Source: Paenibacillus piri (GTDB taxonomy: Bacteria; Bacillota; Bacilli; Paenibacillales; NBRC-103111). From it: a stretch of DNA of 64,000 nucleotides. Position 1 is the stretch's first letter. Every line of letters begins with the position of its first letter. Shown here piece after piece: positions 1 through 64,000 of this stretch. The notes beneath the pieces were generated by a model, which was not told the DNA's origin, did not search any database, and worked only from the letters and a program-made list of their open reading frames with translations. The stretch lies in the NCBI RefSeq assembly GCF_004354045.1, contig NZ_SMRT01000005.1:62001-126000 (forward strand), written 5' to 3'. The position numbers and the translations under genes are program-made.

Positions 1-670
1 AGGCCGCCCGGTCGGCCGCCTCCGGCGGAGAGAGCTCCAGCTGCGGAGGGATGCCTCTGTAGCCGCGCGACATCATTCCCATATAAATCCGTTCCGAACG
101 CGCCAACGAGCGCAGCAGCAGGCCGCCGAGCAGCCTCGACAATACGGCGTAGCTTGTCCATGAAATCAGACTCCGCCGCTTCATGCCGCGGCTTCGCAAT
201 GCCTGCAGCATGCGGGCCGCCTCCTCCCGGAGCACATCCGTAAAGCGCAGCGTAAACAAAATGAGCTCGATAAAAATACCCGGCACGCGGAGGCGGACTA
301 ACGCCTGGAAAAATTCGGGCATCGCCATCCGGTAAAACAGCAGCGTCAGCATCTGCATTGTAAAGAGCAGCCTGGCCGAGTAAATGGCGGCTTTCTCCAG
401 GCCGTACAACGATATTGTAAATAATCCGGCGCTGACCGGCAGGCGATTTTCGTACAACGTAAAAAACAGCAGCGAGAAGGCTACAAACGGTATTACAAAC
501 CGCAGCCGGCGCCATAAAAAAGCAAGCGGAACGCGGCACAGCGCGAGCATCAGCTGACCGTACACAAGCAGAAAAATAAGCGGTTCCAGCTGTTTGATGG
601 AAACGCCTATTATAATAAGAATAAGTACCGTTATTATTTTATAAGGCGGGTAATCAATCAGCCATTTCAT
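1..670 (-). CDS. cbiQ: ECF transporter T component CbiQ (partial)
   Basis: Energy-coupling-factor transmembrane (T) protein of a cobalt- or nickel-type ECF importer; it couples the substrate-binding CbiM unit to the ATPase in the cytoplasmic membrane. I translated it by hand from the ATG at 670 because it runs off the left edge with no stop, leaving 223 residues. It has several hydrophobic helices, an arginine-rich cytoplasmic loop with an 'ALRSRGMKRR' motif and a second 'MMSRGYRG' motif; such Ala-Arg-Gly coupling motifs are typical of CbiQ T-components. Its ATG overlaps the TGA of the upstream PDGLE gene as ATGA, so the genes are translationally coupled. The ATPase (cbiO) is expected just outside the window. 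Confidence 0.85.
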   Translation of the reverse strand, partial: MKWLIDYPPYKIITVLILIIIGVSIKQLEPLIFLLVYGQLMLALCRVPLAFLWRRLRFVIPFVAFSLLFFTLYENRLPVSAGLFTISLYGLEKAAIYSARLLFTMQMLTLLFYRMAMPEFFQALVRLRVPGIFIELILFTLRFTDVLREEAARMLQALRSRGMKRRSLISWTSYAVLSRLLGGLLLRSLARSERIYMGMMSRGYRGIPPQLELSPPEAADRAA

Positions 671-948
671 CTCTTGCGACCTGCCAGAAATTTGCCCAGC
701 AGCAGAAACAGAACGAATGTCAGCGCGACTCCTGCAAGTCCGGCCATACTGGAGGACAGCCAGGAATCGATTCCGGGAATCGTGTAGTCCGGCATCGGCG
801 ACGCTATCTTGCTTGCAGTGGCGTGCTCGATATAGCCGATTTCCTCTCCAGCTTTCTCAAAGCCGTCCGGGCTTGAAGACGCGAATAACGAAATAAATCC
901 GCCGATAATGAGCGATACGATCAACCAGCTGATCACCTGCTTATTCAT
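667..948 (-). CDS. PDGLE/CbiN-like ECF transporter component
   Basis: Small membrane protein of 93 residues with an N-terminal membrane helix, an extracytoplasmic loop carrying a PDGFEKAGE motif (a variant of the PDGLE signature) and a second helix near the C-terminus. In cobalt/nickel ECF systems a CbiN or PDGLE protein accompanies CbiM and is needed for transport. It overlaps the 3' end of cbiM by a few bases and its stop overlaps the cbiQ start, so the three form one tightly packed operon. Identity as the accessory component rests on the motif, size and position; the choice between Co and Ni cannot be made from sequence. Confidence 0.8.
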   Translation of the reverse strand: MNKQVISWLIVSLIIGGFISLFASSSPDGFEKAGEEIGYIEHATASKIASPMPDYTIPGIDSWLSSSMAGLAGVALTFVLFLLLGKFLAGRKR

Positions 949-1580
949 GGTGTCGTCGACTCCTCTCTGAACTGAAACGAGGACCGAAGCGCGAACGGCA
1001 GCACGATGGCGGTGATGACGCCTTCTCCGACGCCGATAAACGCATGCCAGAACAGCAGCGCCTTGGCGGCGGTGCCGAAAGGGATAACGCCCGAGAGCGC
1101 CAATTCAGCAGCGACCACGAGTGCAACCGCCTGGACGCACAGCCAACTGGTGATGAATACCTTCAACGGCTGCGGGATCAAGGAGATGGGCCGCAAAAGC
1201 CGGTCTGCAAGAACGGCTATGCCTGGCGCCAAAATGGCCATATTCAATAAATTGGTACCGAGCGCGGTAATGCCCCCATCCTGAAAAACGATCGCCTGAA
1301 TGGCAACCACGGTGGTCATAATGAGCGTCGCCGGCCAAAAGCCGAACAATAACGCTGCCAGCGCGCCCCCGATCAAATGCCCTGAAGTGGCGGCTCCCAG
1401 CAGAGGAAAGTTAATCATTTGGGAGGCGAAAATAAATGCGGACATCACGCCCATGACAGGCACGGCGCGGTACTGCAGCTTGTTTCTGGAATACCGGACG
1501 CTCTTGGCCAGCACGGCAGCCGTTACCACCGCAGAAGCTCCCCATACTTTGGGATCCAATATGCCGTCAGGAATATGCAC
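945..1580 (-). CDS. cbiM: ECF metal transporter substrate-binding protein CbiM
   Basis: Integral membrane substrate-capture (S) component of a cobalt/nickel ECF importer, 211 residues. The family hallmark is an N-terminus beginning Met-His-Ile-Pro-Asp-Gly, whose amino group and His2 bind the metal. A longer reading frame opens at an ATG at 1595, but that ATG lies inside the GGAGG ribosome binding site. The GTG at 1580 sits 8 bases after GGAGG and gives exactly the mature MHIPDGIL start, so I chose it. A promoter with TTTACA and TATGAT 17 bases apart lies just upstream (1619-1647). No cobalamin riboswitch is present in the very short leader, which weakens a B12-linked cobalt role and leaves nickel open. 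Confidence 0.9.
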   Translation of the reverse strand: MHIPDGILDPKVWGASAVVTAAVLAKSVRYSRNKLQYRAVPVMGVMSAFIFASQMINFPLLGAATSGHLIGGALAALLFGFWPATLIMTTVVAIQAIVFQDGGITALGTNLLNMAILAPGIAVLADRLLRPISLIPQPLKVFITSWLCVQAVALVVAAELALSGVIPFGTAAKALLFWHAFIGVGEGVITAIVLPFALRSSFQFREESTTP

Positions 1581-1618
1581 GGTACATTCCTCCATCCTTC
1601 ATGTGAAAACCAGTATTT

Positions 1619-1647
1619 ATCATACCACGGTAGCACGAATGTGTAAA
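1619..1647 (-). promoter_or_regulatory. Promoter of the cbiM operon with a near-palindrome
   Basis: Read on the minus strand, TTTACA (1647-1642) and TATGAT (1624-1619) are separated by 17 bases. A 17-base near-palindrome with GTGT and ACAC ends (1641-1657) overlaps the -35 box and could be an operator for a metal-responsive repressor. The promoter call is good; the operator idea is inference. Confidence 0.55.
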
Positions 1648-1736
1648 TGCGTAACACTAGAAAATGCGTTAGGAGAAAAGGCACATGATTTTTGTTTAAA
1701 TCTGGCAGGAAAATGGTGCTATTTGCTTAGCGATTG

Positions 1737-1745
1737 TGATACAAT
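1737..1745 (+). promoter_or_regulatory. Extended -10 promoter for the c-di-GMP riboswitch transcript
   Basis: TGaTACAAT is an extended -10 element about 30 bases before the aptamer. No good -35 lies at the usual distance, which is common for extended -10 promoters. Confidence 0.4.
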
Positions 1746-1774
1746 GAGCACAGTGTCAAGAAACGCAAACATTT

Positions 1775-1868
1775 CACACCGATAGCGGCAAACCTGTCGA
1801 AAGATGAGGACGCAAAACCGCAGCCAACACATTTGGAACTGGCAGCGGGTTTACCGATATTTGTGTCC
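1775..1868 (+). promoter_or_regulatory. c-di-GMP-I (GEMM) riboswitch aptamer
   Basis: The sequence follows the GEMM-I consensus in order. GGCAAACC is followed by a short stem closed by a GAAA tetraloop, then GGACGCAAA. A second variable stem closed across about 1820-1845 follows, and then GCGGGTTTACCGAT. These are the conserved blocks of the c-di-GMP-I aptamer (the GAAA tetraloop docks on the second stem's receptor). It lies between divergent cbiM and the histidine kinase and reads toward the kinase. An intrinsic terminator follows at once, so c-di-GMP binding probably sets readthrough. I could not tell c-di-GMP from 3',3'-cGAMP selectivity, which depends on single-base differences in the binding site. 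Confidence 0.85.
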
Positions 1869-1886
1869 GTAATTGCTTTCTATGCA

Positions 1887-1915
1887 GAACTGTCCTGGGG
1901 TCGGGCAGTTTTTTT
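1887..1915 (+). terminator. Expression-platform terminator of the GEMM riboswitch
   Basis: AACTGTCC pairs with GGGCAGTT (one wobble) around a 7-base loop and runs into a T-tract. It lies directly after the aptamer and before the histidine kinase gene. Confidence 0.75.
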
Positions 1916-2020
1916 GTTTAAACGGAACGTATAAGAGTCTGTGCGTTGCTTCGCACAGCCTTGACTAACAACGCTCGTCCTTTGAGATTGATTCTCACGA
2001 ATAAAATCAGAATACAGGAA
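1912..2020 (+). repeat. Dispersed intergenic element, copy 1
   Basis: About 105 bases matching 8842-8960. Shared blocks in order are GTATAAGA, TTGCTTCG flanked by self-complementary arms, CCTTGA, AAC..CGCTC.TCCT and AGAATACA.GG just before the next ribosome binding site. In this copy the centre is a perfect hairpin, CTGTGCG/CGCACAG. Both copies start in the T-tract of a terminator and end just before the next gene's start. It could be a mobile MITE-like repeat or a shared leader element. Confidence 0.55.
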
Positions 2021-2030
2021 GGTTCTCACC

Positions 2031-3131
2031 ATGGATAACGAATCATTGTTGGCTAAAGTTCGCGACATGGAGCATGAATTTATTACACATTGGCTTAATG
2101 CAGTCAGTTCACAGTTTGCTGATGCGGATAAAGATCACTTGTATCAAATCGGGCGGGCTTATTTTCAATACATGACCGAGCTTGCAATTTCTGCTGAGAA
2201 TCATCCGGCCATCTCGCACGCGGCGCAGTGGTTTATGCGTTCGGACAACGATATGATGACGGTTCAACGAATTCATTACAACTCCCGCTCGTGGCGGCAA
2301 GCCTTGCATGCAATCGGCGGCAAGCTGCTGACGATGGAGCTTTTCAAGCGGTTCTGCGACAGAATCGATCACTTCGAAAGCGAAATGTGCCGTATTTATT
2401 GGGAGCAGGCGGCCGAGCGTACCAAAGAGAAAGAGCTGGTATTGGATCAGCTGCACGACGACAGAATGAATTTGATCGGTAAAATGGCCTCCAGCATGGC
2501 CCATGAAATTCGCAATCCGCTTACATCCATAAAAGGCTTTCTGAAATTGCTGCGAACCGGCATTCATCAGCAGCCGTTTCATAAAGCGGACTCTTATCTC
2601 GATTACATAGAGCATGAATGCGATAACATTTTAATGCAGGTGACCGGATTTCTCAGCTTCTCCAAGCGTCCGATCATGGAGGAGGAGCCGGTCTACATTT
2701 CAGCCAAGCAGGTGCTGGATCATAACATCTCGCTGTTGAATCCGCGGCTGATCGATGAGAATGTCGATTTGACGCTTGCCGTTCCGGAGCATATCAAAAT
2801 CCGGGTTCAAAAGCTGGCCATTCAACAGGTGCTGTCCAATCTGCTGAACAACGGCGTCGATGCGCTATCCTCCGTCAAAACAAACAAGCGGATCACGATC
2901 ATTTGTTACGAGGATCATGCTAACGCTTACATAAGGGTCAGCAACAACGGTCCGAAAATTCCGCCGGAATTGGGGCAGACGATCTTCACTCCGTTCGTCA
3001 CGAACAAAGAGAACGGGACCGGGCTCGGCCTTGCGATCTGCAAGCAGATCATGCTTCAGAACAATGGCGATATTTCATATACAAGCAACGATCAGGAGAC
3101 GGCTTTTCTGCTTACATTCCGCCGATCCTAG
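2031..3131 (+). CDS. Soluble sensor histidine kinase downstream of c-di-GMP riboswitch
   Basis: Two-component sensor kinase of 366 residues. Residues 1-130 are a helical, Asp/His-rich sensor region that I do not recognise, with no membrane segment. A short linker follows, then the HisKA dimerisation domain with MAHEIRNPLTS (phospho-accepting His158). The HATPase domain has an N box near 275-285 and the G box GTGLGLAI near 333. The catalytic core resembles Bacillus sporulation kinases, which feed phosphate to Spo0F; that role here is inference. No response regulator lies nearby, which fits an orphan phosphorelay-type kinase. AGGAAGG lies ahead of the ATG. The gene is under the riboswitch and terminator just upstream, so its level probably follows c-di-GMP. 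Confidence 0.85.
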   Translation: MDNESLLAKVRDMEHEFITHWLNAVSSQFADADKDHLYQIGRAYFQYMTELAISAENHPAISHAAQWFMRSDNDMMTVQRIHYNSRSWRQALHAIGGKLLTMELFKRFCDRIDHFESEMCRIYWEQAAERTKEKELVLDQLHDDRMNLIGKMASSMAHEIRNPLTSIKGFLKLLRTGIHQQPFHKADSYLDYIEHECDNILMQVTGFLSFSKRPIMEEEPVYISAKQVLDHNISLLNPRLIDENVDLTLAVPEHIKIRVQKLAIQQVLSNLLNNGVDALSSVKTNKRITIICYEDHANAYIRVSNNGPKIPPELGQTIFTPFVTNKENGTGLGLAICKQIMLQNNGDISYTSNDQETAFLLTFRRS

Positions 3132-3240
3132 CCGGCTGCTTCCGCCCGCGCCTACGATCAAATAACGAACCGCGCGCTGCGTTTCACGTAATAGCACGGT
3201 TCTTTTGCATGCTGTTATTCAATACAACCGGAACCGTCGA

Positions 3241-3269
3241 TTCAACTTGGGCTGCCAATAAGGTATAAT
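3241..3269 (+). promoter_or_regulatory. Promoter of glpP
   Basis: A perfect TATAAT (3264-3269) lies 17 bases after a weak -35 (TTCAAC). Confidence 0.5.
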
Positions 3270-3338
3270 ACTACCGACGATACAAGCTTGGGCTTACGAG
3301 GCCGGCTTTCTGCTGAAAGCCCGGGGGAGGAAACGCGA

Positions 3339-3914
3339 ATGGATTTTTTCGGTCAAAAGGTACTGCCGGCCGTACGCAAAATGCGGGATTTGGAGCTGCT
3401 GGTAAACAGCCGGTTCGCCTATCTGGTTTTATTGGACAGCCATATTTCACAGTTGATGAGCATATCGCAGCTGGCGAGAACGCATAAGAAGAAGCTGCTT
3501 ATCCATGCGGATCTCATTCACGGCCTGAAAACCGATGAATATGCGATTGAATTTTTATGCCAGACAATAAGGCCCGCCGGCATTATTTCGACGAAGAGCA
3601 CCGCAATCGCTACGGCGAAGAAAAACAGGCTGCTGGCGATTCAGCGGCATTTTTTGCTCGATACGACCGCTTTGGAAATGACCTACAAGCTGACGGAGAA
3701 AAATCAGCCCGATTACATCGAGGTGCTGCCGGGTGTCATGCCGCATATTATCGCCGAAATGCACAGCAAGCTGAGCATCCCGATCCTCGCCGGCGGTCTG
3801 ATCCGTACCGTAGACGAGGTGGAGATGGCGCTTCAGGCCGGTGCAGTTGCCGTTACGACCTCCCGTCGTGACATTTGGAGCCCGTATGAAGCCGGTGGCA
3901 GCGCAAATGAGTAA
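3339..3914 (+). CDS. glpP: Glycerol uptake operon antiterminator GlpP
   Basis: RNA-binding regulator of 191 residues which, when bound to glycerol-3-phosphate, allows transcription past the terminator in the glpD leader (known for Bacillus subtilis). The protein has the expected TIM-barrel-like pattern, with motifs such as LLDSHISQL, HADLIHGL and IPILAGGLI. I chose the ATG at 3339, seven bases after GGGGGAGGAA, instead of an upstream TTG at 3288 that has no ribosome binding site. It lies beside glpD and glpK, which is the usual setting. A hairpin candidate for its terminator is at 4108-4135. Confidence 0.93.
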   Translation: MDFFGQKVLPAVRKMRDLELLVNSRFAYLVLLDSHISQLMSISQLARTHKKKLLIHADLIHGLKTDEYAIEFLCQTIRPAGIISTKSTAIATAKKNRLLAIQRHFLLDTTALEMTYKLTEKNQPDYIEVLPGVMPHIIAEMHSKLSIPILAGGLIRTVDEVEMALQAGAVAVTTSRRDIWSPYEAGGSANE

Positions 3915-4107
3915 GGCAGCGGCTATTAGAGTGGCAATGACTTAGGCAGGAGAAGATCGGAACAAGGTCAAACGATTTGGTAAAAATAGGAGTATCAGGA
4001 AAAGTCCGTCAGTCAAGGGCAAAAGACAGAGGTTACATCCAGCGGAAGATGAGGTTGAAAGGACTGGGTTTAAAATAGCAGCAGGGCATTGGTTGAAGCA
4101 AAAGAAA

Positions 4108-4135
4108 AGCAAAACGCGAAGGTTGGCGTTTAGCT
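4108..4135. terminator. Bidirectional terminator between glpP and glpD
   Basis: AGC-A-AAACGC and GCGTTT-A-GCT form a stem with one mismatch. T-rich sequence follows on both strands, so it can serve glpP (+) and glpD (-). Confidence 0.5.
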
Positions 4136-4162
4136 TTGGCTTTTTGGGCCGGACCGGCTGCT

Positions 4163-5836
4163 TTATGTCGGGTCCACAGCCGCGGGTTCGACCGCATCGC
4201 GAATATGGCGGTCGAGCGCCTGCAGCTGGCTCGCCTTCTGCGAATCGCTCCACCCGAATCGCTCCGCCATATAATCCGTAACCGGCTGTTTGAAGCGACG
4301 CACCGCCGCTATGTTGAAATAGAGCGACCCGGTTCTGCGGATGAAGAAATCAAGCGGCGACACGACCATTTCCTCCTCGATGCCGTACAGCAGCGAAGCG
4401 AACCAGACGCCTGGCATGCCGCGACGTGCCGCTTCTTCGCCGTGAGCCCGGTACAGCTCCAGCACGCGGTCCGTATTGGAGCCGTAGCGGCGTACCGTCG
4501 CTGCGGCATCCGCCTCGCTCAGACCGGCGTTTATACACTCGGATATCTTCGTTTGGACGAACATATCGAAGCCGCCTGAGCCTCCGACGTCGCCGCCGGA
4601 GAGTCGGATCTTGTCCGTCGCGCAGCCGGGCAATGCCGCATGGCCTTCCTGCTGCAGCTGCGAGGCGACCAGATTGACGATCCGTTCGGCCATTTTCCGG
4701 TAACCGGTCAGCTTGCCGCCGGCAATGGTAATGAGGCCGGACGGGGCGATGAAGATTTCGTCCTTGCGCGACAGCTCGGAGGGCGATTTGCCGTCCTCGT
4801 GGATGAGCGGCCGCAGCCCCGACCAGCTGGACTCCACATCGTCCGGACCGAGATCTAGCGTCGGGAACATAAAATTCGCCGCGCGCAAAATATAGTCCCG
4901 GTCGTCCACGGTCATACGGGGGTGGGCGATATCTCCGGCATAGTTCGTATCGGTCGTGCCGATGTAGGTTTTGCCGTCGCGCGGAATCGCGAACACCATC
5001 CGCCCGTCCGGCGTATCGAAGTAAGTCGCCTGATTGAGCGGAAACCGCCCGCCGTCGATCACGAGATGAACGCCCTTGGTCAAATGCAGCCGTTTGCCCT
5101 GCTTGGAGCCGTCGATCTCGCGAATCGTATCGACCCATGGGCCGGCAGCGTTGACGATCCGTTTGGCATACACGTTCACGCTTTCTCCATTCCACTGATC
5201 GACGACCGTAACTCCGGCGAGCTTCTCCTGCTCGTACAGCAGCTTGTCGGCTTTGGCGTAATTAACCGCTGTGGCGCCGCGGCGCACCGCCTCTTTCATC
5301 GTTTCGATCGTCAGCCGCGCGTCGTCCGTCCGGTATTCGACGTAATAGCCGCCGCCTTTCAGCTTGTCGGTGCGAAGCAGCGGCTCCATCTGCAACGTTT
5401 TCTCCTTGCCCAGCATAATTCTGCGCTCCTGCCGGCGGACGCCGGCCAGCAGATCGTAGACGAGCAGCCCGACAGAGGTGGCAAGCTTGCCGTAAGTTCC
5501 GCCTTCGATGATCGGCAGCAGCATCCATTCGGGCGTCGTCACATGAGGAGCATTTTCATAGACGATCGCGCGTTCCTTGCCGACCTCGGCGACCAGCTTG
5601 AACTCCAGCTGCTTTAAGTAGCGCAGCCCGCCATGAATCAGCTTGGTCGAACGGCTGGACGTACCCGCGCCAAAGTCCTGCATCTCGATCAATCCGGTTT
5701 GCATGCCGCGGCTTTGCGCATCCAACGCGATGCCTGCCCCCGTAATGCCTCCGCCGATCACGAGCAGATCCAACTGCTGCTGTCCCAATGCGTTCAAGTT
5801 CGCGGAGCGCTGTTCCCCTGAAAAACGTGCCACCAT
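4163..5836 (-). CDS. glpD: Aerobic glycerol-3-phosphate dehydrogenase GlpD
   Basis: FAD-dependent membrane-associated enzyme of 557 residues that oxidises sn-glycerol-3-phosphate to dihydroxyacetone phosphate and passes electrons to the quinone pool. The N-terminus has the Rossmann FAD motif (VIGGGITGAGIALDA, near residue 25) and a GTSSRSTKLIHGGLRYL block typical of GlpD; length matches the Bacillus enzyme. The frame extends to a GTG at 5848, but the ATG at 5836 fits the family start better. The leader upstream contains a strong terminator hairpin (5894-5946), the expected GlpP target, and a promoter at 5990-6018. Confidence 0.95.
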   Translation of the reverse strand: MVARFSGEQRSANLNALGQQQLDLLVIGGGITGAGIALDAQSRGMQTGLIEMQDFGAGTSSRSTKLIHGGLRYLKQLEFKLVAEVGKERAIVYENAPHVTTPEWMLLPIIEGGTYGKLATSVGLLVYDLLAGVRRQERRIMLGKEKTLQMEPLLRTDKLKGGGYYVEYRTDDARLTIETMKEAVRRGATAVNYAKADKLLYEQEKLAGVTVVDQWNGESVNVYAKRIVNAAGPWVDTIREIDGSKQGKRLHLTKGVHLVIDGGRFPLNQATYFDTPDGRMVFAIPRDGKTYIGTTDTNYAGDIAHPRMTVDDRDYILRAANFMFPTLDLGPDDVESSWSGLRPLIHEDGKSPSELSRKDEIFIAPSGLITIAGGKLTGYRKMAERIVNLVASQLQQEGHAALPGCATDKIRLSGGDVGGSGGFDMFVQTKISECINAGLSEADAAATVRRYGSNTDRVLELYRAHGEEAARRGMPGVWFASLLYGIEEEMVVSPLDFFIRRTGSLYFNIAAVRRFKQPVTDYMAERFGWSDSQKASQLQALDRHIRDAVEPAAVDPT

Positions 5837-5893
5837 ACCGAATCCCACCCTTTTTTTTCAACATAATGGATTTTCGTTGTAAGCCAAAAGCCA

Positions 5894-5946
5894 AAAAAGA
5901 CCGTAAACATAACCCGTTCGCTTTTGCAAAGGGCATGTTCCGGTCG
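5894..5946 (-). terminator. GlpP-controlled leader terminator of glpD
   Basis: On the minus strand GACCG and CGGTC close a long stem containing AACAT/ATGTT and CCC/GGG, with small bulges, and TTTTTT follows. It lies between the glpD promoter and start codon, where the GlpP-dependent terminator sits in Bacillus. The match to the GlpP recognition sequence itself was not tested. Confidence 0.75.
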
Positions 5947-5989
5947 GCTCTCCATCTCTGACCAAGCTATTAACTTGTGAATTAATCCG

Positions 5990-6018
5990 ATCATACCATG
6001 CGTTCCGGGATTAATCAA
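5990..6018 (-). promoter_or_regulatory. Promoter of glpD
   Basis: On the minus strand TTGATT (6018-6013) and TATGAT (5995-5990) are spaced by 17 bases. The -35 box lies five bases from the glpK -35 box on the other strand, so the two promoters are back to back. Confidence 0.7.
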
Positions 6019-6023
6019 TACAG

Positions 6024-6052
6024 TTGACAGTGAAAAACATAGTGTGTTAGAT
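6024..6052 (+). promoter_or_regulatory. Promoter of glpK
   Basis: Perfect TTGACA, 17-base spacer, TTAGAT. The leader to glpK is only about 50 bases and has no terminator, so glpK here probably escapes GlpP antitermination. Confidence 0.75.
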
Positions 6053-6107
6053 TGCATCTGTGAAAGCGTATCGCATTGTCAAAGTGAGGCGGCAGGGGGG
6101 AGAAGCC

Positions 6108-7592
6108 ATGAATCAAAACCGTTACGTAGTTGCCATTGACCAAGGGACAACGAGCTGCAGAGCTATAGTTTTTGATCCGCGGGGGAGTATTGTCAGTACG
6201 GCGCAAAAGGAATTTACCCAATTTTTCCCAAAATCGGGTTGGGTGGAGCATGACGCCGAAGAAATTTGGCAAGTACAGCTGGAAGTGCTCCGCGAAGCGG
6301 TGCAATCGGTCGCATTGGAGGACATTGCGGCGATCGGTATTACGAATCAGCGGGAAACGACCGTCGTGTGGGATAAGCTGACCGGCAAACCGCTGCATCC
6401 GGCCATTGTATGGCAGTGCCGCAGAACGAGCGACATGTGCGAGCAACTGAAGCAGCAAGGCTGGGAGCCTGTCGTGCGGAGCAAGACGGGGCTCGTGCTG
6501 GACGCCTATTTCTCAGGCACGAAGCTGAAATGGCTGCTTGACAGCAGTCCGGAAATCCGCGTCAAGGCGGAGCGGGGAGAGGCGCTGTTCGGCACGATCG
6601 ATTCTTGGCTGATCTGGAAGCTGACGGAAGGCCGCCAGCATGTAACGGACGTGACCAACGCTTCAAGAACGATGCTGTTGAATATTCATACCGTGCAATG
6701 GGATGAAGACATTTTGCGCGAATTCAATATTCCGAAGGCTATGCTGCCGGAGGTGAAATCATCCAGCGAGGTATACGGCTACACCACGCTGCTGGGCGCA
6801 GGCATCCGCATTCCGATTGCCGGCGCTGCGGGAGACCAGCAGGCGGCTTTATTCGGACAAGGCTGCTTTACCGAAGGGATGGCGAAAAACACATACGGCA
6901 CCGGCTGCTTCGTGCTGATACAAACCGGAGAAAAGCCGGTCATATCGGAGAAAGGCCTTATAACGACGATTGCCTGGGGGCTGAAGGGCCAAGTAAGCTA
7001 CGCTCTCGAAGGCAGCGTGTTCAATGCCGGCACGGTCGTGCAGTGGCTTCGCGACGGACTCGGCATCATCGGCCATGCCGCCGAGTCGGAAGCCGCGGCA
7101 GCCTCCGTCGACGATACCGGCGGCGTCTATTTCGTGCCGGCCTTCACCGGTCTGGGTACGCCGTATTGGGAGCCGGAGGCGCGGGGCATGATCACGGGCC
7201 TGACGCGCGCAACGACCCGGGCGCATATTGTTCGCGCCGCTCTGGAATCGATCGCGTTCCAAAGCCTGGACGTGCTGCAGGTGATGGAAGAGGAGTCGGG
7301 CATTCATTTGCGCGAGCTGAGAGTGGACGGGGGAGCGGTGAAAAACGATTTCTTGATGCAATTTCAGGCTGATCTGCTCGGCGTTACCGTCACAAGGCCG
7401 AAAATTACGGAGACGACAGCGCTCGGCGCGGCATTTTTGGCGGGCTTGGCCGTCGGCGTATGGAACGATCCGTCTGAGCTGGAGCAGTTAAAAGGCTATG
7501 ACCGTTCGTTCGCCCCGCTCAAAGACGAAGCTTACCGCCGGCAGGCGGCTGCCGGCTGGCAGCGCGCCGTTGCATACCAATTAGGACGATAA
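6108..7592 (+). CDS. glpK: Glycerol kinase GlpK
   Basis: FGGY-family kinase of 494 residues; phosphorylates glycerol to sn-glycerol-3-phosphate, the GlpD substrate and the GlpP effector. Clear family signatures: [14 protein letters not shown] near the start (ATP/phosphate loop), [27 protein letters not shown] and the C-terminal [12 protein letters not shown]. The frame opens at a GTG at 6060, but the ATG at 6108 follows GGGGGGAG and gives the normal N-terminus. It is divergent from glpD. There is no glpF facilitator in this cluster, so glycerol entry must rely on a gene elsewhere or on diffusion. Confidence 0.96.
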
Positions 7593-7613
7593 AGACAAGC
7601 GATTCATATGAAC

Positions 7614-7663
7614 GCGCCCCCTTATCGGTAATCCGCCAGCTTTCGGATACCGCTTGGGGGCGC
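7614..7663 (+). terminator. Long GC hairpin after glpK
   Basis: GCGCCCCC pairs with GGGGGCGC and encloses a second stem (GGT-ATCCG/CGGATACC). There is no T-tract, so it may stabilise the 3' end or act as a non-canonical terminator. Confidence 0.4.
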
Positions 7664-7853
7664 TGTCATATCCCGGGAGTTCCGTATCGTCCGCTTCGCC
7701 ATACGCATCTGCGCCTAAGCCTTTTTTACGAGACCGGCAATCCCTGTTCCTCCTTCACCGTCAAAATCATGCCGCGCAATTGTCAAGTCAATCCGTATGT
7801 ATGGGAAATTTGCGCATATAGATAGATTAGATGTTTTGAATGGGGGAATGTTT

Positions 7854-8783
7854 ATGGCGATTCATCCGCCACTGTTGCAGCGCGGGGCTACGATCGGTGT
7901 TGTGACGCTGGGAAGTCCGCTTCCCGCCTCCGAAATTGACCAACGGATAGCATTTTTAAGAAGCTGGGGGTTCCAGGTCATTACGGGCGATTACGTATAC
8001 GCGGATAACGGATACTTGTCCGGAACGGATGAGCAGAGGGCGGCCGACTTGATGCACATGTTCGCGAATCCGGAGGTCAGGCTGATTTTACCTACGAGAG
8101 GAGGGGTGGGCGTTGCGGGGATTTTGCCGTTTCTCGACTACCGGATGATTGCCGCAAATCCTAAAATTATAAGCGGCTACAGCGATATCAGCGTTTTGTT
8201 GAACGTGCTGTACCAGTTTTCCAATATGATCACATTATCCAGCCTGCTGCTGATCGATTTCAAGCCGGAGACTCCCGCTTACAATTTCGATCAGTTTTTC
8301 GGGATGACCTCCACGACGGTCGCGCCGAAGGTTATTCAAAGTCCTCCCGGGATGTCGATGGTCGGTCGGGTGCCGGGAGATGTCACGGCACGAATCGTCG
8401 GAGGCAATATTTCGTCCATTGTCGACACGTTAGGCACTCCATACGAAATCAATACCTCCGGCAAAATATTGTTTCTCGAGGAAACCCATGAGCCTGTAAA
8501 TAAAGTGTACCGGCTCGTCAATCATCTGAAGCTTGCAGGCAAACTGGACGATTGTATCGGTATTGTAATGGGCGAATGTACGGGGTGTCATATTTCGTAC
8601 GGCAAAACGTATGAAGATCTGATTACGGATTTCATCGTTCCTCTGGGCAAACCGCTGCTGACCCATTTTCCCGCGGCGCATGGCACCTATAAAGCCGCTG
8701 TTCCGATTGGCGCGATGGTCAATTTGAATACGAATAACGCTACGGTCACCGTTTTGGAGCCGATGGTCGGAATAGGGATGTAA
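7854..8783 (+). CDS. S66-family LD-carboxypeptidase
   Basis: Serine peptidase of 309 residues in the LdcA/MccF (S66) family; members trim L,D-linked D-alanine from muropeptides in the cytoplasm or inactivate microcin-like compounds. Visible features are PTRGGVG near residue 80, the nucleophile motif GYSDIS near 105-110, the conserved Glu in the middle (LEETHEP region) and the catalytic His in FPAAHGT near the C-terminus. Start: the ATG at 7854 lies 7 bases after TGGGGG; upstream ATGs at 7797 and 7848 lack a well-placed site. It is monocistronic, with its own terminator. Recycling and self-immunity roles cannot be separated from sequence. Confidence 0.85.
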   Translation: MAIHPPLLQRGATIGVVTLGSPLPASEIDQRIAFLRSWGFQVITGDYVYADNGYLSGTDEQRAADLMHMFANPEVRLILPTRGGVGVAGILPFLDYRMIAANPKIISGYSDISVLLNVLYQFSNMITLSSLLLIDFKPETPAYNFDQFFGMTSTTVAPKVIQSPPGMSMVGRVPGDVTARIVGGNISSIVDTLGTPYEINTSGKILFLEETHEPVNKVYRLVNHLKLAGKLDDCIGIVMGECTGCHISYGKTYEDLITDFIVPLGKPLLTHFPAAHGTYKAAVPIGAMVNLNTNNATVTVLEPMVGIGM

Positions 8784-8806
8784 TCCGGATTGTACGGCCC
8801 ATACGA

Positions 8807-8848
8807 AAAGCCGAGTGGATCGACAAGACCGCACCCGGCTTTTTTTGT
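8807..8848 (+). terminator. Terminator of the S66 peptidase gene
   Basis: AAGCCG-a-GTG pairs with CAC-c-CGGCTT and is followed by seven T. Confidence 0.8.
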
Positions 8849-8960
8849 TGCCAGAAAGTATAAGATTTTATACTTTGCTTCGTACAACCTTGATAAACGC
8901 GCTCTTCCTCTAAGGTCGGCGGCGCCGTAGTAAAGTATGCGGCATGCCAGAATACAAGGG
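8842..8960 (+). repeat. Dispersed intergenic element, copy 2
   Basis: Second copy of the element at 1912-2020, with the same order of blocks (GTATAAGA, TTGCTTCG, CCTTGA, CGCTC, AGAATACA.GG). The central arms are less well paired here. It again begins at a terminator T-tract and ends just before the next gene. Confidence 0.55.
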
Positions 8961-8984
8961 CAGTGCTAGAGAGGATGATCGACC

Positions 8985-9224
8985 ATGAAACCGAAGCCAT
9001 TGATCCTACTAACGTGTTCGGAAAGCGAAAAGATACCGCTTAGTGTGGTCCGGGACCTCGATAGGATGGATGATGGAGACCCGGAAGTGCCCCCGCAATT
9101 CGCATGTGCTTGCGGCGGAGCCATGTACCCGGAGTACTACAAAGGTGTGCATGGTTATGAATACCGGATCGAAGACCGGTTAATAAAAAAAGAGGTAGCA
9201 GAAGACACAAGAGTAGAACAGTAA
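8985..9224 (+). CDS. Small uncharacterised protein with CxCGG motif
   Basis: 79-residue protein of unknown function, preceded by AGAGAGGA about 10 bases ahead of the ATG. After a short leader it has a ACACGGAMYPEYYKG stretch: two cysteines in a C-x-C-G-G arrangement, which could be half of a metal site or a thiol pair. It ends in a charged tail. No signal peptide or membrane segment is visible. Codon use looks like a real gene. It sits alone between two strong hairpins, so it is probably a single-gene unit. I do not recognise the family. Confidence 0.6.
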   Translation: MKPKPLILLTCSESEKIPLSVVRDLDRMDDGDPEVPPQFACACGGAMYPEYYKGVHGYEYRIEDRLIKKEVAEDTRVEQ

Positions 9225-9236
9225 GAGGGCATGGAA

Positions 9237-9331
9237 GTGGGGTGGAAAGTTTACGGGCCGTCTTTGAAGTCGTGTTCCCCCTGCCCAATCTAATCGAAGG
9301 AACACGACTTCAACAACGGCTGTAACCCCAC
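9237..9331. repeat. 95-bp near-complete palindrome
   Basis: Arms pair in three symmetrical blocks. GTGGGGT (9237-9243) pairs with ACCCCAC (9325-9331), GCCGT (9257-9261) with ACGGC (9316-9320), and a perfect 15-base arm (9264-9278) with 9299-9313. The loop is 20 bases. There is no T-tract and no open frame inside. It resembles a MITE or a structured 3' element rather than a simple terminator. Confidence 0.6.
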
Positions 9332-9372
9332 ATCCATCCCTCCCGACGCTCAAACGTAAATCCTATACCAAG

Positions 9373-9391
9373 GACGCCGCAAGGCGTTTTG
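9373..9391. terminator. Short hairpin ahead of the PHP gene end
   Basis: ACGCC-gcaa-GGCGT followed by TTTT on the plus strand, with a weaker T-run on the minus strand. It is a possible terminator for the convergent genes. Confidence 0.35.
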
Positions 9392-9393
9392 TA

Positions 9394-10200
9394 TTATAAC
9401 GCAACCGATTGACGCTGCTTCTGCTTGAAATAAACCCATTCCTTGAAGCCGATCTCTTTCAGCCGCTTGGCAACCAGCTCCCAATCGTCGCCGACGCGTT
9501 CCGGCTTGTGGGCGTCGGAGCCAAAGGTGACCTTCACCCCGTAATGAAGCGCGCGTTCCAATATGGCATCGGCCGGGTACCAGCCGCCGCAATCTTTAGT
9601 TTTGCCGGACGTGTTGATTTCGATGGCAATATCCTGTTCGCCGATGATTTGCAGCGTGCGGTCAACCGCATCCGTCGGGATATCGGTAAACGGGGAGTAA
9701 TAGGCGCGCATGGCGTCGATATGGCCGAGAATTTGAAACATGCCGCTGCGCGCGGATTGGCCGATCAGATCGTAGTACTGTTCCTTGTGCACGATTTTTT
9801 CCTTTTCGCTTAAGCCGTGGAACCGCTTTTTATTGAAAATGCTGACGCCCCCCGACAAATGAACGGAGCCGATAATATAGTCAAACGGATATTTCTCGTA
9901 CATGCTGCTGTACAAGTCCGCATGCTCCGGAAAAAAATCCGATTCCACGCCGAGCAGCACATCGATTTTGCCGTTATATTCCTGCTTCAGCTTGAGGACT
10001 TCCTCCACGTAGCGGGCAAACTCGCTTTTGGCCATGGCGATACCCGGCTGCTCCTGCTCCACATCGCTTGCAAAATAGGGCGAATGATCGGATATTCCGA
10101 TCACGGACAAGCCATGGCGGATGCCGGCTTCAACGTAGTCGCGTATCGTTCCTATCGCATGACCGCAGCGTTCATGGTGCGTATGCAAGTCGAATTTCAT
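9394..10200 (-). CDS. PHP-family histidinol-phosphatase-like protein
   Basis: Metal-dependent phosphoesterase of 268 residues in the PHP family, closest by pattern to HisJ/HisK histidinol phosphatases (histidine biosynthesis, last but one step). The metal-binding HxH motif is in DLHTHHERCGHA at the N-terminus. Further expected residues are in GISDHSPY, GVESDFFPEH, SVHLS, ILGHID and GSDAHKPE near the C-terminus. I use the ATG at 10200, preceded by GGAG inside the end of the LysR gene; the two genes are 7 bases apart and translationally coupled. No his genes are nearby, so the in vivo substrate is uncertain. Confidence 0.82.
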   Translation of the reverse strand: MKFDLHTHHERCGHAIGTIRDYVEAGIRHGLSVIGISDHSPYFASDVEQEQPGIAMAKSEFARYVEEVLKLKQEYNGKIDVLLGVESDFFPEHADLYSSMYEKYPFDYIIGSVHLSGGVSIFNKKRFHGLSEKEKIVHKEQYYDLIGQSARSGMFQILGHIDAMRAYYSPFTDIPTDAVDRTLQIIGEQDIAIEINTSGKTKDCGGWYPADAILERALHYGVKVTFGSDAHKPERVGDDWELVAKRLKEIGFKEWVYFKQKQRQSVAL

Positions 10201-10207
10201 GATGAGA

Positions 10208-11110
10208 TCACTCCGATCCAATAAATTGTATTTCCTGCATCCCTTTGAGATCCAGCAAAAATTGATGCAGCGCCGAGCTCAAATAACGTCCGGATTTGTA
10301 GACGACGCCAACGGGATGACTGATCTCAAGCTCGTTGACCTTGACCATCTTTAAGGTGCCCATCCGCAGCTCATTGGATATGGACAGTTTGGATATGATA
10401 GCCGCCCCGAGATTCAGCTCAACCATCCGCTTGACTTCCTCGCTGCTTGACAATTCCATCACAATTTGCGGCTCGACATTCAGCAGCTTGAAAATTTGAT
10501 CCACGAACCGGCGCCCGGCCGTTTCCGGAGACAGCATGATCAGCGGCGTGTCGTGCAGCTTCTCGATCGGCAGATGGGCATACCGGCTTAACGGATGCTC
10601 CGGCGCGACCACCAGCTCGAAGGTGTCATAGTAAAGCACGGAGCTTTCGAGGGACGGATGCTTTTCGAACAAATACGTAATGCCGATGTCGATCGTCCCG
10701 TTTTCCACGCTTTGCATGATTTGCGACGAGGTCATGGAATGGATCGTTGTTTTGATCAGCGGAAACTGGTTTTGAAAATAGGACAGCACCCGCGGCAAAA
10801 TTTGAATCGCTATCGACGTCGTTGTCCCCAAATGAATATGGCCCTGCGGAATTTGATTTAAATCGGCAAGCCGCTGCTTTAAATCCTCGACTGTTTGCAG
10901 AACCCGTTCCGCATGCTCCAAAAACACGCGTCCGCTGTCGGTCAGCGTCACCGGCTGATTGCGGTCGATCAGCACCGTCTTGAACTCGTCCTCAAGACTT
11001 TTGATTTGGGCGGATACGGCAGGCTGGGTCAAATTCAGCAGCTCGCCCGCTTTGCGAAAGCTCATTGTTTTGGATATCGTCAGCAATGTTTCCAACTGGT
11101 TTAAATTCAT
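10208..11110 (-). CDS. LysR-family transcriptional regulator
   Basis: 300-residue LysR regulator. The N-terminal winged helix-turn-helix (residues 1-60, with FRKAGELLNLTQPAVSAQIKSLE) is followed by a long linker helix. The two-lobe effector domain (about 90-295) includes GHIHLGTTTSI and LGAAIISKL. The pattern is near CysL/CbbR-type regulators. It is the first gene of a two-gene unit with the PHP phosphatase, which is unusual since LysR regulators are normally divergent from their targets. The effector cannot be read from sequence. Confidence 0.9.
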   Translation of the reverse strand: MNLNQLETLLTISKTMSFRKAGELLNLTQPAVSAQIKSLEDEFKTVLIDRNQPVTLTDSGRVFLEHAERVLQTVEDLKQRLADLNQIPQGHIHLGTTTSIAIQILPRVLSYFQNQFPLIKTTIHSMTSSQIMQSVENGTIDIGITYLFEKHPSLESSVLYYDTFELVVAPEHPLSRYAHLPIEKLHDTPLIMLSPETAGRRFVDQIFKLLNVEPQIVMELSSSEEVKRMVELNLGAAIISKLSISNELRMGTLKMVKVNELEISHPVGVVYKSGRYLSSALHQFLLDLKGMQEIQFIGSE

Positions 11111-11263
11111 CTGGAACCCTCCTCTCCCAAAGGGTGAGCAATCGAAACAGGCAGAAGTATAGATATAATTTATCGGCCTGATACAAAATATAAATCCATT
11201 TTCTCATTAATATCCATTATAAAGCACTTGCGATGAGGGAGCAAACCCGTTAACGGTACATTT

Positions 11264-11370
11264 GAGACTGTCGATTAAAAGGGGATAAGGGCTTGGAGGA
11301 TGGCTTCAGGGCGAGTTTGAGCTTCGAAGTCACCTCCAAAGTCTGTTCCCCGCAATTAATCGATAGTCTC
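11264..11370. repeat. 107-bp imperfect palindrome
   Basis: GAGACTgTCGATTAA (11264-11278) is matched in inverted form by 11356-11370 with one mismatch. Inner pairs include GGGGA/TCCCC and CTTGGAGG/CCTCCAAAG. It fills most of the 350-base gap between the LysR and HAD genes, which otherwise holds only AT-rich promoter-like sequence. No T-tract is present. The size and nested-arm layout resemble the element at 9237-9331, but the sequences differ. Confidence 0.55.
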
Positions 11371-11459
11371 CATTTAATCGTTAACAACCGCATGATTCAC
11401 CTATTATATACGGTGAATGGGCAGATTATTTTCCGTAACGGATTTGCTGCCGCGATCTG

Positions 11460-12251
11460 TTACGTGTTTGAAAGCATGGCGGCCAGCTCCATCAGATGGC
11501 CGCACACGAGCTCCGGCCGGACGCCGGCGCGCTGCTGCTGTTCCTGCAGCGTATCCCGGCTCACGAGGCCAGACAGCACTAGCGCCGTGCGGCAGCCGGC
11601 GGCCTGCCCGCCTTGAATATCGGTCGACAGGTTGTCGCCGACCACCCAGATTTGCTCCCGCGGCAGCCCGAGCTTGGCGATCGCATAGTTCATGATGATC
11701 GGCGACGGCTTGCCGATCACGACGGGAGCGGTCTGGCTCGCCCGCTCGATAGACGCCGCGATCGAACCGGCTCCCGGCTGCAGCTCGTTGTTCCACGGCA
11801 GCAGGTGATCCGGGTTCGTCAGCACGGAGACGGCGCCGCCGCGAATATAGCGGACAGCAGCGGCGAGCTTGCCGTAGCTGAATTCGCGGTCGATCCCTTG
11901 CACGACAAATGCAGGCGTATCATCATCCTCGCAGACGATCGTAAAGCCGGCTTCACGCAGCGCCTGCCGCAGACCGTTTTCGCCTATGGCGTAGACGCGG
12001 CCGCCCTGCTGCCGCTCCTGCATATACAGTGCGGCGGCCTGGGAAGAAGTGAGCACCTCCTCCGGCAGCGCGGCGATGCCGACCTTCCGCAAATGATCCG
12101 CCACCTGATCGGGCGTGCGGGATGAATTGTTCGTGACATATAAATACGGGAAGCCCTGAGCTTTCAGCCATCCGATAAATTCAGCGGCATAAGGGATCGG
12201 TCGATCCCCGTGATATAAGGTTCCGTCCAAATCGAGCAAAAATCCGAGCAT
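11460..12251 (-). CDS. NagD/YutF-type HAD-IIA phosphatase
   Basis: Haloacid dehalogenase superfamily subfamily IIA hydrolase of 263 residues. It has motif I DLDGTLYHG at the N-terminus (both nucleophile Asp residues present), motif II in YVTNNSSRT, the lysine GKPSP near 175 and motif III WVVGDNLSTDIQGG near 205. The pattern fits the Bacillus YutF group, cytosolic phosphatases acting on small phosphorylated metabolites. AGGGGGA precedes the ATG. It is monocistronic. The substrate is not known from sequence. Confidence 0.88.
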   Translation of the reverse strand: MLGFLLDLDGTLYHGDRPIPYAAEFIGWLKAQGFPYLYVTNNSSRTPDQVADHLRKVGIAALPEEVLTSSQAAALYMQERQQGGRVYAIGENGLRQALREAGFTIVCEDDDTPAFVVQGIDREFSYGKLAAAVRYIRGGAVSVLTNPDHLLPWNNELQPGAGSIAASIERASQTAPVVIGKPSPIIMNYAIAKLGLPREQIWVVGDNLSTDIQGGQAAGCRTALVLSGLVSRDTLQEQQQRAGVRPELVCGHLMELAAMLSNT

Positions 12252-12422
12252 GTCGTATCCCCCTTGCTAATCTTTTTTCGTCATAAACTCCATTGTAACA
12301 AAAAGAAGGCCAAAAAGGCATACGCGTAATCATGCTGAGCTGCAGCGGTTGATTTTTTTTCGGAAACTGGCACCTGTCGACGGTTTATGGAATACATGTA
12401 AGAAAAGACATATAAGAATAGC

Positions 12423-12451
12423 TTATACAATAAATAACTATTTCTTATAAT
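12423..12451 (+). promoter_or_regulatory. Promoter of the cysteine dioxygenase gene
   Basis: TTATAC, 17 bases, TATAAT in an AT-rich stretch. The roughly 270-base gap here holds nothing else I can identify. Confidence 0.45.
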
Positions 12452-12523
12452 TTCATCGAAATAACTTCCATCCGCAGCTTTCTTATCATGTCGCTTATAA
12501 TCGTTACTGGAGGAGTCGGCAGC

Positions 12524-13015
12524 ATGAAACTACTTGAATCCATTGAGCAAGCGTTTCGAAGCGTTAACAACCCTGCCCCGCATGAATTGAAGGCCATCAT
12601 TTTAAAGCTGGAATTGACCCCCGAGAAGGTAGCCCCCTATATTGCGGAGCCTTCTTCCTTGCCGTACGGGCGGACGGTGCTGCGTCAGTCGGACGATGCC
12701 GAGGTTATTTTGATCCATTTGCCGCAAGGCAGCCAAACGTTCATCCACGACCATGGGGCATCCACCGGATGCGCGTTTATTTTGGAAGGGCGAATGACGA
12801 ACGTCGTTTACCGGCTGGACAATTATGGCTATGCCCGCGAAAGCGGGGAAATCGGCTTGCAGGAACGGCAGTTTCTGTTCGCTACGCGCGGGCAGGTTCA
12901 TCAGATGAGAAACGCGGGACCGTCGCGCTTGGTGTCTTTCCATGTTTATACCCCCCGTCTGACCGATACGAGAACATACCGAACTTATGAGCAGGTGCTC
13001 GACTATGTAATTTAG
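12524..13015 (+). CDS. Cysteine dioxygenase type I
   Basis: Cupin-fold, non-haem iron enzyme of 163 residues that converts L-cysteine to cysteine sulfinate. The iron ligands are visible: the two His of FIHDHGAS near residue 75 and a third His in RGQVHQM near 130. The residue that forms the Cys-Tyr cross-link in mammalian enzymes is Gly here (HDHGASTGC; the Cys is one place later), as in many bacterial homologues, so no cross-link is expected. A frame extension begins at 12488, but GGAGGAG lies 9 bases before the ATG at 12524. It is a single gene and could also be a related thiol dioxygenase. Confidence 0.85.
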   Translation: MKLLESIEQAFRSVNNPAPHELKAIILKLELTPEKVAPYIAEPSSLPYGRTVLRQSDDAEVILIHLPQGSQTFIHDHGASTGCAFILEGRMTNVVYRLDNYGYARESGEIGLQERQFLFATRGQVHQMRNAGPSRLVSFHVYTPRLTDTRTYRTYEQVLDYVI

Positions 13016-13130
13016 CCGTCCAGCTGCTCCATCCGAACTACATGCCATCTAGATTTCGGGAAAAAGATACGGTTTACAGGTGGAACGACCTGTGATAGTA
13101 TTGTTAAAAATTTTCGGATGGAGGGATGGT

Positions 13131-13967
13131 ATGAACGGTTTGGAGTCCATTCAGGCGGTAGTGCTCGATTTGGACGGCACACTGTTAAACAGCGGGAAGC
13201 GCGTATCCGCAAACAATCTTCGGGCCGTATTGGATTGCTATGATTGCGGCATTCATGTGATCATTGCAACCGCCCGGCCGGCGAGGTCGGTCCGTCTGCT
13301 GCTGCCTGCGGAGCTGCTGGCTTTAGGCTGCCTGATTTACTATAATGGGGCTCACACCGTCGATTCGGCTTATGGTGTCGAAGATCATATCCGGCTTGAC
13401 TCTGCAACGACTGCCGCACTTTGCGATACCGTTTGGGCCTTATGGCCAAACCGGCTTGTCGCCTTCGAAGCAGACGGTGAGATGTACAGCAACGCCGCAT
13501 TGAGCATGGAACAAAGGGGCATTCTCGGACTGACGGACGGGGCCCCTTTGCCGGCAGTGCTGCCCCTGGATGCAATCCGCCGGCTGCAGCCGGAAAAGCT
13601 GCTGCTGACGAACGAAACGAATTTGAATATTTTTCCCGAGCTTGCGCGGAACTTCGCCGGTCGTGTCCAACTGGTGCTGACAGACGGAGAAAGGCTGATC
13701 CAGATCATGAGCGCTTCCGTATCTAAAGCTGCCGCGCTCGGACCGGTTTTGCGGCGCAGAGGATTACAGCCGGAACATATAATGGTTTTCGGGGATGACT
13801 ACAACGATCTTGAGCTCTTCGAGTTGTGCGGTTATCCGGTCGCAATGGAAAATGCGATTGCGGATTTGAAGAGCAGGGCGGCGTTTATTACGAAATCGAA
13901 TGACGATGACGGGGTAGCGTCAGTTCTTGACAAGCTGGTTAAGCTTCGTAAACCGGCTGTCATCTAG
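13131..13967 (+). CDS. Cof-type HAD hydrolase
   Basis: HAD-IIB (Cof-like) sugar-phosphate or nucleotide phosphatase of 278 residues. Motif I is VLDLDGTLLNSG near residue 13, motif II IATARPARS, a C2 cap domain lies in the middle (about 85-190), motif III lysine is in SVSKAAAL and motif IV is VFGDDYNDLELF. The C-terminus carries the usual GYPVAMENA block. The ATG at 13131 follows GGAGGGA; a longer frame from 13080 has no ribosome site. It is read in the same direction as the upstream cysteine dioxygenase, but a 115-base gap suggests its own promoter. Confidence 0.9.
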   Translation: MNGLESIQAVVLDLDGTLLNSGKRVSANNLRAVLDCYDCGIHVIIATARPARSVRLLLPAELLALGCLIYYNGAHTVDSAYGVEDHIRLDSATTAALCDTVWALWPNRLVAFEADGEMYSNAALSMEQRGILGLTDGAPLPAVLPLDAIRRLQPEKLLLTNETNLNIFPELARNFAGRVQLVLTDGERLIQIMSASVSKAAALGPVLRRRGLQPEHIMVFGDDYNDLELFELCGYPVAMENAIADLKSRAAFITKSNDDDGVASVLDKLVKLRKPAVI

Positions 13968-14141
13968 AACTAGAGCGATCAAGCAGCGGACAGGCAGTAT
14001 GCGCGCCGGAATCCATATTTGCCGTCTATAACCGGCTGCAGGCTGAGAGGGAGCTCGTTATTTTATGAATGCTGCGGCCCCTGCGCTCATAACTATGTAA
14101 TACCAGGAGCGATCCGGAATCGTTGCAAAGGGGCTGGTCCG

Positions 14142-14603
14142 ATGTCATTTTTTGAGAAAATGAAGCAGGGAGCATCCGATGCTGCCAAAAAAGCGCAGCA
14201 AACGGTCGAAATTACGAGGCTGCGCGCGCAAATTTCGTCCAAAGAAAAAGAAATTGAAAAATCGTTCGCCCTCATCGGCGAATCGGTCTACCAGGCTCAT
14301 TCGGCCGGCGATTGGAAGAAAGCGGCCGTTGCCGCTTATTTCGCGCATATCCAGGGATTGCAGCAGGATATTCAGGCGATTGAGTGGAAGATCACGGAAG
14401 CGAAGCATGAGAAAGTATGCCGCTGCGGCAAGGTGGTTGCCCGCGATGTGAAGTTTTGCTCGGTCTGCGGCTACCGCTTTGAAGAGCAGCCGGACCCGGC
14501 CGAAGAGGCCGAGGCGGCGGTAGTACAGACGATTTGCCGCGTGTGCCGGACGTCGAACGAGCCCGACGCCAAATATTGCGCTAATTGCGGCATCTCCATG
14601 TAG
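14142..14603 (+). CDS. Coiled-coil protein with two zinc ribbons
   Basis: 153-residue cytoplasmic protein. Residues 1-90 are a charged helical region with a likely coiled coil (EITRLRAQISSKEKEIEKS). After this come two zinc-ribbon half-modules, CRCGK with FCSVCG and CRVCR with YCANCG, giving two four-cysteine sites. This architecture is common in Bacillales hypothetical proteins with a double zinc ribbon at the C-terminus. The upstream frame extension lacks a ribosome site; AAGGGG precedes the ATG at 14142. Function unknown; it might bind nucleic acid or act as an adaptor. Confidence 0.75.
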   Translation: MSFFEKMKQGASDAAKKAQQTVEITRLRAQISSKEKEIEKSFALIGESVYQAHSAGDWKKAAVAAYFAHIQGLQQDIQAIEWKITEAKHEKVCRCGKVVARDVKFCSVCGYRFEEQPDPAEEAEAAVVQTICRVCRTSNEPDAKYCANCGISM

Positions 14604-14625
14604 CTGGATAACTTCCAGATTTTTC

Positions 14626-14654
14626 TTGTAAAAGGTAACAGCACATGGTAGTAT
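14626..14654 (+). promoter_or_regulatory. Promoter of the ykkC-like riboswitch transcript
   Basis: TTGTAA, 17 bases, TAGTAT, placed so that transcription would start a few bases before the aptamer. Confidence 0.55.
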
Positions 14655-14660
14655 ATAACA

Positions 14661-14782
14661 ATTAAGTGGAAGGGCTTCTAGGGATCCGAGGGCGCGAAAG
14701 CGCCGGTTCGAACCAAGCGAAGCCGGACGCCGGCCGGAAGGCCGCGTTACACCGTAGGGATAAAAGACCTCGAGCAAGTTCC
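14661..14782 (+). promoter_or_regulatory. ykkC-family riboswitch aptamer (subtype-2-like)
   Basis: The conserved ykkC blocks are in order. CTAGGGATCCG is followed by a GC-rich stem with a GAAA loop, then GGTTCGAACCAAGCGA, a second GC-rich stem (GCCGGCC..GGCC) and ACACCGTAGGGATAAAAG. In guanidine-I RNAs, as I recall the consensus, the middle block is closer to CTGGTCCGAGAG and the last to ACACGGAGGGA. The forms here (TTCGAACCAAGCG and ACACCGTAGGGA) look nearer to the subtype-2 RNAs that sense ppGpp, PRPP or nucleoside diphosphates. The 3' end overlaps a perfect terminator, a typical switch layout. The ligand is unassigned. Confidence 0.7.
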
Positions 14783-14815
14783 GCCTGCCAAGGCGAAACG
14801 GCACGAGGTCTTTTC
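14762..14815 (+). terminator. Riboswitch-controlled terminator before the ABC-2 operon
   Basis: AAAAGACCTCG pairs perfectly with CGAGGTCTTTT. The 5' arm contains the last conserved aptamer bases (GGGATAAAAG), so aptamer folding and terminator folding exclude each other. Confidence 0.8.
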
Positions 14816-14847
14816 TGCTTTAGCGGAGGAAAGGAGAAGGGCGATCG

Positions 14848-15861
14848 ATGAACGCAATACGGGTCGAAGGGTTGAGCAAAACATTCGCAGTCAAGCAAAA
14901 GGCAAGCGGGCTGATGGGCAGCGTGCAGTCGCTGTTGAAGCCGCGCTTCAGCGAGAAAGCGGCGGTCCGCCGGATCGATCTGACGGTGGAACAGGGAGAG
15001 ACGCTGGCGTTCCTCGGACCGAACGGGGCGGGCAAATCGACGACGATCAAAATGCTCACCGGCATTTTGCATCCGTCCGGCGGCGCTGCGGAGGTGCTGG
15101 GTCTGTGTCCGTGGAAGGAGCGCCGCAGGCTGGCTTATCATATCGGCTCCGTATTCGGGCAAAAATCGCAGCTCTGGTATCATCTCCCGCCGCTCGACTC
15201 CTTCGAGCTGATGAGCCGGATTTACGAGCTGAAGCGCGCGGACTATTTCAGCCGCCGCGACGATCTGATCCGGCGCTTCGAGCTGGAGCCGTATTTGCAC
15301 ACCCCTGTGCGCAAACTGTCGCTCGGCGAGCGGATGCGCTGCGAGATTGCCGCGGCCATGCTGCACCGGCCGAAAATAGTATTTCTCGACGAACCGACCA
15401 TCGGGCTGGACGTCATCGTCAAGCAAAAGATCCGCGAGCTGATCCGCGAGATGAACAGCGAGGAAGGAACGACGGTGTTCCTGACCTCGCATGATGCCGG
15501 CGATATCGAGCAGCTGTGCAAGCGGGCCGTCGTCATCAATCACGGCCAGGTTATTTTGGACGAAGGCGTGGAACGGATGAAGCGGGAGCTGCTCACCGAG
15601 AAGACGATCCGGCTGCAGCTGCAGGAGCCCGGTCCGCCCTTTCGTTTTCCCGGCGTCGAAGTGCTGCGGCAGGAGGGAGGCGCGATGGAGCTGTCTGTCG
15701 AAACGGTGACGGCCGGCATCGAACAGGTGCTGGCTCACATCGTAAGCCACTACCGTGTCGTCGACGTGACGATTGAGGACCCGCCGATGGAGCAGATCAT
15801 CACTCACATTTATGCCAAAGATTCCGCCGTACGGCGGGAGGAAGCGAGGCAGCGGCCATGA
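14848..15861 (+). CDS. ABC-2 type transporter ATP-binding protein
   Basis: ATPase subunit of 337 residues. Walker A is LGPNGAGKSTTIKML near residue 65, the Q-loop is in SVFGQKSQLWY, the signature is LSLGERMR, Walker B is VFLDEPTIGLD and the switch His is in TSHDAGD. A C-terminal regulatory extension follows after about residue 240. The pattern matches the uncharacterised ABC system with DUF990-type permeases (COG4586). The next two genes encode both membrane subunits. It is the first gene behind the ykkC-like riboswitch, so its expression should depend on that ligand. Direction is probably export, as in most ABC-2 systems, but the substrate is unknown. Confidence 0.88.
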   Translation: MNAIRVEGLSKTFAVKQKASGLMGSVQSLLKPRFSEKAAVRRIDLTVEQGETLAFLGPNGAGKSTTIKMLTGILHPSGGAAEVLGLCPWKERRRLAYHIGSVFGQKSQLWYHLPPLDSFELMSRIYELKRADYFSRRDDLIRRFELEPYLHTPVRKLSLGERMRCEIAAAMLHRPKIVFLDEPTIGLDVIVKQKIRELIREMNSEEGTTVFLTSHDAGDIEQLCKRAVVINHGQVILDEGVERMKRELLTEKTIRLQLQEPGPPFRFPGVEVLRQEGGAMELSVETVTAGIEQVLAHIVSHYRVVDVTIEDPPMEQIITHIYAKDSAVRREEARQRP

Positions 15862-16751
15862 GCGTACTCCCGGAAAGAGAGAGCCGGATGGCAGACCGGC
15901 ATGCTGTCGAAGCCGAGGGGCGTTTCGCCAAGCCGCATAGGCTTGCAGCCTCGGTGTTGGGAAAAGCGGTGAAATATAGCGCCATCGGCCGGGTGACGCT
16001 GCGCAACCATTTCGCCTATGTAATTGATTTTATCGTCCGCTCGATCTTTCTCATCATGATTATGTATGTGTTCATCCAATTGTGGCGCGTTACCTATCAA
16101 GGCGAAGGAACGGCGCTGATTGAAGGCTACAGCTACGAGCGGCTGATCTGGTATATTTTGTTCGCCGAAGCGCTCACGACCGCATTCCCCAGCTTATCCA
16201 CGCGCATCGAGGAGGAAGTGAAGAACGGCGATGTCGGCTACAAGCTGACCCGGCCTTTGAACTATATCGGCTACCACTATGTCGGGTATGCAAGCGAGGT
16301 CGGCATCCGGCTGCTGGTCAACGTCGGCATCGGCGGCTTGCTCGGAGTGGCCGTGTTCGGATGGCCGTCATTCGGGTGGGGCTGGGCCGGTTTTTTGCTC
16401 ATATCGTTCGGCGCCGTTACGATCAACTTTTTACTGAATATGGGGCTGGCGCTGTGCGCTTTTTGGGTGGAGGAGACGCGCGGCCTGGAGTTCGTTTATC
16501 ATAAAATGCTGTTCACGATCGGAGGCATGCTCATGCCGCTCGAGCTGTTTCCGCAGCAATTGCAGGATGTATGCCGGTGGCTGCCGTTTCAAACGGTGCT
16601 TTATTTTCCGGCGAAAACGGCGGTCAGATGGGACGATGTTCACCTGCTGCCGATGCTGTTGACGCAGGCGCTGTGGGTTGTACTGTTGGCAGCGGTCGTC
16701 GGACTGATGTATTGGAGAGGCGTAAGGAAGCTGAACGTAAACGGCGGGTAG
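15858..16751 (+). CDS. ABC-2 type transporter permease (DUF990-like), subunit 1
   Basis: Membrane subunit of 297 residues with about six hydrophobic helices (first near residues 55-75, last near 268-285) and a short charged N-terminus. It resembles the COG4587 half of the DUF990 pair. The ATG overlaps the TGA of the ATPase gene as ATGA, so translation is coupled. No catalytic motif is expected. Together with the next gene it should form the heterodimeric channel. Confidence 0.85.
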   Translation: MSVLPERESRMADRHAVEAEGRFAKPHRLAASVLGKAVKYSAIGRVTLRNHFAYVIDFIVRSIFLIMIMYVFIQLWRVTYQGEGTALIEGYSYERLIWYILFAEALTTAFPSLSTRIEEEVKNGDVGYKLTRPLNYIGYHYVGYASEVGIRLLVNVGIGGLLGVAVFGWPSFGWGWAGFLLISFGAVTINFLLNMGLALCAFWVEETRGLEFVYHKMLFTIGGMLMPLELFPQQLQDVCRWLPFQTVLYFPAKTAVRWDDVHLLPMLLTQALWVVLLAAVVGLMYWRGVRKLNVNGG

Positions 16752-16900
16752 CTGCGCTTGTCTCGTCCCCGACGGGCGGCAAAGTCAATGATCCCGAATG
16801 CCGCAGCGCTTGCATCTGCAGGGGGGAGCTATCGAATGCCAGCGATATCAGGAAAACTGCGCCATGATTCAGGAGTCATGCGATCGGAGGAATACAGCCA

Positions 16901-17698
16901 ATGTGGGGAAAAATAGCAGGATTATCCGCTTTTGTCTGGGGCTGCTGGAAGCTGAATTTGGCGGGCTCGATGGAGTTCCGCATGAGCTTTCTGCTGACTG
17001 CAGGAATGATGGTCATCAACAACATGGTATGGATTTTGTTCTGGGGCCTTTACTTCAACCGGTTCCAGGTGGTGAACGGCTGGTCGTTCCAGGACGTCGT
17101 GATGATGTGGTCGGTCAGCGCGGGCGGCTTCGGCTTATCGGCCGTTTTATTCGGCAACGCATACCGGCTGGGCTCGCTGATTGCGGCCGGACAGCTGGAC
17201 ATTTATTTGTCCCAGCCGAAGCCGGTGCTGCTGCATATTTTGATCAGCCGCATGTCGGTATCGGCGATCGGCGATGTTATATTTTCGCTGCTCTTGTATG
17301 CCCTGTTCGGCAACCATACCATTGCAGGCTTGCTGAAATATGCGCTTGCGCTGCTGATCGCCATGCTGATTCTGATGTTTTTCGTCGTCATCGTGCAGTC
17401 GCTCGCGTTTTTTATCGGCAATGCCGAAGGCTTGGGCCAGCAAATATTTAACGGACTGCTCGCCTTTTCAACGTATCCGACGGGAATTTTTACCGGCTGG
17501 GGCAAGCTGATTTTGTTCACGGTGCTGCCGGCGGGCTTTATCAGCTATTTGCCGATCGGATTGCTGCGCGCGGCGGAGCCGGTATTTTTGACGCAGGCCA
17601 TAAGTGTAGCGGCAGCGCTGGCCGTGGGCGGGACGTGGTTTTTTTATTACGGGCTGAAAAAGTACAGCTCCGGTAATATGATGGGCATGCGGAACTAG
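16901..17698 (+). CDS. ABC-2 type transporter permease (DUF990-like), subunit 2
   Basis: Second membrane subunit, 265 residues, with six hydrophobic helices, fitting COG3694 (DUF990). The ATG at 16901 follows GGAGGAA. A 150-base gap without a recognisable terminator separates it from subunit 1, longer than the coupled junction upstream, but the pairing of the two permeases with one ATPase is the family rule. Confidence 0.85.
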   Translation: MWGKIAGLSAFVWGCWKLNLAGSMEFRMSFLLTAGMMVINNMVWILFWGLYFNRFQVVNGWSFQDVVMMWSVSAGGFGLSAVLFGNAYRLGSLIAAGQLDIYLSQPKPVLLHILISRMSVSAIGDVIFSLLLYALFGNHTIAGLLKYALALLIAMLILMFFVVIVQSLAFFIGNAEGLGQQIFNGLLAFSTYPTGIFTGWGKLILFTVLPAGFISYLPIGLLRAAEPVFLTQAISVAAALAVGGTWFFYYGLKKYSSGNMMGMRN

Positions 17699-17858
17699 CG
17701 GATGACGTACCTCCCGGCATTTGCGGAGCTGCTGCAAGATGTCGATTCGTTGCGGAATACTGCGAAAGTAGTATACTTATTTGGTATATTTAGGTATAAT
17801 GTAGGGAGCGTTTGTGCCTAATCCGTGTGATTTTGTCGAAGAGAGGACCGATTCGTTT

Positions 17859-18317
17859 ATGAAGGCTGAATATATTAATCCGTTTTTGGAGTCTGCAAGA
17901 ATAGTCATTGAGCAAGTGGCTAACATTAGACCTTCGACCGGGCAGCTTGGAATCAAGGACGTGAAATTCGCAGAAAAATATATTTGGATCCAGATCGGGA
18001 TGACCGGACAAATGCAGGGCGACATCGTATTTGGCCTGCATGAGGAAGTTGCGTTGAAGATGGTGTCCGCGATGATGGGCGGATTCGTCATTACCGAAAT
18101 GGACGAGATGAGCAGAAGCGCCATTTCCGAGCTCGGCAATATGATCAGCGGCAATGCGAGCACGATGCTGTATAACCAAGGCGTTAGGGTCGATATTACG
18201 CCTCCCAAATTGCTGCATTCCGCAACTTCGGCAGGATTTTTGCCCAAGAAAGCATTGACCATTCCGCTTATCATGGAAGGAATCGGCGAGCTGGATATTC
18301 AGGTTTTGATCGTATAA
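17859..18317 (+). CDS. CheX-like CheY-P phosphatase domain protein
   Basis: 152-residue protein of the CheC/CheX/FliY phosphatase family, which removes phosphate from CheY and so tunes chemotaxis. The family motif is in the middle: AISELGNMISGNAS (the Glu and Asn are the catalytic pair). The sequence beginning MKAEYINPF is the usual CheX start, so I chose the ATG at 17859 rather than the frame opening at 17814; GAGAGGA lies about 12 bases upstream, slightly far. No other chemotaxis gene is nearby. A strong terminator follows. Confidence 0.85.
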   Translation: MKAEYINPFLESARIVIEQVANIRPSTGQLGIKDVKFAEKYIWIQIGMTGQMQGDIVFGLHEEVALKMVSAMMGGFVITEMDEMSRSAISELGNMISGNASTMLYNQGVRVDITPPKLLHSATSAGFLPKKALTIPLIMEGIGELDIQVLIV

Positions 18318-18336
18318 GACAAATCGGCTACAATAC

Positions 18337-18384
18337 AAAGTGGAGGTCTTCTGGCAAAACTGCAGAGGACGGTCCGCTTTTTTT
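18337..18384 (+). terminator. Terminator of cheX
   Basis: AAAGTGGA and TCCGCTTT form the base of the stem, GTCTTCTG/CAGAGGAC the upper part (wobbles included), and a run of T follows. Confidence 0.75.
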
Positions 18385-18441
18385 AGTTGTTGTGGAGTTT
18401 AGGAAATTATGCGCAGCAAATTTCTGTGGATAACCGGGGGC

Positions 18442-18494
18442 TCCCCCAAAAGTAATAGGAATTGGCTTCGGAGCTTCACGTCACTTTTGGGGGA
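18442..18494 (+). promoter_or_regulatory. Leader hairpin upstream of the SDR gene
   Basis: A 12-base arm with CCCCCAAAAGT is perfectly matched by ACTTTTGGGGG. A 15-base sequence, TTAGTTGTTGTGGAG, follows this hairpin (18500-18514) and also follows the cheX terminator (18383-18397), suggesting a local duplication. The second copy supplies the SDR ribosome binding site. Confidence 0.5.
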
Positions 18495-18523
18495 CTTTGT
18501 TAGTTGTTGTGGAGGAGTAGCGA

Positions 18524-19300
18524 ATGTTGAACGGAAAAATTGCGGTTATTACCGGGGCTTCGAGCGGGCTCGGCGCGATACTGGCGCGGCAGCTCTCCGA
18601 ACGCGGGGCTGTTCCAGTATTGATGGCCCGCTCGGAGGATAAGCTGTCTCTGGCGGCGGCGGCTCTGGCAGGGCGTCCGCACGGCATGTACAAGCTGGAC
18701 GTAACTTCAACCGAACAGGTCATGCGGACGATGCAGCAGGTGATGGACCGCTATGGCCGTATCGATATTTTGATTAATAACGCCGGCTACGGCGTATTCG
18801 AATCATTCGTCGAAGCGTCGCTGGAAGAAATCGAAAGCATGATGGACGTCAATTACTTGGGTACGGTGCGGTGCACCAAAGCGGTGCTTCCTTATATGCT
18901 GAAGGCGGGAAGCGGACATATTGTCAATATTGCGTCTATGGCCGGAAAAATCGGTTCCGCCAAGTCGAGCGGCTATGCGGCGACCAAGCATGCGGTGCTC
19001 GGCTTTACGAACAGCCTGCGCCAAGAGCTGGCAGGCTCGGGCGTTTCGCTCACGGCGGTTAATCCGGGTCCGATCGACACGCCCTTCTTCGAACGGGCGG
19101 ATCCTTCCGGCAATTATGTGAAAAACATTCAATGGTTTATGCTGAAGCCGGAGAAGGTGGCGACAGTCGTATTAAAAGCGATCGGGAAACGGATTCCGGA
19201 GATCGATCTTCCGTTCGTCGCCGGTGTGGGGATCAAGTTGTTTCAGCTATTTCCGCGGACATTCGATAAATTGGCGGGCAAACTAATAAATAAAAAGTAA
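18524..19300 (+). CDS. Short-chain dehydrogenase/reductase
   Basis: Classical SDR of 258 residues with a Rossmann NAD(P) motif (TGASSGLG near residue 10), the NNAGYG block near 88, catalytic Ser in NIASMAG, the YxxxK pair in SGYAATKHA and a PGPID block. The C-terminal helix region and basic tail resemble the YqjQ/DltE-type SDRs of Bacillales. An Arg (MARSEDK) after beta-2 favours NADPH. Ribosome site GGAGGAG precedes the ATG. Substrate unknown. The leader carries an unusual hairpin and repeat. Confidence 0.88.
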   Translation: MLNGKIAVITGASSGLGAILARQLSERGAVPVLMARSEDKLSLAAAALAGRPHGMYKLDVTSTEQVMRTMQQVMDRYGRIDILINNAGYGVFESFVEASLEEIESMMDVNYLGTVRCTKAVLPYMLKAGSGHIVNIASMAGKIGSAKSSGYAATKHAVLGFTNSLRQELAGSGVSLTAVNPGPIDTPFFERADPSGNYVKNIQWFMLKPEKVATVVLKAIGKRIPEIDLPFVAGVGIKLFQLFPRTFDKLAGKLINKK

Positions 19301-19329
19301 GACGTTGACGGACGATCCGGGGTTAAACG

Positions 19330-19366
19330 GGAGGAGCGGGGAACGCGAAGTTCCGCCGGCTCCTCC
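19330..19366. terminator. Hairpin between the SDR and the small minus-strand gene
   Basis: GGAGGAGC pairs with GCTCCTCC around an inner GGAAC/GTTCC stem. Only a short T-rich stretch follows, so termination strength is uncertain. Confidence 0.5.
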
Positions 19367-19436
19367 TTCGAGTTTTCGTCGTATCCCCGATGCGGCAAAT
19401 CGCCGCAATCCCGACGGACGGACGGGTGGGCGGCGG

Positions 19437-19712
19437 CTATTGTTGCTCCGGCGGCTGTTCGGTCTCACTGTGCTTGGCTTTCAGCGCTAAATTCAAATCG
19501 CGTACCTCTTCGTACAAGCCGCGGATAACGGCCCGGCTTTCCGGATGAGACTGGTTCCAATGACTCGCCAATGCCGGCATCGTTCTGTGAATATGGTTAT
19601 AGATCGACCATACTTTAATTTTCTCTACCGTTTCAGGGCTGCTGTCGCCGGTCAGAAGCTCGGCGAATTTTTCGACCAGGGCGTCGAATTCCTTCGCGAA
19701 TTCGGGATTCAT
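19437..19712 (-). CDS. DUF2573/YusU-like small protein
   Basis: 91-residue soluble helical protein with the pattern EFAKEFDALVEKFAELL then VWSIYNHIHRTMPALASHW, which I recall as resembling the YusU/DUF2573 family of Bacillales. Function unknown. GGTGGAG lies ahead of the ATG. It stands alone between two plus-strand genes. The C-terminus is Glu/Gln/Pro-rich and probably disordered. Confidence 0.65.
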   Translation of the reverse strand: MNPEFAKEFDALVEKFAELLTGDSSPETVEKIKVWSIYNHIHRTMPALASHWNQSHPESRAVIRGLYEEVRDLNLALKAKHSETEQPPEQQ

Positions 19713-19849
19713 AGAAGCTCCACCTTTCAGAACATAATAGGATGAGATGAGTGTAAGTCTAGCGCACGTATGCTGTTATGTCAAAATATGCCTTCAGAAG
19801 CTGCGGCTTATGCGCCGGTACGGATTAGCGAAAGGAGCGGACATAAGCA

Positions 19850-20659
19850 ATGGAAACCGCGAACGGGACATTGATCGAACGGCTGGCGATGCGCAGCCCG
19901 AATAAAGGCATTTTGCTGTATACGATCACCTATATGAGCGAAGGGTTGAAGGTGAAAGGGTATTTGGCGGTGCCGGATAGGCGGAAGCCCTGTCCCGGGG
20001 TGATCTATTGCCGCGGCGGGATACGCAAAGTGGGCATGGTCCGCAAACGCCGCATCTTGTCGATGGCGAAGCGCGGATACGCGGTGTTTGCGCCATTTTA
20101 CCGCGGCAACGAAGGCGGCGAAGGCAGGGAGGACTTCGGCGGCGAGGACCGGTTCGACGTATGCCATGCGATCACGCTTATGCGATCGCTGCCGGAGGTG
20201 GAGCCGGGACCCGTGCCGCTGATCGGCTTTTCCCGCGGAGCGATCATGGCGCTGCTGGCGGCCAGGCAGTGCGAGCAGGCCGGTCCGGTTGTCGTCTGGG
20301 GCGGCGTCAGCGACCTGTTCGACACCTATGAGCAGCGGGTGGACCTGCGCCGCATGCTGAAGCGGGTCGTCGGCCACCCGCGCAAGGAGGCGGCGGCCTA
20401 CGTGAGCCGCTCGCCCGTTTATTGGCTGGATGAGCTCCGGGTTCCGGTCATGATTGTGCACGGAACAGCCGACAGCCAGGTCGATGTCTCCCATGCCCGC
20501 AAGCTGGCGTTGGGCTTGGAGCAGGCCGGCAAAGATTATACAATGGAGCTTTACGAGGGAATGAACCACCGGTTTCCGAGGGAGGCCGACGAACGGGCGC
20601 TGGATGCGGTGTTCGCCTGGATTTCCAGAAAACGGATGGATTCGGGGGCAAGGGGATAA
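19850..20659 (+). CDS. Alpha/beta hydrolase, prolyl-oligopeptidase-like
   Basis: Serine hydrolase of 269 residues. The nucleophile elbow is GFSRGA near residue 125, the acid is in VHGTADSQV near 205 and the catalytic His in GMNHRFP near 243. An early YCRGGIRK supplies the oxyanion-hole region. The fold order fits dipeptidyl-aminopeptidase/acylaminoacyl-peptidase type hydrolases acting on small esters or peptides in the cytoplasm. AAAGGAG lies about 12 bases before the ATG. Substrate unknown. Confidence 0.82.
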   Translation: METANGTLIERLAMRSPNKGILLYTITYMSEGLKVKGYLAVPDRRKPCPGVIYCRGGIRKVGMVRKRRILSMAKRGYAVFAPFYRGNEGGEGREDFGGEDRFDVCHAITLMRSLPEVEPGPVPLIGFSRGAIMALLAARQCEQAGPVVVWGGVSDLFDTYEQRVDLRRMLKRVVGHPRKEAAAYVSRSPVYWLDELRVPVMIVHGTADSQVDVSHARKLALGLEQAGKDYTMELYEGMNHRFPREADERALDAVFAWISRKRMDSGARG

Positions 20660-20713
20660 GCCTTGATGTTGGGAACAGCCATTGGTATGATGCTTTTATG
20701 AAGGGGGAGTTTG

Positions 20714-22153
20714 ATGAACAGCGGTTTTTCGGCTTTACAGGTGGATGAGTTTTACGTCCGAAAGCTTCAGGAGATGAACATCGTATCGCCTTCGCCGATT
20801 CAGGCGGAAGCGATACCGATCATTTTACAAGGCAAAGATGTGGTGGCGCAGTCGCAGACCGGCTCGGGCAAAACGTTGGCTTACGCGCTGCCTTTACTGC
20901 ATAAAATAGACAAGGATTCCAAGGACGTACAAGCTGTCGTGCTCGTACCTACCCGTGAGCTGGGGGTACAGATCTTTCAGACGCTGGAGCTTCTCACGGC
21001 GGAGAGCGGCATTCGTGTGCAGGCTTTAATCGGCGGGGCTGCGATCAGCAGGCAGATTGACCGCTTGAAGCTGCGTCCGCAGCTGATCGTCGGCACGCCG
21101 GGACGCGTGCTTGAGCTGTTGAAGCTTCGCAAGCTCAGCATGCATTATGTGCAAACCATCATCGTGGACGAGGTCGACCAGGTGTTCGAGCTCGGTTCGA
21201 TGAACGAGGTCGAGGCGATTTTCAAAGGGATGCAGCGCGAGCGTCAAATGCTGTTTTTCTCGGCTACGATGCCCGAACCGATCGAAGCGGTCATTGGCCG
21301 CTGGATGCAAGCTCCGGTATATGTACAAGTGAATCCGCAGCAGCGAACGTCGGAAACGCTGGACCATTTGTATTTCGTTTGCGAGGAGCGGGACAAGATC
21401 GACATGCTGCGCAGAATCGTCCGGTTGTACAACCCGCCTGCCGCCATCGTCTTCATTAATGAGATCGAAGATGTAGCGGAAGTGATCGGCAAGCTGCAGT
21501 TTGCCAATTTGTCGATTGAAGCCTTATACGGAGATGCCGGCAAGCAGGACAGGGCCGCAGTGATGCAGGCGTTCCGCGCCGGAAAGTTCCAGCTGCTGCT
21601 GGCGACGGATATCGCTGCGCGGGGATTGGACATTCCCCATGTGACGCATGTCATTAACCTGGACCCTCCGATCGATGCGGATCATTACGTGCATCGGGTC
21701 GGGCGGACCGGGCGGATGGGGAAAAAGGGGACGGCAATCTCGATTATTACGCCTAAAGAACGATTTATTATGAACAAATTTTCGAGGACGCTAGGCGTAA
21801 CGATTCAGGAAAAAGAAATGGCTTACGGCAAAGTGTACGAGCCGGGCCAACGCAAAAACTACGCTGCGGAAGCGCGTCAAGCGAAGCCGGCGCTTTCCAG
21901 ACGCCCCAAGGGGAAAGCGGACGGGGACGCCGCCATGCGTCAGCCGGGAGAGCAGCCGCATGCGCCATCCAAGGCTCCCGCATCGCAAGCGCGCGCAGGC
22001 ATGCCGGCCGAAACCGGCGGCAAGCCTGTCAGCAAAGCCGCCAACCCTCCCGCCCCGGCGGTTAAGAAGAAGTCGGAGCGCGAGCGGAAGCGCGATAGTA
22101 AAAATAAAGGAGCGCCGCGATGGCTCAAGGAGAAGCGGAATAAGCCGACCTAA
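20714..22153 (+). CDS. DEAD-box-type RNA helicase with DEVD motif II
   Basis: ATP-dependent RNA helicase of 479 residues. The Q motif is near 28, motif I AQSQTGSGKT (45-54), Ia PTREL, Ib GTPGR, motif II DEVD (152-155) in place of DEAD, motif III SAT (183-185), V ARGLD and VI HRVGRTGR. A Thr variant (DETD) occurs, as I recall, in the Bacillus YfmL group, which this may extend. The last 100 residues are a basic, Ala/Pro/Lys-rich tail, likely disordered and RNA-binding. The ATG at 20714 follows GGGGGAG; the preceding TTG is less likely. Such helicases act in ribosome assembly and cold adaptation. Confidence 0.9.
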   Translation: MNSGFSALQVDEFYVRKLQEMNIVSPSPIQAEAIPIILQGKDVVAQSQTGSGKTLAYALPLLHKIDKDSKDVQAVVLVPTRELGVQIFQTLELLTAESGIRVQALIGGAAISRQIDRLKLRPQLIVGTPGRVLELLKLRKLSMHYVQTIIVDEVDQVFELGSMNEVEAIFKGMQRERQMLFFSATMPEPIEAVIGRWMQAPVYVQVNPQQRTSETLDHLYFVCEERDKIDMLRRIVRLYNPPAAIVFINEIEDVAEVIGKLQFANLSIEALYGDAGKQDRAAVMQAFRAGKFQLLLATDIAARGLDIPHVTHVINLDPPIDADHYVHRVGRTGRMGKKGTAISIITPKERFIMNKFSRTLGVTIQEKEMAYGKVYEPGQRKNYAAEARQAKPALSRRPKGKADGDAAMRQPGEQPHAPSKAPASQARAGMPAETGGKPVSKAANPPAPAVKKKSERERKRDSKNKGAPRWLKEKRNKPT

Positions 22154-22248
22154 TCCGGAAGCGGCGTCCGGCTTGCAATGACTTGGCAGAGAAGAGTCAA
22201 AACGTAAAGAGCTTTATTGGGTTATCGGAAGGAGCCGTGCATGGGAGC

Positions 22249-22794
22249 ATGGGGAAGCTGATCAGATTTTTACTGATGCTTGCGCTGGCGGCAGCGCTGC
22301 TGGCCGGAGGTCTGTATTTATACGCCCAGCCGCAGCAGACTTTGGATCTGAATTACTCGGATCTGTCGATCAAAAACAAGCTGGCGGACATGATCGCCTC
22401 GCGGAAGCTGGAGGTTGAGCTGACGGAGCCCGAGGTGAACAATTTGCTCAAAAAGGCGCTGGCCAAGCAAAGCTCCGTCCGCGGCGAGGTTGAAGTGACC
22501 GGCGCCCGGTTTACGCTGAACGGCAGCGAGTGGATCGCCGATGTCAATCTGCTGTACCAAAAGCGCTGGCAAATCGGCGCTGAGCTGATGTTTGCCGTCA
22601 GCTGGCAGGAGCCGTACGTGACGGTAGTTCATACCGGTACGCGCATCAGACAGGCGGGCATTCCATCGGAATGGTTCCGGCTGAAGCCGCTTCAAGTGCC
22701 GCTCAACGATTATATGCCGAAGCTGGCCGGAGTTAAAAGCATTGACTTTCTGGAGCATGGCGTAAGGCTGAAACTGGGAATCATGCTTCATTAG
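22249..22794 (+). CDS. Membrane-anchored YpmS-like protein of unknown function
   Basis: 181-residue protein with one N-terminal membrane helix (FLLMLALAAALLAGGLYLY) and an extracytoplasmic domain that starts with a Gln-Pro-rich hinge and contains LTEPEVNNLLKKALAK. The layout resembles YpmS/DUF2140 proteins of Bacillales, thought to bind lipids or proteins at the outer face of the membrane, but I am not sure of the family. The start is uncertain. The ATG at 22249 lies 14 bases from GGAAGGAG, a GTG at 22237 is too close, and the frame extends to a TTG at 22183. It shares the direction of the helicase gene. Confidence 0.65.
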   Translation: MGKLIRFLLMLALAAALLAGGLYLYAQPQQTLDLNYSDLSIKNKLADMIASRKLEVELTEPEVNNLLKKALAKQSSVRGEVEVTGARFTLNGSEWIADVNLLYQKRWQIGAELMFAVSWQEPYVTVVHTGTRIRQAGIPSEWFRLKPLQVPLNDYMPKLAGVKSIDFLEHGVRLKLGIMLH

Positions 22795-22841
22795 CCGATA
22801 CTTCGTACCGATAGATCCGCCGAATTATTTTATCACGAAAG

Positions 22842-22887
22842 AGAGCACCCGTTCCAAGGCAATCAAACCTTGCAGCGGGTGCTCTTT
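22842..22887. terminator. Bidirectional terminator between convergent genes
   Basis: AGAGCACCCG pairs perfectly with CGGGTGCTCT, with an inner AAGG/CCTT. It has T-rich flank on the plus side and TTTCGTGATAA on the minus side. Confidence 0.7.
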
Positions 22888-22896
22888 ATTTAGCGG

Positions 22897-23961
22897 CTAC
22901 CGCTTTGGGTTGCCGCGCAGCTGCTTGTGAATCTTCTTCCACCGTTCCTTCTCCGCACGCGCTGCGCCGGCATCGATTTTGCGCTCGTTATAAGCGAGCT
23001 CCTTTTGCAGCTTCACATAGCTGGCATACCGCTCCCGGCCGAGCGTCCCGTCCTCCAGCGCGGCGCGGACGGCGCAGCCGGGCTCCTGCTCGTGCCGGCA
23101 ATCGCTGTAGCGGCATTCGGCGGCGAGCTCCTCGACGTCGTGGAATGCGGCGCCCAGCGAATCGCTGCCTTCCCACAGCTGCAGCTCGCGCATTCCCGGC
23201 GTGTCGATGATGATCGCGCCGTCGGGCAGAACGACGAGCTCGCGATGCGTCGTCGTGTGCTTGCCGCGGTCGTCTCCTTCTCGGACACCGCCGGTTTTCT
23301 GACGCTGTTCGCCGTACAGGCTGTTGAGCAGCGTCGACTTGCCCGCGCCGGAGGAGCCGAGCAGCGCAATCGTTTCGCCCGGCCGCAGCGTGGCCGCGAG
23401 CGTTTCGACACCGTCTTCCGCCAAGCTGTTGACGGTGTATACAGGCAGTCCGAGGGATATGGCCTCGACCTCGCGCAGCCGGGCCTCCACATCGTCGCAA
23501 AGATCTTTTTTCGTCAGAACGATTTCAGGAGCGGCGCCGCTTTCGTAGGCCATGAGCAAGTAACGCTCCAGCCGGCGCACATTGAAATCGAGGTTTAATG
23601 CCATGATGAGAAACACCCGATCCACGTTCGTGGCGACAATCTGCTCCTCCGTTGTCGTTCCGGCAATTTGGCGGGAAAATTTGCTCTTGCGCTCGAAAAT
23701 CCGGTGAATGACCGCCTTGCGTTCTCCCGGCAGCTTGGTCATCCATACCCAATCGCCGACGGCCGGATAATCTTCCCGTCTTATCGCCGCAAAGCGGCTT
23801 TTGCCCGACAGCTCGCCCAGCCATTCGCCGTCCTCTGCGTAAATGCGGTACAAATGCTTATGCTCCAGTGCAATTCGGCCGATATCGTGGCTGTCCGGGT
23901 TAGGTTGATTGGCAAAAAGCGGCTGAAAGCCGTAAGTTTCCAAAGTTGTCTGTTTTTCCAT
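22897..23961 (-). CDS. rsgA: Ribosome small-subunit GTPase RsgA
   Basis: Circularly permuted GTPase of 354 residues that promotes late maturation of the 30S subunit. An OB-fold occupies residues 40-110, G4 TKKDL comes near 150, then G1 LGSSGAGKST near 207 and G3 DTPGM near 255, the order typical of the permuted family. A C-terminal zinc-binding knuckle is in CRYSDCRHEQEPGC. Length is above the usual 290-300 because of the N-terminal extension and Lys-rich tail, as in the second RsgA paralogue of many Bacillales; a standard copy may lie elsewhere. GAGGAGG precedes the ATG. Confidence 0.92.
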   Translation of the reverse strand: MEKQTTLETYGFQPLFANQPNPDSHDIGRIALEHKHLYRIYAEDGEWLGELSGKSRFAAIRREDYPAVGDWVWMTKLPGERKAVIHRIFERKSKFSRQIAGTTTEEQIVATNVDRVFLIMALNLDFNVRRLERYLLMAYESGAAPEIVLTKKDLCDDVEARLREVEAISLGLPVYTVNSLAEDGVETLAATLRPGETIALLGSSGAGKSTLLNSLYGEQRQKTGGVREGDDRGKHTTTHRELVVLPDGAIIIDTPGMRELQLWEGSDSLGAAFHDVEELAAECRYSDCRHEQEPGCAVRAALEDGTLGRERYASYVKLQKELAYNERKIDAGAARAEKERWKKIHKQLRGNPKR

Positions 23962-24151
23962 GAATCCTCCTCGAATTGATGAACCTGTACTTAATTATTC
24001 TCATTCCGGATGCCGGCACACTCATTCCCTACATCACTCCGTTCCTTATAGATAACGACTAGTATATACATAATCGCGGCATTTCAAAAGGGTGAAAATC
24101 GCTATAACCGATCATTCTTGTGCATGGGAGCGCAGCGACTTCCAGGGATAG

Positions 24152-24193
24152 ACAAACAACCCTCCGCGCGCCGTGAAGGCGGGGCAGAGGGCT
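24152..24193 (-). terminator. Terminator of the FAD oxidoreductase gene
   Basis: Read on the minus strand, CCCTC pairs with GAGGG around an inner GCC/GGC stem and is followed by TTGTTTGT. The rest of the 250-base gap shows nothing definite. Confidence 0.5.
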
Positions 24194-24212
24194 CTACAAA
24201 AGCCTCGAACAA

Positions 24213-25829
24213 TTACTTTTTCCGTTTATTTACATAAGAAGGATAGACGATTTCTCCCGTGTCCAGCTTCGCCAGTTCATCGGCAGTCCAGCCTGCAAGC
24301 TTGTTGTTGCCGGTTACGCCGGTCAGCTTAATTTTATATTTGCTGTCCAGATAGCCGTTCAGAGCCGGCATATCGGCTTCCTTCAGCTCGCGCAGCTTTT
24401 TCTTGCCCTGCAGCTGACCGAGCATGATGCCGATCGTTTCGGCGGCCAGGCTTGTGTTCGGTTGAATTCGGGCGCTGCCGTAAGCAATCGCGGAGGAGCC
24501 GACATTTTTACCGGCTACGATCACGTTATCGTAATTTTTCAGCATAAAGCTGCGCAGCGGCATGCCGTACTTGTCCGGACGTCCCATCTCGATGCCCCAT
24601 TTGTTCGCGCTGGTGCCCTGCAGATCGAGCGGGTATCCGGCAATGCTGACGTTATCCCAGAACATTTTCGCGCCGAGCATATCGGAAGGCTTCAATACGT
24701 AATCCGTTTCGTAATGGTTGTATTCCCGAATGTACAAATAGTTGGGGAAGCCGTTCAGCTCCGCATGCTCCCAGCCCGTTATATTTTTACGGAAATGGTT
24801 CAATATGAGCGGTAGTTCTTTTTTGCCCAACTCCATTGCTTCGGCCACGGACTTGTCGTCGGACGGATCGACCGTGTAAATCAGAAACGCGTTGATCGCC
24901 ACCTCGCCGTCCCGCTGATTGACCGCATTAAGCCCGCGCAAAAACAACCGGTCGTTCGTCGGCTTATATTTATTCGTCATACCGCTTAACCCGATGGCGA
25001 AGCTTTCGCTGACAGAACCGCCGCCGTACTTGGCGCTGCGCTGCTCCGGCGTCAGTGCGTTAAAGCTGGAATTGAACTTGGCCCAGTCGACATTTTTAAA
25101 TTTCATCATCATTCCGGCGCTCATGTACTCAATATTTTTTTGGCCGTAAAACTGCTCCAAACCCGGCAGCCGGTTCGACTGCAGCTTGCTGAGCAGGGCG
25201 GCAAAGTCGGTATTATCGACCCAATAGTCAGCCTTGATCATTTTCTTGGCGCCGTCTTTGCCTGTATAGGTAACGGATTCTACCGCATGCGGTCCGAATT
25301 GGCCTTGAACCTGCTTAATGTCCCCGATTTTAATACCTGATTCGATAGGGATATCTTTTTTCAGCTTGTCAAAATATTGCGTGAACTCCGACAGCTTGCG
25401 GATTTTCCCGTTCCGGAAGCCGTCGAACAGCTCTTTGGCCCGTCCCTGTACAAGCAGTTGATGCTTTTCGTCCCTCGTTTCGTCGAGAAACAGCATCTCG
25501 CCCTGCAGCACTTGGCCCCCGAACGCTTCGCGCGGATCAAGAACCTTAACCTTCAAGCCTTCATCCGCTGCGGCTCTTGCCAAATAAAGACCTTCCAGCT
25601 CGCTTCCGAAAATGGCCACATCTACCTTTTCCGCAGGAATAGGCGGCTCCGGCGGCACGGCGTTTTTTTTAGGATCGGCTTCTTTGGACGAGTCTGCTGC
25701 AGGCGCAGCCGACGGTTTATCCCCGGCGTTGTTTTTGCTGAAGAAGGGCAGCGAGGTGTACAGGGCGGCCAAGGCCACAAGCGCTAACACCGCAATGCCG
25801 ATCGAAAGCTTTTTTCCATTCCGTTTCAT
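24213..25829 (-). CDS. Membrane-anchored FAD-dependent oxidoreductase
   Basis: 538-residue protein with an N-terminal membrane helix or uncleaved signal (about residues 8-28), a Pro/Ala/Lys-rich linker (35-65) and a catalytic domain outside the membrane. The FAD motif is VAIFGSELEGLYLARAA, where GxGxxG appears as GSELEG, followed by VLDPREAFGG. This matches the FAD_oxidored type of glucose-inhibited or succinate-dehydrogenase-like flavoproteins. The C-terminus has NVIVAGKNVGSSAIAYGSAR, the second FAD contact. The frame extends to 25886, but GGGGGGAAA precedes the ATG at 25829. Substrate unknown. Confidence 0.78.
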   Translation of the reverse strand: MKRNGKKLSIGIAVLALVALAALYTSLPFFSKNNAGDKPSAAPAADSSKEADPKKNAVPPEPPIPAEKVDVAIFGSELEGLYLARAAADEGLKVKVLDPREAFGGQVLQGEMLFLDETRDEKHQLLVQGRAKELFDGFRNGKIRKLSEFTQYFDKLKKDIPIESGIKIGDIKQVQGQFGPHAVESVTYTGKDGAKKMIKADYWVDNTDFAALLSKLQSNRLPGLEQFYGQKNIEYMSAGMMMKFKNVDWAKFNSSFNALTPEQRSAKYGGGSVSESFAIGLSGMTNKYKPTNDRLFLRGLNAVNQRDGEVAINAFLIYTVDPSDDKSVAEAMELGKKELPLILNHFRKNITGWEHAELNGFPNYLYIREYNHYETDYVLKPSDMLGAKMFWDNVSIAGYPLDLQGTSANKWGIEMGRPDKYGMPLRSFMLKNYDNVIVAGKNVGSSAIAYGSARIQPNTSLAAETIGIMLGQLQGKKKLRELKEADMPALNGYLDSKYKIKLTGVTGNNKLAGWTADELAKLDTGEIVYPSYVNKRKK

Positions 25830-26196
25830 GGTTTTAATTTCCCCCCTGAATGCTGTTATGCTATGTTCTTGTTCCCATGATGCCAATGGTAAATGACACT
25901 TATCCTAGATAGTCTACCATTTTTAAACAGACCGATCAAAATGACCCCCACAAACGATTTGAGGGCGGCGAAAGCTTTAGTAAATCCAAGGAACTCTTCG
26001 CGAAGGTTCTATTCATTACAGCTAGTCAAGCCTTTAGTCTACTATATATATCATTCAGGGAAGGCAGACGTACATCCTGCGCGCCCTTACGATTTCTGTC
26101 GGCAAACGGCAGGGCATGTTTGTCATGCCTTGAGCTTTCGGAGGCGCCAGTTTTCAACGGCTGTACACTTCACCTGCAAAAAAAGGAGAAAATTAA
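25830..26196. other. Divergent 367-base intergenic region
   Basis: It lies between divergent genes. It holds AT-rich promoter-like sequence (around 26030-26050, with TATATAT) and two small hairpins ahead of the SLH gene: CTGTCG/CGGCAG near 26092-26111 and GGCATG/CATGCC near 26111-26130. No gene, riboswitch or clear operator was recognised. Confidence 0.5.
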
Positions 26197-27969
26197 ATGA
26201 ATAATTCATTCAAAAAGGCTATCGTTACAGGGTTGACTCTGGCTATGGTTATGGGGGGATCCACTTCAGTATTCGCTGACAGCAAAGGCAAGGATAACAA
26301 GAACGATCGTGAATGGAAAAAAGCTTTTCAAAATAACGGTAATAACGGAAAAAATAACAATAAAAATAATAACAGCAGCGACAAAGACATCTACGTCAAC
26401 AACCTGAACGTTAAAAATTTAATAATCAGATTGTCCTTTGACGATGTTAAGGGCGGAGACGTCGAATGGGCTGCGCGCTACATTGCGAGCCTTGCTTCCA
26501 AGCGGGTCTTCGAGGGCTATGAGGACGGAACGTTCCAACCGCGCAAAACGATTTCCCGCATTGACGCGATCGCTGCGGCCGTCCGCCTGATGGGCTTGCG
26601 CGACGAAGCGGAATCCGCCGAGGCGAAGCATACGAACCTGAATTTCAAGGACGCCGATAAAGTAAAAGATTGGGCAAAAGGTTACGTTGCTGTGGCGCTG
26701 AAAAATGACCTGTTCTCGGAATCGGACGATAAAGTGCAGCCGGATAAGGAAGCGGATCGTCTCTGGGCAACGACGCTGCTTGTAAAAGCGTTGAAAAAAC
26801 AGGATGAAGCCAAAGCCAAAATGAGCACGAAACTGACCTTCAAGGATGCCGACAAAATCCCTGCGGGCTCCGTAGGCTATGTGGCGGTTGCAATCGAACA
26901 AAACCTGATTGATGGCTACGAAGACAATACATTCCGTCCAAATCAACCGGTAACGCGTGCAGAAATGGCTAAATTGCTGGATCGTACCGGCGTCAGTCTG
27001 CCGAACGATACCGATTTCAACGGTACTTTGAATGCGAGTGTCAGCAACAATACATTGACGTTGACTGAAGACGGTCAAACCTACAGCATTGAGCTGGCGT
27101 CGGACGTCTACATTATCCGCAACGGCTATAGAGTAAACGCATCCGAGCTTAGAGCAGGCGATAAAGTCCGCGTAAGTGTCGCCAACAATCAGGCGATTTA
27201 TATCGAAGCGACCGGCAGCGGTACAAATAACAACCAACTGCCGCAAAATTCAACGTTTACAGCTACCGTCAATTCGGTTGTAAACAACAACAACTGGATT
27301 TCGTTGACAAAAGACGGCCGCACTTACAATGTTGAAATCGCGTCGAACGCTTATTTCGAACGTGGTGGTGTTTCGGTGTCCGCATCCGCACTTCGGGTGG
27401 GCGATCAAGCAAGCGTAACGACTTCGAACGGTAAAGTCAGCAGAGTGATCGTGACCAACGCTACTACAGACAACCAGCTGCCGCAAAACGGTATCTTTAC
27501 GGCCAGCATTAATTCGGCTGTAAATAACAATGTGCTATCGGTAACGAAGGACAACCGCACTTACAATGTCGAGCTGGCTTCGAATCCGTCGATCGAACGC
27601 AATGGAGTGAACGTGGCGGCGTCGGAGCTTAGAGCAGGCGATCAAGTACGGATTACAATGGTCGGCGGCAAGGCCAAAGTATTGATCGTCACTAACGGCG
27701 TTCAATCCACTTACTCGATCAACGGTACGTATAACAGCATCGATACGTATTCCAACGGCGATATTTACAGAATTTCCATCAACAGAACACTGGATGACGG
27801 AACAGTTCAAAACAATGTGTACGTAGATACCGTTTCGAATGTCGCATTCTTGTACGCCACTTCCACAGGCACAATCCAGGGCGACCGTTCCCAATTGAGA
27901 GTCGGCGGTCAGGTTGAGCTTAGAATCAACAGCAATGACGACAAAGTAAATACGGTCGTAATTAAATAA
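26197..27969 (+). CDS. S-layer-homology surface protein with tandem beta repeats
   Basis: Secreted cell-wall protein of 590 residues. The signal peptide is residues 1-27 (cut after VFA). An Asn/Lys-rich stretch follows (30-65), then three SLH modules at about 80-270 (WAARYIASLASKRVFEGYEDG, WAKGYVAVAL, GYVAVAIEQNLIDGYEDNT). They bind pyruvylated secondary wall polymer. The rest is four repeats of about 65-75 residues. Each has a core TLTEDGQTYSIELAS, a turn with N/RNG and ASELRAGDKVRV, suggesting small beta-barrels. Three are alike, the fourth is divergent. Function unknown; a structural or binding role is likely. AAAGGAG precedes the ATG. Confidence 0.85.
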   Translation: MNNSFKKAIVTGLTLAMVMGGSTSVFADSKGKDNKNDREWKKAFQNNGNNGKNNNKNNNSSDKDIYVNNLNVKNLIIRLSFDDVKGGDVEWAARYIASLASKRVFEGYEDGTFQPRKTISRIDAIAAAVRLMGLRDEAESAEAKHTNLNFKDADKVKDWAKGYVAVALKNDLFSESDDKVQPDKEADRLWATTLLVKALKKQDEAKAKMSTKLTFKDADKIPAGSVGYVAVAIEQNLIDGYEDNTFRPNQPVTRAEMAKLLDRTGVSLPNDTDFNGTLNASVSNNTLTLTEDGQTYSIELASDVYIIRNGYRVNASELRAGDKVRVSVANNQAIYIEATGSGTNNNQLPQNSTFTATVNSVVNNNNWISLTKDGRTYNVEIASNAYFERGGVSVSASALRVGDQASVTTSNGKVSRVIVTNATTDNQLPQNGIFTASINSAVNNNVLSVTKDNRTYNVELASNPSIERNGVNVAASELRAGDQVRITMVGGKAKVLIVTNGVQSTYSINGTYNSIDTYSNGDIYRISINRTLDDGTVQNNVYVDTVSNVAFLYATSTGTIQGDRSQLRVGGQVELRINSNDDKVNTVVIK

Positions 27970-28009
27970 GATCCTTGCATATAAGCTAGTGAAGTTTGGA
28001 TCATGACAG

Positions 28010-28064
28010 GAGCAGCCCTTCCGCCTCAAGCCCCCGCTTGACGGATGGGCTGTTCTTTTTTTTT
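28010..28064 (+). terminator. Terminator of the SLH protein gene
   Basis: AGCAGCCC-CCG and CGG-GGGCTGTT form a long hairpin with inner TCAAG/CTTGA and nine T after it. Confidence 0.85.
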
Positions 28065-28080
28065 GCGGTTGAAAAATGTG

Positions 28081-28108
28081 TGGACAGCCGTGCAAGTAGG
28101 TGTATAAT
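28081..28108 (+). promoter_or_regulatory. Promoter of ilvA
   Basis: TGGACA, 16 bases, TATAAT. The leader is short, with no T-box or other riboswitch. Confidence 0.6.
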
Positions 28109-28144
28109 AAGAAAAATTACTTGAAACAGATTACGGAGGATGCG

Positions 28145-29398
28145 ATGAACAGTCAATCGGTCAAGCTGGAAGATATCATAGTCGCAAGTCATATGCTGAA
28201 GGATGTCGTGAACCATACGCCATTGCAAAAAAACTTTATCCTGTCGGATAAATATAACTGCAACGTGTACTTGAAACGGGAAGACCTGCAGGTCGTACGT
28301 TCGTTTAAGATCCGCGGTGCTTATCATTTGATGCGCAGTCTCCCCGAGGACAAGCTGCGCAAAGGCGTCGTCTGCGCAAGCGCGGGCAATCACGCCCAGG
28401 GCTTGGCCTATTCCTGCAATACGCTGCAGGTCCAGGGCAAAATATTCATGCCCACCACAACGCCACGGCAAAAAATTTCCCAGGTCAAGCTGTTCGGCGG
28501 CCCGTACATCGAGGTCATTCTCATCGGCGACACTTTCGACGATTCGCTGAGAGAGGCTGTCAGCTACAGCGAACGGGAGGAAATGCAGTTCATCCATCCG
28601 TTCGATCATCAGAAAATCATTGCCGGTCAAGGCACGGTAGGATTGGAGCTGATGAACGATATGCGGGAGCGTGTCGATTACGTGTTTGCCGGCATAGGCG
28701 GCGGCGGTCTGGCGGCGGGTGTCGGCACCTATGTCAAAAGCATCAGTCCGTCGACCAAGGTGATCGGAGTCGAGACGACCGGCGCTCCGTCCATGCAGCA
28801 GTCGATCGGCAAAGGGGAAATCGTCACCTTGACCGATATCGATAACTTCGTGGATGGCACGGCGGTAAAACGGGTAGGTGAGCTGACCTACGACATTTGT
28901 CAAAAGGTTGTGGACGACATTGTCGTTGTTCCCGAGGGCAAGGTATGCACGAAGATTCTTGAGCTGTATAACGAGAATGCGATTGTGGCCGAGCCGGCCG
29001 GAGCGCTGACGATTACGGCGCTCGATTTCTACCGCGAGCAAATCGCCGGAAAAAACGTGGTCTGCATCATCAGCGGAGGCAACAACGATATCGACCGGAT
29101 GCAGGAAATTAAAGAGAGGTCGCTCATTTATGAGGGGCTTAAGCATTATTTCACGGTGGAATTTCCTCAGCGGGCCGGCGCATTGCGTGAATTTCTCGAT
29201 GAGGTGCTTGGACCGAACGACGATATCACCCGCTTTGAATATACGAAAAAAACGAGCAAAGAGAACGGGCCGGCACTGGTCGGAATCGAATTGAAAAATA
29301 AGGAAGACTACGAGCCGTTGATCGAACGGATGATCAACAAAGGCATCAAATATGTGGAAATTAATAAAAATCCGCATTTATTTAATTTGTTGATTTGA
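28145..29398 (+). CDS. ilvA: Threonine ammonia-lyase (biosynthetic) IlvA
   Basis: PLP enzyme of 417 residues that deaminates threonine to 2-oxobutanoate, the first step of isoleucine synthesis. The PLP lysine is in RSFKIRGAYH near residue 55, the phosphate-binding loop is GIGGGGLAAG near 185, and a C-terminal ACT-like domain (from about 325, KHYFTVEFPQRAGAL) gives feedback control. Length matches the Bacillus enzyme with a single ACT-like domain. GGAGG lies 5 bases before the ATG at 28145; the frame extends upstream to 28100 through the promoter. Confidence 0.95.
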   Translation: MNSQSVKLEDIIVASHMLKDVVNHTPLQKNFILSDKYNCNVYLKREDLQVVRSFKIRGAYHLMRSLPEDKLRKGVVCASAGNHAQGLAYSCNTLQVQGKIFMPTTTPRQKISQVKLFGGPYIEVILIGDTFDDSLREAVSYSEREEMQFIHPFDHQKIIAGQGTVGLELMNDMRERVDYVFAGIGGGGLAAGVGTYVKSISPSTKVIGVETTGAPSMQQSIGKGEIVTLTDIDNFVDGTAVKRVGELTYDICQKVVDDIVVVPEGKVCTKILELYNENAIVAEPAGALTITALDFYREQIAGKNVVCIISGGNNDIDRMQEIKERSLIYEGLKHYFTVEFPQRAGALREFLDEVLGPNDDITRFEYTKKTSKENGPALVGIELKNKEDYEPLIERMINKGIKYVEINKNPHLFNLLI

Positions 29399-29533
29399 TG
29401 GAAGAGCGGCGCGGGCAACCTGTGCGGACGGCCGGTTGAAGTAAGGTATGGCGCGGCTCTTGTTCCACTAATCAGAATTTCGTCATAGGCATTATCCCGT
29501 TAACTCAGGGGCTGAATGATCCGAGTCGAATAG

Positions 29534-29771
29534 TTGGCGCAACGGGAGAAGCTCCGCATTGCTGATGCGAATGGCGAAGCTCCGCATTGCTGATGCAATG
29601 GGCGAAGCTCCGCAATACTGATGCAATGGGCGAAGCTCCGCAATACTGACGTAACGGGGGAAGCTCCGCAAAACTGATGCAAATGGAGAAGCTCAGCAAT
29701 ACCGACGTAAAGGAAGAAGTTCCGCATTATTGACGCGAATGGAGAAGCTCCGCAATACTGACGCAAAGGGA
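29534..29771. repeat. 28-bp minisatellite, about 8.5 copies
   Basis: A half unit (29534-29547) is followed by eight full 28-base units (29548-29771), each starting GAAGCTCCGCA and containing CTGAYGYAA. Units differ at a few positions but keep exact length. 28 is not a multiple of three, so a coding role for the array is excluded. There are no unique spacers, so it is not CRISPR. The rest of the 550-base gap between ilvA and the aminotransferase shows only a terminator and a small CCGCACAA direct repeat (29866-29900). Confidence 0.9.
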
Positions 29772-29901
29772 TAATAATTATAGTGCTTAAACAACAGTAT
29801 GCCTGAAGGTAAAGCCTTCCCCATACGACGTCTGCTTGCTTTGAGAGGCTTCACTTCGTTATTCCGCACAATTGGATCCGCACAAATTGGCACCGCACAA
29901 A

Positions 29902-29943
29902 AAACCGGGTTCTCGTTTCATGAGAGAGCCCGGTTTGTTTTTT
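29902..29943. terminator. Terminator downstream of the aminotransferase gene
   Basis: AAACCGGG pairs with CCCGGTTT around CTC/GAG; T-rich ends on both sides. Confidence 0.75.
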
Positions 29944-29950
29944 GATCGGT

Positions 29951-31258
29951 TTATTTTGCCGATACTTTCTGAATGTCTTGAACGCCTTGGAAAATCAGGT
30001 TGAACATCTCTTCCAAATTTTGTTCCTCGATGCAGGAGAAGGCGACGCGCAGGTCGGTTTCGCCCAAGGCGATCGTGCCGATCCCGTAATGGTCAAGCAG
30101 GTGCACGCGCAGCGATTCGGCTTCGACCGTCTTCAGCTTCAGGCACATGAAGTACCCGGAGTTAAACGGATAGTATTCCCATGCGGAGTCGAATTTGCCG
30201 CTGTCAAGAATCGCTTTAACTTTGTTGGCGCGGCCCTTCATGATTTCAAACTTTTCTTGCTTCTGGGCTTTAAATTCCGGTGCGTTCAAGGCATGAAGCA
30301 CGAACGTTTGGGAAGGGTGCGCTCCGCTTGAGATCGTTGCGCGAATAATTCCCATTGTTTTTTGCTCAAGCGATGCGAGGATGCCTTCGATTTGCCCGGC
30401 GTACGTAATGAAGCCTACGCGGAAGCCCCATACGAATTCCTCCTTCGTCGCTCCGTCGACTTTAACGGATAACACGCGCGGATGCAAATTCGCCAGCTGG
30501 CCGGCCAAAGATTCCTGAAGCGAATTTTCAAAGAACAGGCCGAAATAAGCGTCGTCCGTAACGGCAACCACGTTGATTCCGGCCTCGGCGGCTTCCTTGA
30601 TTGCGGCAACGATTTGTTTGCCCTCTTCGGGACCTGGCGTATAGCCGGTCGGATTGTTCGGAAAGTTCAGCACGACGATCGCCTTGCCCTTGCTTTTTTG
30701 TGCGAGCATCGCATCCCGCAGGCCGGCTGCATTGAACTTGCGATCGCTGTTGTAGAGCGGGTAATTGACGATCTCGGCGCCGCGGCGGATGCCGAACGTA
30801 AGCTCATAGTTTTCCCAGTTTTTATCCGGAAAAATGACGGCGTCGCCTGCGTCGGCGAACAAGTCGGCAATAACGCTCAAGCCATGGGTAAGCGCATTGG
30901 TGACGATCGGATTGCCCAAACCTTCGCTTGAAAGACTTGGATTCTCCTCCAGCATTTTGCTGCGCCAGGCCGCACGCAGCTCGGGCTTCCCGGCCGGCGG
31001 CGCATATTCGTATAAATCCTTCGGATTATAAGCTGATAACGTATCTTGAATGACCTTCAGGTGCATGGGCTGTCCGTTTTCGAGCGCAGTACCGATGGTG
31101 GCATTAAACTTTTTTGCTTTTTGCTTAGCTTCCGCCGATTGGCTCAAGATGCCGACTTTCGGGAAATAGATTTGTTTCCCCAAGCTGGACAGCATGTCGT
31201 ATACATGCGGATTTTGTTTGGCAATCGTATCGTTTAGCTGTTGGGCAAGTGGATTCAT
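29951..31258 (-). CDS. PLP-dependent class I/II aminotransferase
   Basis: Fold-type I aminotransferase of 435 residues. PLP contacts are visible in NFPNNPTGYTPG (Asn that faces the ring) near 208, TDDAYFGLF near 245 and the Schiff-base lysine region SVKVDGATKEEFVWGFRVGF near 285. The C-terminal Arg block is LRVAFSC. The order fits aspartate/aromatic aminotransferases, but the substrate is not clear. GGAAGGA precedes the ATG. It has its own promoter at 31337-31365 and a terminator after it, so it is monocistronic. Confidence 0.88.
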   Translation of the reverse strand: MNPLAQQLNDTIAKQNPHVYDMLSSLGKQIYFPKVGILSQSAEAKQKAKKFNATIGTALENGQPMHLKVIQDTLSAYNPKDLYEYAPPAGKPELRAAWRSKMLEENPSLSSEGLGNPIVTNALTHGLSVIADLFADAGDAVIFPDKNWENYELTFGIRRGAEIVNYPLYNSDRKFNAAGLRDAMLAQKSKGKAIVVLNFPNNPTGYTPGPEEGKQIVAAIKEAAEAGINVVAVTDDAYFGLFFENSLQESLAGQLANLHPRVLSVKVDGATKEEFVWGFRVGFITYAGQIEGILASLEQKTMGIIRATISSGAHPSQTFVLHALNAPEFKAQKQEKFEIMKGRANKVKAILDSGKFDSAWEYYPFNSGYFMCLKLKTVEAESLRVHLLDHYGIGTIALGETDLRVAFSCIEEQNLEEMFNLIFQGVQDIQKVSAK

Positions 31259-31336
31259 TAGGGTCCGTCCTTCCGTAATCTATGCTTCTGATTAACTCGA
31301 GCTTCGCATTTCTGTAAAGCCCGACATTTAGGCTAC

Positions 31337-31365
31337 ATTATACCATTTAAGCGAGGGCGAGTCAC
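31337..31365 (-). promoter_or_regulatory. Promoter of the aminotransferase gene
   Basis: On the minus strand GTGACT (31365-31360), 17 bases, TATAAT (31342-31337). Confidence 0.6.
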
Positions 31366-31534
31366 GCTGATTTCGTTTGAACCCGACGATCGGATGAAAC
31401 TATTTTCACGTGAACAATCTTGTCGTGGCGCCATTGTGGAACGCTAGCGGGAAAAATTGATTTATGTTACCATAATGTAGATGCGGACGATTGTTCGACT
31501 ATCAACTTACCATTTTGAGGAGGCAATTATTGCG

Positions 31535-32368
31535 ATGGAAATCCGTTACGCAACCAATCCGACAGAAACAAAATCATACGATACGGACAGACTGAGAAGC
31601 GAGTTTTTAATTGAAAACTTGTTTGTTCCCGACAAGCTCAATATGGTTTACAGCCACGTAGACCGTTTTATTACAGGCGGCGTTATTCCGACGACCGAAC
31701 CGATTAAACTGGAAGCGGACAAGCACGAAATGGGCGCGGACTACTTCTTGGAACGCCGCGAAATCGGCATTATAAACGTCGGTCCTGCAGGGACTGTAAC
31801 CGTTGACGGCACCGAGTATGTGCTGGAAAGCAAAGACTGCCTGTATGTCGGTCTTGGCAATAAAGAAGTCGTGTTTAAGAGCGCGAATGCCGCTAATCCG
31901 GCCCGTTTTTATTTTAATTCCACACCGGCTCACAAAAACTATCCGACCGAAAAAGTGGAAATCAGCAAAGCCGAGCCGCAGCATTTGGGCTCGATCAATT
32001 CGTCGAACGAGCGTACGATTTACAAGTACATTCATTTGAACGGCATCCAAAGCTGTCAGCTTGTTATGGGCATGACGCTGCTGAAGCCGGGCAATATGTG
32101 GAACACAATGCCCTGCCATACGCACAACCGCCGTTCGGAAGTGTACTTCTATTTCGATATGCCTGAAGACGGTCTTGTGTTCCATCTGATGGGCGATCCT
32201 GGCGAAACCCGCCATGTCGTTGTCCGCAACGAGCAGGCCATCATTTCTCCGAGCTGGTCGATCCACTCCGGCGTCGGCACCAATAATTATACATTCATTT
32301 GGGCAATGGCCGGTGAAAACCAGGAATTTACCGACATGGATATGGTCGCTCCAAAAGATTTGCGTTAA
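31535..32368 (+). CDS. kduI: 5-keto-4-deoxyuronate isomerase KduI
   Basis: Zinc cupin isomerase of 277 residues that converts 5-keto-4-deoxyuronate to 2,5-diketo-3-deoxygluconate in pectin and uronate breakdown. Zinc ligands are in PCHTHNRRSEVYFYF (two His and the Glu) near 195-205 and the His of WSIHSGVGT near 245. Length is that of the family. GAGGAGG lies 11 bases before the ATG at 31535; a longer frame from 31481 is less likely. It is alone here: no kduD, kdgK or pectate lyase genes are adjacent, which is unusual for a pathway gene normally in a uronate operon. Confidence 0.94.
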   Translation: MEIRYATNPTETKSYDTDRLRSEFLIENLFVPDKLNMVYSHVDRFITGGVIPTTEPIKLEADKHEMGADYFLERREIGIINVGPAGTVTVDGTEYVLESKDCLYVGLGNKEVVFKSANAANPARFYFNSTPAHKNYPTEKVEISKAEPQHLGSINSSNERTIYKYIHLNGIQSCQLVMGMTLLKPGNMWNTMPCHTHNRRSEVYFYFDMPEDGLVFHLMGDPGETRHVVVRNEQAIISPSWSIHSGVGTNNYTFIWAMAGENQEFTDMDMVAPKDLR

Positions 32369-32393
32369 TCTTGCGCATTGCAAATATTCGTAC

Positions 32394-32425
32394 AAAAAGG
32401 ATGCTGAAAAGCGTCCTTTTTTGTA
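32394..32425 (+). terminator. Terminator of kduI
   Basis: AAAAGGATGC pairs with GCGTCCTTTT and a T-run follows. Confidence 0.8.
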
Positions 32426-32565
32426 TTTATTTGAAATAATTACGTAGGAAAAGGAGGATTTTGCGGGAGAATGTAGAATTGTAGTATTAAGTTAAATTTT
32501 CCCATAAAAGTAATTGTGTAGAAAAAACATGAATTGAATCGAAAAATGTTGAAAAAGGGGGAATT

Positions 32566-34206
32566 ATGATGAAGGCAGTACGGAGTGTGGTCGATTTTTT
32601 GGAAGATGGTGGAGTCAAGTATATATTTGGTATCCCCGCAGGTTCGGTCAACGGCTTTTTTGATGAATTGTACGAAAAACCGCAAATCACACCCGTCATT
32701 GCCAAGCATGAGGGCGCCGCTTCATATATGGCCGCGGCTTACGCCAAACATTCCGACAGCTTGGGCGTATGCATCGGCTGCAGCGGCCCCGGCAGCACCA
32801 ACCTGTTGACGGGTGCTGCCCATGCGATGCGCGAGCATCTTCCGGTTTTGTTTTTGACGGGCTCCGTGCCTGTCGGAACGGTAGGCTTGAACGCATCCCA
32901 GGAATTAAATGCCGTGCCTTTGTTTAAGCCGGTAACGAAGTACAGCGTATGCGTCCAAAACGCAGCCGACCTGCTTCCGGAAGTGACCAAGGCGGTTACG
33001 ATTGCTCTTTCCGGCATCCCGGGTCCGGTTCATGTGCAGATGCCTATCGATATTCAACTGGAGCAGATCGAGCCCGCCCTTCTGCCGCCTTTTCCGCAGC
33101 TGCAAATAAGCGTTCCGAACCGGACGCTGCTGCGCCAGGCGGCAAGGGAGCTTGCCGAGCACAGCAAGGGCATCGTCTTCGTTGGCCAGGGCGCGCGCCG
33201 AGCTGTCCCGGATGTGCTCAAGCTGGCGGAAACGTTGAACTGGCCGATCGTTACGACGCCGCAGGCGAAGGGATTGGTGCCGGATACGCATCCGTTGTAC
33301 GACGGCGTATTCGGCTTCGCCGGGCAGCCCAAAGCCTCCCGGCTTATCGAAGATCAGGAGCATAGCGCGATACTGATCGTTGGCTCCAGCCTCGGCGAAA
33401 CGGCTACGAGCAATTGGAACCGCAGCCTGACGGAAAACCGTTATACGATCCAAATCGACATTGATGATACCGTATTTCACCGTAAATATCCGGTCGATTT
33501 GCCGATCGTGGGCGATGCGGGGCTCAGCCTGAGCTTCCTGCTGCAGGAGCTGGAGCGAATGGGGGTTCGGCGGAGCAGCGGTGCAGAGCCCGATCATAAC
33601 AAGGCGCATCCGCAGCCTACAGCCGAATACACGACGCAGAACGTGCTGCTGGCGCTGCAGAAGCATATGCCTTCCGACACGCGTTTTGCGGTCGATATCG
33701 GAGAGTTCATGTCCTACGTCATTCATTATATGAAAGTTCCCGAATCGGATTCATTCGATATCAATGTGCATTTCGGGGCTATGGGCGCCGGAATCGGAAC
33801 GGCTATCGGCATGCATTTGGCGGATCCGTACCGTCCGACGGTTTGCATAACGGGCGACGGCTGCTTTTTTATGCACGGCATGGAAATATTGACGGCGAAA
33901 GAGTACAACCTCCCGATTTTGTTTGTCGTTATAAACAACGCAAGGCTCGGGATGGTGTATCATGGCCATACGCTGCAGTACAAGCGCAGTCATCCGCGGT
34001 TCGAGCAGCGGCCGGTTTCAATATCCGATATGGCTTATTCGCTCGGCATTCCGAGCTGGCGCGTTGAAAGCATGCAGGATTTGTCAGCCGGAGTGCTGCA
34101 TGATATTCGTACGGACGGGCCCGCTCTGCTGGAAATTGCGATTGTGGATAACAACACGCCCCCCATGGGTGACAGGGTGAAATTTCTTTCCTCATTTCAA
34201 AAGTAA
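32566..34206 (+). CDS. Acetolactate-synthase-like TPP-dependent enzyme
   Basis: Thiamine-diphosphate enzyme of 546 residues. The N-terminal pyrimidine domain has the catalytic Glu in AKHEGAASYMA near 48. The central domain follows (about 190-330), then the diphosphate domain with GDGCFFMHG...NN near 420-450. This is the acetolactate synthase/pyruvate oxidase superfamily. It is not a clear IlvB, and no regulatory subunit follows, so acetolactate synthase, a decarboxylase or a secondary-metabolite ligase are all possible. AAGGGGGAA precedes the ATG. A sensor kinase gene follows after 37 bases on the same strand. Confidence 0.82.
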   Translation: MMKAVRSVVDFLEDGGVKYIFGIPAGSVNGFFDELYEKPQITPVIAKHEGAASYMAAAYAKHSDSLGVCIGCSGPGSTNLLTGAAHAMREHLPVLFLTGSVPVGTVGLNASQELNAVPLFKPVTKYSVCVQNAADLLPEVTKAVTIALSGIPGPVHVQMPIDIQLEQIEPALLPPFPQLQISVPNRTLLRQAARELAEHSKGIVFVGQGARRAVPDVLKLAETLNWPIVTTPQAKGLVPDTHPLYDGVFGFAGQPKASRLIEDQEHSAILIVGSSLGETATSNWNRSLTENRYTIQIDIDDTVFHRKYPVDLPIVGDAGLSLSFLLQELERMGVRRSSGAEPDHNKAHPQPTAEYTTQNVLLALQKHMPSDTRFAVDIGEFMSYVIHYMKVPESDSFDINVHFGAMGAGIGTAIGMHLADPYRPTVCITGDGCFFMHGMEILTAKEYNLPILFVVINNARLGMVYHGHTLQYKRSHPRFEQRPVSISDMAYSLGIPSWRVESMQDLSAGVLHDIRTDGPALLEIAIVDNNTPPMGDRVKFLSSFQK

Positions 34207-34243
34207 GCAATAAGAATCGGATAATTGGAGGATGGTGTTATGG

Positions 34244-36415
34244 ATGAGTGGCGATCAAGCAAGATACGCCCGCTTGGCTAAGATCAGTCAACTGATAAAT
34301 TCGAATTTGGATTTGCGCTCCTTGCTTGAGGCCGTGGCAACGGCCATCTCCGAGGAGATCGTCAAATGCAATTCCACCGGGATCTATTTGCCGCAGCCGG
34401 ACGGAACGTTTCGCGGCTACGTCGGCAAGCCGGATCATATTAACGGAATTACACTTGACCAGATGGTAGTCGATCCGGAGAAGGATCATTTGGCCCGGGA
34501 TATTATCGCAACTCGGAAGAGCATCTATATTCCCGACACCTCGATAGATAACAGGCCGGATCCCACTCCGGTCGAATTGTTCAAGATTCGCTCGCTTTTG
34601 GGACTGCCGATTTCATATGGCGACGAGCTGTTCGGCATTGTTTTTCTGTTTGATTACGGCATTCCTATGAATTTGACGGAATCGGAAATTCAGACCGTGG
34701 AAGCCTACGTCAATATGGCGGCGGTGGCGATTCATAACGTAAAGCAGTTCCAAGCGATCCAATCGCTTCTCAAGGAGAAGCAGCTGCTGCTCGACTTTAC
34801 GCGCGAGCTGTCGCTATGCTCGACTACGGATAAAATATTGGATACCTGCTTCCGTTATGTCGGCCAAGTTCTCAATAATACGAATATCGGCGTTCATCTG
34901 TGCGATTCGATCGGCAGCACGTTTCGCCCCGCCAAACTAAGCCGGAGCAGCGACTGGACAGAGGAGCAATGGCATAAAACTCACAGTAAAATCAAGCTTA
35001 ATTATGAAAATGACCTGCTGTTTCAGGAAGTGATTCAAACCAGGAAGTATGTGTTTATTCCGGATATCGACAACGATCATCGACCGAATCACGAGGCTTG
35101 CCACCGGTTCGGGATCCGTGGCGTGTTTATGCTTCCGCTGGTCGCCACGGGAGAAGTGCTGGGCACGATCGCCGTCGTAAGCTTGGGCGAAATCCGAACG
35201 TACGCGGATATTGACATGCAGCTCGCACAATCGATTGTCGATATGACGGCTCCGGCTTTATCCAATGCCATTCAAGTCGAACAGCTGGAGCTTATCATCA
35301 ATGACAGGACGAAGGAATTAAGGGAAAACCACCGTATTTTGGAGCTTATCCTCAATTCGGCAGGCGAAGGTATATATGGCTTAAATCTGGACGGAGAAAT
35401 TACATTTTGCAATCCGGCAGCCGCACGTATGCTTGGACTGCCCGTGGACCAGCTGATAGGCCGCAAGCATACCGACATTTTACAGAGTGAGGATGGGATG
35501 GTTAACGTACAAATCGAAGATTCGATCTTTGACGTGTTGGGCGGCGAGACGGACGCGTATATGCGGGAAGGGATGTTTCAACGGGCGGACGGCATCTTTT
35601 TTCCGGTCGAGTATGTGTTGACGCCAATTATGGAGGAAGATGCCATACAAGGCGGGGTCGTTACGTTCTCCGATATTTCTTTAAGGAAAAGCACCGAGGA
35701 AATTATCCGCAAGACCGATAAGCTGTCTGTCATCGGCGAGCTGGCTGCCGGCGTTGCTCACGAAATACGCAATCCGCTGACGACGCTGAGAGGATTTATC
35801 CAGCTGCTGAATGCCAACCCTAATACAAAGCAGTCGAATCTGGAGGTCATGCTGTCGGAGTTGGACCGCATCAATTTTATCGTCAGCGAGCTGCTGTTTA
35901 TCGCCAAGCCGCAATGCATCAGCATGAAAAAGCATGACCTGGGGGAAATACTTCAGCATGTAGTAAAGCTTCTGCAAGCCCAGGCGATTATGAGCAATGT
36001 CGAAATCGTTTTGTTTGTGGGCGGCGCTATTCCTCCGATAGCCTGCGCGGAAAATCAATTGAAGCAAGCATTTATCAACATCGTCAAAAACGCCATCGAA
36101 TCGATGGAGCACGGCGGTCTGCTTCAGATTAGCGTCGAGCTGAATCATAATTATGTGACGGTACGGTTCAAGGATCAAGGCAGCGGGCTGTCGAAGGAGC
36201 GGATTCCTAAGCTGGGCGAACCGTTTTATACGACGAAGGAAAAAGGGGTCGGGCTCGGCCTGACGGTCACGTTCCAAATCATTAAGTACCATCATGGCCG
36301 GATTCATGTGGAAAGCGGCGAGGGGCTCGGCACAACAGTTAAGATTGAACTGCCGCTTGTGCTGTCGAAGGGCAATCAGGTCGATCATTTGCCATTCACG
36401 TATACGACCAATTAA
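34244..36415 (+). CDS. GAF-GAF-PAS sensor histidine kinase
   Basis: Cytoplasmic sensor kinase of 723 residues. Two GAF domains come first (about 10-170 and 185-345; both contain IYIPD/FIPDIDNDHRP blocks), then a PAS domain (about 365-475), HisKA with GVAHEIRNPLTTLRGF near 500 and HATPase with an N box near 610 and GVGLGLTVTFQI near 670. GAF domains suggest sensing of a small molecule, redox state or cyclic nucleotide. The start is uncertain: GGAGG lies directly ahead of ATG 34232, so the in-frame ATG at 34244 is preferred. It follows the TPP enzyme by 37 bases and probably shares its transcript. No response regulator is adjacent. Confidence 0.85.
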   Translation: MSGDQARYARLAKISQLINSNLDLRSLLEAVATAISEEIVKCNSTGIYLPQPDGTFRGYVGKPDHINGITLDQMVVDPEKDHLARDIIATRKSIYIPDTSIDNRPDPTPVELFKIRSLLGLPISYGDELFGIVFLFDYGIPMNLTESEIQTVEAYVNMAAVAIHNVKQFQAIQSLLKEKQLLLDFTRELSLCSTTDKILDTCFRYVGQVLNNTNIGVHLCDSIGSTFRPAKLSRSSDWTEEQWHKTHSKIKLNYENDLLFQEVIQTRKYVFIPDIDNDHRPNHEACHRFGIRGVFMLPLVATGEVLGTIAVVSLGEIRTYADIDMQLAQSIVDMTAPALSNAIQVEQLELIINDRTKELRENHRILELILNSAGEGIYGLNLDGEITFCNPAAARMLGLPVDQLIGRKHTDILQSEDGMVNVQIEDSIFDVLGGETDAYMREGMFQRADGIFFPVEYVLTPIMEEDAIQGGVVTFSDISLRKSTEEIIRKTDKLSVIGELAAGVAHEIRNPLTTLRGFIQLLNANPNTKQSNLEVMLSELDRINFIVSELLFIAKPQCISMKKHDLGEILQHVVKLLQAQAIMSNVEIVLFVGGAIPPIACAENQLKQAFINIVKNAIESMEHGGLLQISVELNHNYVTVRFKDQGSGLSKERIPKLGEPFYTTKEKGVGLGLTVTFQIIKYHHGRIHVESGEGLGTTVKIELPLVLSKGNQVDHLPFTYTTN

Positions 36416-36434
36416 ACGGCCGCCGGGCAACCAT

Positions 36435-36473
36435 CACTTCATACCTCCATCATTGCGGGTATGGAGTGTTTTT
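36435..36473 (+). terminator. Terminator of the histidine kinase gene
   Basis: CACTTCATACC pairs with GGTATGGAGTG (one wobble) and five T follow. Confidence 0.75.
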
Positions 36474-36546
36474 ATTTCGAGGTTGAATTTTTTGGCGTTA
36501 CGTGATACTTTTCTTTTATCCTGAATAGAAAAGGTATGGTACTGGT

Positions 36547-37284
36547 ATGCAGCAACAAACGGTGTCTATTATGGGAGTCCCTTTTTCAAAACTTAATTTG
36601 CAGCAAACTTTAGAGAAGCTGGCCAATCGGATTGACAAGCAGGATGACGGCCTGTTTCATCTTATAACCGCGAATCCGGAGATCGTCATGATGGCGGGTC
36701 AGGACGACGAGCTGAAGTCGATCATCGGCCGTGCGGGGATGATTACGGCGGATGGCATCGGGGTCGTGATGGCGGCCAAATGGCAGGGCGAACCGCTGGA
36801 AGAGCGCGTAACCGGATTCGATATATTTACCGGCCTGCTGAAATCCGGCAATGAGAAGGGCTATTCCGTCTACCTGTTGGGGGCCGATGAAGAGACGAAC
36901 CGGAAATCGGCCGAGGTGATTGCGAAGCAGTACCCGGGCGTCCGTATTGTCGGCAGGCAGAACGGATTTTTCGGCAAAGACGAGGAAGCGGGTGTCGTGG
37001 CCGCGATCAGGGAAGCCAAGCCCGATATATTGGTCGTGGCTATGGGTGCGCCGTATTCGGAGAAGTGGATTTATCGGTATAAATCCGAGCTTCAGGCGAA
37101 GATCGCATTCGGCATAGGCGGAAGTCTTGACGTACTCGCGGGTAAGGTGAAGCGCGCCCCGGTCATATGGCAAAATCTTCACCTCGAATGGCTGTACCGG
37201 CTGCTGGCTCAGCCGTCGCGGTGGCGCCGTCAGCTCGTTTTGCCCAAATTTGCGCTAAGGGTGCTGTTCGGACGCGGCAGATAG
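36547..37284 (+). CDS. tagA: WecG/TagA-family glycosyltransferase
   Basis: GT26 enzyme of 245 residues, N-acetylglucosaminyl-diphosphoundecaprenol N-acetylmannosaminyltransferase. It adds ManNAc to the lipid-linked precursor of teichoic acid or other wall polymers at the inner face of the membrane. Family motifs are HLITANPEIVMMA, TADGIGVVMAAK, GADEETNRK, GAPYSEKWI and GIGGSLDVLAGKVKRAP, with the C-terminal LEWLYRL. It stands alone, without other teichoic acid genes. Its ribosome site is weak (AAAAGG about 12 bases upstream). Confidence 0.92.
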   Translation: MQQQTVSIMGVPFSKLNLQQTLEKLANRIDKQDDGLFHLITANPEIVMMAGQDDELKSIIGRAGMITADGIGVVMAAKWQGEPLEERVTGFDIFTGLLKSGNEKGYSVYLLGADEETNRKSAEVIAKQYPGVRIVGRQNGFFGKDEEAGVVAAIREAKPDILVVAMGAPYSEKWIYRYKSELQAKIAFGIGGSLDVLAGKVKRAPVIWQNLHLEWLYRLLAQPSRWRRQLVLPKFALRVLFGRGR

Positions 37285-37345
37285 CGGATAATGTCCGGGA
37301 ATAGCGATAACCGAGCGATCGTATGGCTTATCGGAGAACATGCGC

Positions 37346-37395
37346 AAATAAAAAGAGGAAGCTCCAGTCAGCTGTACTGCTGAATAGCTTCCTCT
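37346..37395 (-). terminator. Terminator of psd
   Basis: AGAGGAAGCT pairs perfectly with AGCTTCCTCT. On the minus strand TTTTTATTTG follows, so it belongs to psd. The plus strand has no T-tract. Confidence 0.8.
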
Positions 37396-37401
37396 CCATG
37401 C

Positions 37402-38184
37402 CTAAACCAACGTCCCGAGCTTCTCGCCCATTTTCACCGTACTTCCGACCTCCAGATCGCTGCGGCTTACAAACGTGTCGCTTTCCAGCAGAAGGACGAC
37501 CGTCGAGCCGAATTCGAAGTATGCGAGATCGTCGCCGCGGACCGGATGGCTGGCCAGCGGAGAAGCGTATTGAATGCTGCTAACGTTCATGGCGCCGACC
37601 TTGACGACCGCCAGCTCGCCCGATTCATGCTGCATATACGTAATCAGGCGCTCGTTGCGGCTTAGCACCCTGCGCATATGGCGCAATCCGAACTCGTTGA
37701 CCGGGTATACTTTGCCTGGAATATGTTCTTTTTCAATGATGGTTCCATCGATCGGCGAATGGATCCGGTGATAATCCGTCGGGCTCAAATATAGTACAAA
37801 GTAGAAACCGTTTTTATAGTTAACCATGCGCGGCGAAAAGTTGAGCAGTTCTTCCACCGTGTAATCCTGCCCTTTTACATTTAAAATCAGGCCGTCGGCA
37901 ATCGTGCCGATGCCGGTAATTTTGGCGTCGACCGGACTGACCAAAGCTCTCGGGGACGCATCAACAGGGCGAAGCCCCGGCTTCAGCCGTCTCGTAAAAA
38001 AATCGTTGAGGGAGGCGTACTCGCTCAACTGTTTTTCGGCATCCTCCAGCCGGATACCGTATATTTTGGCAAAGCGGGGAATAAGCGCCCGGCTTGCTCG
38101 TGATTTTGCAAACGCGCCTGTTAATTTAGAGATCGATTTGCGGGAAGAAAGCTCCGTTAACAAGCGGAAAAAAGATTTCGTCAT
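37402..38184 (-). CDS. psd: Phosphatidylserine decarboxylase Psd
   Basis: Pyruvoyl enzyme of 260 residues that makes phosphatidylethanolamine from phosphatidylserine at the membrane. Autocleavage occurs at FGST (in FEFGSTVVLL near residue 225), giving the pyruvoyl alpha chain. Other family blocks are SLNDFFTRRLKPG, SPVDAKI, LSPTDYHRIHSP (the conserved His) and GAMNVSSI. I chose the ATG at 38184 after AGGTGA; the frame extends to 38256. pssA is not adjacent. Confidence 0.93.
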   Translation of the reverse strand: MTKSFFRLLTELSSRKSISKLTGAFAKSRASRALIPRFAKIYGIRLEDAEKQLSEYASLNDFFTRRLKPGLRPVDASPRALVSPVDAKITGIGTIADGLILNVKGQDYTVEELLNFSPRMVNYKNGFYFVLYLSPTDYHRIHSPIDGTIIEKEHIPGKVYPVNEFGLRHMRRVLSRNERLITYMQHESGELAVVKVGAMNVSSIQYASPLASHPVRGDDLAYFEFGSTVVLLLESDTFVSRSDLEVGSTVKMGEKLGTLV

Positions 38185-38326
38185 AGCTCTGCATTCACCT
38201 GTTCCCTCTATTTGTTGTTTATCAAATATCTTGACATATAAGCTGTCCCAACGCAAGAGAAAAAGATACCGGCCAATGAAGCGGCGAGCCTTTTGCCGGC
38301 TGCATTTTATAAAGGAGCTGATGTTT

Positions 38327-39292
38327 ATGCCAAATGTTGATTTGCCCTTATCGGAACTTTATCATTATAAGCCTGATTTGACGGCGCAGCCCGATTTCGA
38401 TGAGTTTTGGAACAATGCGAAAGCGGATTCAAAGCAAGCACCGTTGAATGCCAAGGCGGAGCCGGTGAACGATCATCCGTTGACTTCAATCCGGATATAC
38501 GATGTCGTTTTTGACGGTATGGACGGTACGCCGATTCACGGATGGTATGTCGTACCGGCTGGGGATCACGCTCCGGGTTCGCTGCCTGTTATTGTCAAGT
38601 ATCACGGCTATAACGGCAACCGCGGGAACCCGCATGAATTGCTGCATTGGGCTTCGATGGGAATGGCGGCATTCGCGATCGACGCAAGGGGGCAAGGCGG
38701 CTTAACGCCGGTCGGCGCGGTTTTTCCGCAGGGCAGCGTATCCGGCTGGATGACGCTCGGCCTTTTGAACCCTGCCGAGTATTATTACAGGCTGGTATAT
38801 ATCGATTGCATCCGCGCGCTTGATTTCGTGTGCGGACGGCAGGAGGTCGACGCTTCGCGGATCGCCGTGTACGGCGGCAGCCAGGGAGGAGGCTTGGCGT
38901 TGGCGGCGGCCGGGCTGGACGAGCGGCCTAAGCTGGCGATGCCGTATTATCCGTTTTTATGCCATTTCCGGCGTGCCGTCGAGATACATAATAGCGGACC
39001 GTATGCGGAAATCAAAAACTGGTTCCGCCGGTTCGATCCGGAGCATCTCCAGGAGGAGCGGGTGTACCGGACGCTTAGTTATTTTGACGGCATAAACATG
39101 GCCTCGCGGGTGAGAGCGAGAACGTTAATGGCGATCACGCTGCAGGACATCACCTGCCCGCCGTCAACCTGCTTTGCCGTCTACAACCATCTGGCCGGAG
39201 AAAAAGAGCTGAAGCTGTATCATGATTACGGTCATGAGGCGCTGCCTTTTCACGAAGAGGCCATGATGCGGTTTGCAGCTTCGTATCTTTAG
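38327..39292 (+). CDS. CE7 acetylxylan esterase / cephalosporin-C deacetylase
   Basis: Alpha/beta hydrolase of 321 residues in carbohydrate esterase family 7; removes acetyl groups from xylo-oligosaccharides and small acetylated compounds, usually inside the cell. The RGQGG motif is near 125, the nucleophile GGSQGG near 185, the catalytic Asp in LQDITCPP near 272 and the His in YGHEA near 300, in the order typical of the family, which is also the usual length. Start: the ATG at 38327 lies 9 bases after AAAGGAG; the ATG at 38321 is too close. It is divergent from psd. No other xylan genes are nearby. Confidence 0.93.
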   Translation: MPNVDLPLSELYHYKPDLTAQPDFDEFWNNAKADSKQAPLNAKAEPVNDHPLTSIRIYDVVFDGMDGTPIHGWYVVPAGDHAPGSLPVIVKYHGYNGNRGNPHELLHWASMGMAAFAIDARGQGGLTPVGAVFPQGSVSGWMTLGLLNPAEYYYRLVYIDCIRALDFVCGRQEVDASRIAVYGGSQGGGLALAAAGLDERPKLAMPYYPFLCHFRRAVEIHNSGPYAEIKNWFRRFDPEHLQEERVYRTLSYFDGINMASRVRARTLMAITLQDITCPPSTCFAVYNHLAGEKELKLYHDYGHEALPFHEEAMMRFAASYL

Positions 39293-39322
39293 GATGAAGC
39301 GGAACCGGCATTAATTTTGGCG

Positions 39323-39350
39323 TTGACTTTTTTTACATACATGATAATAT
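39323..39350 (+). promoter_or_regulatory. Promoter of the thiamine transporter operon
   Basis: TTGACT, 16 bases, TAATAT immediately ahead of the TPP aptamer. Confidence 0.6.
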
Positions 39351-39356
39351 GATTTA

Positions 39357-39448
39357 TGTCACTAGGGGAGCCTAACCGGCTGAGATTGGATCGCAGATCC
39401 TAGACCCTCTGAACCTGATCTGGATTGTGCCAGCGTAGGGAAGTGGAG
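39357..39448 (+). promoter_or_regulatory. TPP (THI-box) riboswitch
   Basis: The aptamer blocks are ACTAGGGGAGCC, GGCTGAGAT, ACCCTCTGAACCTGATCTGGAT and AGCGTAGGGAAGTGG in order, the classic THI element. The CACT/AGTG ends form P1. A terminator follows at 39482-39517, so binding of thiamine pyrophosphate should stop transcription of ykoEDC. Confidence 0.97.
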
Positions 39449-39481
39449 AGCGTTTGAAGCGTGTAATGAAATTCACACATG

Positions 39482-39517
39482 CAGACCACTTTCGGAAGCG
39501 GAGGTGGTCTTTTTGCT
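39482..39517 (+). terminator. Terminator of the TPP riboswitch
   Basis: AGACCACtTTCG pairs with CGgaGGTGGTCT and five T follow. Confidence 0.85.
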
Positions 39518-39586
39518 TTTCAACGGGCCTCCGGAACAGTGAATGAGCTTATTTATATTATCGGGAGAAAGGGTGGAGCAGGTACA

Positions 39587-40177
39587 ATGTCAAAAGGTTT
39601 GAAATTGACCGATATTTTGGTCACGATCGTCATTGCGGTTGTTTTTGCTGTGATTTACAGGTTATGGGGGGATGTCTCGAACATTGTCAAACTGGCCGGA
39701 CTGCAGCTCGATCAGCTCGTCTACGGCGTCTGGTTCATGGCCGCAACGGTTGCTTACCTGCTGATCCGCAAGCCCGGCGTCGCGCTGCTGGCGGAGGTAG
39801 CCGCCGCATCGGGCGAACTGCTGGCCGCCTCGCAGTACGGCGTCGAGGCGTTGACATACGGGATCGCCCAAGGTTTGGGAGCCGAGCTTGTGTTTTTTCT
39901 GTTTCGCTACCGCAGCTTTTCGCCTGGGGTTGCCGCGCTCGCAGGTATGGCTTCCGCGGTCGCTTCGTTAATTTTCGACGGATTCAAAGGCTACTTAACG
40001 GATTTGCAATCATGGAATTTAATTTTGTATCTTGTATTTCGCCTGATCAGCAGCGTGTTTATTACAGGCCTGTGCGCATATTGGCTTGTCAAAGCGCTGG
40101 AGGCCGCAGGCGTGGCCAATCTGGTCCGTCCGGCGAGCCGGGCCGACTATGACGCGTTGGAGCGCAAAACCGAATGA
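39587..40177 (+). CDS. ykoE: Thiamine-precursor ECF transporter S component YkoE
   Basis: Integral membrane substrate-binding unit of 196 residues with five to six helices; binds thiamine or its hydroxymethylpyrimidine precursor. It begins MSKGLKLTDILVTIVIAVVF, as in the YkoE family. GGAGCAGG precedes the ATG at 39587; the frame extends back into the riboswitch terminator but cannot be translated there. It overlaps ykoD by ATGA. The TPP riboswitch upstream supports the thiamine assignment. Confidence 0.92.
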   Translation: MSKGLKLTDILVTIVIAVVFAVIYRLWGDVSNIVKLAGLQLDQLVYGVWFMAATVAYLLIRKPGVALLAEVAAASGELLAASQYGVEALTYGIAQGLGAELVFFLFRYRSFSPGVAALAGMASAVASLIFDGFKGYLTDLQSWNLILYLVFRLISSVFITGLCAYWLVKALEAAGVANLVRPASRADYDALERKTE

Positions 40178-41697
40178 GCGCGATCGCCGCGGTCAATGGT
40201 CTGAGGCTCAAGTTTGCCGGAACTGCGTCGCTGCAGTTCGACGATTTGTCGTTTGCCGTGCCGGCCGGCCAAAAGGTGCTGCTGCTCGGACCGAGCGGAA
40301 GCGGAAAATCGACGCTGCTGCAGGTGCTGACCGGTTTGATTCCGGGAGCGATTGAAGTGCCGATGCGCTGCGACGGCATCACGATTCCTTCCTCCTGGGG
40401 CTATTTGTTCCAGGACCCGGATACGCAGTTTTGCATGCCTTACGTTGACGAAGAGTTGGCCTTTGTGCTGGAAAATTTGGGCGTGCCGAGGGAAGAGATG
40501 GACGCCCGCATTCGCGACGGGCTGCTGCAGGTGGGACTGGACTTGAAGGACCCGCATATCCCGATCCAATCGATGTCGCAGGGGATGAAGCAGCGGCTCG
40601 CTATCGCTTCTATATTGGCGCTGGAGCCTGACGTCCTGTTCCTGGATGAGCCGACGGCATTGCTCGATCCGGAAGGGACGGAGCAGGTGTGGGAGACGTT
40701 AAAGAAAGTCGGCCGGCATAAAACGCTGATCATCGTGGAGCATAAAATCGACGCGGTGATCGGGTTTGTGGACCGCGTCGTGTTGTTTAACCACGACGGG
40801 GCTGTGCTGGCGGACGGCCAGCCAGCGCATGTGTTCGCCGTACACAAGCCGGAGCTGCAGGAGTACGGCATCTGGTACCCCGGCGTGTGGCGGGATTATA
40901 CCGCCGGCCCCGGCTACAAAGCGCTGCAGGCGGCCCGCGAGGCCGGCCCCGCAGATGCCGGAGCCGCCCGGGAAGTGCTGACACTGCGCGAATTCGCCGG
41001 ATATCCGGACGGGCGCAGCGGGAAGCCTCGAATCCAGGTCGCGGATGCGCGACTGGATTCCGGGGAATGGATCGCCGTTGTCGGGCCTAACGGCGCAGGA
41101 AAAAGCACGCTGCTGCAGTCGATCATGCAGCTGATCCGCACGAGCGGCGGCTATGCGTTTCTCGGCCGCCGCGTGCTTGGCTTTAAAGATATGGCGGACG
41201 AGGCCGCCTATGTGTTTCAAAACCCGGAGATGCAGTTTGTCACCAACTCCGTGTTCGACGAGGCCGCATTCGGCTTTCGCAGGGACGGCGCCGCCGATGC
41301 CGAGCGGCTGACGGAGGAGCTGTTGGCCGAGTTTGGCCTCGAAGCCCGGCGGGCGCAGCACCCGTTCCAGCTGTCGCTCGGGCAGAAGCGGCGTCTGAGC
41401 GTCGCGACGGCGATGGGCAAGTGCCGGCAGCTGGTGCTGCTGGATGAGCCGACGTTCGGACAGGACGCGGCCAACACCTTCGCCATCCTGGAAAAGCTGG
41501 AAGGCTGGCGCCGTCAGGGCGCATCGATCATCATGGTGACGCATGATATGGATATTGTGCGATACTTTGCTACCCGCGTATGGCGGATCGAGCAAGGCCG
41601 CCTTGCCCTGGATGCCGCGTCGACTGCTTATTTGCGCACGTTGGAGCAGCCGGCAGCACCGCCAAGCGGTCTTGAGCCGGCTGAAATGCGGCGCTGA
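40174..41697 (+). CDS. ykoD: Thiamine-precursor ECF transporter ATPase YkoD
   Basis: Tandem ABC ATPase of 507 residues that powers the YkoEDC importer. The first ATPase domain has Walker A LGPSGSGKST near 37 and Walker B VLFLDEPTALLDPEG near 155. Its signature is degenerate (SMSQGMKQR). The second domain (from about 275) has Walker A VGPNGAGKST near 308, signature LSLGQKRR and Walker B LVLLDEPTFGQD. The weaker first signature hints at functional asymmetry between the halves. It is coupled to ykoE by an overlapping ATGA. Confidence 0.93.
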   Translation: MSAIAAVNGLRLKFAGTASLQFDDLSFAVPAGQKVLLLGPSGSGKSTLLQVLTGLIPGAIEVPMRCDGITIPSSWGYLFQDPDTQFCMPYVDEELAFVLENLGVPREEMDARIRDGLLQVGLDLKDPHIPIQSMSQGMKQRLAIASILALEPDVLFLDEPTALLDPEGTEQVWETLKKVGRHKTLIIVEHKIDAVIGFVDRVVLFNHDGAVLADGQPAHVFAVHKPELQEYGIWYPGVWRDYTAGPGYKALQAAREAGPADAGAAREVLTLREFAGYPDGRSGKPRIQVADARLDSGEWIAVVGPNGAGKSTLLQSIMQLIRTSGGYAFLGRRVLGFKDMADEAAYVFQNPEMQFVTNSVFDEAAFGFRRDGAADAERLTEELLAEFGLEARRAQHPFQLSLGQKRRLSVATAMGKCRQLVLLDEPTFGQDAANTFAILEKLEGWRRQGASIIMVTHDMDIVRYFATRVWRIEQGRLALDAASTAYLRTLEQPAAPPSGLEPAEMRR

Positions 41698-41726
41698 CGA
41701 CAACATGGAAAACGGAGGGCATAAGC

Positions 41727-42521
41727 TTGTTCACATTCGAAGAAACATGGCTGCACCGGGTAAATCCGAGCGTGAAGCTGATCTTGTCGGTCGGGATGTT
41801 TTTTGTCGTGCTGTTTACGGATAACATCAATGTGTTGGTCAATATGACGATAGCCCAACTGCTGCTGCTGCTTTTATTCTCCGGACATCCGCTGTCGCGG
41901 CTGCTGCTGTTGCTCCTGCCGTTCGGTCTCGTCTTTGTCTCCTCCTCGATGTCGATGATGCTGTTCGGCAAAGGCGATACGACATGGCTTAGATGGGGGC
42001 TTGTCCATGTGACGGAGGAAAGCTTCTTCCGCGGGCTGCATATCGGCTTGAAGACGGTCAACATGGCTTTGACCGGCTTGCTGTTTGCGCTCACGACGAA
42101 GCCGGTGGCGTTGTTCTATTCGTTAATGCAGCAGTGCAAGCTGCCGCCCAAATTCGCATACAGCTTCATGGCCGCACTGCGGCTGATGCCGATCATGGCG
42201 GATGAGCTGCGGACGCTGCGGATGGCGTTGAAGGTGCGCGGCGTCAAGCGGCGCGCAGGATTGGCGGGCTTCTACGAGACGCTGCGGCTGTACGCGATCC
42301 CGCTGCTGGCGCAAAGCATTCGCCGCGCCCAGCGCATTGCGGTGGCGATGGAAGCGAAGCGCTTCTCCATGGCGCGCGGGCGCACCTATTATTACCGCAT
42401 CGGCTTTTCACTGCGGGATGTGTACCTGCTGCTGTTTTTCGCAGCGGCCATTTCGGCCTCCATATATGCAGGGCAGCACTTGCCATATTTTCATATCGGC
42501 GACGTACGGTACAAAGTATAG
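41727..42521 (+). CDS. ykoC: Thiamine-precursor ECF transporter T component YkoC
   Basis: CbiQ-type membrane subunit of 264 residues that links the ATPase to YkoE. It starts at a TTG, eight bases after GGAGGG; no ATG is in a better place. Five hydrophobic segments lie at about 17-110, followed by the coupling motifs ALKVRGVKRR and AMEAKRFSMARGR. It is the last gene of the riboswitch-controlled operon, which ends at the terminator 42536-42577. Confidence 0.92.
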   Translation: MFTFEETWLHRVNPSVKLILSVGMFFVVLFTDNINVLVNMTIAQLLLLLLFSGHPLSRLLLLLLPFGLVFVSSSMSMMLFGKGDTTWLRWGLVHVTEESFFRGLHIGLKTVNMALTGLLFALTTKPVALFYSLMQQCKLPPKFAYSFMAALRLMPIMADELRTLRMALKVRGVKRRAGLAGFYETLRLYAIPLLAQSIRRAQRIAVAMEAKRFSMARGRTYYYRIGFSLRDVYLLLFFAAAISASIYAGQHLPYFHIGDVRYKV

Positions 42522-42535
42522 ACTGCATCAACATC

Positions 42536-42577
42536 AATCCGCTTCTTCGGCAGATCGCTGAAGAGGCGGATTTTTTT
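42536..42577 (+). terminator. Terminator of ykoEDC
   Basis: AATCCGC.TCTTC pairs with GAAGA.GCGGATT and seven T follow. Confidence 0.85.
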
Positions 42578-42741
42578 GTTGCTTGGCAAATGATGCGCAA
42601 TTAATTTCTGCGGAGATCGGGTGGCGTACACAAAACGTTCAAGGTTGCCTAACATCCAATGTGACTTTGGTCATAGATGCCCGCCGGCCCACCTTCTACA
42701 ATAAGAGCATCAAAGTTAAGTCTGAAAGGAGTGAAGGCAGC

Positions 42742-42867
42742 GTGGATCAACAGCATAAGCAGGAAGATACGGCTTTAAAAGGAACGTTAGTATCGGTATT
42801 GCTGCTTGGCGGGTTTCTCATACTGACATGGGTCGGCGTATTCGCCATCTTCGTTTCCAGAGGCTAG
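42742..42867 (+). CDS. Cytochrome c oxidase subunit IIa (ba3 type)
   Basis: 41-residue single-helix protein matching the size and layout of CoxIIa, the small subunit of ba3 oxidases. It has a charged N-terminus (DQQHKQEDTALK), one helix (GTLVSVLLLGGFLILTWVGV) and a short Arg-containing end. It starts at a GTG with AAAGGAG ten bases upstream. The subunit II gene follows after 40 bases. Together with subunits II and I it forms one unit. The longer frame beginning at 42583 is not supported. Confidence 0.85.
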   Translation: MDQQHKQEDTALKGTLVSVLLLGGFLILTWVGVFAIFVSRG

Positions 42868-42906
42868 GCAGCAATTTACACTTCAGTAGAAGGGGTTGGA
42901 CATTCC

Positions 42907-43398
42907 ATGCATATTCACCGCTATGAAAAAATTTGGTTAAGCTTCGGCATCGCCATGCTGGTCGTATTTTTGGTTGTCTTAGGGGTCGGCGCCTTTGCGT
43001 TGGGAGCTCAGACACCGGGAGATCATGATCATTCGCAGCATCAATCGCGGCAGACGGTCGACCCGGAAACCGTGGATCAGACGGCGCCTTTCAACGATTT
43101 GGGTTTGAAAAAAATCGGCGAAAACGAGTACGACGCCTATATGCTGGCATTCGCCTTCGGGTACGGACCGGATAAAATGGAAGTTCCGCAAGGAGCTACC
43201 GTTCACTTTCATATCACAAGCAAGGATGTCGTTCACGGCTTTCAAATTCCGGGTACGAATGTGAACATGATGGTAGTGCCGGGCGAGGTAAACCATCTGA
43301 CCTATACATTTACGAAAAAAGGCGAATTTCTGATTTTATGCAATGAATATTGCGGCGCCGCTCATGAAATGATGCAGGCTGTCATTATTGTGAAATAG
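42907..43398 (+). CDS. Cytochrome c oxidase subunit II (ba3 type)
   Basis: 163-residue membrane-anchored subunit that carries the CuA centre and receives electrons from cytochrome c. The N-terminal helix is residues 12-33 and a His/Gln-rich linker follows. The cupredoxin domain has VVHGFQIPGTN (a CuA His) and CNEYCGAAHEMM near the C-terminus (both Cys, Glu, His and Met of CuA). Its short form without a cytochrome domain fits ba3 oxidases. AAGGGG is ahead of the ATG. Confidence 0.93.
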   Translation: MHIHRYEKIWLSFGIAMLVVFLVVLGVGAFALGAQTPGDHDHSQHQSRQTVDPETVDQTAPFNDLGLKKIGENEYDAYMLAFAFGYGPDKMEVPQGATVHFHITSKDVVHGFQIPGTNVNMMVVPGEVNHLTYTFTKKGEFLILCNEYCGAAHEMMQAVIIVK

Positions 43399-43449
43399 TT
43401 TGTGAAATTAAGAACAAGCCTGGCTTGTTCGGCAAAGGAGAACAGAACG

Positions 43450-45099
43450 ATGATCACACAATTCAAAAGCTTTGACCGCCGCGATTCGGCGCTGGTGCTT
43501 GCACATATTTTGTTCGCATTTTTCGCCCTGCTGCTCGGCGGGGTGGCCGGGGTACTGCAAGGGCTTGTGCGCGGCGGTATGATTACACTGCCTTACGGAA
43601 TCGGCTATTACCAACTGCTGACAGCGCACGGAATTTTGATGGCGCTCGTATTTACGACCTATTTCATTATCGGCTTCCTATACTCCGGAGTGGCGAAAAC
43701 TTTAGGCGGGCATTTGCTGCCGGTCCCGCGCGCGCTCGGATGGCTCGGTTACGGATTGATGACGACAGGCACCGTTATCGCTACCATTTTAATACTGCTT
43801 AACAAAGCGACGGTGCTGTACACCTTCTACGCGCCGATGAAAGCTTCCCCGTGGTTTTATGTAGCGCTTGTCTTCATTGTAGTCGGCAGCTGGATGAGCT
43901 GCTTCGGCATTTTCATCAATTACCGCTATTGGAAAAAAACGCATAACGGCAAGCTGTCGCCTTTATTCGCTTTTATGGCTGTCGTGACGATGCTGATGTG
44001 GTTTATCGCTACGTTAGGGGTTGCGATCGAGGTGTTATTCATGCTCATTCCGTGGTCGTTCGGATGGGTCGAAACAGTAAACGTCACGTTAAGCCGTACC
44101 TTGTTCTGGTATTTCGGCCATCCGCTCGTTTATTTCTGGTTGCTTCCGGCTTATATTTGCTGGTATGTAGTCATTCCGAAAGTAATCGGCGGCAAAATGT
44201 TCAGCGATGCTTTGGCGCGATTGGCTTTTATCCTGCTGCTGCTGTTTTCTATCCCTGTCGGATTTCATCATCAGCTCATGGAACCGGGAATCAGCTCGGT
44301 ATGGAAATATGTTCAGGTAGTGCTAACGTTCATGGTAGTAGTGCCATCCTTGATGACGGCCTTCTCGCTGTTTGCGACATTTGAACTGCATGGCCGCAGT
44401 ATCGGAGCGAAGGGTCTGTTCGGCTGGCTGAAAAAGCTTCCTTGGCGCGATGTCCGTTTTTTCGCTCCTTTTATGGGCATGCTGGTCTTTATCCCTGCCG
44501 GGGCGGGCGGCCTTATCAATGCGAGCCATCAAATGAACATGGTCGTTCACAATACGCTATGGGTCACCGGCCACTTCCATCTGACGGTAGCGACGAGCGT
44601 CGCATTGACCTTCTTCGGCGTTACGTACTGGCTGATTCCAGCCATAACTGGCCGTGTGTTGACGCCGCGTATGCATAAATTAGGCATCGTCCAGACGATC
44701 ATCTGGCTGGTCGGCATGTTCTTTATGTCGGGCGCGATGCACACGGTCGGCCTGTTCGGTTCGCCGCGCAGAACCGCGTACACGACATACCAGGATCATC
44801 CGGACGCTATCTTATGGATGCCGTACCATGTCGTCATGGCCATCGGAGGGACGGTTTTGTTCATCGGCGTCGTCATGATGATTATGAATGTCGTGATGCT
44901 CTTGAGAGCGCCGAAAGGCGAGACCGAATATCCGGTCGCCGAGGTCAGAGATACGGCGGAGCGGACGCCGGCTATTTTCGAGCGCTGGGGCATATGGGTG
45001 GGCGCGATTGTCGTTCTCATTTTGATCGCTTACTCGATTCCGGTCATGGAGCTGCTGAACAATCCGGGCACCGGAGCCAAAGGAATCGTAACCTGGTAG
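43450..45099 (+). CDS. Cytochrome c oxidase subunit I (ba3 type)
   Basis: Haem-copper oxidase catalytic subunit of 549 residues and about 13 helices. Haem and CuB ligands are visible: LTAHGILMAL (haem-b His), GHPLVYFWLLPAY (CuB His and the cross-linked Tyr), HHQLMEPG (two CuB His) and WVTGHFHLTVAT (haem ligands). The tyrosine on the HPxVYFWLLPAY helix and the absence of the normal D-channel residues fit the B family (ba3). AAAGGAG lies 9 bases before the ATG. A terminator follows within the end of the convergent EcsC gene. Confidence 0.95.
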   Translation: MITQFKSFDRRDSALVLAHILFAFFALLLGGVAGVLQGLVRGGMITLPYGIGYYQLLTAHGILMALVFTTYFIIGFLYSGVAKTLGGHLLPVPRALGWLGYGLMTTGTVIATILILLNKATVLYTFYAPMKASPWFYVALVFIVVGSWMSCFGIFINYRYWKKTHNGKLSPLFAFMAVVTMLMWFIATLGVAIEVLFMLIPWSFGWVETVNVTLSRTLFWYFGHPLVYFWLLPAYICWYVVIPKVIGGKMFSDALARLAFILLLLFSIPVGFHHQLMEPGISSVWKYVQVVLTFMVVVPSLMTAFSLFATFELHGRSIGAKGLFGWLKKLPWRDVRFFAPFMGMLVFIPAGAGGLINASHQMNMVVHNTLWVTGHFHLTVATSVALTFFGVTYWLIPAITGRVLTPRMHKLGIVQTIIWLVGMFFMSGAMHTVGLFGSPRRTAYTTYQDHPDAILWMPYHVVMAIGGTVLFIGVVMMIMNVVMLLRAPKGETEYPVAEVRDTAERTPAIFERWGIWVGAIVVLILIAYSIPVMELLNNPGTGAKGIVTW

Positions 45100-45132
45100 C
45101 CAGTTCGCCGCTGCATTTCAACCGATTCCGAT

Positions 45133-45948
45133 TCAATCGACGGGACCGCTGTGATCTGCGGTTCCGTCATTTTGTATGTTCCGCTCCTCCATCATCCGGC
45201 TGCCGGTTTCCTGAAGCCAACGAAGGCGGTAGCAGTTCATTCCGACACGGCCTAGCTCATCGAGCAGGCCGTAGTTGGCCCACGCGCCTATTACGGCGCC
45301 GATCCCGGGAACAAGCTGCAGCATTTTGCGAAAATCGATCGTATCTCGATATTCCTGTTGAAGCTGCTGCCAATCGATATGCTCCGCGTAGGACTCGGCG
45401 GGAGGGAGGGTACGGGCGGTCTCCGGCCATTGAATGACCGTTTGCAGCAGAACCCGTTTTTTCACCTGGCTGGAAAAGGCCAGCTGAAATACATGCAGAA
45501 TGAACAACCGCTCCCGGTAATCGCTGGTCGAATGGCCGTAAATATGAGCCAGCTCGAACAAAAATTTCATTTTGATACCGATCAAAATCGGAAAATCGGC
45601 AACGCCGAGCAAAATGCCCCCCGCACCCGCACCCGCTCCTTCGGCTGCGGCGAGCTTTTTGTATAACGATATTAATTCCTCAGCCTTATAATCTCTTGCT
45701 GCGAGCGAGCTGCCGGACAAGGGAGGGTTTTTAGGCATATATTCGATACTGAACAGCGCTGTTTTGACGATCCCTTTTACCGTAGCTGTAATGGTTTGAT
45801 GTACTTTATCGGGGATGACCTGATTGATTCGCGCCGAAATGACTTTTGACGTATTTTCCAAAAAACCGGGAGGCTTAAGCAATTGTTTCTCCCAAATTTT
45901 TAACGCTTTTGCGGTCTGTTGTTCGTATACGCTCCATCTTGTATTCAT
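45133..45948 (-). CDS. EcsC-family protein
   Basis: 271-residue protein with the EcsC-like pattern (LLKPPGFLENTSK, GAGAGGILLGVADFPILIGIKMKF, VPGIGAVIGAWANYGLLDELGRVGMNCYRLRWLQ). EcsC proteins are Bacillales proteins of unclear function, in some species next to the Ecs ABC exporter. There is no EcsA or EcsB here. A hydrophobic, Gly-rich stretch may insert in the membrane. AAGGGAG precedes the ATG at 45948; a frame extends to 46038. Its last codons contain a hairpin that ends the oxidase operon on the other strand. Confidence 0.82.
   Translation of the reverse strand: MNTRWSVYEQQTAKALKIWEKQLLKPPGFLENTSKVISARINQVIPDKVHQTITATVKGIVKTALFSIEYMPKNPPLSGSSLAARDYKAEELISLYKKLAAAEGAGAGAGGILLGVADFPILIGIKMKFLFELAHIYGHSTSDYRERLFILHVFQLAFSSQVKKRVLLQTVIQWPETARTLPPAESYAEHIDWQQLQQEYRDTIDFRKMLQLVPGIGAVIGAWANYGLLDELGRVGMNCYRLRWLQETGSRMMEERNIQNDGTADHSGPVD
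45139..45173 (+). terminator. Terminator of the oxidase operon inside the EcsC gene end
   Basis: GACGGgACCGC pairs with GCGGTtCCGTC (one wobble) and ATTTTG follows. It overlaps the coding end of the convergent gene. Confidence 0.6.
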
Positions 45949-46057
45949 CTGCACGGCACTCCCTTTGTCACCCTTCATACTACCATTATACGTTACCGGA
46001 GCAACAAGTAAAAAAAACGGCTTCGCATGCCAAAGCATGGAAACCGTCAGTGGAGCT

Positions 46058-47476
46058 TTATACCTGCTGAATTTTTATTAAGTTCGTAGAGCCGGATTGT
46101 CCCACCGGCACGCCTGCGGAAACAACCGCCAGCTCGCCGGATCGGATTAGTCCGCTTTCCAGGGCGCTCTGAATGGACGTGGCGAACATTTCATCCGTTG
46201 ATTGAACGGGGATTCCTTTAACCGGAAATACGCCCCAAAACAAACAAAGTTTTCTCTGCACCCGCTCGTCCGAAGCTACCGCGATGATAGGAGCTTTCGG
46301 GCGGTATTTCGAAACCATCCGCGATGTAAATCCGCTAACCGTCGGCGTAATAATAGCGGCGGCTTCCAAATCAAGCGAAGCGCCGACGGCGGCTTGGCTG
46401 ATCACCTCGGTGATGTTGTTTTTATGCAGCGCGGCTTTCTTTTGCAGCATTTCAGTATAGGAGAGAGTGGATTCGATATTTGCGGCAATGGCCGCCATCG
46501 TCTTTACGGATTCCAGCGGATATTTTCCGGCTGCGGTTTCGCCCGAGAGCATCAGCACATCGGTGCCGTCATAAACCGCGTTTGCCACATCGCTTGCTTC
46601 CGCTCTGGTTGGACGCGGGTTCACCTGCATAGAGTCGAGCATATGGGTCGCTGTAATGACCGGCTTGCCGACTGCATTGCTTTTTTGGATCATTTGCTTC
46701 TGGATAATCGGAACGTCCTCAATTGGAATTTCAACCCCGAGATCGCCGCGCGCAACCATTAGCCCATCCGATGCTTCGAGGATTTCGTCCAAATTTTCGA
46801 CGCCTTCCTGATTCTCAATTTTCGAAATAATTTGAATGTGAGAGGCGCCCCCCTCATCCAGCAATCGTCTGATTTCCAAAATGTCGCTTGCCTTACGGAC
46901 GAATGAAGCTGCGATAATATCGACATCCTGTTCGATTCCGAACAATATATGCTGCACATCCCTTTCGGTAACTCCCGGCAGCGAGGTGTGGATTCCCGGC
47001 AAATTAACCCCTTTGCGGGATTTGATGATGCCGCCATTAATAATGCGACAGTGGATTTCCGTGCCGTCGATCGCCTCCGCATGAAGCTCGATCAGCCCGT
47101 CGTCCAGCAAAATCCGCGAACCGACCGCAACGTCTTTGGTCAATTCCGAATAAGAAACCGATATGCGCTGTGCTGTCCCTTTGATCTGCTCGGTCGTTAA
47201 AATGAGCGTCTCTCCGGTACGAAGCTCGTATGAAGGCTGCTCCAATACGCCGGTGCGGATTTCGGGCCCCTTAATATCCAACAATATGGAGACGGTAGCT
47301 CCCAACTCCCGGGCAGCCTGACGCACTCTTTGAATTCTTCCTCTATGATCGTCCAAATCGCCGTGAGCCATGTTCATCCGGGCCGAGTTCATGCCGGCAC
47401 CAATCAGTGCCTTCAATGTCTCTACAGAATCGCATGCGGGCCCCATTGTGCACATAATTTTCGTTTTGCGTAACAT
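46058..47476 (-). CDS. pyk: Pyruvate kinase (short form)
   Basis: 472-residue pyruvate kinase; transfers phosphate from PEP to ADP in the last step of glycolysis. Active-site blocks are MLRKTKIMCTMGPAC, NMAHGDLDDH, LDIKGPEIRTG, IISKIENQEGVEN, MVARGDLGVEIP and the ATHMLDSM segment. It lacks the extra C-terminal PEP-utiliser domain common in Bacillus pyruvate kinases (about 585 residues), so it may be a second isozyme. AGGAGG lies 9 bases before the ATG at 47476. The frame extends to 47614 but has no start support. It is divergent from the AraC regulator. Confidence 0.93.
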   Translation of the reverse strand: MLRKTKIMCTMGPACDSVETLKALIGAGMNSARMNMAHGDLDDHRGRIQRVRQAARELGATVSILLDIKGPEIRTGVLEQPSYELRTGETLILTTEQIKGTAQRISVSYSELTKDVAVGSRILLDDGLIELHAEAIDGTEIHCRIINGGIIKSRKGVNLPGIHTSLPGVTERDVQHILFGIEQDVDIIAASFVRKASDILEIRRLLDEGGASHIQIISKIENQEGVENLDEILEASDGLMVARGDLGVEIPIEDVPIIQKQMIQKSNAVGKPVITATHMLDSMQVNPRPTRAEASDVANAVYDGTDVLMLSGETAAGKYPLESVKTMAAIAANIESTLSYTEMLQKKAALHKNNITEVISQAAVGASLDLEAAAIITPTVSGFTSRMVSKYRPKAPIIAVASDERVQRKLCLFWGVFPVKGIPVQSTDEMFATSIQSALESGLIRSGELAVVSAGVPVGQSGSTNLIKIQQV

Positions 47477-47603
47477 TGCTGCTGTCCTCCTGTGATGGTT
47501 TCGATGAACATCATTGTAGTGGAAAAAATAATTTCTTACTATGAAAAATAGTACTGTAAATGTATAATAGTATTTAAATCTAATCGTTGGGAAGGTTGAT
47601 CCT

Positions 47604-48392
47604 TTGCTGTTCATTCAATCAATTCGGCAAGATACGGGCGCGCAATGGTTTGAGGAATATGTAGAAGGCGCTGCGTCATGGATGTTGATACTGGTCAATT
47701 ACGGGAAATGCTTGTATTGGATTCGGGAGGAAAAATGGCTGCTGGAAAAAGGAGACCTGCTGCTTGTCCCAAGCGGGGTTCCATTTTACGGGAAAAGCAT
47801 TCCTTCCGTTACTCACGGTAAATATGTCGTCTGCTTCACGAGAGAGGAGGGGGCATGGATACGTTTGCTTCCCATGTTGCTTGAAAAACGCGTTTACAAA
47901 TGGAAAACCGGCAAGTACGAGCTGCTGCTGCAAAAATTCAGAACCATGCAGGAGGAATGGACCGAACGGCCGGCCTTTACCGATGCGATGTGCTCAACGC
48001 TGATGATGGAGGTGCTGACTCGCTGGAGCCGTGAAATGGCCGAAGGGCAGCCATCCACGCTTAAAGAAAGTCATGCCGAGCTGATGAAAGCCTATATTCA
48101 AAACCATTACCGCGAAAAAGTGACAAAAGACGTCCTTGGCGACGTCATCGGCAAAAGTCCTAACTATGCAGCCGCTGTTTTCAGTGAAGTGACAGGCCAA
48201 ACCATCGGCGGATTTGTGCACGCACTGCGGATCAAAACAGCGCTTTATTTGCTCACGCAATCCCAAAGAACAATCGCCGATATTTCCGACTATTTAGGCT
48301 ATTGCGATCCTTCGTATTTTCACCGGATATTCAAAAGAGAAACCGGCCTCCCGCCTGCCGCCTATATAAAAGAAAGAGAGGAGAAGCGATGA
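47604..48392 (+). CDS. AraC-family transcriptional regulator
   Basis: 262-residue regulator. The N-terminal half (about 1-140) is a cupin-like sensor domain with YVEGAASWMLILVNYGKC and KGDLLLVPSG. The C-terminal half is the double helix-turn-helix (about 165-262) with IGGFVHALRIKTALYLL and ISDYLGYCDPSYFHRIFKRETGLPPAAY. It starts at a TTG with GGGAAGG eight bases upstream. It is divergent from pyruvate kinase across 127 bases, so pyk may be a target; no operator is obvious. No sugar genes are adjacent. Confidence 0.88.
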   Translation: MLFIQSIRQDTGAQWFEEYVEGAASWMLILVNYGKCLYWIREEKWLLEKGDLLLVPSGVPFYGKSIPSVTHGKYVVCFTREEGAWIRLLPMLLEKRVYKWKTGKYELLLQKFRTMQEEWTERPAFTDAMCSTLMMEVLTRWSREMAEGQPSTLKESHAELMKAYIQNHYREKVTKDVLGDVIGKSPNYAAAVFSEVTGQTIGGFVHALRIKTALYLLTQSQRTIADISDYLGYCDPSYFHRIFKRETGLPPAAYIKEREEKR

Positions 48393-48747
48393 ATCCCCGC
48401 TTTACGCTGTACTTTTAAAAAAGTACTATCCCCAACGGTCAGTATACCGTTCATTGTTCGTTATCCTAAGGTGCTTCTTTCTCGCTTTCTGCTAACCGCA
48501 CGGAATCAATCTCTTGCACTTCCCGCTAACCGCACGGAATCGATCTCCTGCACTTCCCGCATACTATCCTCTGACACCTGAGGTTAATCCCCATGGTATT
48601 TATCACCGACTTTTTCCACTCATTATCGTTCAACACATCACAGAATCAATCTTCCGGCACTCTTGCGGTACTATCCCCAAGCGTCAGGTAGTCGGATCAA
48701 TCACAAGACCCGCCTCATAAATGTAAGTATAAAATAATAAAACAAGC

Positions 48748-48776
48748 TTGAAATAAGAACATATGTTTGGTATAAT
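48748..48776 (+). promoter_or_regulatory. Consensus promoter ahead of the 9-bp repeat array
   Basis: TTGAAA, 17 bases, perfect TATAAT. A transcript would begin near 48783 and run into the TTTGAAGCC array and maybe the transposase gene. Confidence 0.6.
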
Positions 48777-48884
48777 GAATTATAGACTAGAAACTTTGGA
48801 TTTTATCGAATCATTTTTTTATGTATTGTGCTATTTATTTTGCTTCTTAACCTGTGGTGCTTTGTTTGTGAGCTGCAGTCTGCA

Positions 48885-48992
48885 TTTGAAGCCTTTGAAG
48901 CCTTTGAAGCCTTTGAAGCCTTTGAAGCCTTTGAAGCCTTTGAAGCCTTTGAAGCCTTTGAAGCCTTTGAAGCCTTTGAAGCCTTTGAAGCC
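48885..48992. repeat. 9-bp microsatellite, 12 copies of TTTGAAGCC
   Basis: Twelve perfect tandem TTTGAAGCC units followed by a partial TTTGAA. There is no sequence variation between units, which points to recent expansion or an active slippage site. Confidence 0.95.
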
Positions 48993-49191
48993 TTTGAACA
49001 CTTTTCGGCATGACTTATTCATGTGGCTTTATATATTAGCGGGAGAATAGACTTTTCCATAGTTTTGCATAGTTCTCAATCCTCTTTATCATTGGTTCGT
49101 CTGTATCCCGAAAGAATCAGGCTCTAATTCATGGCTTCTTTATAGATGATAAAATGTTGTCTTATTTTCTTATTTCGGGGAGGTTGTTCGA

Positions 49192-50088
49192 ATGGAATTA
49201 GTTGAGGCGCAGATACAGACGATTTCAAAAGAGCAGCTTCAATTAATCAGTTCGGAACAACAGTGTATGGAGGCGTTGTTTTCCGCAAAATGGCCGGATG
49301 GTTTTCGTTGTGCCCGATGCAATCATTCCCATGCTTATAAGATAACGACTCGCAGACTGCCGCTTTTCGAGTGCAGCTCATGTCATTATCAGGAATCTTT
49401 AACCAAAGGCACCCTCATGGAAGGTAGCAGAAGCGATTTGCGTAAATGGTATCATGCTTTGCTGCTTTTTTCGCATAATCCGACGGGTATTACTGCTCTT
49501 CAGCTCAGTGCTGCAATAGGCGTCACCTATAAAACAGCTTGGCTTATCCTGCATAAGTTCCGCTATTGTATGGGCGAGGCAGATGCGAATACGATGCTGT
49601 CTGGTATCGTCCGGGTTAATTGCGCTATGTATGGCAAGCCTTATAATCCATCGATGGAGCGCCATCCCCAAGAGCAGCCGCTGCTTATAGGGGCGTCGGT
49701 AAATGATGAAGGCGACCCTGTTTATGTCAAAATAAAACAAGTTTTTCAAGAACATCTGCTTGGCCGTACCATTCGTCCCATTGGAACCCGGCATTTTAGT
49801 GACTGCCATATTGAACCTGACACGGATGATTTGGAGTCGGTGACTGCCCGATACAGCTCTCGCCGCTTCCATCGTTTGCTGAACGTAGTTAAAAAGGCTG
49901 GGCAATGGATCAATACAACCTTTCATGGCATAGGTCCTAAATATTTACAAGCTTATCTCAATGAATATTGCAGCCGATTGAACCTGGCTATCCATGGAAC
50001 ATCAGTCTTTCGCTATTTAATCCGCTTATGCGTCACAATTGCGCCAGTTACATATGCATCCCTATTGCGTAGTGCAAGCCGCTCATAA
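49192..50088 (+). CDS. IS1595-like transposase with degenerate DDE site
   Basis: 298-residue protein with the layout of IS1595/ISXO2-type transposases. The N-terminal zinc ribbon has C40-x2-C43 and C61-x2-C64. A helix-turn-helix region follows (about 85-125, LSAAIGVTYKTAWLILHKFRYCM), then the catalytic core (about 138-270) with FHGIGPKYLQAYLNEYCSRLN in the last part. Where active members have Val-Asp-Glu-Thr after the linker, this one reads RVNCAMYG, so the first catalytic Asp is lost. A single long frame without stops argues for selection rather than decay. GGGGAGG lies 8 bases ahead of the ATG. I found no inverted repeats at its flanks. Possibly a domesticated gene. Confidence 0.75.
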   Translation: MELVEAQIQTISKEQLQLISSEQQCMEALFSAKWPDGFRCARCNHSHAYKITTRRLPLFECSSCHYQESLTKGTLMEGSRSDLRKWYHALLLFSHNPTGITALQLSAAIGVTYKTAWLILHKFRYCMGEADANTMLSGIVRVNCAMYGKPYNPSMERHPQEQPLLIGASVNDEGDPVYVKIKQVFQEHLLGRTIRPIGTRHFSDCHIEPDTDDLESVTARYSSRRFHRLLNVVKKAGQWINTTFHGIGPKYLQAYLNEYCSRLNLAIHGTSVFRYLIRLCVTIAPVTYASLLRSASRS

Positions 50089-50310
50089 GCAGGAGTGGTT
50101 AGGCCTGGGGTTCACTTACGGAATTAACTTCTTAACGATATGATTCATCTTAGGTTGTATTCTGAAAGGTTAGTTTGCTTTTGCCCAAATCAGAAGTGTC
50201 GCGTCATTTAATTTTGATACAACGAATAAGAGAAGCTGGATCTTGTTTACAGGTGAAGTATCATAGCAATAAGCAGCCTAAAAAATATAGGACATAAGAA
50301 GCCGAAAAAT

Positions 50311-50358
50311 AACGTCTCAAGGAACGTCTCAAGGAACGTCTCAAGGAACGTCTCAAGG
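50311..50358. repeat. 12-bp tandem repeat, four copies
   Basis: Four perfect AACGTCTCAAGG units. Confidence 0.9.
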
Positions 50359-50463
50359 AATCTCTTCTGAAAAAATCTTAACACTGTTGCATGCGGGCTC
50401 CAAAATGTTGCAACCAAAATTTTCGGAAAAATGTTGTGTTGGTGAAATTCCATCTGAATAGCG

Positions 50464-50513
50464 TCTCGCGGTTGAGTAGTGCCTGTCTTCTCGTGGTTGA
50501 GCAGTGCCTGTCT
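50464..50513. repeat. 25-bp tandem repeat, two copies
   Basis: Two units starting TCTCGYGGTTGAG and ending GTGCCTGTCT, with two differences. Confidence 0.85.
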
Positions 50514-50672
50514 TATTATAGGATTTGATCAAAATTCTTTTGGTCGCGGCTTAAACTGAGTTAATGGGATAATGACCGTAAGGAGGCGAAAAGGTGACTA
50601 CTCACGAATGATGCTGCATAAAATGATTCATTGTAGCCGTTGAATAGTACCGAATAGCTGCCGAACAGCGGG

Positions 50673-50710
50673 AACAGGTCAGAACATCCATAACAGGTCA
50701 GAACATCCAT
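50673..50710. repeat. 19-bp tandem repeat, two copies
   Basis: Two perfect copies of AACAGGTCAGAACATCCAT. Confidence 0.9.
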
Positions 50711-50809
50711 AACAGCAAAGAAGTAGTATTTAAAGAGAGCCTAGTTTTGCATAATAAAAGCAATACATAATAAACGGCAATCAATCACTGAGCGGAGAGG
50801 ACGAGTTAT

Positions 50810-51382
50810 ATGGAATTACAACGATGCGGATGGGTAAATGAGGATCCGTTATATATTGCTTATCACGATTTGGAATGGGGCGTGCCGGTACATGATGACC
50901 GCAAGCTGTTTGAGATGCTTGTCCTGGAAGGGGCGCAGGCGGGATTGAGCTGGTACACCGTTTTAAAAAAGCGGGAATCTTACAGGCAGGCTTTTGACGG
51001 ATTCGATCCGTACAAGGTAGCCGCCTACGATGAGACGAAAATGGAAGAGCTGTTGAACAATTCCGGAATCATACGCAACCGGTTAAAAATTATGGCGACC
51101 GTTACGAATGCGCAATGCTTTCTAAAGGTTCGCGAGGAGTTCGGCAGTTTCGATTCCTATATTTGGAGGTTTGTTGAAGGAGAGCCGGTTCGCAACAGCT
51201 GGTCAACATTGGCGGAGGTGCCCGCAAGCACACGTCAATCCGATGCGATGAGCAAAGATTTGAAAAAACGAGGCTTCAAATTTGTCGGAACTACGATATG
51301 CTACGCTTATATGCAGGCGACCGGCATGGTTAACGATCATATTCAGAGTTGCATTTGTTTTGATGGCAATCGGACGTCGTAA
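50810..51382 (+). CDS. tag: DNA-3-methyladenine glycosylase I Tag
   Basis: 190-residue base-excision enzyme that removes 3-methyladenine. It begins CGWVNEDPLYIAYHDLEWG and has LFEMLVLEGAQAGLSWYTVL with the catalytic region, then GFKFVGTTICYAYMQATGMVNDH, all typical of the family; the zinc-site His and Cys residues near both ends are present. GAGAGGA lies ahead of the ATG. Its last 53 bases overlap the end of the convergent spore-coat gene, so the two transcripts form an antisense overlap. Confidence 0.93.
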   Translation: MELQRCGWVNEDPLYIAYHDLEWGVPVHDDRKLFEMLVLEGAQAGLSWYTVLKKRESYRQAFDGFDPYKVAAYDETKMEELLNNSGIIRNRLKIMATVTNAQCFLKVREEFGSFDSYIWRFVEGEPVRNSWSTLAEVPASTRQSDAMSKDLKKRGFKFVGTTICYAYMQATGMVNDHIQSCICFDGNRTS

Positions 51383-52475
51383 CATTGTTGAGCAAAAATT
51401 TGGCATAAGCCATCGGATTGAAGTAGGCGGCTCTCCATTCTTTATGCATGCCGGCTTCGCGAAAGCTGTAGCGCTGATCCCTTCCGTTGCATTCGATAAT
51501 CATAGGAAAGCCGTTAGCGTCAATGCCAACATCCAGACCAAGATCGGCGATGTGCGGCAGGGATGCACCAAGATGGCGAGCAATTCGGAGCGATAAGTCT
51601 GCGATTCCCCGAAACACCTCCTCCTTGTTCAAAGCCATATAATAATCCGTATCTAAAATGGTTTCAAGCCGGTATACGGTACCGCCTTGCGCGACGTTAG
51701 TTAAAAAGCACTTTTTCGACGCGACTTTAGCTACGATGCCGGTAATTTGCCAGCCGCCGGAGCTGTCACGCTGCACCGATACGCGCAGGTCGAATGGCCT
51801 GCCCTTATATGTGGCAAGCGGCACGCATTGTTGAACGATATGTTTTTGAGCGCGAAGCTTTCGCTTCAATAAAACTGGCAGCGTTTGGCCATGAAGGTGA
51901 ATAGTTCGCCAATTTTGGTTTTTGACGCCGGTACGGACCGGGTAGGTCAATATCCAGCCTGTTGTTTTTCGTTCCAGCTTCATAACGCCAAGACCGGTGC
52001 TGCGATTATTCGGTTTAATGATCAGTGAATGATATTGCTTCATCATGGCGCGCACGCTTGCTGCCGTTGCCAGGCAGGTCGCAGGGAGGTGAGGCTTCAG
52101 CTCCATATTCTCCAGTAACATGCGATGAATGCGAAGCTTCCCATAACGGTTCCACCGGTTGAATAAGCGGATTCCGTTTCTCGACCAGGTACACAGCTTC
52201 CGGTACGCTTTACTATCGGCATGAATGGCCCGATTGTGAATGACCTTCGGTATAGGTACCGCGATGCGGATGAACTTTTTATTGTCGTTCATTACGTAGG
52301 CCCGAACGGTCTCTCCTTTGGACCGGAAATCCTGCAAGCGGAAGAAACAAGGCGTAACCTCCAGCTCTTTCCCCGCCTCTATATAAAGCTTGACCGCTTC
52401 ATGATTCGTTTTCCCTAAGGGGATGTTGCGGTACAAGCTGTCATTAACGAGAATGCCCACGTAAGGAATTTGCAT
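51330..52475 (-). CDS. YheC/YheD-type endospore coat-associated ATP-grasp protein
   Basis: 381-residue protein of the YheC/YheD family, associated with the spore coat in Bacillus. The N-terminal domain begins IPYVGILVNDSLYRNIP. The ATP-grasp part (about 125-370) has HSLIIKPNNRSTGLGVMKL, FDLRVSVQRDSSGGWQITGIVAK and DLGLDVGIDANGFPMIIECNGRDQR (Asp and Glu for Mg-ATP). GGAGAG precedes the ATG. Its 3' end overlaps tag by 53 bases. A CotSA-like glycosyltransferase is divergent just upstream, which supports a spore function. Confidence 0.85.
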   Translation of the reverse strand: MQIPYVGILVNDSLYRNIPLGKTNHEAVKLYIEAGKELEVTPCFFRLQDFRSKGETVRAYVMNDNKKFIRIAVPIPKVIHNRAIHADSKAYRKLCTWSRNGIRLFNRWNRYGKLRIHRMLLENMELKPHLPATCLATAASVRAMMKQYHSLIIKPNNRSTGLGVMKLERKTTGWILTYPVRTGVKNQNWRTIHLHGQTLPVLLKRKLRAQKHIVQQCVPLATYKGRPFDLRVSVQRDSSGGWQITGIVAKVASKKCFLTNVAQGGTVYRLETILDTDYYMALNKEEVFRGIADLSLRIARHLGASLPHIADLGLDVGIDANGFPMIIECNGRDQRYSFREAGMHKEWRAAYFNPMAYAKFLLNNVTTSDCHQNKCNSEYDR

Positions 52476-52677
52476 GCGTCGTCTCTCTCCTTTGCTGCTT
52501 TGAGCCTACCGGATTGCTTGACTGACTGTACAGCATATGCCAGGGGCAACGGGTATGTATGGACAGGTGCGGTGGGCATTGATTGATTCCCGTGATGCTT
52601 GTCTATTGACGGTTCCCGCCCCATTCTCTAATGAATATAGTAAGGAAACGTTCATTTCGTACAGAGGGGGCAGCATC

Positions 52678-53844
52678 ATGGATATGCCTGTCGTCGCATT
52701 TGTGACTCCTGGCACGTTCGATATTCCTTCCGCGACCAGCAGCTCGGTTGAGTTGGTGGTAGAGCATGTCGTACCTTATTTGATGCGTGAGGCGATGCCA
52801 ATTGTTTTTGGAAGAAAGAGCGGGAGAAGGCCCGGCTTTGAAGTGCGGGGAGGGGTGCGCTATGTAAGACTGGCAGCTCCGTCGCCTCTTCGTTATATTC
52901 GAAATGTAAGCCGTAAACTAAAAGAACACGAGCACAGCCTGTCATGGATACAGGTAGAAAACCGACCAAGGTTCGTACGATATTTGCGAAAGCGCCATCC
53001 GGGTTTAAAAATCGGGCTGTTTCTCCATTCTCTTACGTTTATTTCCCGGCCGCATATACAGGTCGCCGAGCTGAAGGCTTGCTTGGCGGCCGCAGACCGG
53101 ATCATCGTGAACAGCCATTTCTTGAAGGAGCGGGTGATCCGAAAAGTACCTCAAGTAAAAGCAAAAGTAAGCGTCAATCATCTGGGAGTAGATCAGCACC
53201 GGTTTATTTCTCGCTGGTCGGAGGAAGGGGCTGCACAGCGTCGGGAAGCGATTGCGCACCGCGGTTATGAAGGAAAAAAAATCATTATGTACGTCGGCCG
53301 GCTCATCCCGATTAAAGGGGTTCACCACCTCATCCAAGCGATGCCGCGTATCGTCGCGCAGGTGCCTGAGGCGATGCTGATCGTTGTGGGGAGTGCGTTT
53401 TACGGCTCCAAACGAATGACTCCGTATGTCCGGCGGCTTCGCCGGTCAAGCAGGCGAGTTCGACGCCACATCAGGTTCATCCCGTATATCCCGCATTCGA
53501 GCATTCCGGAATGGTTCCGGTTGGCGGATGTGCTTGTCGTGCCGTCGCCTTCGAATGAAGCGTTCGGGCTTGTCAATGTGGAGGCAATGGCCAGCGGGGT
53601 TCCTGTCATTGCATCGCGGTCGGGTGGAATGAAGGAAATCATCGAGCATGGGGTGACCGGCTTATTAATTGCCCCTTCGGAGCTCCGCAGAGACCTCGCG
53701 GCGCAGATCATCGCTTTGCTGAACGACGACGAAATAAGAGAGCGGATGGGCGAGGCGGGTTCGCAGAGGGTGGAGGAGCACTTTACATGGTCGAATACGG
53801 CAGAACGGCTGCTTCAACTCTATAAAACAGATATGAAAATTTAA
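52678..53844 (+). CDS. CotSA-like GT4 glycosyltransferase
   Basis: 388-residue glycosyltransferase family 4 enzyme (GT-B fold). It begins VVAFVTPGTFDIPSATSSSVE, close to spore-coat protein SA of Bacillus. The C-terminal domain has IIMYVGRLIPIKGVHHLIQAM near 215 and NEAFGLVNVEAMASGVPVIAS near 305, the EX7E motif for the nucleotide sugar. The frame opens at 52537, but GAGGGGG lies 7 bases before the ATG at 52678. Donor and acceptor are not known; glycosylation of coat or surface material is likely given the divergent coat gene. Confidence 0.87.
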   Translation: MDMPVVAFVTPGTFDIPSATSSSVELVVEHVVPYLMREAMPIVFGRKSGRRPGFEVRGGVRYVRLAAPSPLRYIRNVSRKLKEHEHSLSWIQVENRPRFVRYLRKRHPGLKIGLFLHSLTFISRPHIQVAELKACLAAADRIIVNSHFLKERVIRKVPQVKAKVSVNHLGVDQHRFISRWSEEGAAQRREAIAHRGYEGKKIIMYVGRLIPIKGVHHLIQAMPRIVAQVPEAMLIVVGSAFYGSKRMTPYVRRLRRSSRRVRRHIRFIPYIPHSSIPEWFRLADVLVVPSPSNEAFGLVNVEAMASGVPVIASRSGGMKEIIEHGVTGLLIAPSELRRDLAAQIIALLNDDEIRERMGEAGSQRVEEHFTWSNTAERLLQLYKTDMKI

Positions 53845-53951
53845 AAATGGAATAAAGTCCTCAAATTATTCATAGTATTCCGCTGAAAATAGACTTATTT
53901 ATGACTTATAATTCATTATTTATTAGTAATTCAAAAAGAATTATGCGATAG

Positions 53952-53984
53952 TTTATTCCAAAAAGGAATAAAGTCGGTTATAAT
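53952..53984 (+). promoter_or_regulatory. Promoter and palindromic operator of the chromate transporter genes
   Basis: TATAAT (53979-53984) is 17 bases after TTCCAA. The palindrome TTTATTCC-aaaaa-GGAATAAA (53952-53972) covers the -35 box. The half-site with its flank, GGAATAAAGTC, recurs at 53849-53859. This is a strong repressor-site candidate; the repressor is not identified. Confidence 0.55.
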
Positions 53985-54024
53985 ATGGACATAGAGCGGC
54001 AACATGACAGGGGATGCTTGAGCC

Positions 54025-54681
54025 ATGAAAATAACCGAAAAAAAACATGCGCAATTGCTTTGGCATATTTTCGTATCATTTTGTAAAATCAGTCCAATCT
54101 CGTTTGGCGGCGGCTATGCAATGATTCCCGTTATCGAGAAGGAAGTGGTGGAACAACGAAAATGGATGGACAGTGATGAAATGAATGACGTGCTATCCAT
54201 TGCGGGTTCCTCGCCGGGCGGAATTGCCGTCAATGCCGCAACACTGACCGGCTTCAGGCTCGCCGGACTTCCGGGTGCCCTGGCGGCCGTTTTAGGGATA
54301 TCTCTGCCTAATTTTATCATTATGCTCGCCTTGACGATCGGTTATGCGGCCGTGCAAAACTTGCCGAAGGTGACGGCTGCATTTGAAGGGATTCACGCAG
54401 CTGTCGTGGGCTTCATTGCAGTGGCCGGCTGGAGAATGTGGCGCTCAGCCGTATATGATAGAAGCACGCAGTTGATTTTTATCGGTGCCGTCGCCGCGCT
54501 GCTGTTAACTCACCTGCACCCGGCCGTACTGTTGATTATCGGAACCGTCATCGGCGTTATGCTGTATAAATGGCAGGTGAAGCTGGGAAAGCTCGCTGCC
54601 AAGGAAGACGAGCAAGACAAGGCGGCTTCCGGGCATCCTCCGATTGTATCCGGTCAATATATATGGGGAGATGGAATTTAA
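54025..54681 (+). CDS. chrA: Chromate transporter, first CHR half (ChrA-like)
   Basis: 218-residue single-domain CHR protein with about six helices. The family motif FVSFCKISPISFGGGYAMIPVIE is near the N-terminus, followed by SPGGIAVNAATLTGF and LPNFIIM. Two-gene chrA systems pair it with the next CHR half to export chromate, although many CHR proteins have other anion substrates. The start is an ATG with GGGGATGC upstream. The second half follows after 31 bases. The palindrome-controlled promoter suggests regulation by metal or oxyanion. Confidence 0.88.
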   Translation: MKITEKKHAQLLWHIFVSFCKISPISFGGGYAMIPVIEKEVVEQRKWMDSDEMNDVLSIAGSSPGGIAVNAATLTGFRLAGLPGALAAVLGISLPNFIIMLALTIGYAAVQNLPKVTAAFEGIHAAVVGFIAVAGWRMWRSAVYDRSTQLIFIGAVAALLLTHLHPAVLLIIGTVIGVMLYKWQVKLGKLAAKEDEQDKAASGHPPIVSGQYIWGDGI

Positions 54682-54712
54682 ATGAAATTCCACGGCCGGA
54701 AAGGGGAGATGG

Positions 54713-55252
54713 GTGTTGCTTCTATCGTTGTTGTGGACCTTTTTTAAGGTTGGTCTTGTTTCGTTCGGCGGCGGCTATGCTATATTGAGCATCATTGAGC
54801 GCGAGGTGATGCTTCATCACTGGCTGTCGGCGGCAGATTACGCCAATGCGGTTGCACTGGCCGGCATGTCGCCGGGACCGATTGCAACAAATATCGCCAT
54901 TTTGATCGGCTATCAAACATCCGGCATTTTGGGCGCAATTGCCGCTGTAGCCGGAATTATTTTACCGTCGGTGCTGGTGGTCATCCTGATTGCTATATTT
55001 CTATTTAAAGCGGGACGGGAGCGCTGGCTTCAGGTTCTGCTTTACGGGCTCCGTCCGATGGTGGCTGCGTTGATCGTATATGCGGCGATCCGGGTCGGCA
55101 TGAGGGGACAGTCTTTTCTCGGTATAAACGGATACACGCTCGCGTCACTCGGCATATTTTTGTTTGCCGTTATTGCCATCATGAAATACAGGCTGCATCC
55201 GTTATTGGTACTATCGGTGTCAGCTCTGCTCGGAATCGCTTTTTTTATGTAA
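54713..55252 (+). CDS. Chromate transporter, second CHR half
   Basis: 179-residue CHR protein, antiparallel partner of the preceding half. It has the same motifs: FFKVGLVSFGGGYAILSIIE near the N-terminus and GMSPGPIATNIAI, then LPSVLVVILIAIF. It starts at a GTG (54713) with AGGGGAG close upstream. A terminator follows at 55263-55293. The pair forms a split transporter. Confidence 0.88.
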   Translation: MLLLSLLWTFFKVGLVSFGGGYAILSIIEREVMLHHWLSAADYANAVALAGMSPGPIATNIAILIGYQTSGILGAIAAVAGIILPSVLVVILIAIFLFKAGRERWLQVLLYGLRPMVAALIVYAAIRVGMRGQSFLGINGYTLASLGIFLFAVIAIMKYRLHPLLVLSVSALLGIAFFM

Positions 55253-55262
55253 GCATACAACG

Positions 55263-55293
55263 GTCAGCCGGAACTTCGGCTGGCTTTGTTGTT
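55263..55293 (+). terminator. Terminator of the chromate transporter genes
   Basis: GTCAGCCG pairs with CGGCTGGC (one wobble) around GAACTT, followed by TTTGTTGTT. Confidence 0.65.
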
Positions 55294-55421
55294 AGGCGCC
55301 TATTTTGGTCAGCCATAATAACTTCCGTTTAGGTGTATGCATATGTTACAAATGACTGCACATAAATTTGAAGCATGCCTTGAATGCATTTCCGGGTACA
55401 ACGATCAGGGAGGAAAATCGG

Positions 55422-56096
55422 ATGAACAAACAGAGCGGACGAAGCAAGAGGACGCCGTTTCGGGGCAAACGTATCGGCACTTATGTGAATGAATTGAAAT
55501 GGCTGGATGAAGCGCCGGCCAGAACGAAAACAAAGACGAAATCAGCAGCATCGCCATCCAAGGCGATTGTGCACGCCCAATTGCTCGAAGAGGCTAAGGA
55601 AAAGACAGCGCCTGCTATACCCGCGGGGGCTGTAAAATCGGAGCATATTGCCGCAGGCGCCGTAAACGGCGAGCATCTCGTCAATGATTCGATTGACGGC
55701 CTGCATGTCAGACAGGAATCGCTTTCAGGCTATCATCTTCTTCCGGGAAGCATAACGCTGCTTCATCTCGACCGCGGGCTGCAGGCCAGGCTGCAGACGG
55801 CCCGGGCGCTCATGACATCGGCGCACACCCAGCTGTCGATTACCGCCCAGCAGTACGGACTATCCATGTTTAAGATGAGTTTTGAAGATGAGAATATTTA
55901 TTTGACGGTTACGTTCGAGCAGCCGTTCGCGGATGAGGAATACGTATTGGTTGCAACGACGGATCATGAAACCTGCTTTGCGGTAGTCGAAGAAAAACGG
56001 AGAGACAGCGCTACCATACGGATTGTGCGAACCAAATTTACATCGGAGCTGCGCGGCAACGTCAACTGGATTGCGATCGGGGTGCTCGCACCATAA
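55422..56096 (+). CDS. WIAG-tail-like protein
   Basis: 224-residue protein with a basic N-terminus (residues 1-20) and a linker rich in Thr/Lys/Ala. A degenerate repeat follows at about 80-130, with the motif pattern I-x-A-G-A-V-x-x-x-H-I/L (for example IPAGAVKSEHIAAGAV and DSIDGLHVRQES). The C-terminal domain ends NVNWIAIG. The HI/HL repeats and WIA ending recall the WIAG-tail domain proteins of Paenibacillus, which I know only loosely and whose function is unclear. The ATG at 55422 follows GGGAGG; the frame extends to 55368. The protein is probably a surface or spore-associated component. Confidence 0.6.
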   Translation: MNKQSGRSKRTPFRGKRIGTYVNELKWLDEAPARTKTKTKSAASPSKAIVHAQLLEEAKEKTAPAIPAGAVKSEHIAAGAVNGEHLVNDSIDGLHVRQESLSGYHLLPGSITLLHLDRGLQARLQTARALMTSAHTQLSITAQQYGLSMFKMSFEDENIYLTVTFEQPFADEEYVLVATTDHETCFAVVEEKRRDSATIRIVRTKFTSELRGNVNWIAIGVLAP

Positions 56097-56104
56097 AAGG
56101 AAGG

Positions 56105-56134
56105 AAACCATCCGGAAAATCGGGTGGTTTTTTT
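56105..56134 (+). terminator. Terminator of the WIAG-tail-like gene
   Basis: AAACCATCCG pairs with CGGGTGGTTT (one wobble) around GAAAAT and is followed by T. Confidence 0.8.
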
Positions 56135-56200
56135 CTTTGCCAAGAAAACATAAAAATGTCTTTTCAAAATGAATGAAAAGTGATACTATTTCGTGTATGA

Positions 56201-56220
56201 ATATTTCTTATACGAAATAT
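56201..56220. promoter_or_regulatory. Palindromic MarR operator candidate, distal
   Basis: ATATTTC and GAAATAT flank TTATAC. The same half-site (TATTTCG/CGAAATA) recurs in the proximal site 56347-56364. Confidence 0.55.
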
Positions 56221-56305
56221 ACAGAGGTTCAATGATTTTTTTTATAGTTGATTAACACAATACGGAAAGGGTGATTCGGTTCGATTTTTTGGCATGGATT
56301 TTATC

Positions 56306-56334
56306 TTGTTCAACCTCCATCGATATGATATATT
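56306..56334 (+). promoter_or_regulatory. Promoter of the MarR efflux operon
   Basis: TTGTTC, 17 bases, extended -10 TGaTATATT. Confidence 0.55.
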
Positions 56335-56346
56335 TTTATGAGTAAA

Positions 56347-56364
56347 TATTTCGTTTACGAAATA
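56347..56364. promoter_or_regulatory. Palindromic MarR operator candidate, proximal
   Basis: TATTTCG-TTTA-CGAAATA, perfect arms, placed just downstream of the -10 box where a repressor would block initiation. A further half-site, TTGCGAAATAAA, lies at about 56373-56384. Confidence 0.6.
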
Positions 56365-56402
56365 ATTAGAATTTGCGAAATAAATGAGGAGTTGAAATTA
56401 TA

Positions 56403-56840
56403 ATGAGCCGTGCTACAGAGATCGGACATTTCCTACGAAGACTTACCAAGATGTTTAACATTACAATGAACCGCGACCTTAAAGAGCTGGGGCTGACCAA
56501 GCCGCAGATGATTGTGATTGGCACAGTGTACATGGAACGCAAAACAATCGGTCAAATCGCGGAAAGCACTGAGTTGTCTTACAGTACGGTTTCCGGCATT
56601 ATCGACAGATTGGAGAGGGATGGGTGGTTAGAGAGAACCCGCGACGATTCGGATCGGCGTATCATTTGGATCAGTAAGACAGATAAATTTGAGCAGCTTA
56701 AAGAAAAGCTCCAATTTTTCCAGGAAAGCTTTTATGAAAAAATGCTTGCCGATCTTTCGGAACAGGAGCTCGATACGGTCATCCACTCTCTGGAGCTGCT
56801 AACTACTTATTTGGAAAAGAAGGTTGAGGAGAAACCATGA
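56403..56840 (+). CDS. MarR-family repressor of the efflux operon
   Basis: 145-residue winged-helix regulator. The DNA-binding helices are in IGQIAESTELSYSTVSGIIDRLERDGWLERTRDDSDRR near residues 48-85, with dimerisation helices at both ends. GAGGAG lies about 11 bases before the ATG. The last codon overlaps the ATG of the adaptor gene (ATGA), so it is the first gene of the efflux operon. Two palindromes upstream fit autoregulation: a ligand would release it and open the pump operon. Confidence 0.88.
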   Translation: MSRATEIGHFLRRLTKMFNITMNRDLKELGLTKPQMIVIGTVYMERKTIGQIAESTELSYSTVSGIIDRLERDGWLERTRDDSDRRIIWISKTDKFEQLKEKLQFFQESFYEKMLADLSEQELDTVIHSLELLTTYLEKKVEEKP

Positions 56841-57493
56841 AGAGGAAACAAGTCTTGTATTTGATCCTTGCAGTTGCAATACTGGGGGCAGCAGGCGGGG
56901 GAGGTGCCTATTGGTATCAAGCACATTATTTTATTAAATCGGAAGACTCCCGCATTACCGGCGATATTTATCGCGTCATGCCGCGTATTTCCGGCAAAAT
57001 GACCTCGCTGCAGGTGTCCGAAGGCGACAGCGTGATCACCGACCAAATCGTCGGTCAGCAGGACAACACGAATTTGTCAACGAGCATGCTGGATCAGGCC
57101 GCGCTCCGTTCGCCGATCAGCGGTACGGTTATCAAGACGATGGCCAAGGCGGGCGAAGTGGTATCCCCTGGGCAGACCATCGCAATGGTTGTAAATAAAA
57201 AGGATCTTTACATTTCAGCCAATATCGAAGAGGGAGATATTCACCGGGTGAAGGTCGGTCAAACCGTCGAATTTACAGTCGATACTTTTTCCGGCGCCAA
57301 GCTTATGGGTACAGTCAAAGAGATCGGCGAAGCGACAGCATCGACATTCTCATTGCTCCCCGCGACCAATACAAGCGGCAACTTTACAAAAGTAACGCAG
57401 CGAATTCCGATTAAAATTTCGATCGACGACCAACAAGGACTCGATTTGGCTCCGGGTATGAGTACAACCATTAAAATACATTTGAAAGACTAG
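56837..57493 (+). CDS. HlyD/EmrA-like efflux adaptor (short)
   Basis: 218-residue membrane-fusion-type protein. The N-terminal membrane helix is residues 7-25 and the lipoyl-like domain is in residues 40-110, with ITGDIYRVMPRISGKMTSL and RSPISGTVIKTMAKAGEVVSPGQ. The beta-barrel domain continues to the C-terminus. The long coiled coil of full EmrA proteins is reduced to almost nothing between the lipoyl halves. It overlaps MarR by ATGA. A second adaptor follows after 13 bases. Confidence 0.82.
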   Translation: MKRKQVLYLILAVAILGAAGGGGAYWYQAHYFIKSEDSRITGDIYRVMPRISGKMTSLQVSEGDSVITDQIVGQQDNTNLSTSMLDQAALRSPISGTVIKTMAKAGEVVSPGQTIAMVVNKKDLYISANIEEGDIHRVKVGQTVEFTVDTFSGAKLMGTVKEIGEATASTFSLLPATNTSGNFTKVTQRIPIKISIDDQQGLDLAPGMSTTIKIHLKD

Positions 57494-57506
57494 GGGACAT
57501 AAGACC

Positions 57507-58826
57507 ATGAGAAAAAAACAAATGACATGGATCCCGGCGATCCTTTCATTGTGCGCAGTAATCGTATTGCCGGCATGTGGGGCTGCCGATTCGCCGAAAG
57601 CAAACGCCGCTCAGGCGATATCCGTCAAATCGATAAAGCTGGGACAAATAACTGAATCCGGACTCAGCGGTAAGGTTATCCCGGATCAGGAAGTAAAGGT
57701 CGTAGCGAAAACGACCGGTAAAGTATTGGAAGTCAAAGTGAATGAAGGCTCTGTCGTGAAAAAGGGCGATGTGCTCGTCCAATTGGAGACGGATGATTTG
57801 ACCCAGCAGGTCAAGCAGGCCGAATCCGGAGTTATTGCCGCACAAGCCAAGCTGGCTGATACGCAAGCAGGCGCCAGAAGCCAAGAAATTCAAGGTCTGG
57901 AGAGTGCCGTGCAGAGCGCGAAAGCGGCCAACGAGCAAATTAAGGCCGCTGCCGATACAGCGAAGTCGGCCTTCGATCTGGCGCAAAAAAATTACAACCG
58001 TCTGCGCAACATGTACGACAGCTCAAACAGCGTGAGCAAGGACGATATGGATAAAGGCACGTTCGAATTTGATAAAGCCAAGTCCGCCTACGATCAAGCG
58101 CTGGCTCAAATGCAATCGTCGTCGGCACAAGTGACGGCTGCCCAGTCGAAGCTTGATTTGGCACGAAGCGGTCCTACCGGCAATACGGTCGAAGCGCTCC
58201 AGGCTGAGGTCAACCGGTTGAATGCAGGTTTGGAATTGGCGACCAGCGCATTAAATAATGCTACTATAATTGCGCCGATGGATGGTATTATTGTGAAGCG
58301 AAGCATCCAGCCTGGCGAGATGGCGCAGCCTGGGGTCACGTTGATCAATCTGGTCAAAATGGATCAAGTGCAGATCGAACTCAGCGTACCGGACACGCTG
58401 ATCGGAACATTAAAAAGCGGTGCCGACGTTAGCGTGAAGATCAGCAATTTGCCTGATAAAACTTTTACAGGTAAACTAAACTTTGTAAGTCCGGTATCCA
58501 ATACGAACAGCAGCACCTTCCCGGTCAAAGTAACCGTCGACAATAAAGACGGCCTCATATTGGCCGGTATGATGGCCGAGGTTCGTTTAAAGGATACCCA
58601 ACAAAGCAAGATGGAAATACCTAAAGCCGCATTGGTAAAAAAAGACAATAAAACGTACGTTTATCTCATCCAAGATAAAACAGCCAAGGCCGTTGAAGTT
58701 TCCGTACAGGACAAAAACCAAGATTGGGTCTATTTGCAGCAAGATGCCGGTATCCAGGCCGGACAGCAAATTATTATTAATCCATCGGAAGCACTGACGG
58801 ACGGCAGCACTGTGAAAGTTGAATAG
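57507..58826 (+). CDS. Lipoprotein efflux adaptor (MacA/HlyD family)
   Basis: 439-residue periplasmic-adaptor-type lipoprotein. The signal peptide ends in the lipobox LPAC (Cys about residue 24). The lipoyl domain follows, then a coiled-coil hairpin (about 90-230, rich in Ala/Gln/Lys) and beta-barrel and MP domains up to the end. The pattern is RND/MacA-type. Having two adaptors of different architecture in one operon is unusual; they may work together or one may serve a different partner. AGGGGAC lies ahead of the ATG. Confidence 0.85.
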   Translation: MRKKQMTWIPAILSLCAVIVLPACGAADSPKANAAQAISVKSIKLGQITESGLSGKVIPDQEVKVVAKTTGKVLEVKVNEGSVVKKGDVLVQLETDDLTQQVKQAESGVIAAQAKLADTQAGARSQEIQGLESAVQSAKAANEQIKAAADTAKSAFDLAQKNYNRLRNMYDSSNSVSKDDMDKGTFEFDKAKSAYDQALAQMQSSSAQVTAAQSKLDLARSGPTGNTVEALQAEVNRLNAGLELATSALNNATIIAPMDGIIVKRSIQPGEMAQPGVTLINLVKMDQVQIELSVPDTLIGTLKSGADVSVKISNLPDKTFTGKLNFVSPVSNTNSSTFPVKVTVDNKDGLILAGMMAEVRLKDTQQSKMEIPKAALVKKDNKTYVYLIQDKTAKAVEVSVQDKNQDWVYLQQDAGIQAGQQIIINPSEALTDGSTVKVE

Positions 58827-58837
58827 GGGGCGATGGC

Positions 58838-60496
58838 ATGTCTGAGGATGCTCAAAAAAATGCCGCTCCCGATGCTCCTGCCGAAGAAAAGGAACCGAGC
58901 TTCTGGCTGCCGCTAATTGCGATTATACTGGGGACCTTCGTTTCCGTTCTGAGCAGCAGCTTGGTCAACGTGGCTCTTCCCAAGCTGTCGACGGTATTCG
59001 GCGTGCCTACCTCGACCATTCAATGGGTCGTGACCGGATTTATGCTGGCCTCGGCAGTCGTCATTCCGGCCAGCGGCTTCCTGTCCGCACGGTTTGGCAG
59101 CAAGCAGGTGCTGGTGCTTTCGGTTATAGGCTTTACCATTGGCTCCTTGCTGTGCGGCATTGCCTGGAACGATTCCAGTCTGATCGCGTTCCGTATTTTT
59201 CAGGGCTTGACCGGCGGTTTTATTATGCCGGTCGGGATGTCGGTCATCTACACCATGGTGCCGCGTAACCAGATCGGGCTCGCGATGGGGATCTGGGGGG
59301 TAGCCGCGATGGTGGCCCCGGCGCTGGGGCCGACACTGGGCGGTTACCTGATCCAGTATTACAGCTGGAGAACCTTATTCCTGCTAAATGTACCTATCGG
59401 CATCGTAGCTGCTACAGCCTGTTTTTTCCTGCTGAAAGAATCGGTCAAGAACAAGGATTTGAAATTTGATGTGGCCGGCGCCATTTTTTCAGTCACGTTC
59501 TTCGGGACGCTGCTGCTCGCTTTAAGTAAAGGTCAAACCGAAGGCTGGACGTCGCTTTATATCATGTCTTTATTTTTTACCGCTGCGGTTAGCCTTGCCC
59601 TGCTGCTATGGGTGGAACTGACTACCAAGCAACCTTTGCTCAATTTGGCCGTATTTAAGAATATCAAGTTTTCCGCAAGCACCTTAATGTCGGGTCTTGT
59701 CATGATGGCGATGATGGGCGGGACGTTTCTCATGCCGATTTATTTGCAAAACGTCCAGTCGATGACCGCCTTGGATGCAGGCATCCTGCTGCTGCCCCAA
59801 TCGGTGGCGATGGCGCTCATGATGCCGATCAGCGGAAAGCTGCTCGAGAAAGTCGGCATCATGCCGCTTGCCATCGTGGGTCTGCTCGTGCTTGGTGTCA
59901 CCACGTATGAGCTCCACTCTTTAACGGCCGATACGTCGCATATCTGGATCAACGTAGTGCTGACGATCCGGGGCTTTGGCATCGGACTTTGTATGATGCC
60001 AGTGTCCACGGTCGGGATGGCGGATATACCGAAGGCGCAGATCAATGATGCATCGCCGCTATCGAACGTATTCCGTCAAGTTATGGCTTCCATGGGGATT
60101 GCGGTGCTGACCACCATCATGAGCAGCCGTCAGTATTTGCACTACTACCGGATCACCGAGAATGTTCCGTCCACTTCCGAGCCGGCCAATCAGTTTATGA
60201 CCGCGATCTCGGGAGCTTACTTCTCGGGCGGTGTCGATTTGGCGACGGCAAGCGGAACCGCGGCTGCGTACCTGGCTGGCCTTATGCAAAAAGAAGCCAT
60301 GGTCCGCTCGATTGCCGATACGTTTTATGTTTCAGCGATTCCGGCCTTTTTATGTCTTCCGCTCGTGTTTTTTCTTCGTTCGAAGAAGCAGCCGAAAGAG
60401 CAGCCGGTACAACAGGCCGCTTCGGCTCCTGCCGAGCCTGCGCCTGCGGCAGCCGGACGGACTCCGGTAAAAGTTCCGGAAACCGTCAAGGCATAG
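58838..60496 (+). CDS. DHA2-family MFS efflux pump (EmrB/QacA type)
   Basis: 552-residue proton antiporter with 14 predicted helices. Motif A region near residue 80 (SARFGSKQVL), motif C (GVAAMVAPALGPTLGGYL) near 150-170 and the extra central helices of the DHA2 group are visible. The C-terminal tail is Lys/Ala/Pro-rich. It exports hydrophobic or cationic compounds; the adaptors upstream suggest a tripartite-like system without an outer membrane. AGGGGGCG precedes the ATG at 58838. The SLH gene follows after 66 bases with no terminator. Confidence 0.9.
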   Translation: MSEDAQKNAAPDAPAEEKEPSFWLPLIAIILGTFVSVLSSSLVNVALPKLSTVFGVPTSTIQWVVTGFMLASAVVIPASGFLSARFGSKQVLVLSVIGFTIGSLLCGIAWNDSSLIAFRIFQGLTGGFIMPVGMSVIYTMVPRNQIGLAMGIWGVAAMVAPALGPTLGGYLIQYYSWRTLFLLNVPIGIVAATACFFLLKESVKNKDLKFDVAGAIFSVTFFGTLLLALSKGQTEGWTSLYIMSLFFTAAVSLALLLWVELTTKQPLLNLAVFKNIKFSASTLMSGLVMMAMMGGTFLMPIYLQNVQSMTALDAGILLLPQSVAMALMMPISGKLLEKVGIMPLAIVGLLVLGVTTYELHSLTADTSHIWINVVLTIRGFGIGLCMMPVSTVGMADIPKAQINDASPLSNVFRQVMASMGIAVLTTIMSSRQYLHYYRITENVPSTSEPANQFMTAISGAYFSGGVDLATASGTAAAYLAGLMQKEAMVRSIADTFYVSAIPAFLCLPLVFFLRSKKQPKEQPVQQAASAPAEPAPAAAGRTPVKVPETVKA

Positions 60497-60562
60497 GCAG
60501 AGGCGCAAAAACACGCAAGGCAACGAACCATTTTTTATACTATTTTTAGGAGGAATACGCTA

Positions 60563-63019
60563 ATGAAGAAAAGTTTATCTTTAATTTTGTCGGCGGCAAT
60601 GGCATTTTCCATGTATTCATCGGTTGCCTTGGGTGCGGGCAAATCTTCCGCCGATTTTAGCGATCTGGCCAATTTGGATGCAGCAGCCAAGGTGAAATTC
60701 GATGCGATGATTTCAGCGGGCATTTTTGATGGAGTAGGAGAAGGCAATTTTGGCTTGAAGGATAAAATGAATCGGGCACAATTCGCTAAGGCGGCCGCTT
60801 TGGTATTCGGGCTTCCGGTCGATTCGTCACTGACAACTTCAAGCTTCGGCGACGTACGTGCCGACGATCCCGCTAACGGATATGCGCTGCCTTACATCGA
60901 GGCATTGAAAAAAGCGAATCTTACGGACGGTTACGGCGCCAATACGTATAATCCGGCCGGGGAAGTAACCAAGGAACAGCTGGCCGCTTTTCTGATCCGC
61001 GGCTTGAATAAGGATGCGGAAGGCAAAGCCGCTCAAGGTGCAAATGACGCTACCGTTTCCGGTTGGGCGCAAGGATATGCTTCATTGGCGAAGCAGCTGA
61101 AATTGATGGACAACGGCTCCGACGGTACATTCGGCGGCACTGCCGCTGCAGATCGCGAGCTGCTCGTAACATCCTCTTATGCAGCGAAGCAGCAATACGT
61201 ACCGGGCTCCGGCAGCGCAAGCAAGCCCGTACAGCCGTCCGGCGGCAACGTTATTTCGACCGGCGATTTGCCGACCTACAACTTGAATGCCAATGTTAAG
61301 GCTCAGGCCAAAGGCGTTCTGCAGGAGAAAACAGCGAACGGCTGGCGGTTCGGTGCCGTTGTCAAGCTGTCCAATACGTCCGGATCGACGACCCGCGTAC
61401 CCGATCATGAGCTTCGTGTCAAAGCTTCCGACGGTTCCGTATATACGTTGAAAGCAAGCACGGACAACGTGAAATCGATCGAGCCGCAAAGTACGGTAGA
61501 ATTGACGTTTATGACGGAAATCGATAAAACATCCGATTTCAACCTGACGAATTTGCTTTGGGTCGATGTGGATGACGAAGTGTATCCGAAGAAAGAAACG
61601 GTGCTTGCCGATGCGCCGATTGAAAATTTCACATGGCACGGGACAGATGCCGTTATTCAAGATTCCGCTTTGCTCGGCAGCTGGGGCACCGGCTTTACGG
61701 TTCCTGGCGAAACGTCGCCGTTGAAGTATACCGCGACGAACTTGACCAAGCAGTTTAGCGGTCAGTCGCCGACCTATATCGTTCAGGTGAAAGTCGAGAA
61801 TCCGAGCAATTATGCCGCTACCGTTCCTAATTTTACATTAAGCGGTAAAGCGAAAGACCGTTCCTATGTCGGGAATCGGGTAGAGCAGTCCGCGGTAGTC
61901 CTGAATCCCGGAGAGCAAAAATATATTAATTTTGCCGTTACAACCGAACCGGATACGCAGCTGACCGCTTTCTATGTGCTTTCGACGAGCAACTTCCTGA
62001 AACAGGGCGCAACCGCTCCGGTGCAGTTCTATACCGGCAGAATCGGATTTACGGTGCCGGCTTCCGGACAAAATCAGGCCAATTTGCCGGCTTACACGCT
62101 GGGCAGCCCGATTGCGATCGATACGCTTAGCAAAGCCGTTAACCCGCAAATGCAAGTAGCGCTGCAAGATATAGAATGGTTTGAAAATGACGGCAGAGAC
62201 TACAAGACGGCTGTCGCCAAAATCAAATTTACGAATAATAGCGGAAATGTCATCCCTGTTCCTCAATTAGGCGCCGAAATTGTTTCGGATAGCGGGGTAT
62301 CTTACGACGGGGTACAAAGCACAAGCTCCGTCAACGATGTGCTCCCTGGAATGGGCTCGGTTCAAATGTTTGCTTTCACTGTGCCTCAATCGGAAAAAAC
62401 GAATCAGTTTACATTGCGATTGCTTGAGCAGCAAGGCAAGCAGACTCAGCCAGCCGGTCAATCGTCACAATCTCAAGCGCAGGCTGCACAAGGCCAAGCG
62501 GCACAAGGGCAAGCGGCGCAAGGACAGGCAGGCCAATCGGCTGCAGCTCAGGCTCAACCAAGCGCGGCTCAAACGTCGCTTTACAAAACGCCGATTGCAC
62601 AAGTGTATGTAACGATCAACACGACCAGCTCGGTTGATAATGTATTCTCGTTCTATCCGTACGAAATGAGAATGGATAGCTTCAACGTTTCGAACTACGC
62701 CGCGAAAAACGGGGTAACGAACAGCTACGGCTACACCTACAAGCTGGAAATGGGCATCGATATTAAATCGACGGATGCTGTTTTGGCCGATCCTTCCAAT
62801 CCGAAATTGCTGTTCCAGTTGGAAGGTCCTGACGGCAAACGTCTCGGCTCCAAAACATTCGCATTAACCGGCGATAACCGGTTGATGAGCGGTAATCAGT
62901 CGATCATGTTCGACAGTACTTCCGACACGCTGGAAGCTCCGGTATCCATCAAAGTTTACGAATTGGTAACAACGCCGTACGGCGACGCCAGACATTTGCT
63001 GACAACTTTAAAAGATTAA
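60563..63019 (+). CDS. S-layer-homology surface protein in the efflux operon
   Basis: Secreted 818-residue protein. The signal peptide is residues 1-24 (cut near ALGAG). SLH modules occupy about 30-215 (FSDLANLD..., FGDVRADDPANGYALPYIEALKKANLTDGYG, VSGWAQGYASLAKQLKL); the third is degenerate. A large beta-rich region follows (about 230-620), then a Gln/Ala-rich linker with AAQGQ repeats (about 625-670) and a last domain (about 675-818). AGGAGG lies 9 bases before the ATG. It has no terminator upstream, so it is probably cotranscribed with the pump and under the same MarR control, which suggests an envelope response. Confidence 0.82.
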   Translation: MKKSLSLILSAAMAFSMYSSVALGAGKSSADFSDLANLDAAAKVKFDAMISAGIFDGVGEGNFGLKDKMNRAQFAKAAALVFGLPVDSSLTTSSFGDVRADDPANGYALPYIEALKKANLTDGYGANTYNPAGEVTKEQLAAFLIRGLNKDAEGKAAQGANDATVSGWAQGYASLAKQLKLMDNGSDGTFGGTAAADRELLVTSSYAAKQQYVPGSGSASKPVQPSGGNVISTGDLPTYNLNANVKAQAKGVLQEKTANGWRFGAVVKLSNTSGSTTRVPDHELRVKASDGSVYTLKASTDNVKSIEPQSTVELTFMTEIDKTSDFNLTNLLWVDVDDEVYPKKETVLADAPIENFTWHGTDAVIQDSALLGSWGTGFTVPGETSPLKYTATNLTKQFSGQSPTYIVQVKVENPSNYAATVPNFTLSGKAKDRSYVGNRVEQSAVVLNPGEQKYINFAVTTEPDTQLTAFYVLSTSNFLKQGATAPVQFYTGRIGFTVPASGQNQANLPAYTLGSPIAIDTLSKAVNPQMQVALQDIEWFENDGRDYKTAVAKIKFTNNSGNVIPVPQLGAEIVSDSGVSYDGVQSTSSVNDVLPGMGSVQMFAFTVPQSEKTNQFTLRLLEQQGKQTQPAGQSSQSQAQAAQGQAAQGQAAQGQAGQSAAAQAQPSAAQTSLYKTPIAQVYVTINTTSSVDNVFSFYPYEMRMDSFNVSNYAAKNGVTNSYGYTYKLEMGIDIKSTDAVLADPSNPKLLFQLEGPDGKRLGSKTFALTGDNRLMSGNQSIMFDSTSDTLEAPVSIKVYELVTTPYGDARHLLTTLKD

Positions 63020-63045
63020 TCCCCCATAAAGGCATTACGAATTCA

Positions 63046-63083
63046 AAGCACCTTAGGAATGCTTATTCCTAAGGTACTTTTTT
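63046..63083 (+). terminator. Terminator of the efflux/SLH operon
   Basis: AGcACCTTAGGAAT pairs with ATTCCTAAGGTaCT around GCTT, followed by a T-run. Confidence 0.9.
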
Positions 63084-63118
63084 TAAAAGAGCATTCAATA
63101 CGTAAGGAGGGTTGTATC

Positions 63119-63589
63119 ATGGAAACGATTCAATCGGATGGTGATCTGCAGCAAATTTTTCAGCGCATACTTCGGAAGCTGGTCGTCTACGGTAAATATG
63201 TAGATCCACGCTTTTCCGGATCGCAGGTTGCGGCATTGGACGTCATTCACGCTCAGGGACCGATTAAAGTGACTCATCTGGCGGAAAGCTTGACGTTATC
63301 CTTAAGCGCTGTCACACTGCTTTGCGACAGGCTGATCCATAACGGATATGTAAAGCGCGAGCGCGATGATGAGGACCGCCGCGTCGTTCATTTAAGAATA
63401 ACCGATGAGGGCCGCGAAGCGCTCGCCGCCGTATTGGCCGCCGAAGGAGAAATTATATGCCGGTGGCTGAATGGCATTTCGAAGGCGGATTTAATTCAGT
63501 TCAATAAAACGTTTCAACAAATCGTTGATAATGTCGATCTGGACAGGCAGGTCAAAAAGAAAACCGATGATTCGGTATGCTGTCAATAA
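63119..63589 (+). CDS. MarR-family transcriptional regulator (second)
   Basis: 156-residue regulator of the MarR family. The winged helix is at about 50-90 (KVTHLAESLTLSLSAVTLLCDRLIHNGYVKRERDDEDRR) with flanking dimer helices. The C-terminus ends in a Cys-Cys-Gln stretch, a possible redox-sensing pair. GGAGGG lies ahead of the ATG at 63119; the frame extends to 63059. It is separated from the SLH gene by a strong terminator and precedes the glucokinase promoter. Confidence 0.85.
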   Translation: METIQSDGDLQQIFQRILRKLVVYGKYVDPRFSGSQVAALDVIHAQGPIKVTHLAESLTLSLSAVTLLCDRLIHNGYVKRERDDEDRRVVHLRITDEGREALAAVLAAEGEIICRWLNGISKADLIQFNKTFQQIVDNVDLDRQVKKKTDDSVCCQ

Positions 63590-63616
63590 AAATGATGAAA
63601 TAAATCAAGTTTTTGA

Positions 63617-63645
63617 TTGAATATGTCAGATGAAACCCCTATAAT
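63617..63645 (+). promoter_or_regulatory. Promoter of the ROK kinase gene
   Basis: TTGAAT, 17 bases, perfect TATAAT. Confidence 0.7.
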
Positions 63646-63688
63646 ATCGGTGATGGAAATGTGCCGGCAGAGAGGGGAACGATCTGGA

Positions 63689-64000
63689 ATGAGTTATTTA
63701 ATCGGTATGGATATTGGCGGAACGAATATCGTCTGCGGATTGACCGACGAAAATGGAAAGCTTCTTGATAAAATCAAGGAGCCGACCGAAACGGCAAAAG
63801 GCAGCGGATATGTGTTCGATAAAATAGAGCGTATGGTCGGGGAGCTGCTGTTGAAATCAGGCATCGACAAGTTCCATGTACGGGCGATTGGCGTAGGGAC
63901 GCCGGGGTTTATCGATCCTGTAAAAGGCGTCACCGTGTTTGCCGGCAACCTGCAATGGCGGCAGGTACATACGGCGGACGAAATATCACGCCGTACAGGA
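63689..64000 (+). CDS. ROK-family glucokinase (partial)
   Basis: The first 104 residues of a ROK-family sugar kinase, cut by the right edge of the window. The N-terminus has the phosphate-binding loop MDIGGTNIVCGLTDENG and then RAIGVGTPGFIDPVKG. I translated it from the ATG at 63689, with AGAGGGG upstream. In Paenibacillus such genes are annotated glucokinase; the substrate cannot be confirmed without the rest. Confidence 0.85.
   Translation, partial: MSYLIGMDIGGTNIVCGLTDENGKLLDKIKEPTETAKGSGYVFDKIERMVGELLLKSGIDKFHVRAIGVGTPGFIDPVKGVTVFAGNLQWRQVHTADEISRRTG

Follow-up and report, generated by a model that had tools for sequence, protein, structure and literature searches.

A divergent ykkC-fold RNA, probably a subtype 2a (p)ppGpp riboswitch, upstream of a DUF990-type ABC-2 exporter operon in Paenibacillaceae

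Introduction

What distinguishes one riboswitch of the ykkC fold from another? The ykkC RNAs associated with natA transporters and with glutamate synthase have been grouped with those of branched-chain amino acid genes as subtype 2a, a class verified as ppGpp-responsive (PMC5912903), and a natA aptamer from Clostridiales is stated to prefer pppGpp about 10-fold (PMC12373219, citing earlier work). The structural literature supplies the residues that separate the classes. Guanidine-I RNAs are described as being without helix P0 and as having A at position 49; C75 forms a pair with the guanine of ppGpp in a converted aptamer whose structure was solved; G104 is a PRPP contact in the crystal structure and touches ppGpp as well in the converted aptamer; and position 96 separates PRPP from ppGpp aptamers (PMC6031431). 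Co-transcriptional probing of a ppGpp riboswitch points to antitermination by a stabilised outer helix, there named P1 (PMC10687018). On the protein side, the DUF990 family of ABC transporters is listed as the ethyl viologen exporter family, TCDB 3.A.1.141 (PMC5417439).

We have analysed a 64,000-nucleotide stretch of the Paenibacillus piri genome, referred to as the window, in which a ykkC-fold aptamer (14662-14786) is followed by a competing terminator and then by a three-gene ABC-2 operon (14848-17698). We propose, with a probability of roughly 0.83, that this RNA is a (p)ppGpp-sensing ON riboswitch of ykkC subtype 2a and that it represents a divergent form seen to date in Paenibacillaceae. 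In the literature searched, which left out most subscription papers, we found no report of the Paenibacillaceae form.

Results

The aptamer and its fold

The aptamer (14662..14786; all features of the locus lie on the + strand) is confirmed as a genuine ykkC-fold RNA, beyond chance. The leader has a folding z-score of -4.2, none of 200 shuffles was equally stable, and model R2, built from ppGpp-type RNAs and trained without natA-type RNAs, finds the aptamer in a search of the whole genome at 81.3 bits (E 6.5e-19), although the alignment it was trained on had been built using the natA-type model R1. The fold, the shuffles and the R2 match agree with the initial annotation, which had recognised a ykkC-family leader here and had described its sequence correctly. 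That annotation had also suggested a comparison with the Rfam covariance models. The only ykkC-type Rfam family that matches the aptamer is RF00442, the guanidine-I model, and it scores poorly, so that the clear guanidine-I score named at the outset as counter-evidence is not what is seen: the full-length alignment reaches 33.8 bits (E 1.4e-4 for 351 bases searched) against a gathering score of 63, and the aptamer is for this reason absent from a scan of the window at Rfam gathering thresholds. At relaxed thresholds the leader also gave a c-di-GMP-I-GGC match, at 20 bits against a cut-off of 59, which we take as chance.

A DNA search of 59 relatives, the window's own genome included, gave a match in 23, and 22 aptamers from the 23 loci were aligned, with the window's RNA included and locus L019 left out. 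Among these natA-type aptamers 39 positions are invariant, a structure with helices P0, P1, P1a, P1b, P2 and P3 pairs 93.6% of the cells, and both sides change at 10 of 23 pairs; none of 500 shuffles reached any of five measures. Since the consensus structure was partly read off the same 22 sequences, this covariation is moderate support only. The 5' strand of P0, UGGAA (14667..14671), pairs with 14779-14783 in 97.3% of cells and has a U-G to C-G change. P1, in which 14673..14678 pairs with 14719-14724, is paired in 98.5% of cells and shows both-side changes at four of its six pairs. Likewise, P3 (14756..14770), in which AGG (14756-14758) pairs with CCU (14768-14770) across the loop GAUAAAAGA, is 98.5% paired and has an A-U to G-C change, while P2 is the weakest helix (72.1%). 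P0, P1, P2 and P3 are also formed by unconstrained folding of transcripts of 122-138 bases. Both the ykkC core fold (P1, P2 and P3) and the additional P0 helix are present, as in the ppGpp riboswitch (subtype 2a).

Terminator, promoter and operon

The 3' part of the aptamer overlaps an intrinsic terminator (14762..14822) that competes with P3 and P0 and folds alone at -29.6 kcal/mol. The initial annotation had called this overlapping terminator perfect. The overlap is borne out by the stem AAAAGACCTCG/CGAGGTCTTTT (14762-14772/14804-14814), with its 11 Watson-Crick pairs, but "perfect" goes slightly too far: past these pairs the stem has imperfections, and the U tract that follows is short and broken up. 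In all 25 natA-linked loci described below, the 3' part of the aptamer can form nine or more contiguous pairs with downstream sequence, G-U pairs counted. In the full transcript the terminator structure (-74.9 kcal/mol) is preferred over the forced aptamer (-56.8 kcal/mol). This layout is that of the usual ON design, in which the ligand would hold the aptamer against the terminator.

A probable promoter, recognised by eye at 14626..14654, consists of a -35 box TTGTAA (14626-14631), a 17-nt spacer and a -10 box TAGTAT (14649-14654) preceded by TG. This promoter-like pair ends seven bases before the aptamer and would place the transcription start at about 14661; by eye, similar boxes recur when the 48 bases before each of 25 natA-type aptamers are compared. 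A promoter scan with a threshold of 9/12 consensus matches listed no site at the locus because the candidate has 8/12.

The operon encodes a natA-like ABC ATPase of 337 residues (14848..15861; PF00005, 1.4e-25) and two ABC-2 permeases of PF06182 (ABC2_membrane_6), which we take to be the former DUF990. The gene for permease 1 (15858..16751; 3.7e-15) starts within the end of the ATPase gene, and that for permease 2 lies at 16901..17698 (2.3e-25). A search of solved structures with permease 1 found no relative (best E 0.21). By Pfam, the locus has the makeup of the DUF990/EVE ABC exporter family, an ATPase with PF06182 permeases. The interval originally marked, 14661-15861, covers the ATPase and leaves both permeases outside. 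The operon had been described as an uncharacterised DUF990-type ABC-2 exporter; the PF06182 matches uphold the family assignment, while the published TCDB listing (3.A.1.141) means that the family is not wholly uncharacterised. The same makeup of an ATPase with DUF990-type permeases is found in EvrA/EvrC of Synechocystis, a likeness drawn from Pfam and from a table in PMC5417439. Immediately 3' of the operon lies a gene for a CheX-like chemotaxis phosphatase (PF13690; 17859-18314, +), and upstream of the locus the window holds two HAD-like genes, as judged by eye.

Class models and the RNA sample

An Rfam 15 scan of ppGpp-type and PRPP-type aptamers among 20 loci gave no family besides RF00442, and class models were therefore built in this analysis: R1 from natA-type RNAs (22 rows, L030 among them), R2 from a ppGpp set and R3 from a PRPP set. 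The training sets of R2 and R3 were aligned with R1, and both models have its structure. R1 has matches in 207 of 398 genomes of the phylum. Thirty loci from the R1 search, 80 more of the listed matches and the RNAs of the window's family together gave 134 distinct RNAs, which were sorted into classes according to the gene that follows, recognised by text patterns in the predicted proteins. The ppGpp set (45 RNAs) lies before ilvE, ilvB, ilvC, ilvD, liv, glt, leuA and SNF-type amino-acid genes and the PRPP set (51) before purine genes or purine permeases, a division that agrees with the published one between subtypes 2a and 2b (PMC5912903, PMC7266159). Twenty-five RNAs are natA-linked (22 in the window's family and three in one other family outside the window's class), two are guanidine-I RNAs and 11 are unassigned (seven without a recognised gene, three before peptide-permease-like genes and one before an amidohydrolase). 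Of the unassigned RNAs, the second aptamer of L092 is among the 52 rows of R3; the other 10 are in neither R2 nor R3.

Class-marking positions

Published residue numbers (PMC6031431) were assigned to these RNAs by motif matching, and positions 104 and 105 by distance from P0. Within the family, every one of the 22 natA-type RNAs has GGAA or GGGA opposite UUCC in P0. The 5' strand of this helix reads GGAA or GGGA in 39/45 RNAs of the ppGpp set and GAAA in 46/51 PRPP-set RNAs. The equivalents of G48 and C49, matched from motif, lie at 14717..14718. Position 49 is C in 22/22 natA-type RNAs, in 43/45 of the ppGpp set and in 15/51 of the PRPP set, where the other 36 have U; a looser five-position pattern misread it as G in one of the 22 natA RNAs. 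The equivalents of C75-A76-C77-C78 (14750..14753) read CACC in every natA-type RNA, and A5 and G6 are kept as consistently (22/22). Just before the CC in the 3' strand of P3, A is found in 22/22 natA-type RNAs, 30/45 of the ppGpp set and 0/51 of the PRPP set.

Position comparison places the equivalents of 104 and 105 at A 14777 and G 14778, directly before the P0 3' strand (14779-14783; the whole element spans 14777..14783). The 105 equivalent is G in 21/22 natA-type RNAs, and the 104 equivalent is A in 22/22, in 16/45 of the ppGpp set and in 1/51 of the PRPP set, G being present in the other 50. Because G104 touches ppGpp in the converted aptamer, A at this position fits ppGpp less than perfectly; the ppGpp set nevertheless tolerates it. 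A second peculiarity is the middle block CGAACC (14709..14714), which is specific to the lineage: it occurs in 20/22 natA-type RNAs of the family and in neither the ppGpp set (0/45) nor the PRPP set (0/51), most reference RNAs having UGGUCC or UGGACC, and would imply a C-A mismatch in P1b. Third, the 3' junction of the family is two bases shorter than the commonest form, a short junction being found also in 13 of the 44 ppGpp-set RNAs in which it could be measured. C75 is kept in 22/22, but the short junction leaves position 96 (G or not) without certain placement; counting it from P0 separated the classes uncleanly and was replaced by reading from P3.

Five class-marking positions, picked after inspection of the training sets, assigned 45/45 RNAs of the ppGpp set and 50/51 of the PRPP set correctly in a leave-one-out comparison. 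On these positions the window's RNA scores +16.7 bits for ppGpp over PRPP, as do the three natA-linked RNAs outside the window's class. Three PRPP RNAs of the window's own family, situated beside guanine aptamers, score -6.1, -12.2 and -6.1 bits; the ppGpp-side result is therefore not just shared ancestry. The class-marking positions, P0 and the low RF00442 score all accord with the earlier impression that the RNA stands closer to ykkC subtype 2 than to guanidine-I.

Whole-model scores agree weakly with the ppGpp direction. The window's RNA receives 81.3 bits from R2 and 80.1 from R3, and this margin of 1.2 bits marks it as divergent. R2 exceeds R3 in all 23 natA-type RNAs (the window's RNA and L030 included), with margins of 0.1 to 14.2 bits, and in the three natA-linked RNAs outside the window's class (L062, L076 and L080, from one family) R2 gives 94.8-100.8 bits and a margin of 17-19. 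In a second batch, covering 41 of 69 loci, R2 scored above R3 in 30 of 31 natA-type sources, several of which repeat the first batch and two of which are one RNA; in the exception, the natA-linked L208, R3 is slightly above R2 (22.4 vs 20.2 bits). R3 was the higher in 3/3 PRPP loci and 7/7 guanidine-I loci of that batch, and in the PRPP RNAs of the window's family it was better by 17-24 bits.

Linkage to the exporter

Of 104 genomes of the window's family, 66 encode a match to the ATPase at E <= 1e-100. Upstream of 62 of these 66 orthologous genes R1 finds an aptamer in the same orientation, in 56 cases at a distance of 58-113 bases. Absence of the aptamer from homologous operons, raised at the outset as evidence against the assignment, is thus not what is seen. 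At the remaining four loci no aptamer was found in the 1.2-1.6 kb upstream with filters off. The count takes in the best 65 R1 matches, down to 46 bits, and leaves out family matches below 46 bits; of the latter, nine were fetched and proved to be seven guanidine-I RNAs and two guanine-PRPP tandems. Three of the 65 matches lie away from those ATPases. The one in G510 belongs to a genome without an ATPase match at E <= 1e-100, and the one in G497 is a second match in its genome and is a guanine-PRPP tandem. The third, in G001 (L030/L179, C80, same genus), is a natA-type aptamer before small genes, one of them HTH-like by eye, and the exporter copy of that genome is itself without an aptamer.

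Outside the window's class, L062, L076 and L080 are canonical ppGpp aptamers before ATPases of the same family, that of L076 being 51% identical to the window's ATPase over 337 residues. A natA-like ATPase downstream is accordingly a subtype 2a gene context. When a species-level genome collection was searched with a pattern for the family form, 31 stretches matched, all titled Paenibacillus or Paenibacillaceae. Genome-wide, R2 found no second RNA of this kind: the next two matches, at 33.6 and 29.1 bits, belong to the guanidine-I RNAs of the genome, and the final one has 15.5 bits (E 2.9). With the window's RNA the only convincing R2 match in the genome, the exporter, and not amino-acid synthesis, is therefore the target that has been kept.

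Discussion

The class-marking positions and the orthology of the downstream genes point to subtype 2a and (p)ppGpp. The initial annotation had left the ligand class uncertain and had raised a new ligand or a new target; that suggestion is not supported by these two lines of evidence, natA being a published target (PMC5912903), and the RNA is probably a divergent representative of an established class, placed before a target of a known kind. With the natA-associated ppGpp riboswitch it shares the P0-P3 fold, a GGAA/UUCC P0, C at 49, C75-A76-C77-C78, the A before the CC of P3, the overlapping terminator and the natA-like target; it differs in CGAACC, the shorter 3' junction and A at 104 throughout the family (22/22).

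From these comparisons we infer the ligand, the switching direction and the physiological role of the RNA. RNA polymerase would start at about 14661 and transcribe the aptamer first. Without ligand, the terminator would capture the 3' strand of P3, the junction and the 3' strand of P0, and transcription would stop near 14822. When ppGpp or pppGpp builds up in starvation, the guanine of the ligand would pair with the C75 equivalent (14750) and its phosphates would be held by the equivalents of A5, G6, G48, C77 and G105. P0 would then be locked by the ligand and the terminator blocked, so that the ATPase and the two DUF990-type permeases could be made.

The alternatives differ in how far they depart from this picture. 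The nearest, which we consider unlikely but not negligible, is that in Paenibacillaceae the RNA has become a distinct ykkC variant. Its preference would have shifted within the alarmones, for example strongly towards pppGpp or pGpp, or else to a different guanine nucleotide, and its sole function would be to switch on a single DUF990-type exporter; the altered middle block, A at 104 and the shortened junction would account for the shift, and export of some compound would then be a direct output of the stringent response. We give distinctly less credence to a separate ykkC class, in which the middle block and short junction would have reshaped the pocket for some other guanine-bearing or polyanionic ligand. 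CGAACC in 20/22 family members and in 0/96 reference RNAs, the small whole-model margin, A for G at the 104 equivalent in 22/22 and a pump with no known starvation role would suit such a class. The equivalents of A5, G6, G48 and C75-A76-C77-C78 are kept, however, as is G105 in 21/22; A at 104 (16/45) and the short junction (13/44) both occur in the ppGpp set; and elsewhere canonical ppGpp aptamers stand before genes of the same family.

The described classes account for the RNA less well still. That it is a nucleoside-diphosphate (subtype 2c) or orphan subtype 2d RNA is very improbable: subtype-2 RNAs are very similar to one another (PMC5912903) and two HAD-like genes stand upstream in the window, but the genes reported for these subtypes in PMC7266159 encode NUDIX or HAD-like hydrolases and EamA/TauE transporters, not ABC-2 pumps. 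Subtype 2c, which is set apart here by gene context, would have a NUDIX or HAD-like hydrolase where this locus has an ABC ATPase directly downstream. Among the loci examined none could be recognised as a subtype 2c or 2d RNA, and 30 further loci from low-scoring genomes lay, by eye, mostly before purine genes or nucleobase permeases. The PRPP riboswitch (subtype 2b) has the overall fold with P0 and C75 in common with the window's RNA, and R3 scores it nearly as high as R2 does (80.1 bits). PRPP RNAs, in contrast, mostly have a GAAA/UUUC P0, GCCC-N-G, G at 104 and purine genes downstream, whereas the window's RNA has GGAA, GACC, A at 104 and no purine gene, and PRPP RNAs of the same family favour R3 by 17-24 bits; we hold this assignment to be highly implausible. 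A guanidine-I riboswitch of drifted sequence is the hardest of all to credit. It would share the P1-P3 core and the terminator platform, and RF00442 is the sole ykkC-type Rfam family matched; but guanidine-I RNAs are without P0 and have A at the 49 equivalent, the guanidine-contact position (PMC6031431), where the window's RNA has P0 and C, and its 33.8 bits fall under the cut-off of 63 and far under the 67-93 bits with which RF00442 scores the guanidine-I RNAs of the window's own genome and family.

Read as a subtype 2a RNA, the locus would represent a riboswitch that probably responds to a starvation alarm and is not reported by the standard RNA library; it stands before 62 of the 66 family copies of one exporter gene. 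The role of DUF990-type exporters thereby becomes testable, as the question of what leaves the cell when (p)ppGpp is high. Matches to RF00442, moreover, are not safely readable as guanidine sensors, since the PRPP-type RNAs L089 and L077, both with a guanine aptamer next to them, score 77.2 and 64.6 bits as Guanidine-I, over the cut-off of 63.

Finally, we note other riboswitches seen in the course of this analysis. Within the window, a c-di-GMP-I riboswitch (1777-1858, +; 38.6 bits, cut-off 35) precedes a gene (2031-3131) that is sensor-histidine-kinase-like by eye, and a TPP riboswitch (39354-39458, +; 78 bits) precedes a membrane-protein gene and a double-ATPase gene, which by eye probably form a thiamine-related transporter operon. 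A purine aptamer lies directly upstream of the PRPP-type aptamer in L077, L089, L104, L209, L213 and L215, the last three being in the window's own family; among Rfam-scanned loci of the PRPP set this is the case in three of five (L077, L089 and L104), and such tandems are already published (PMC5912903). Similarly, in L038 and L041, close to branched-chain amino acid genes, a ppGpp-type aptamer is followed by a T-box-like element (80.5 and 57 bits; below the cut-off of 93), and both resemble the ppGpp/T-box pairs described in PMC9481103.
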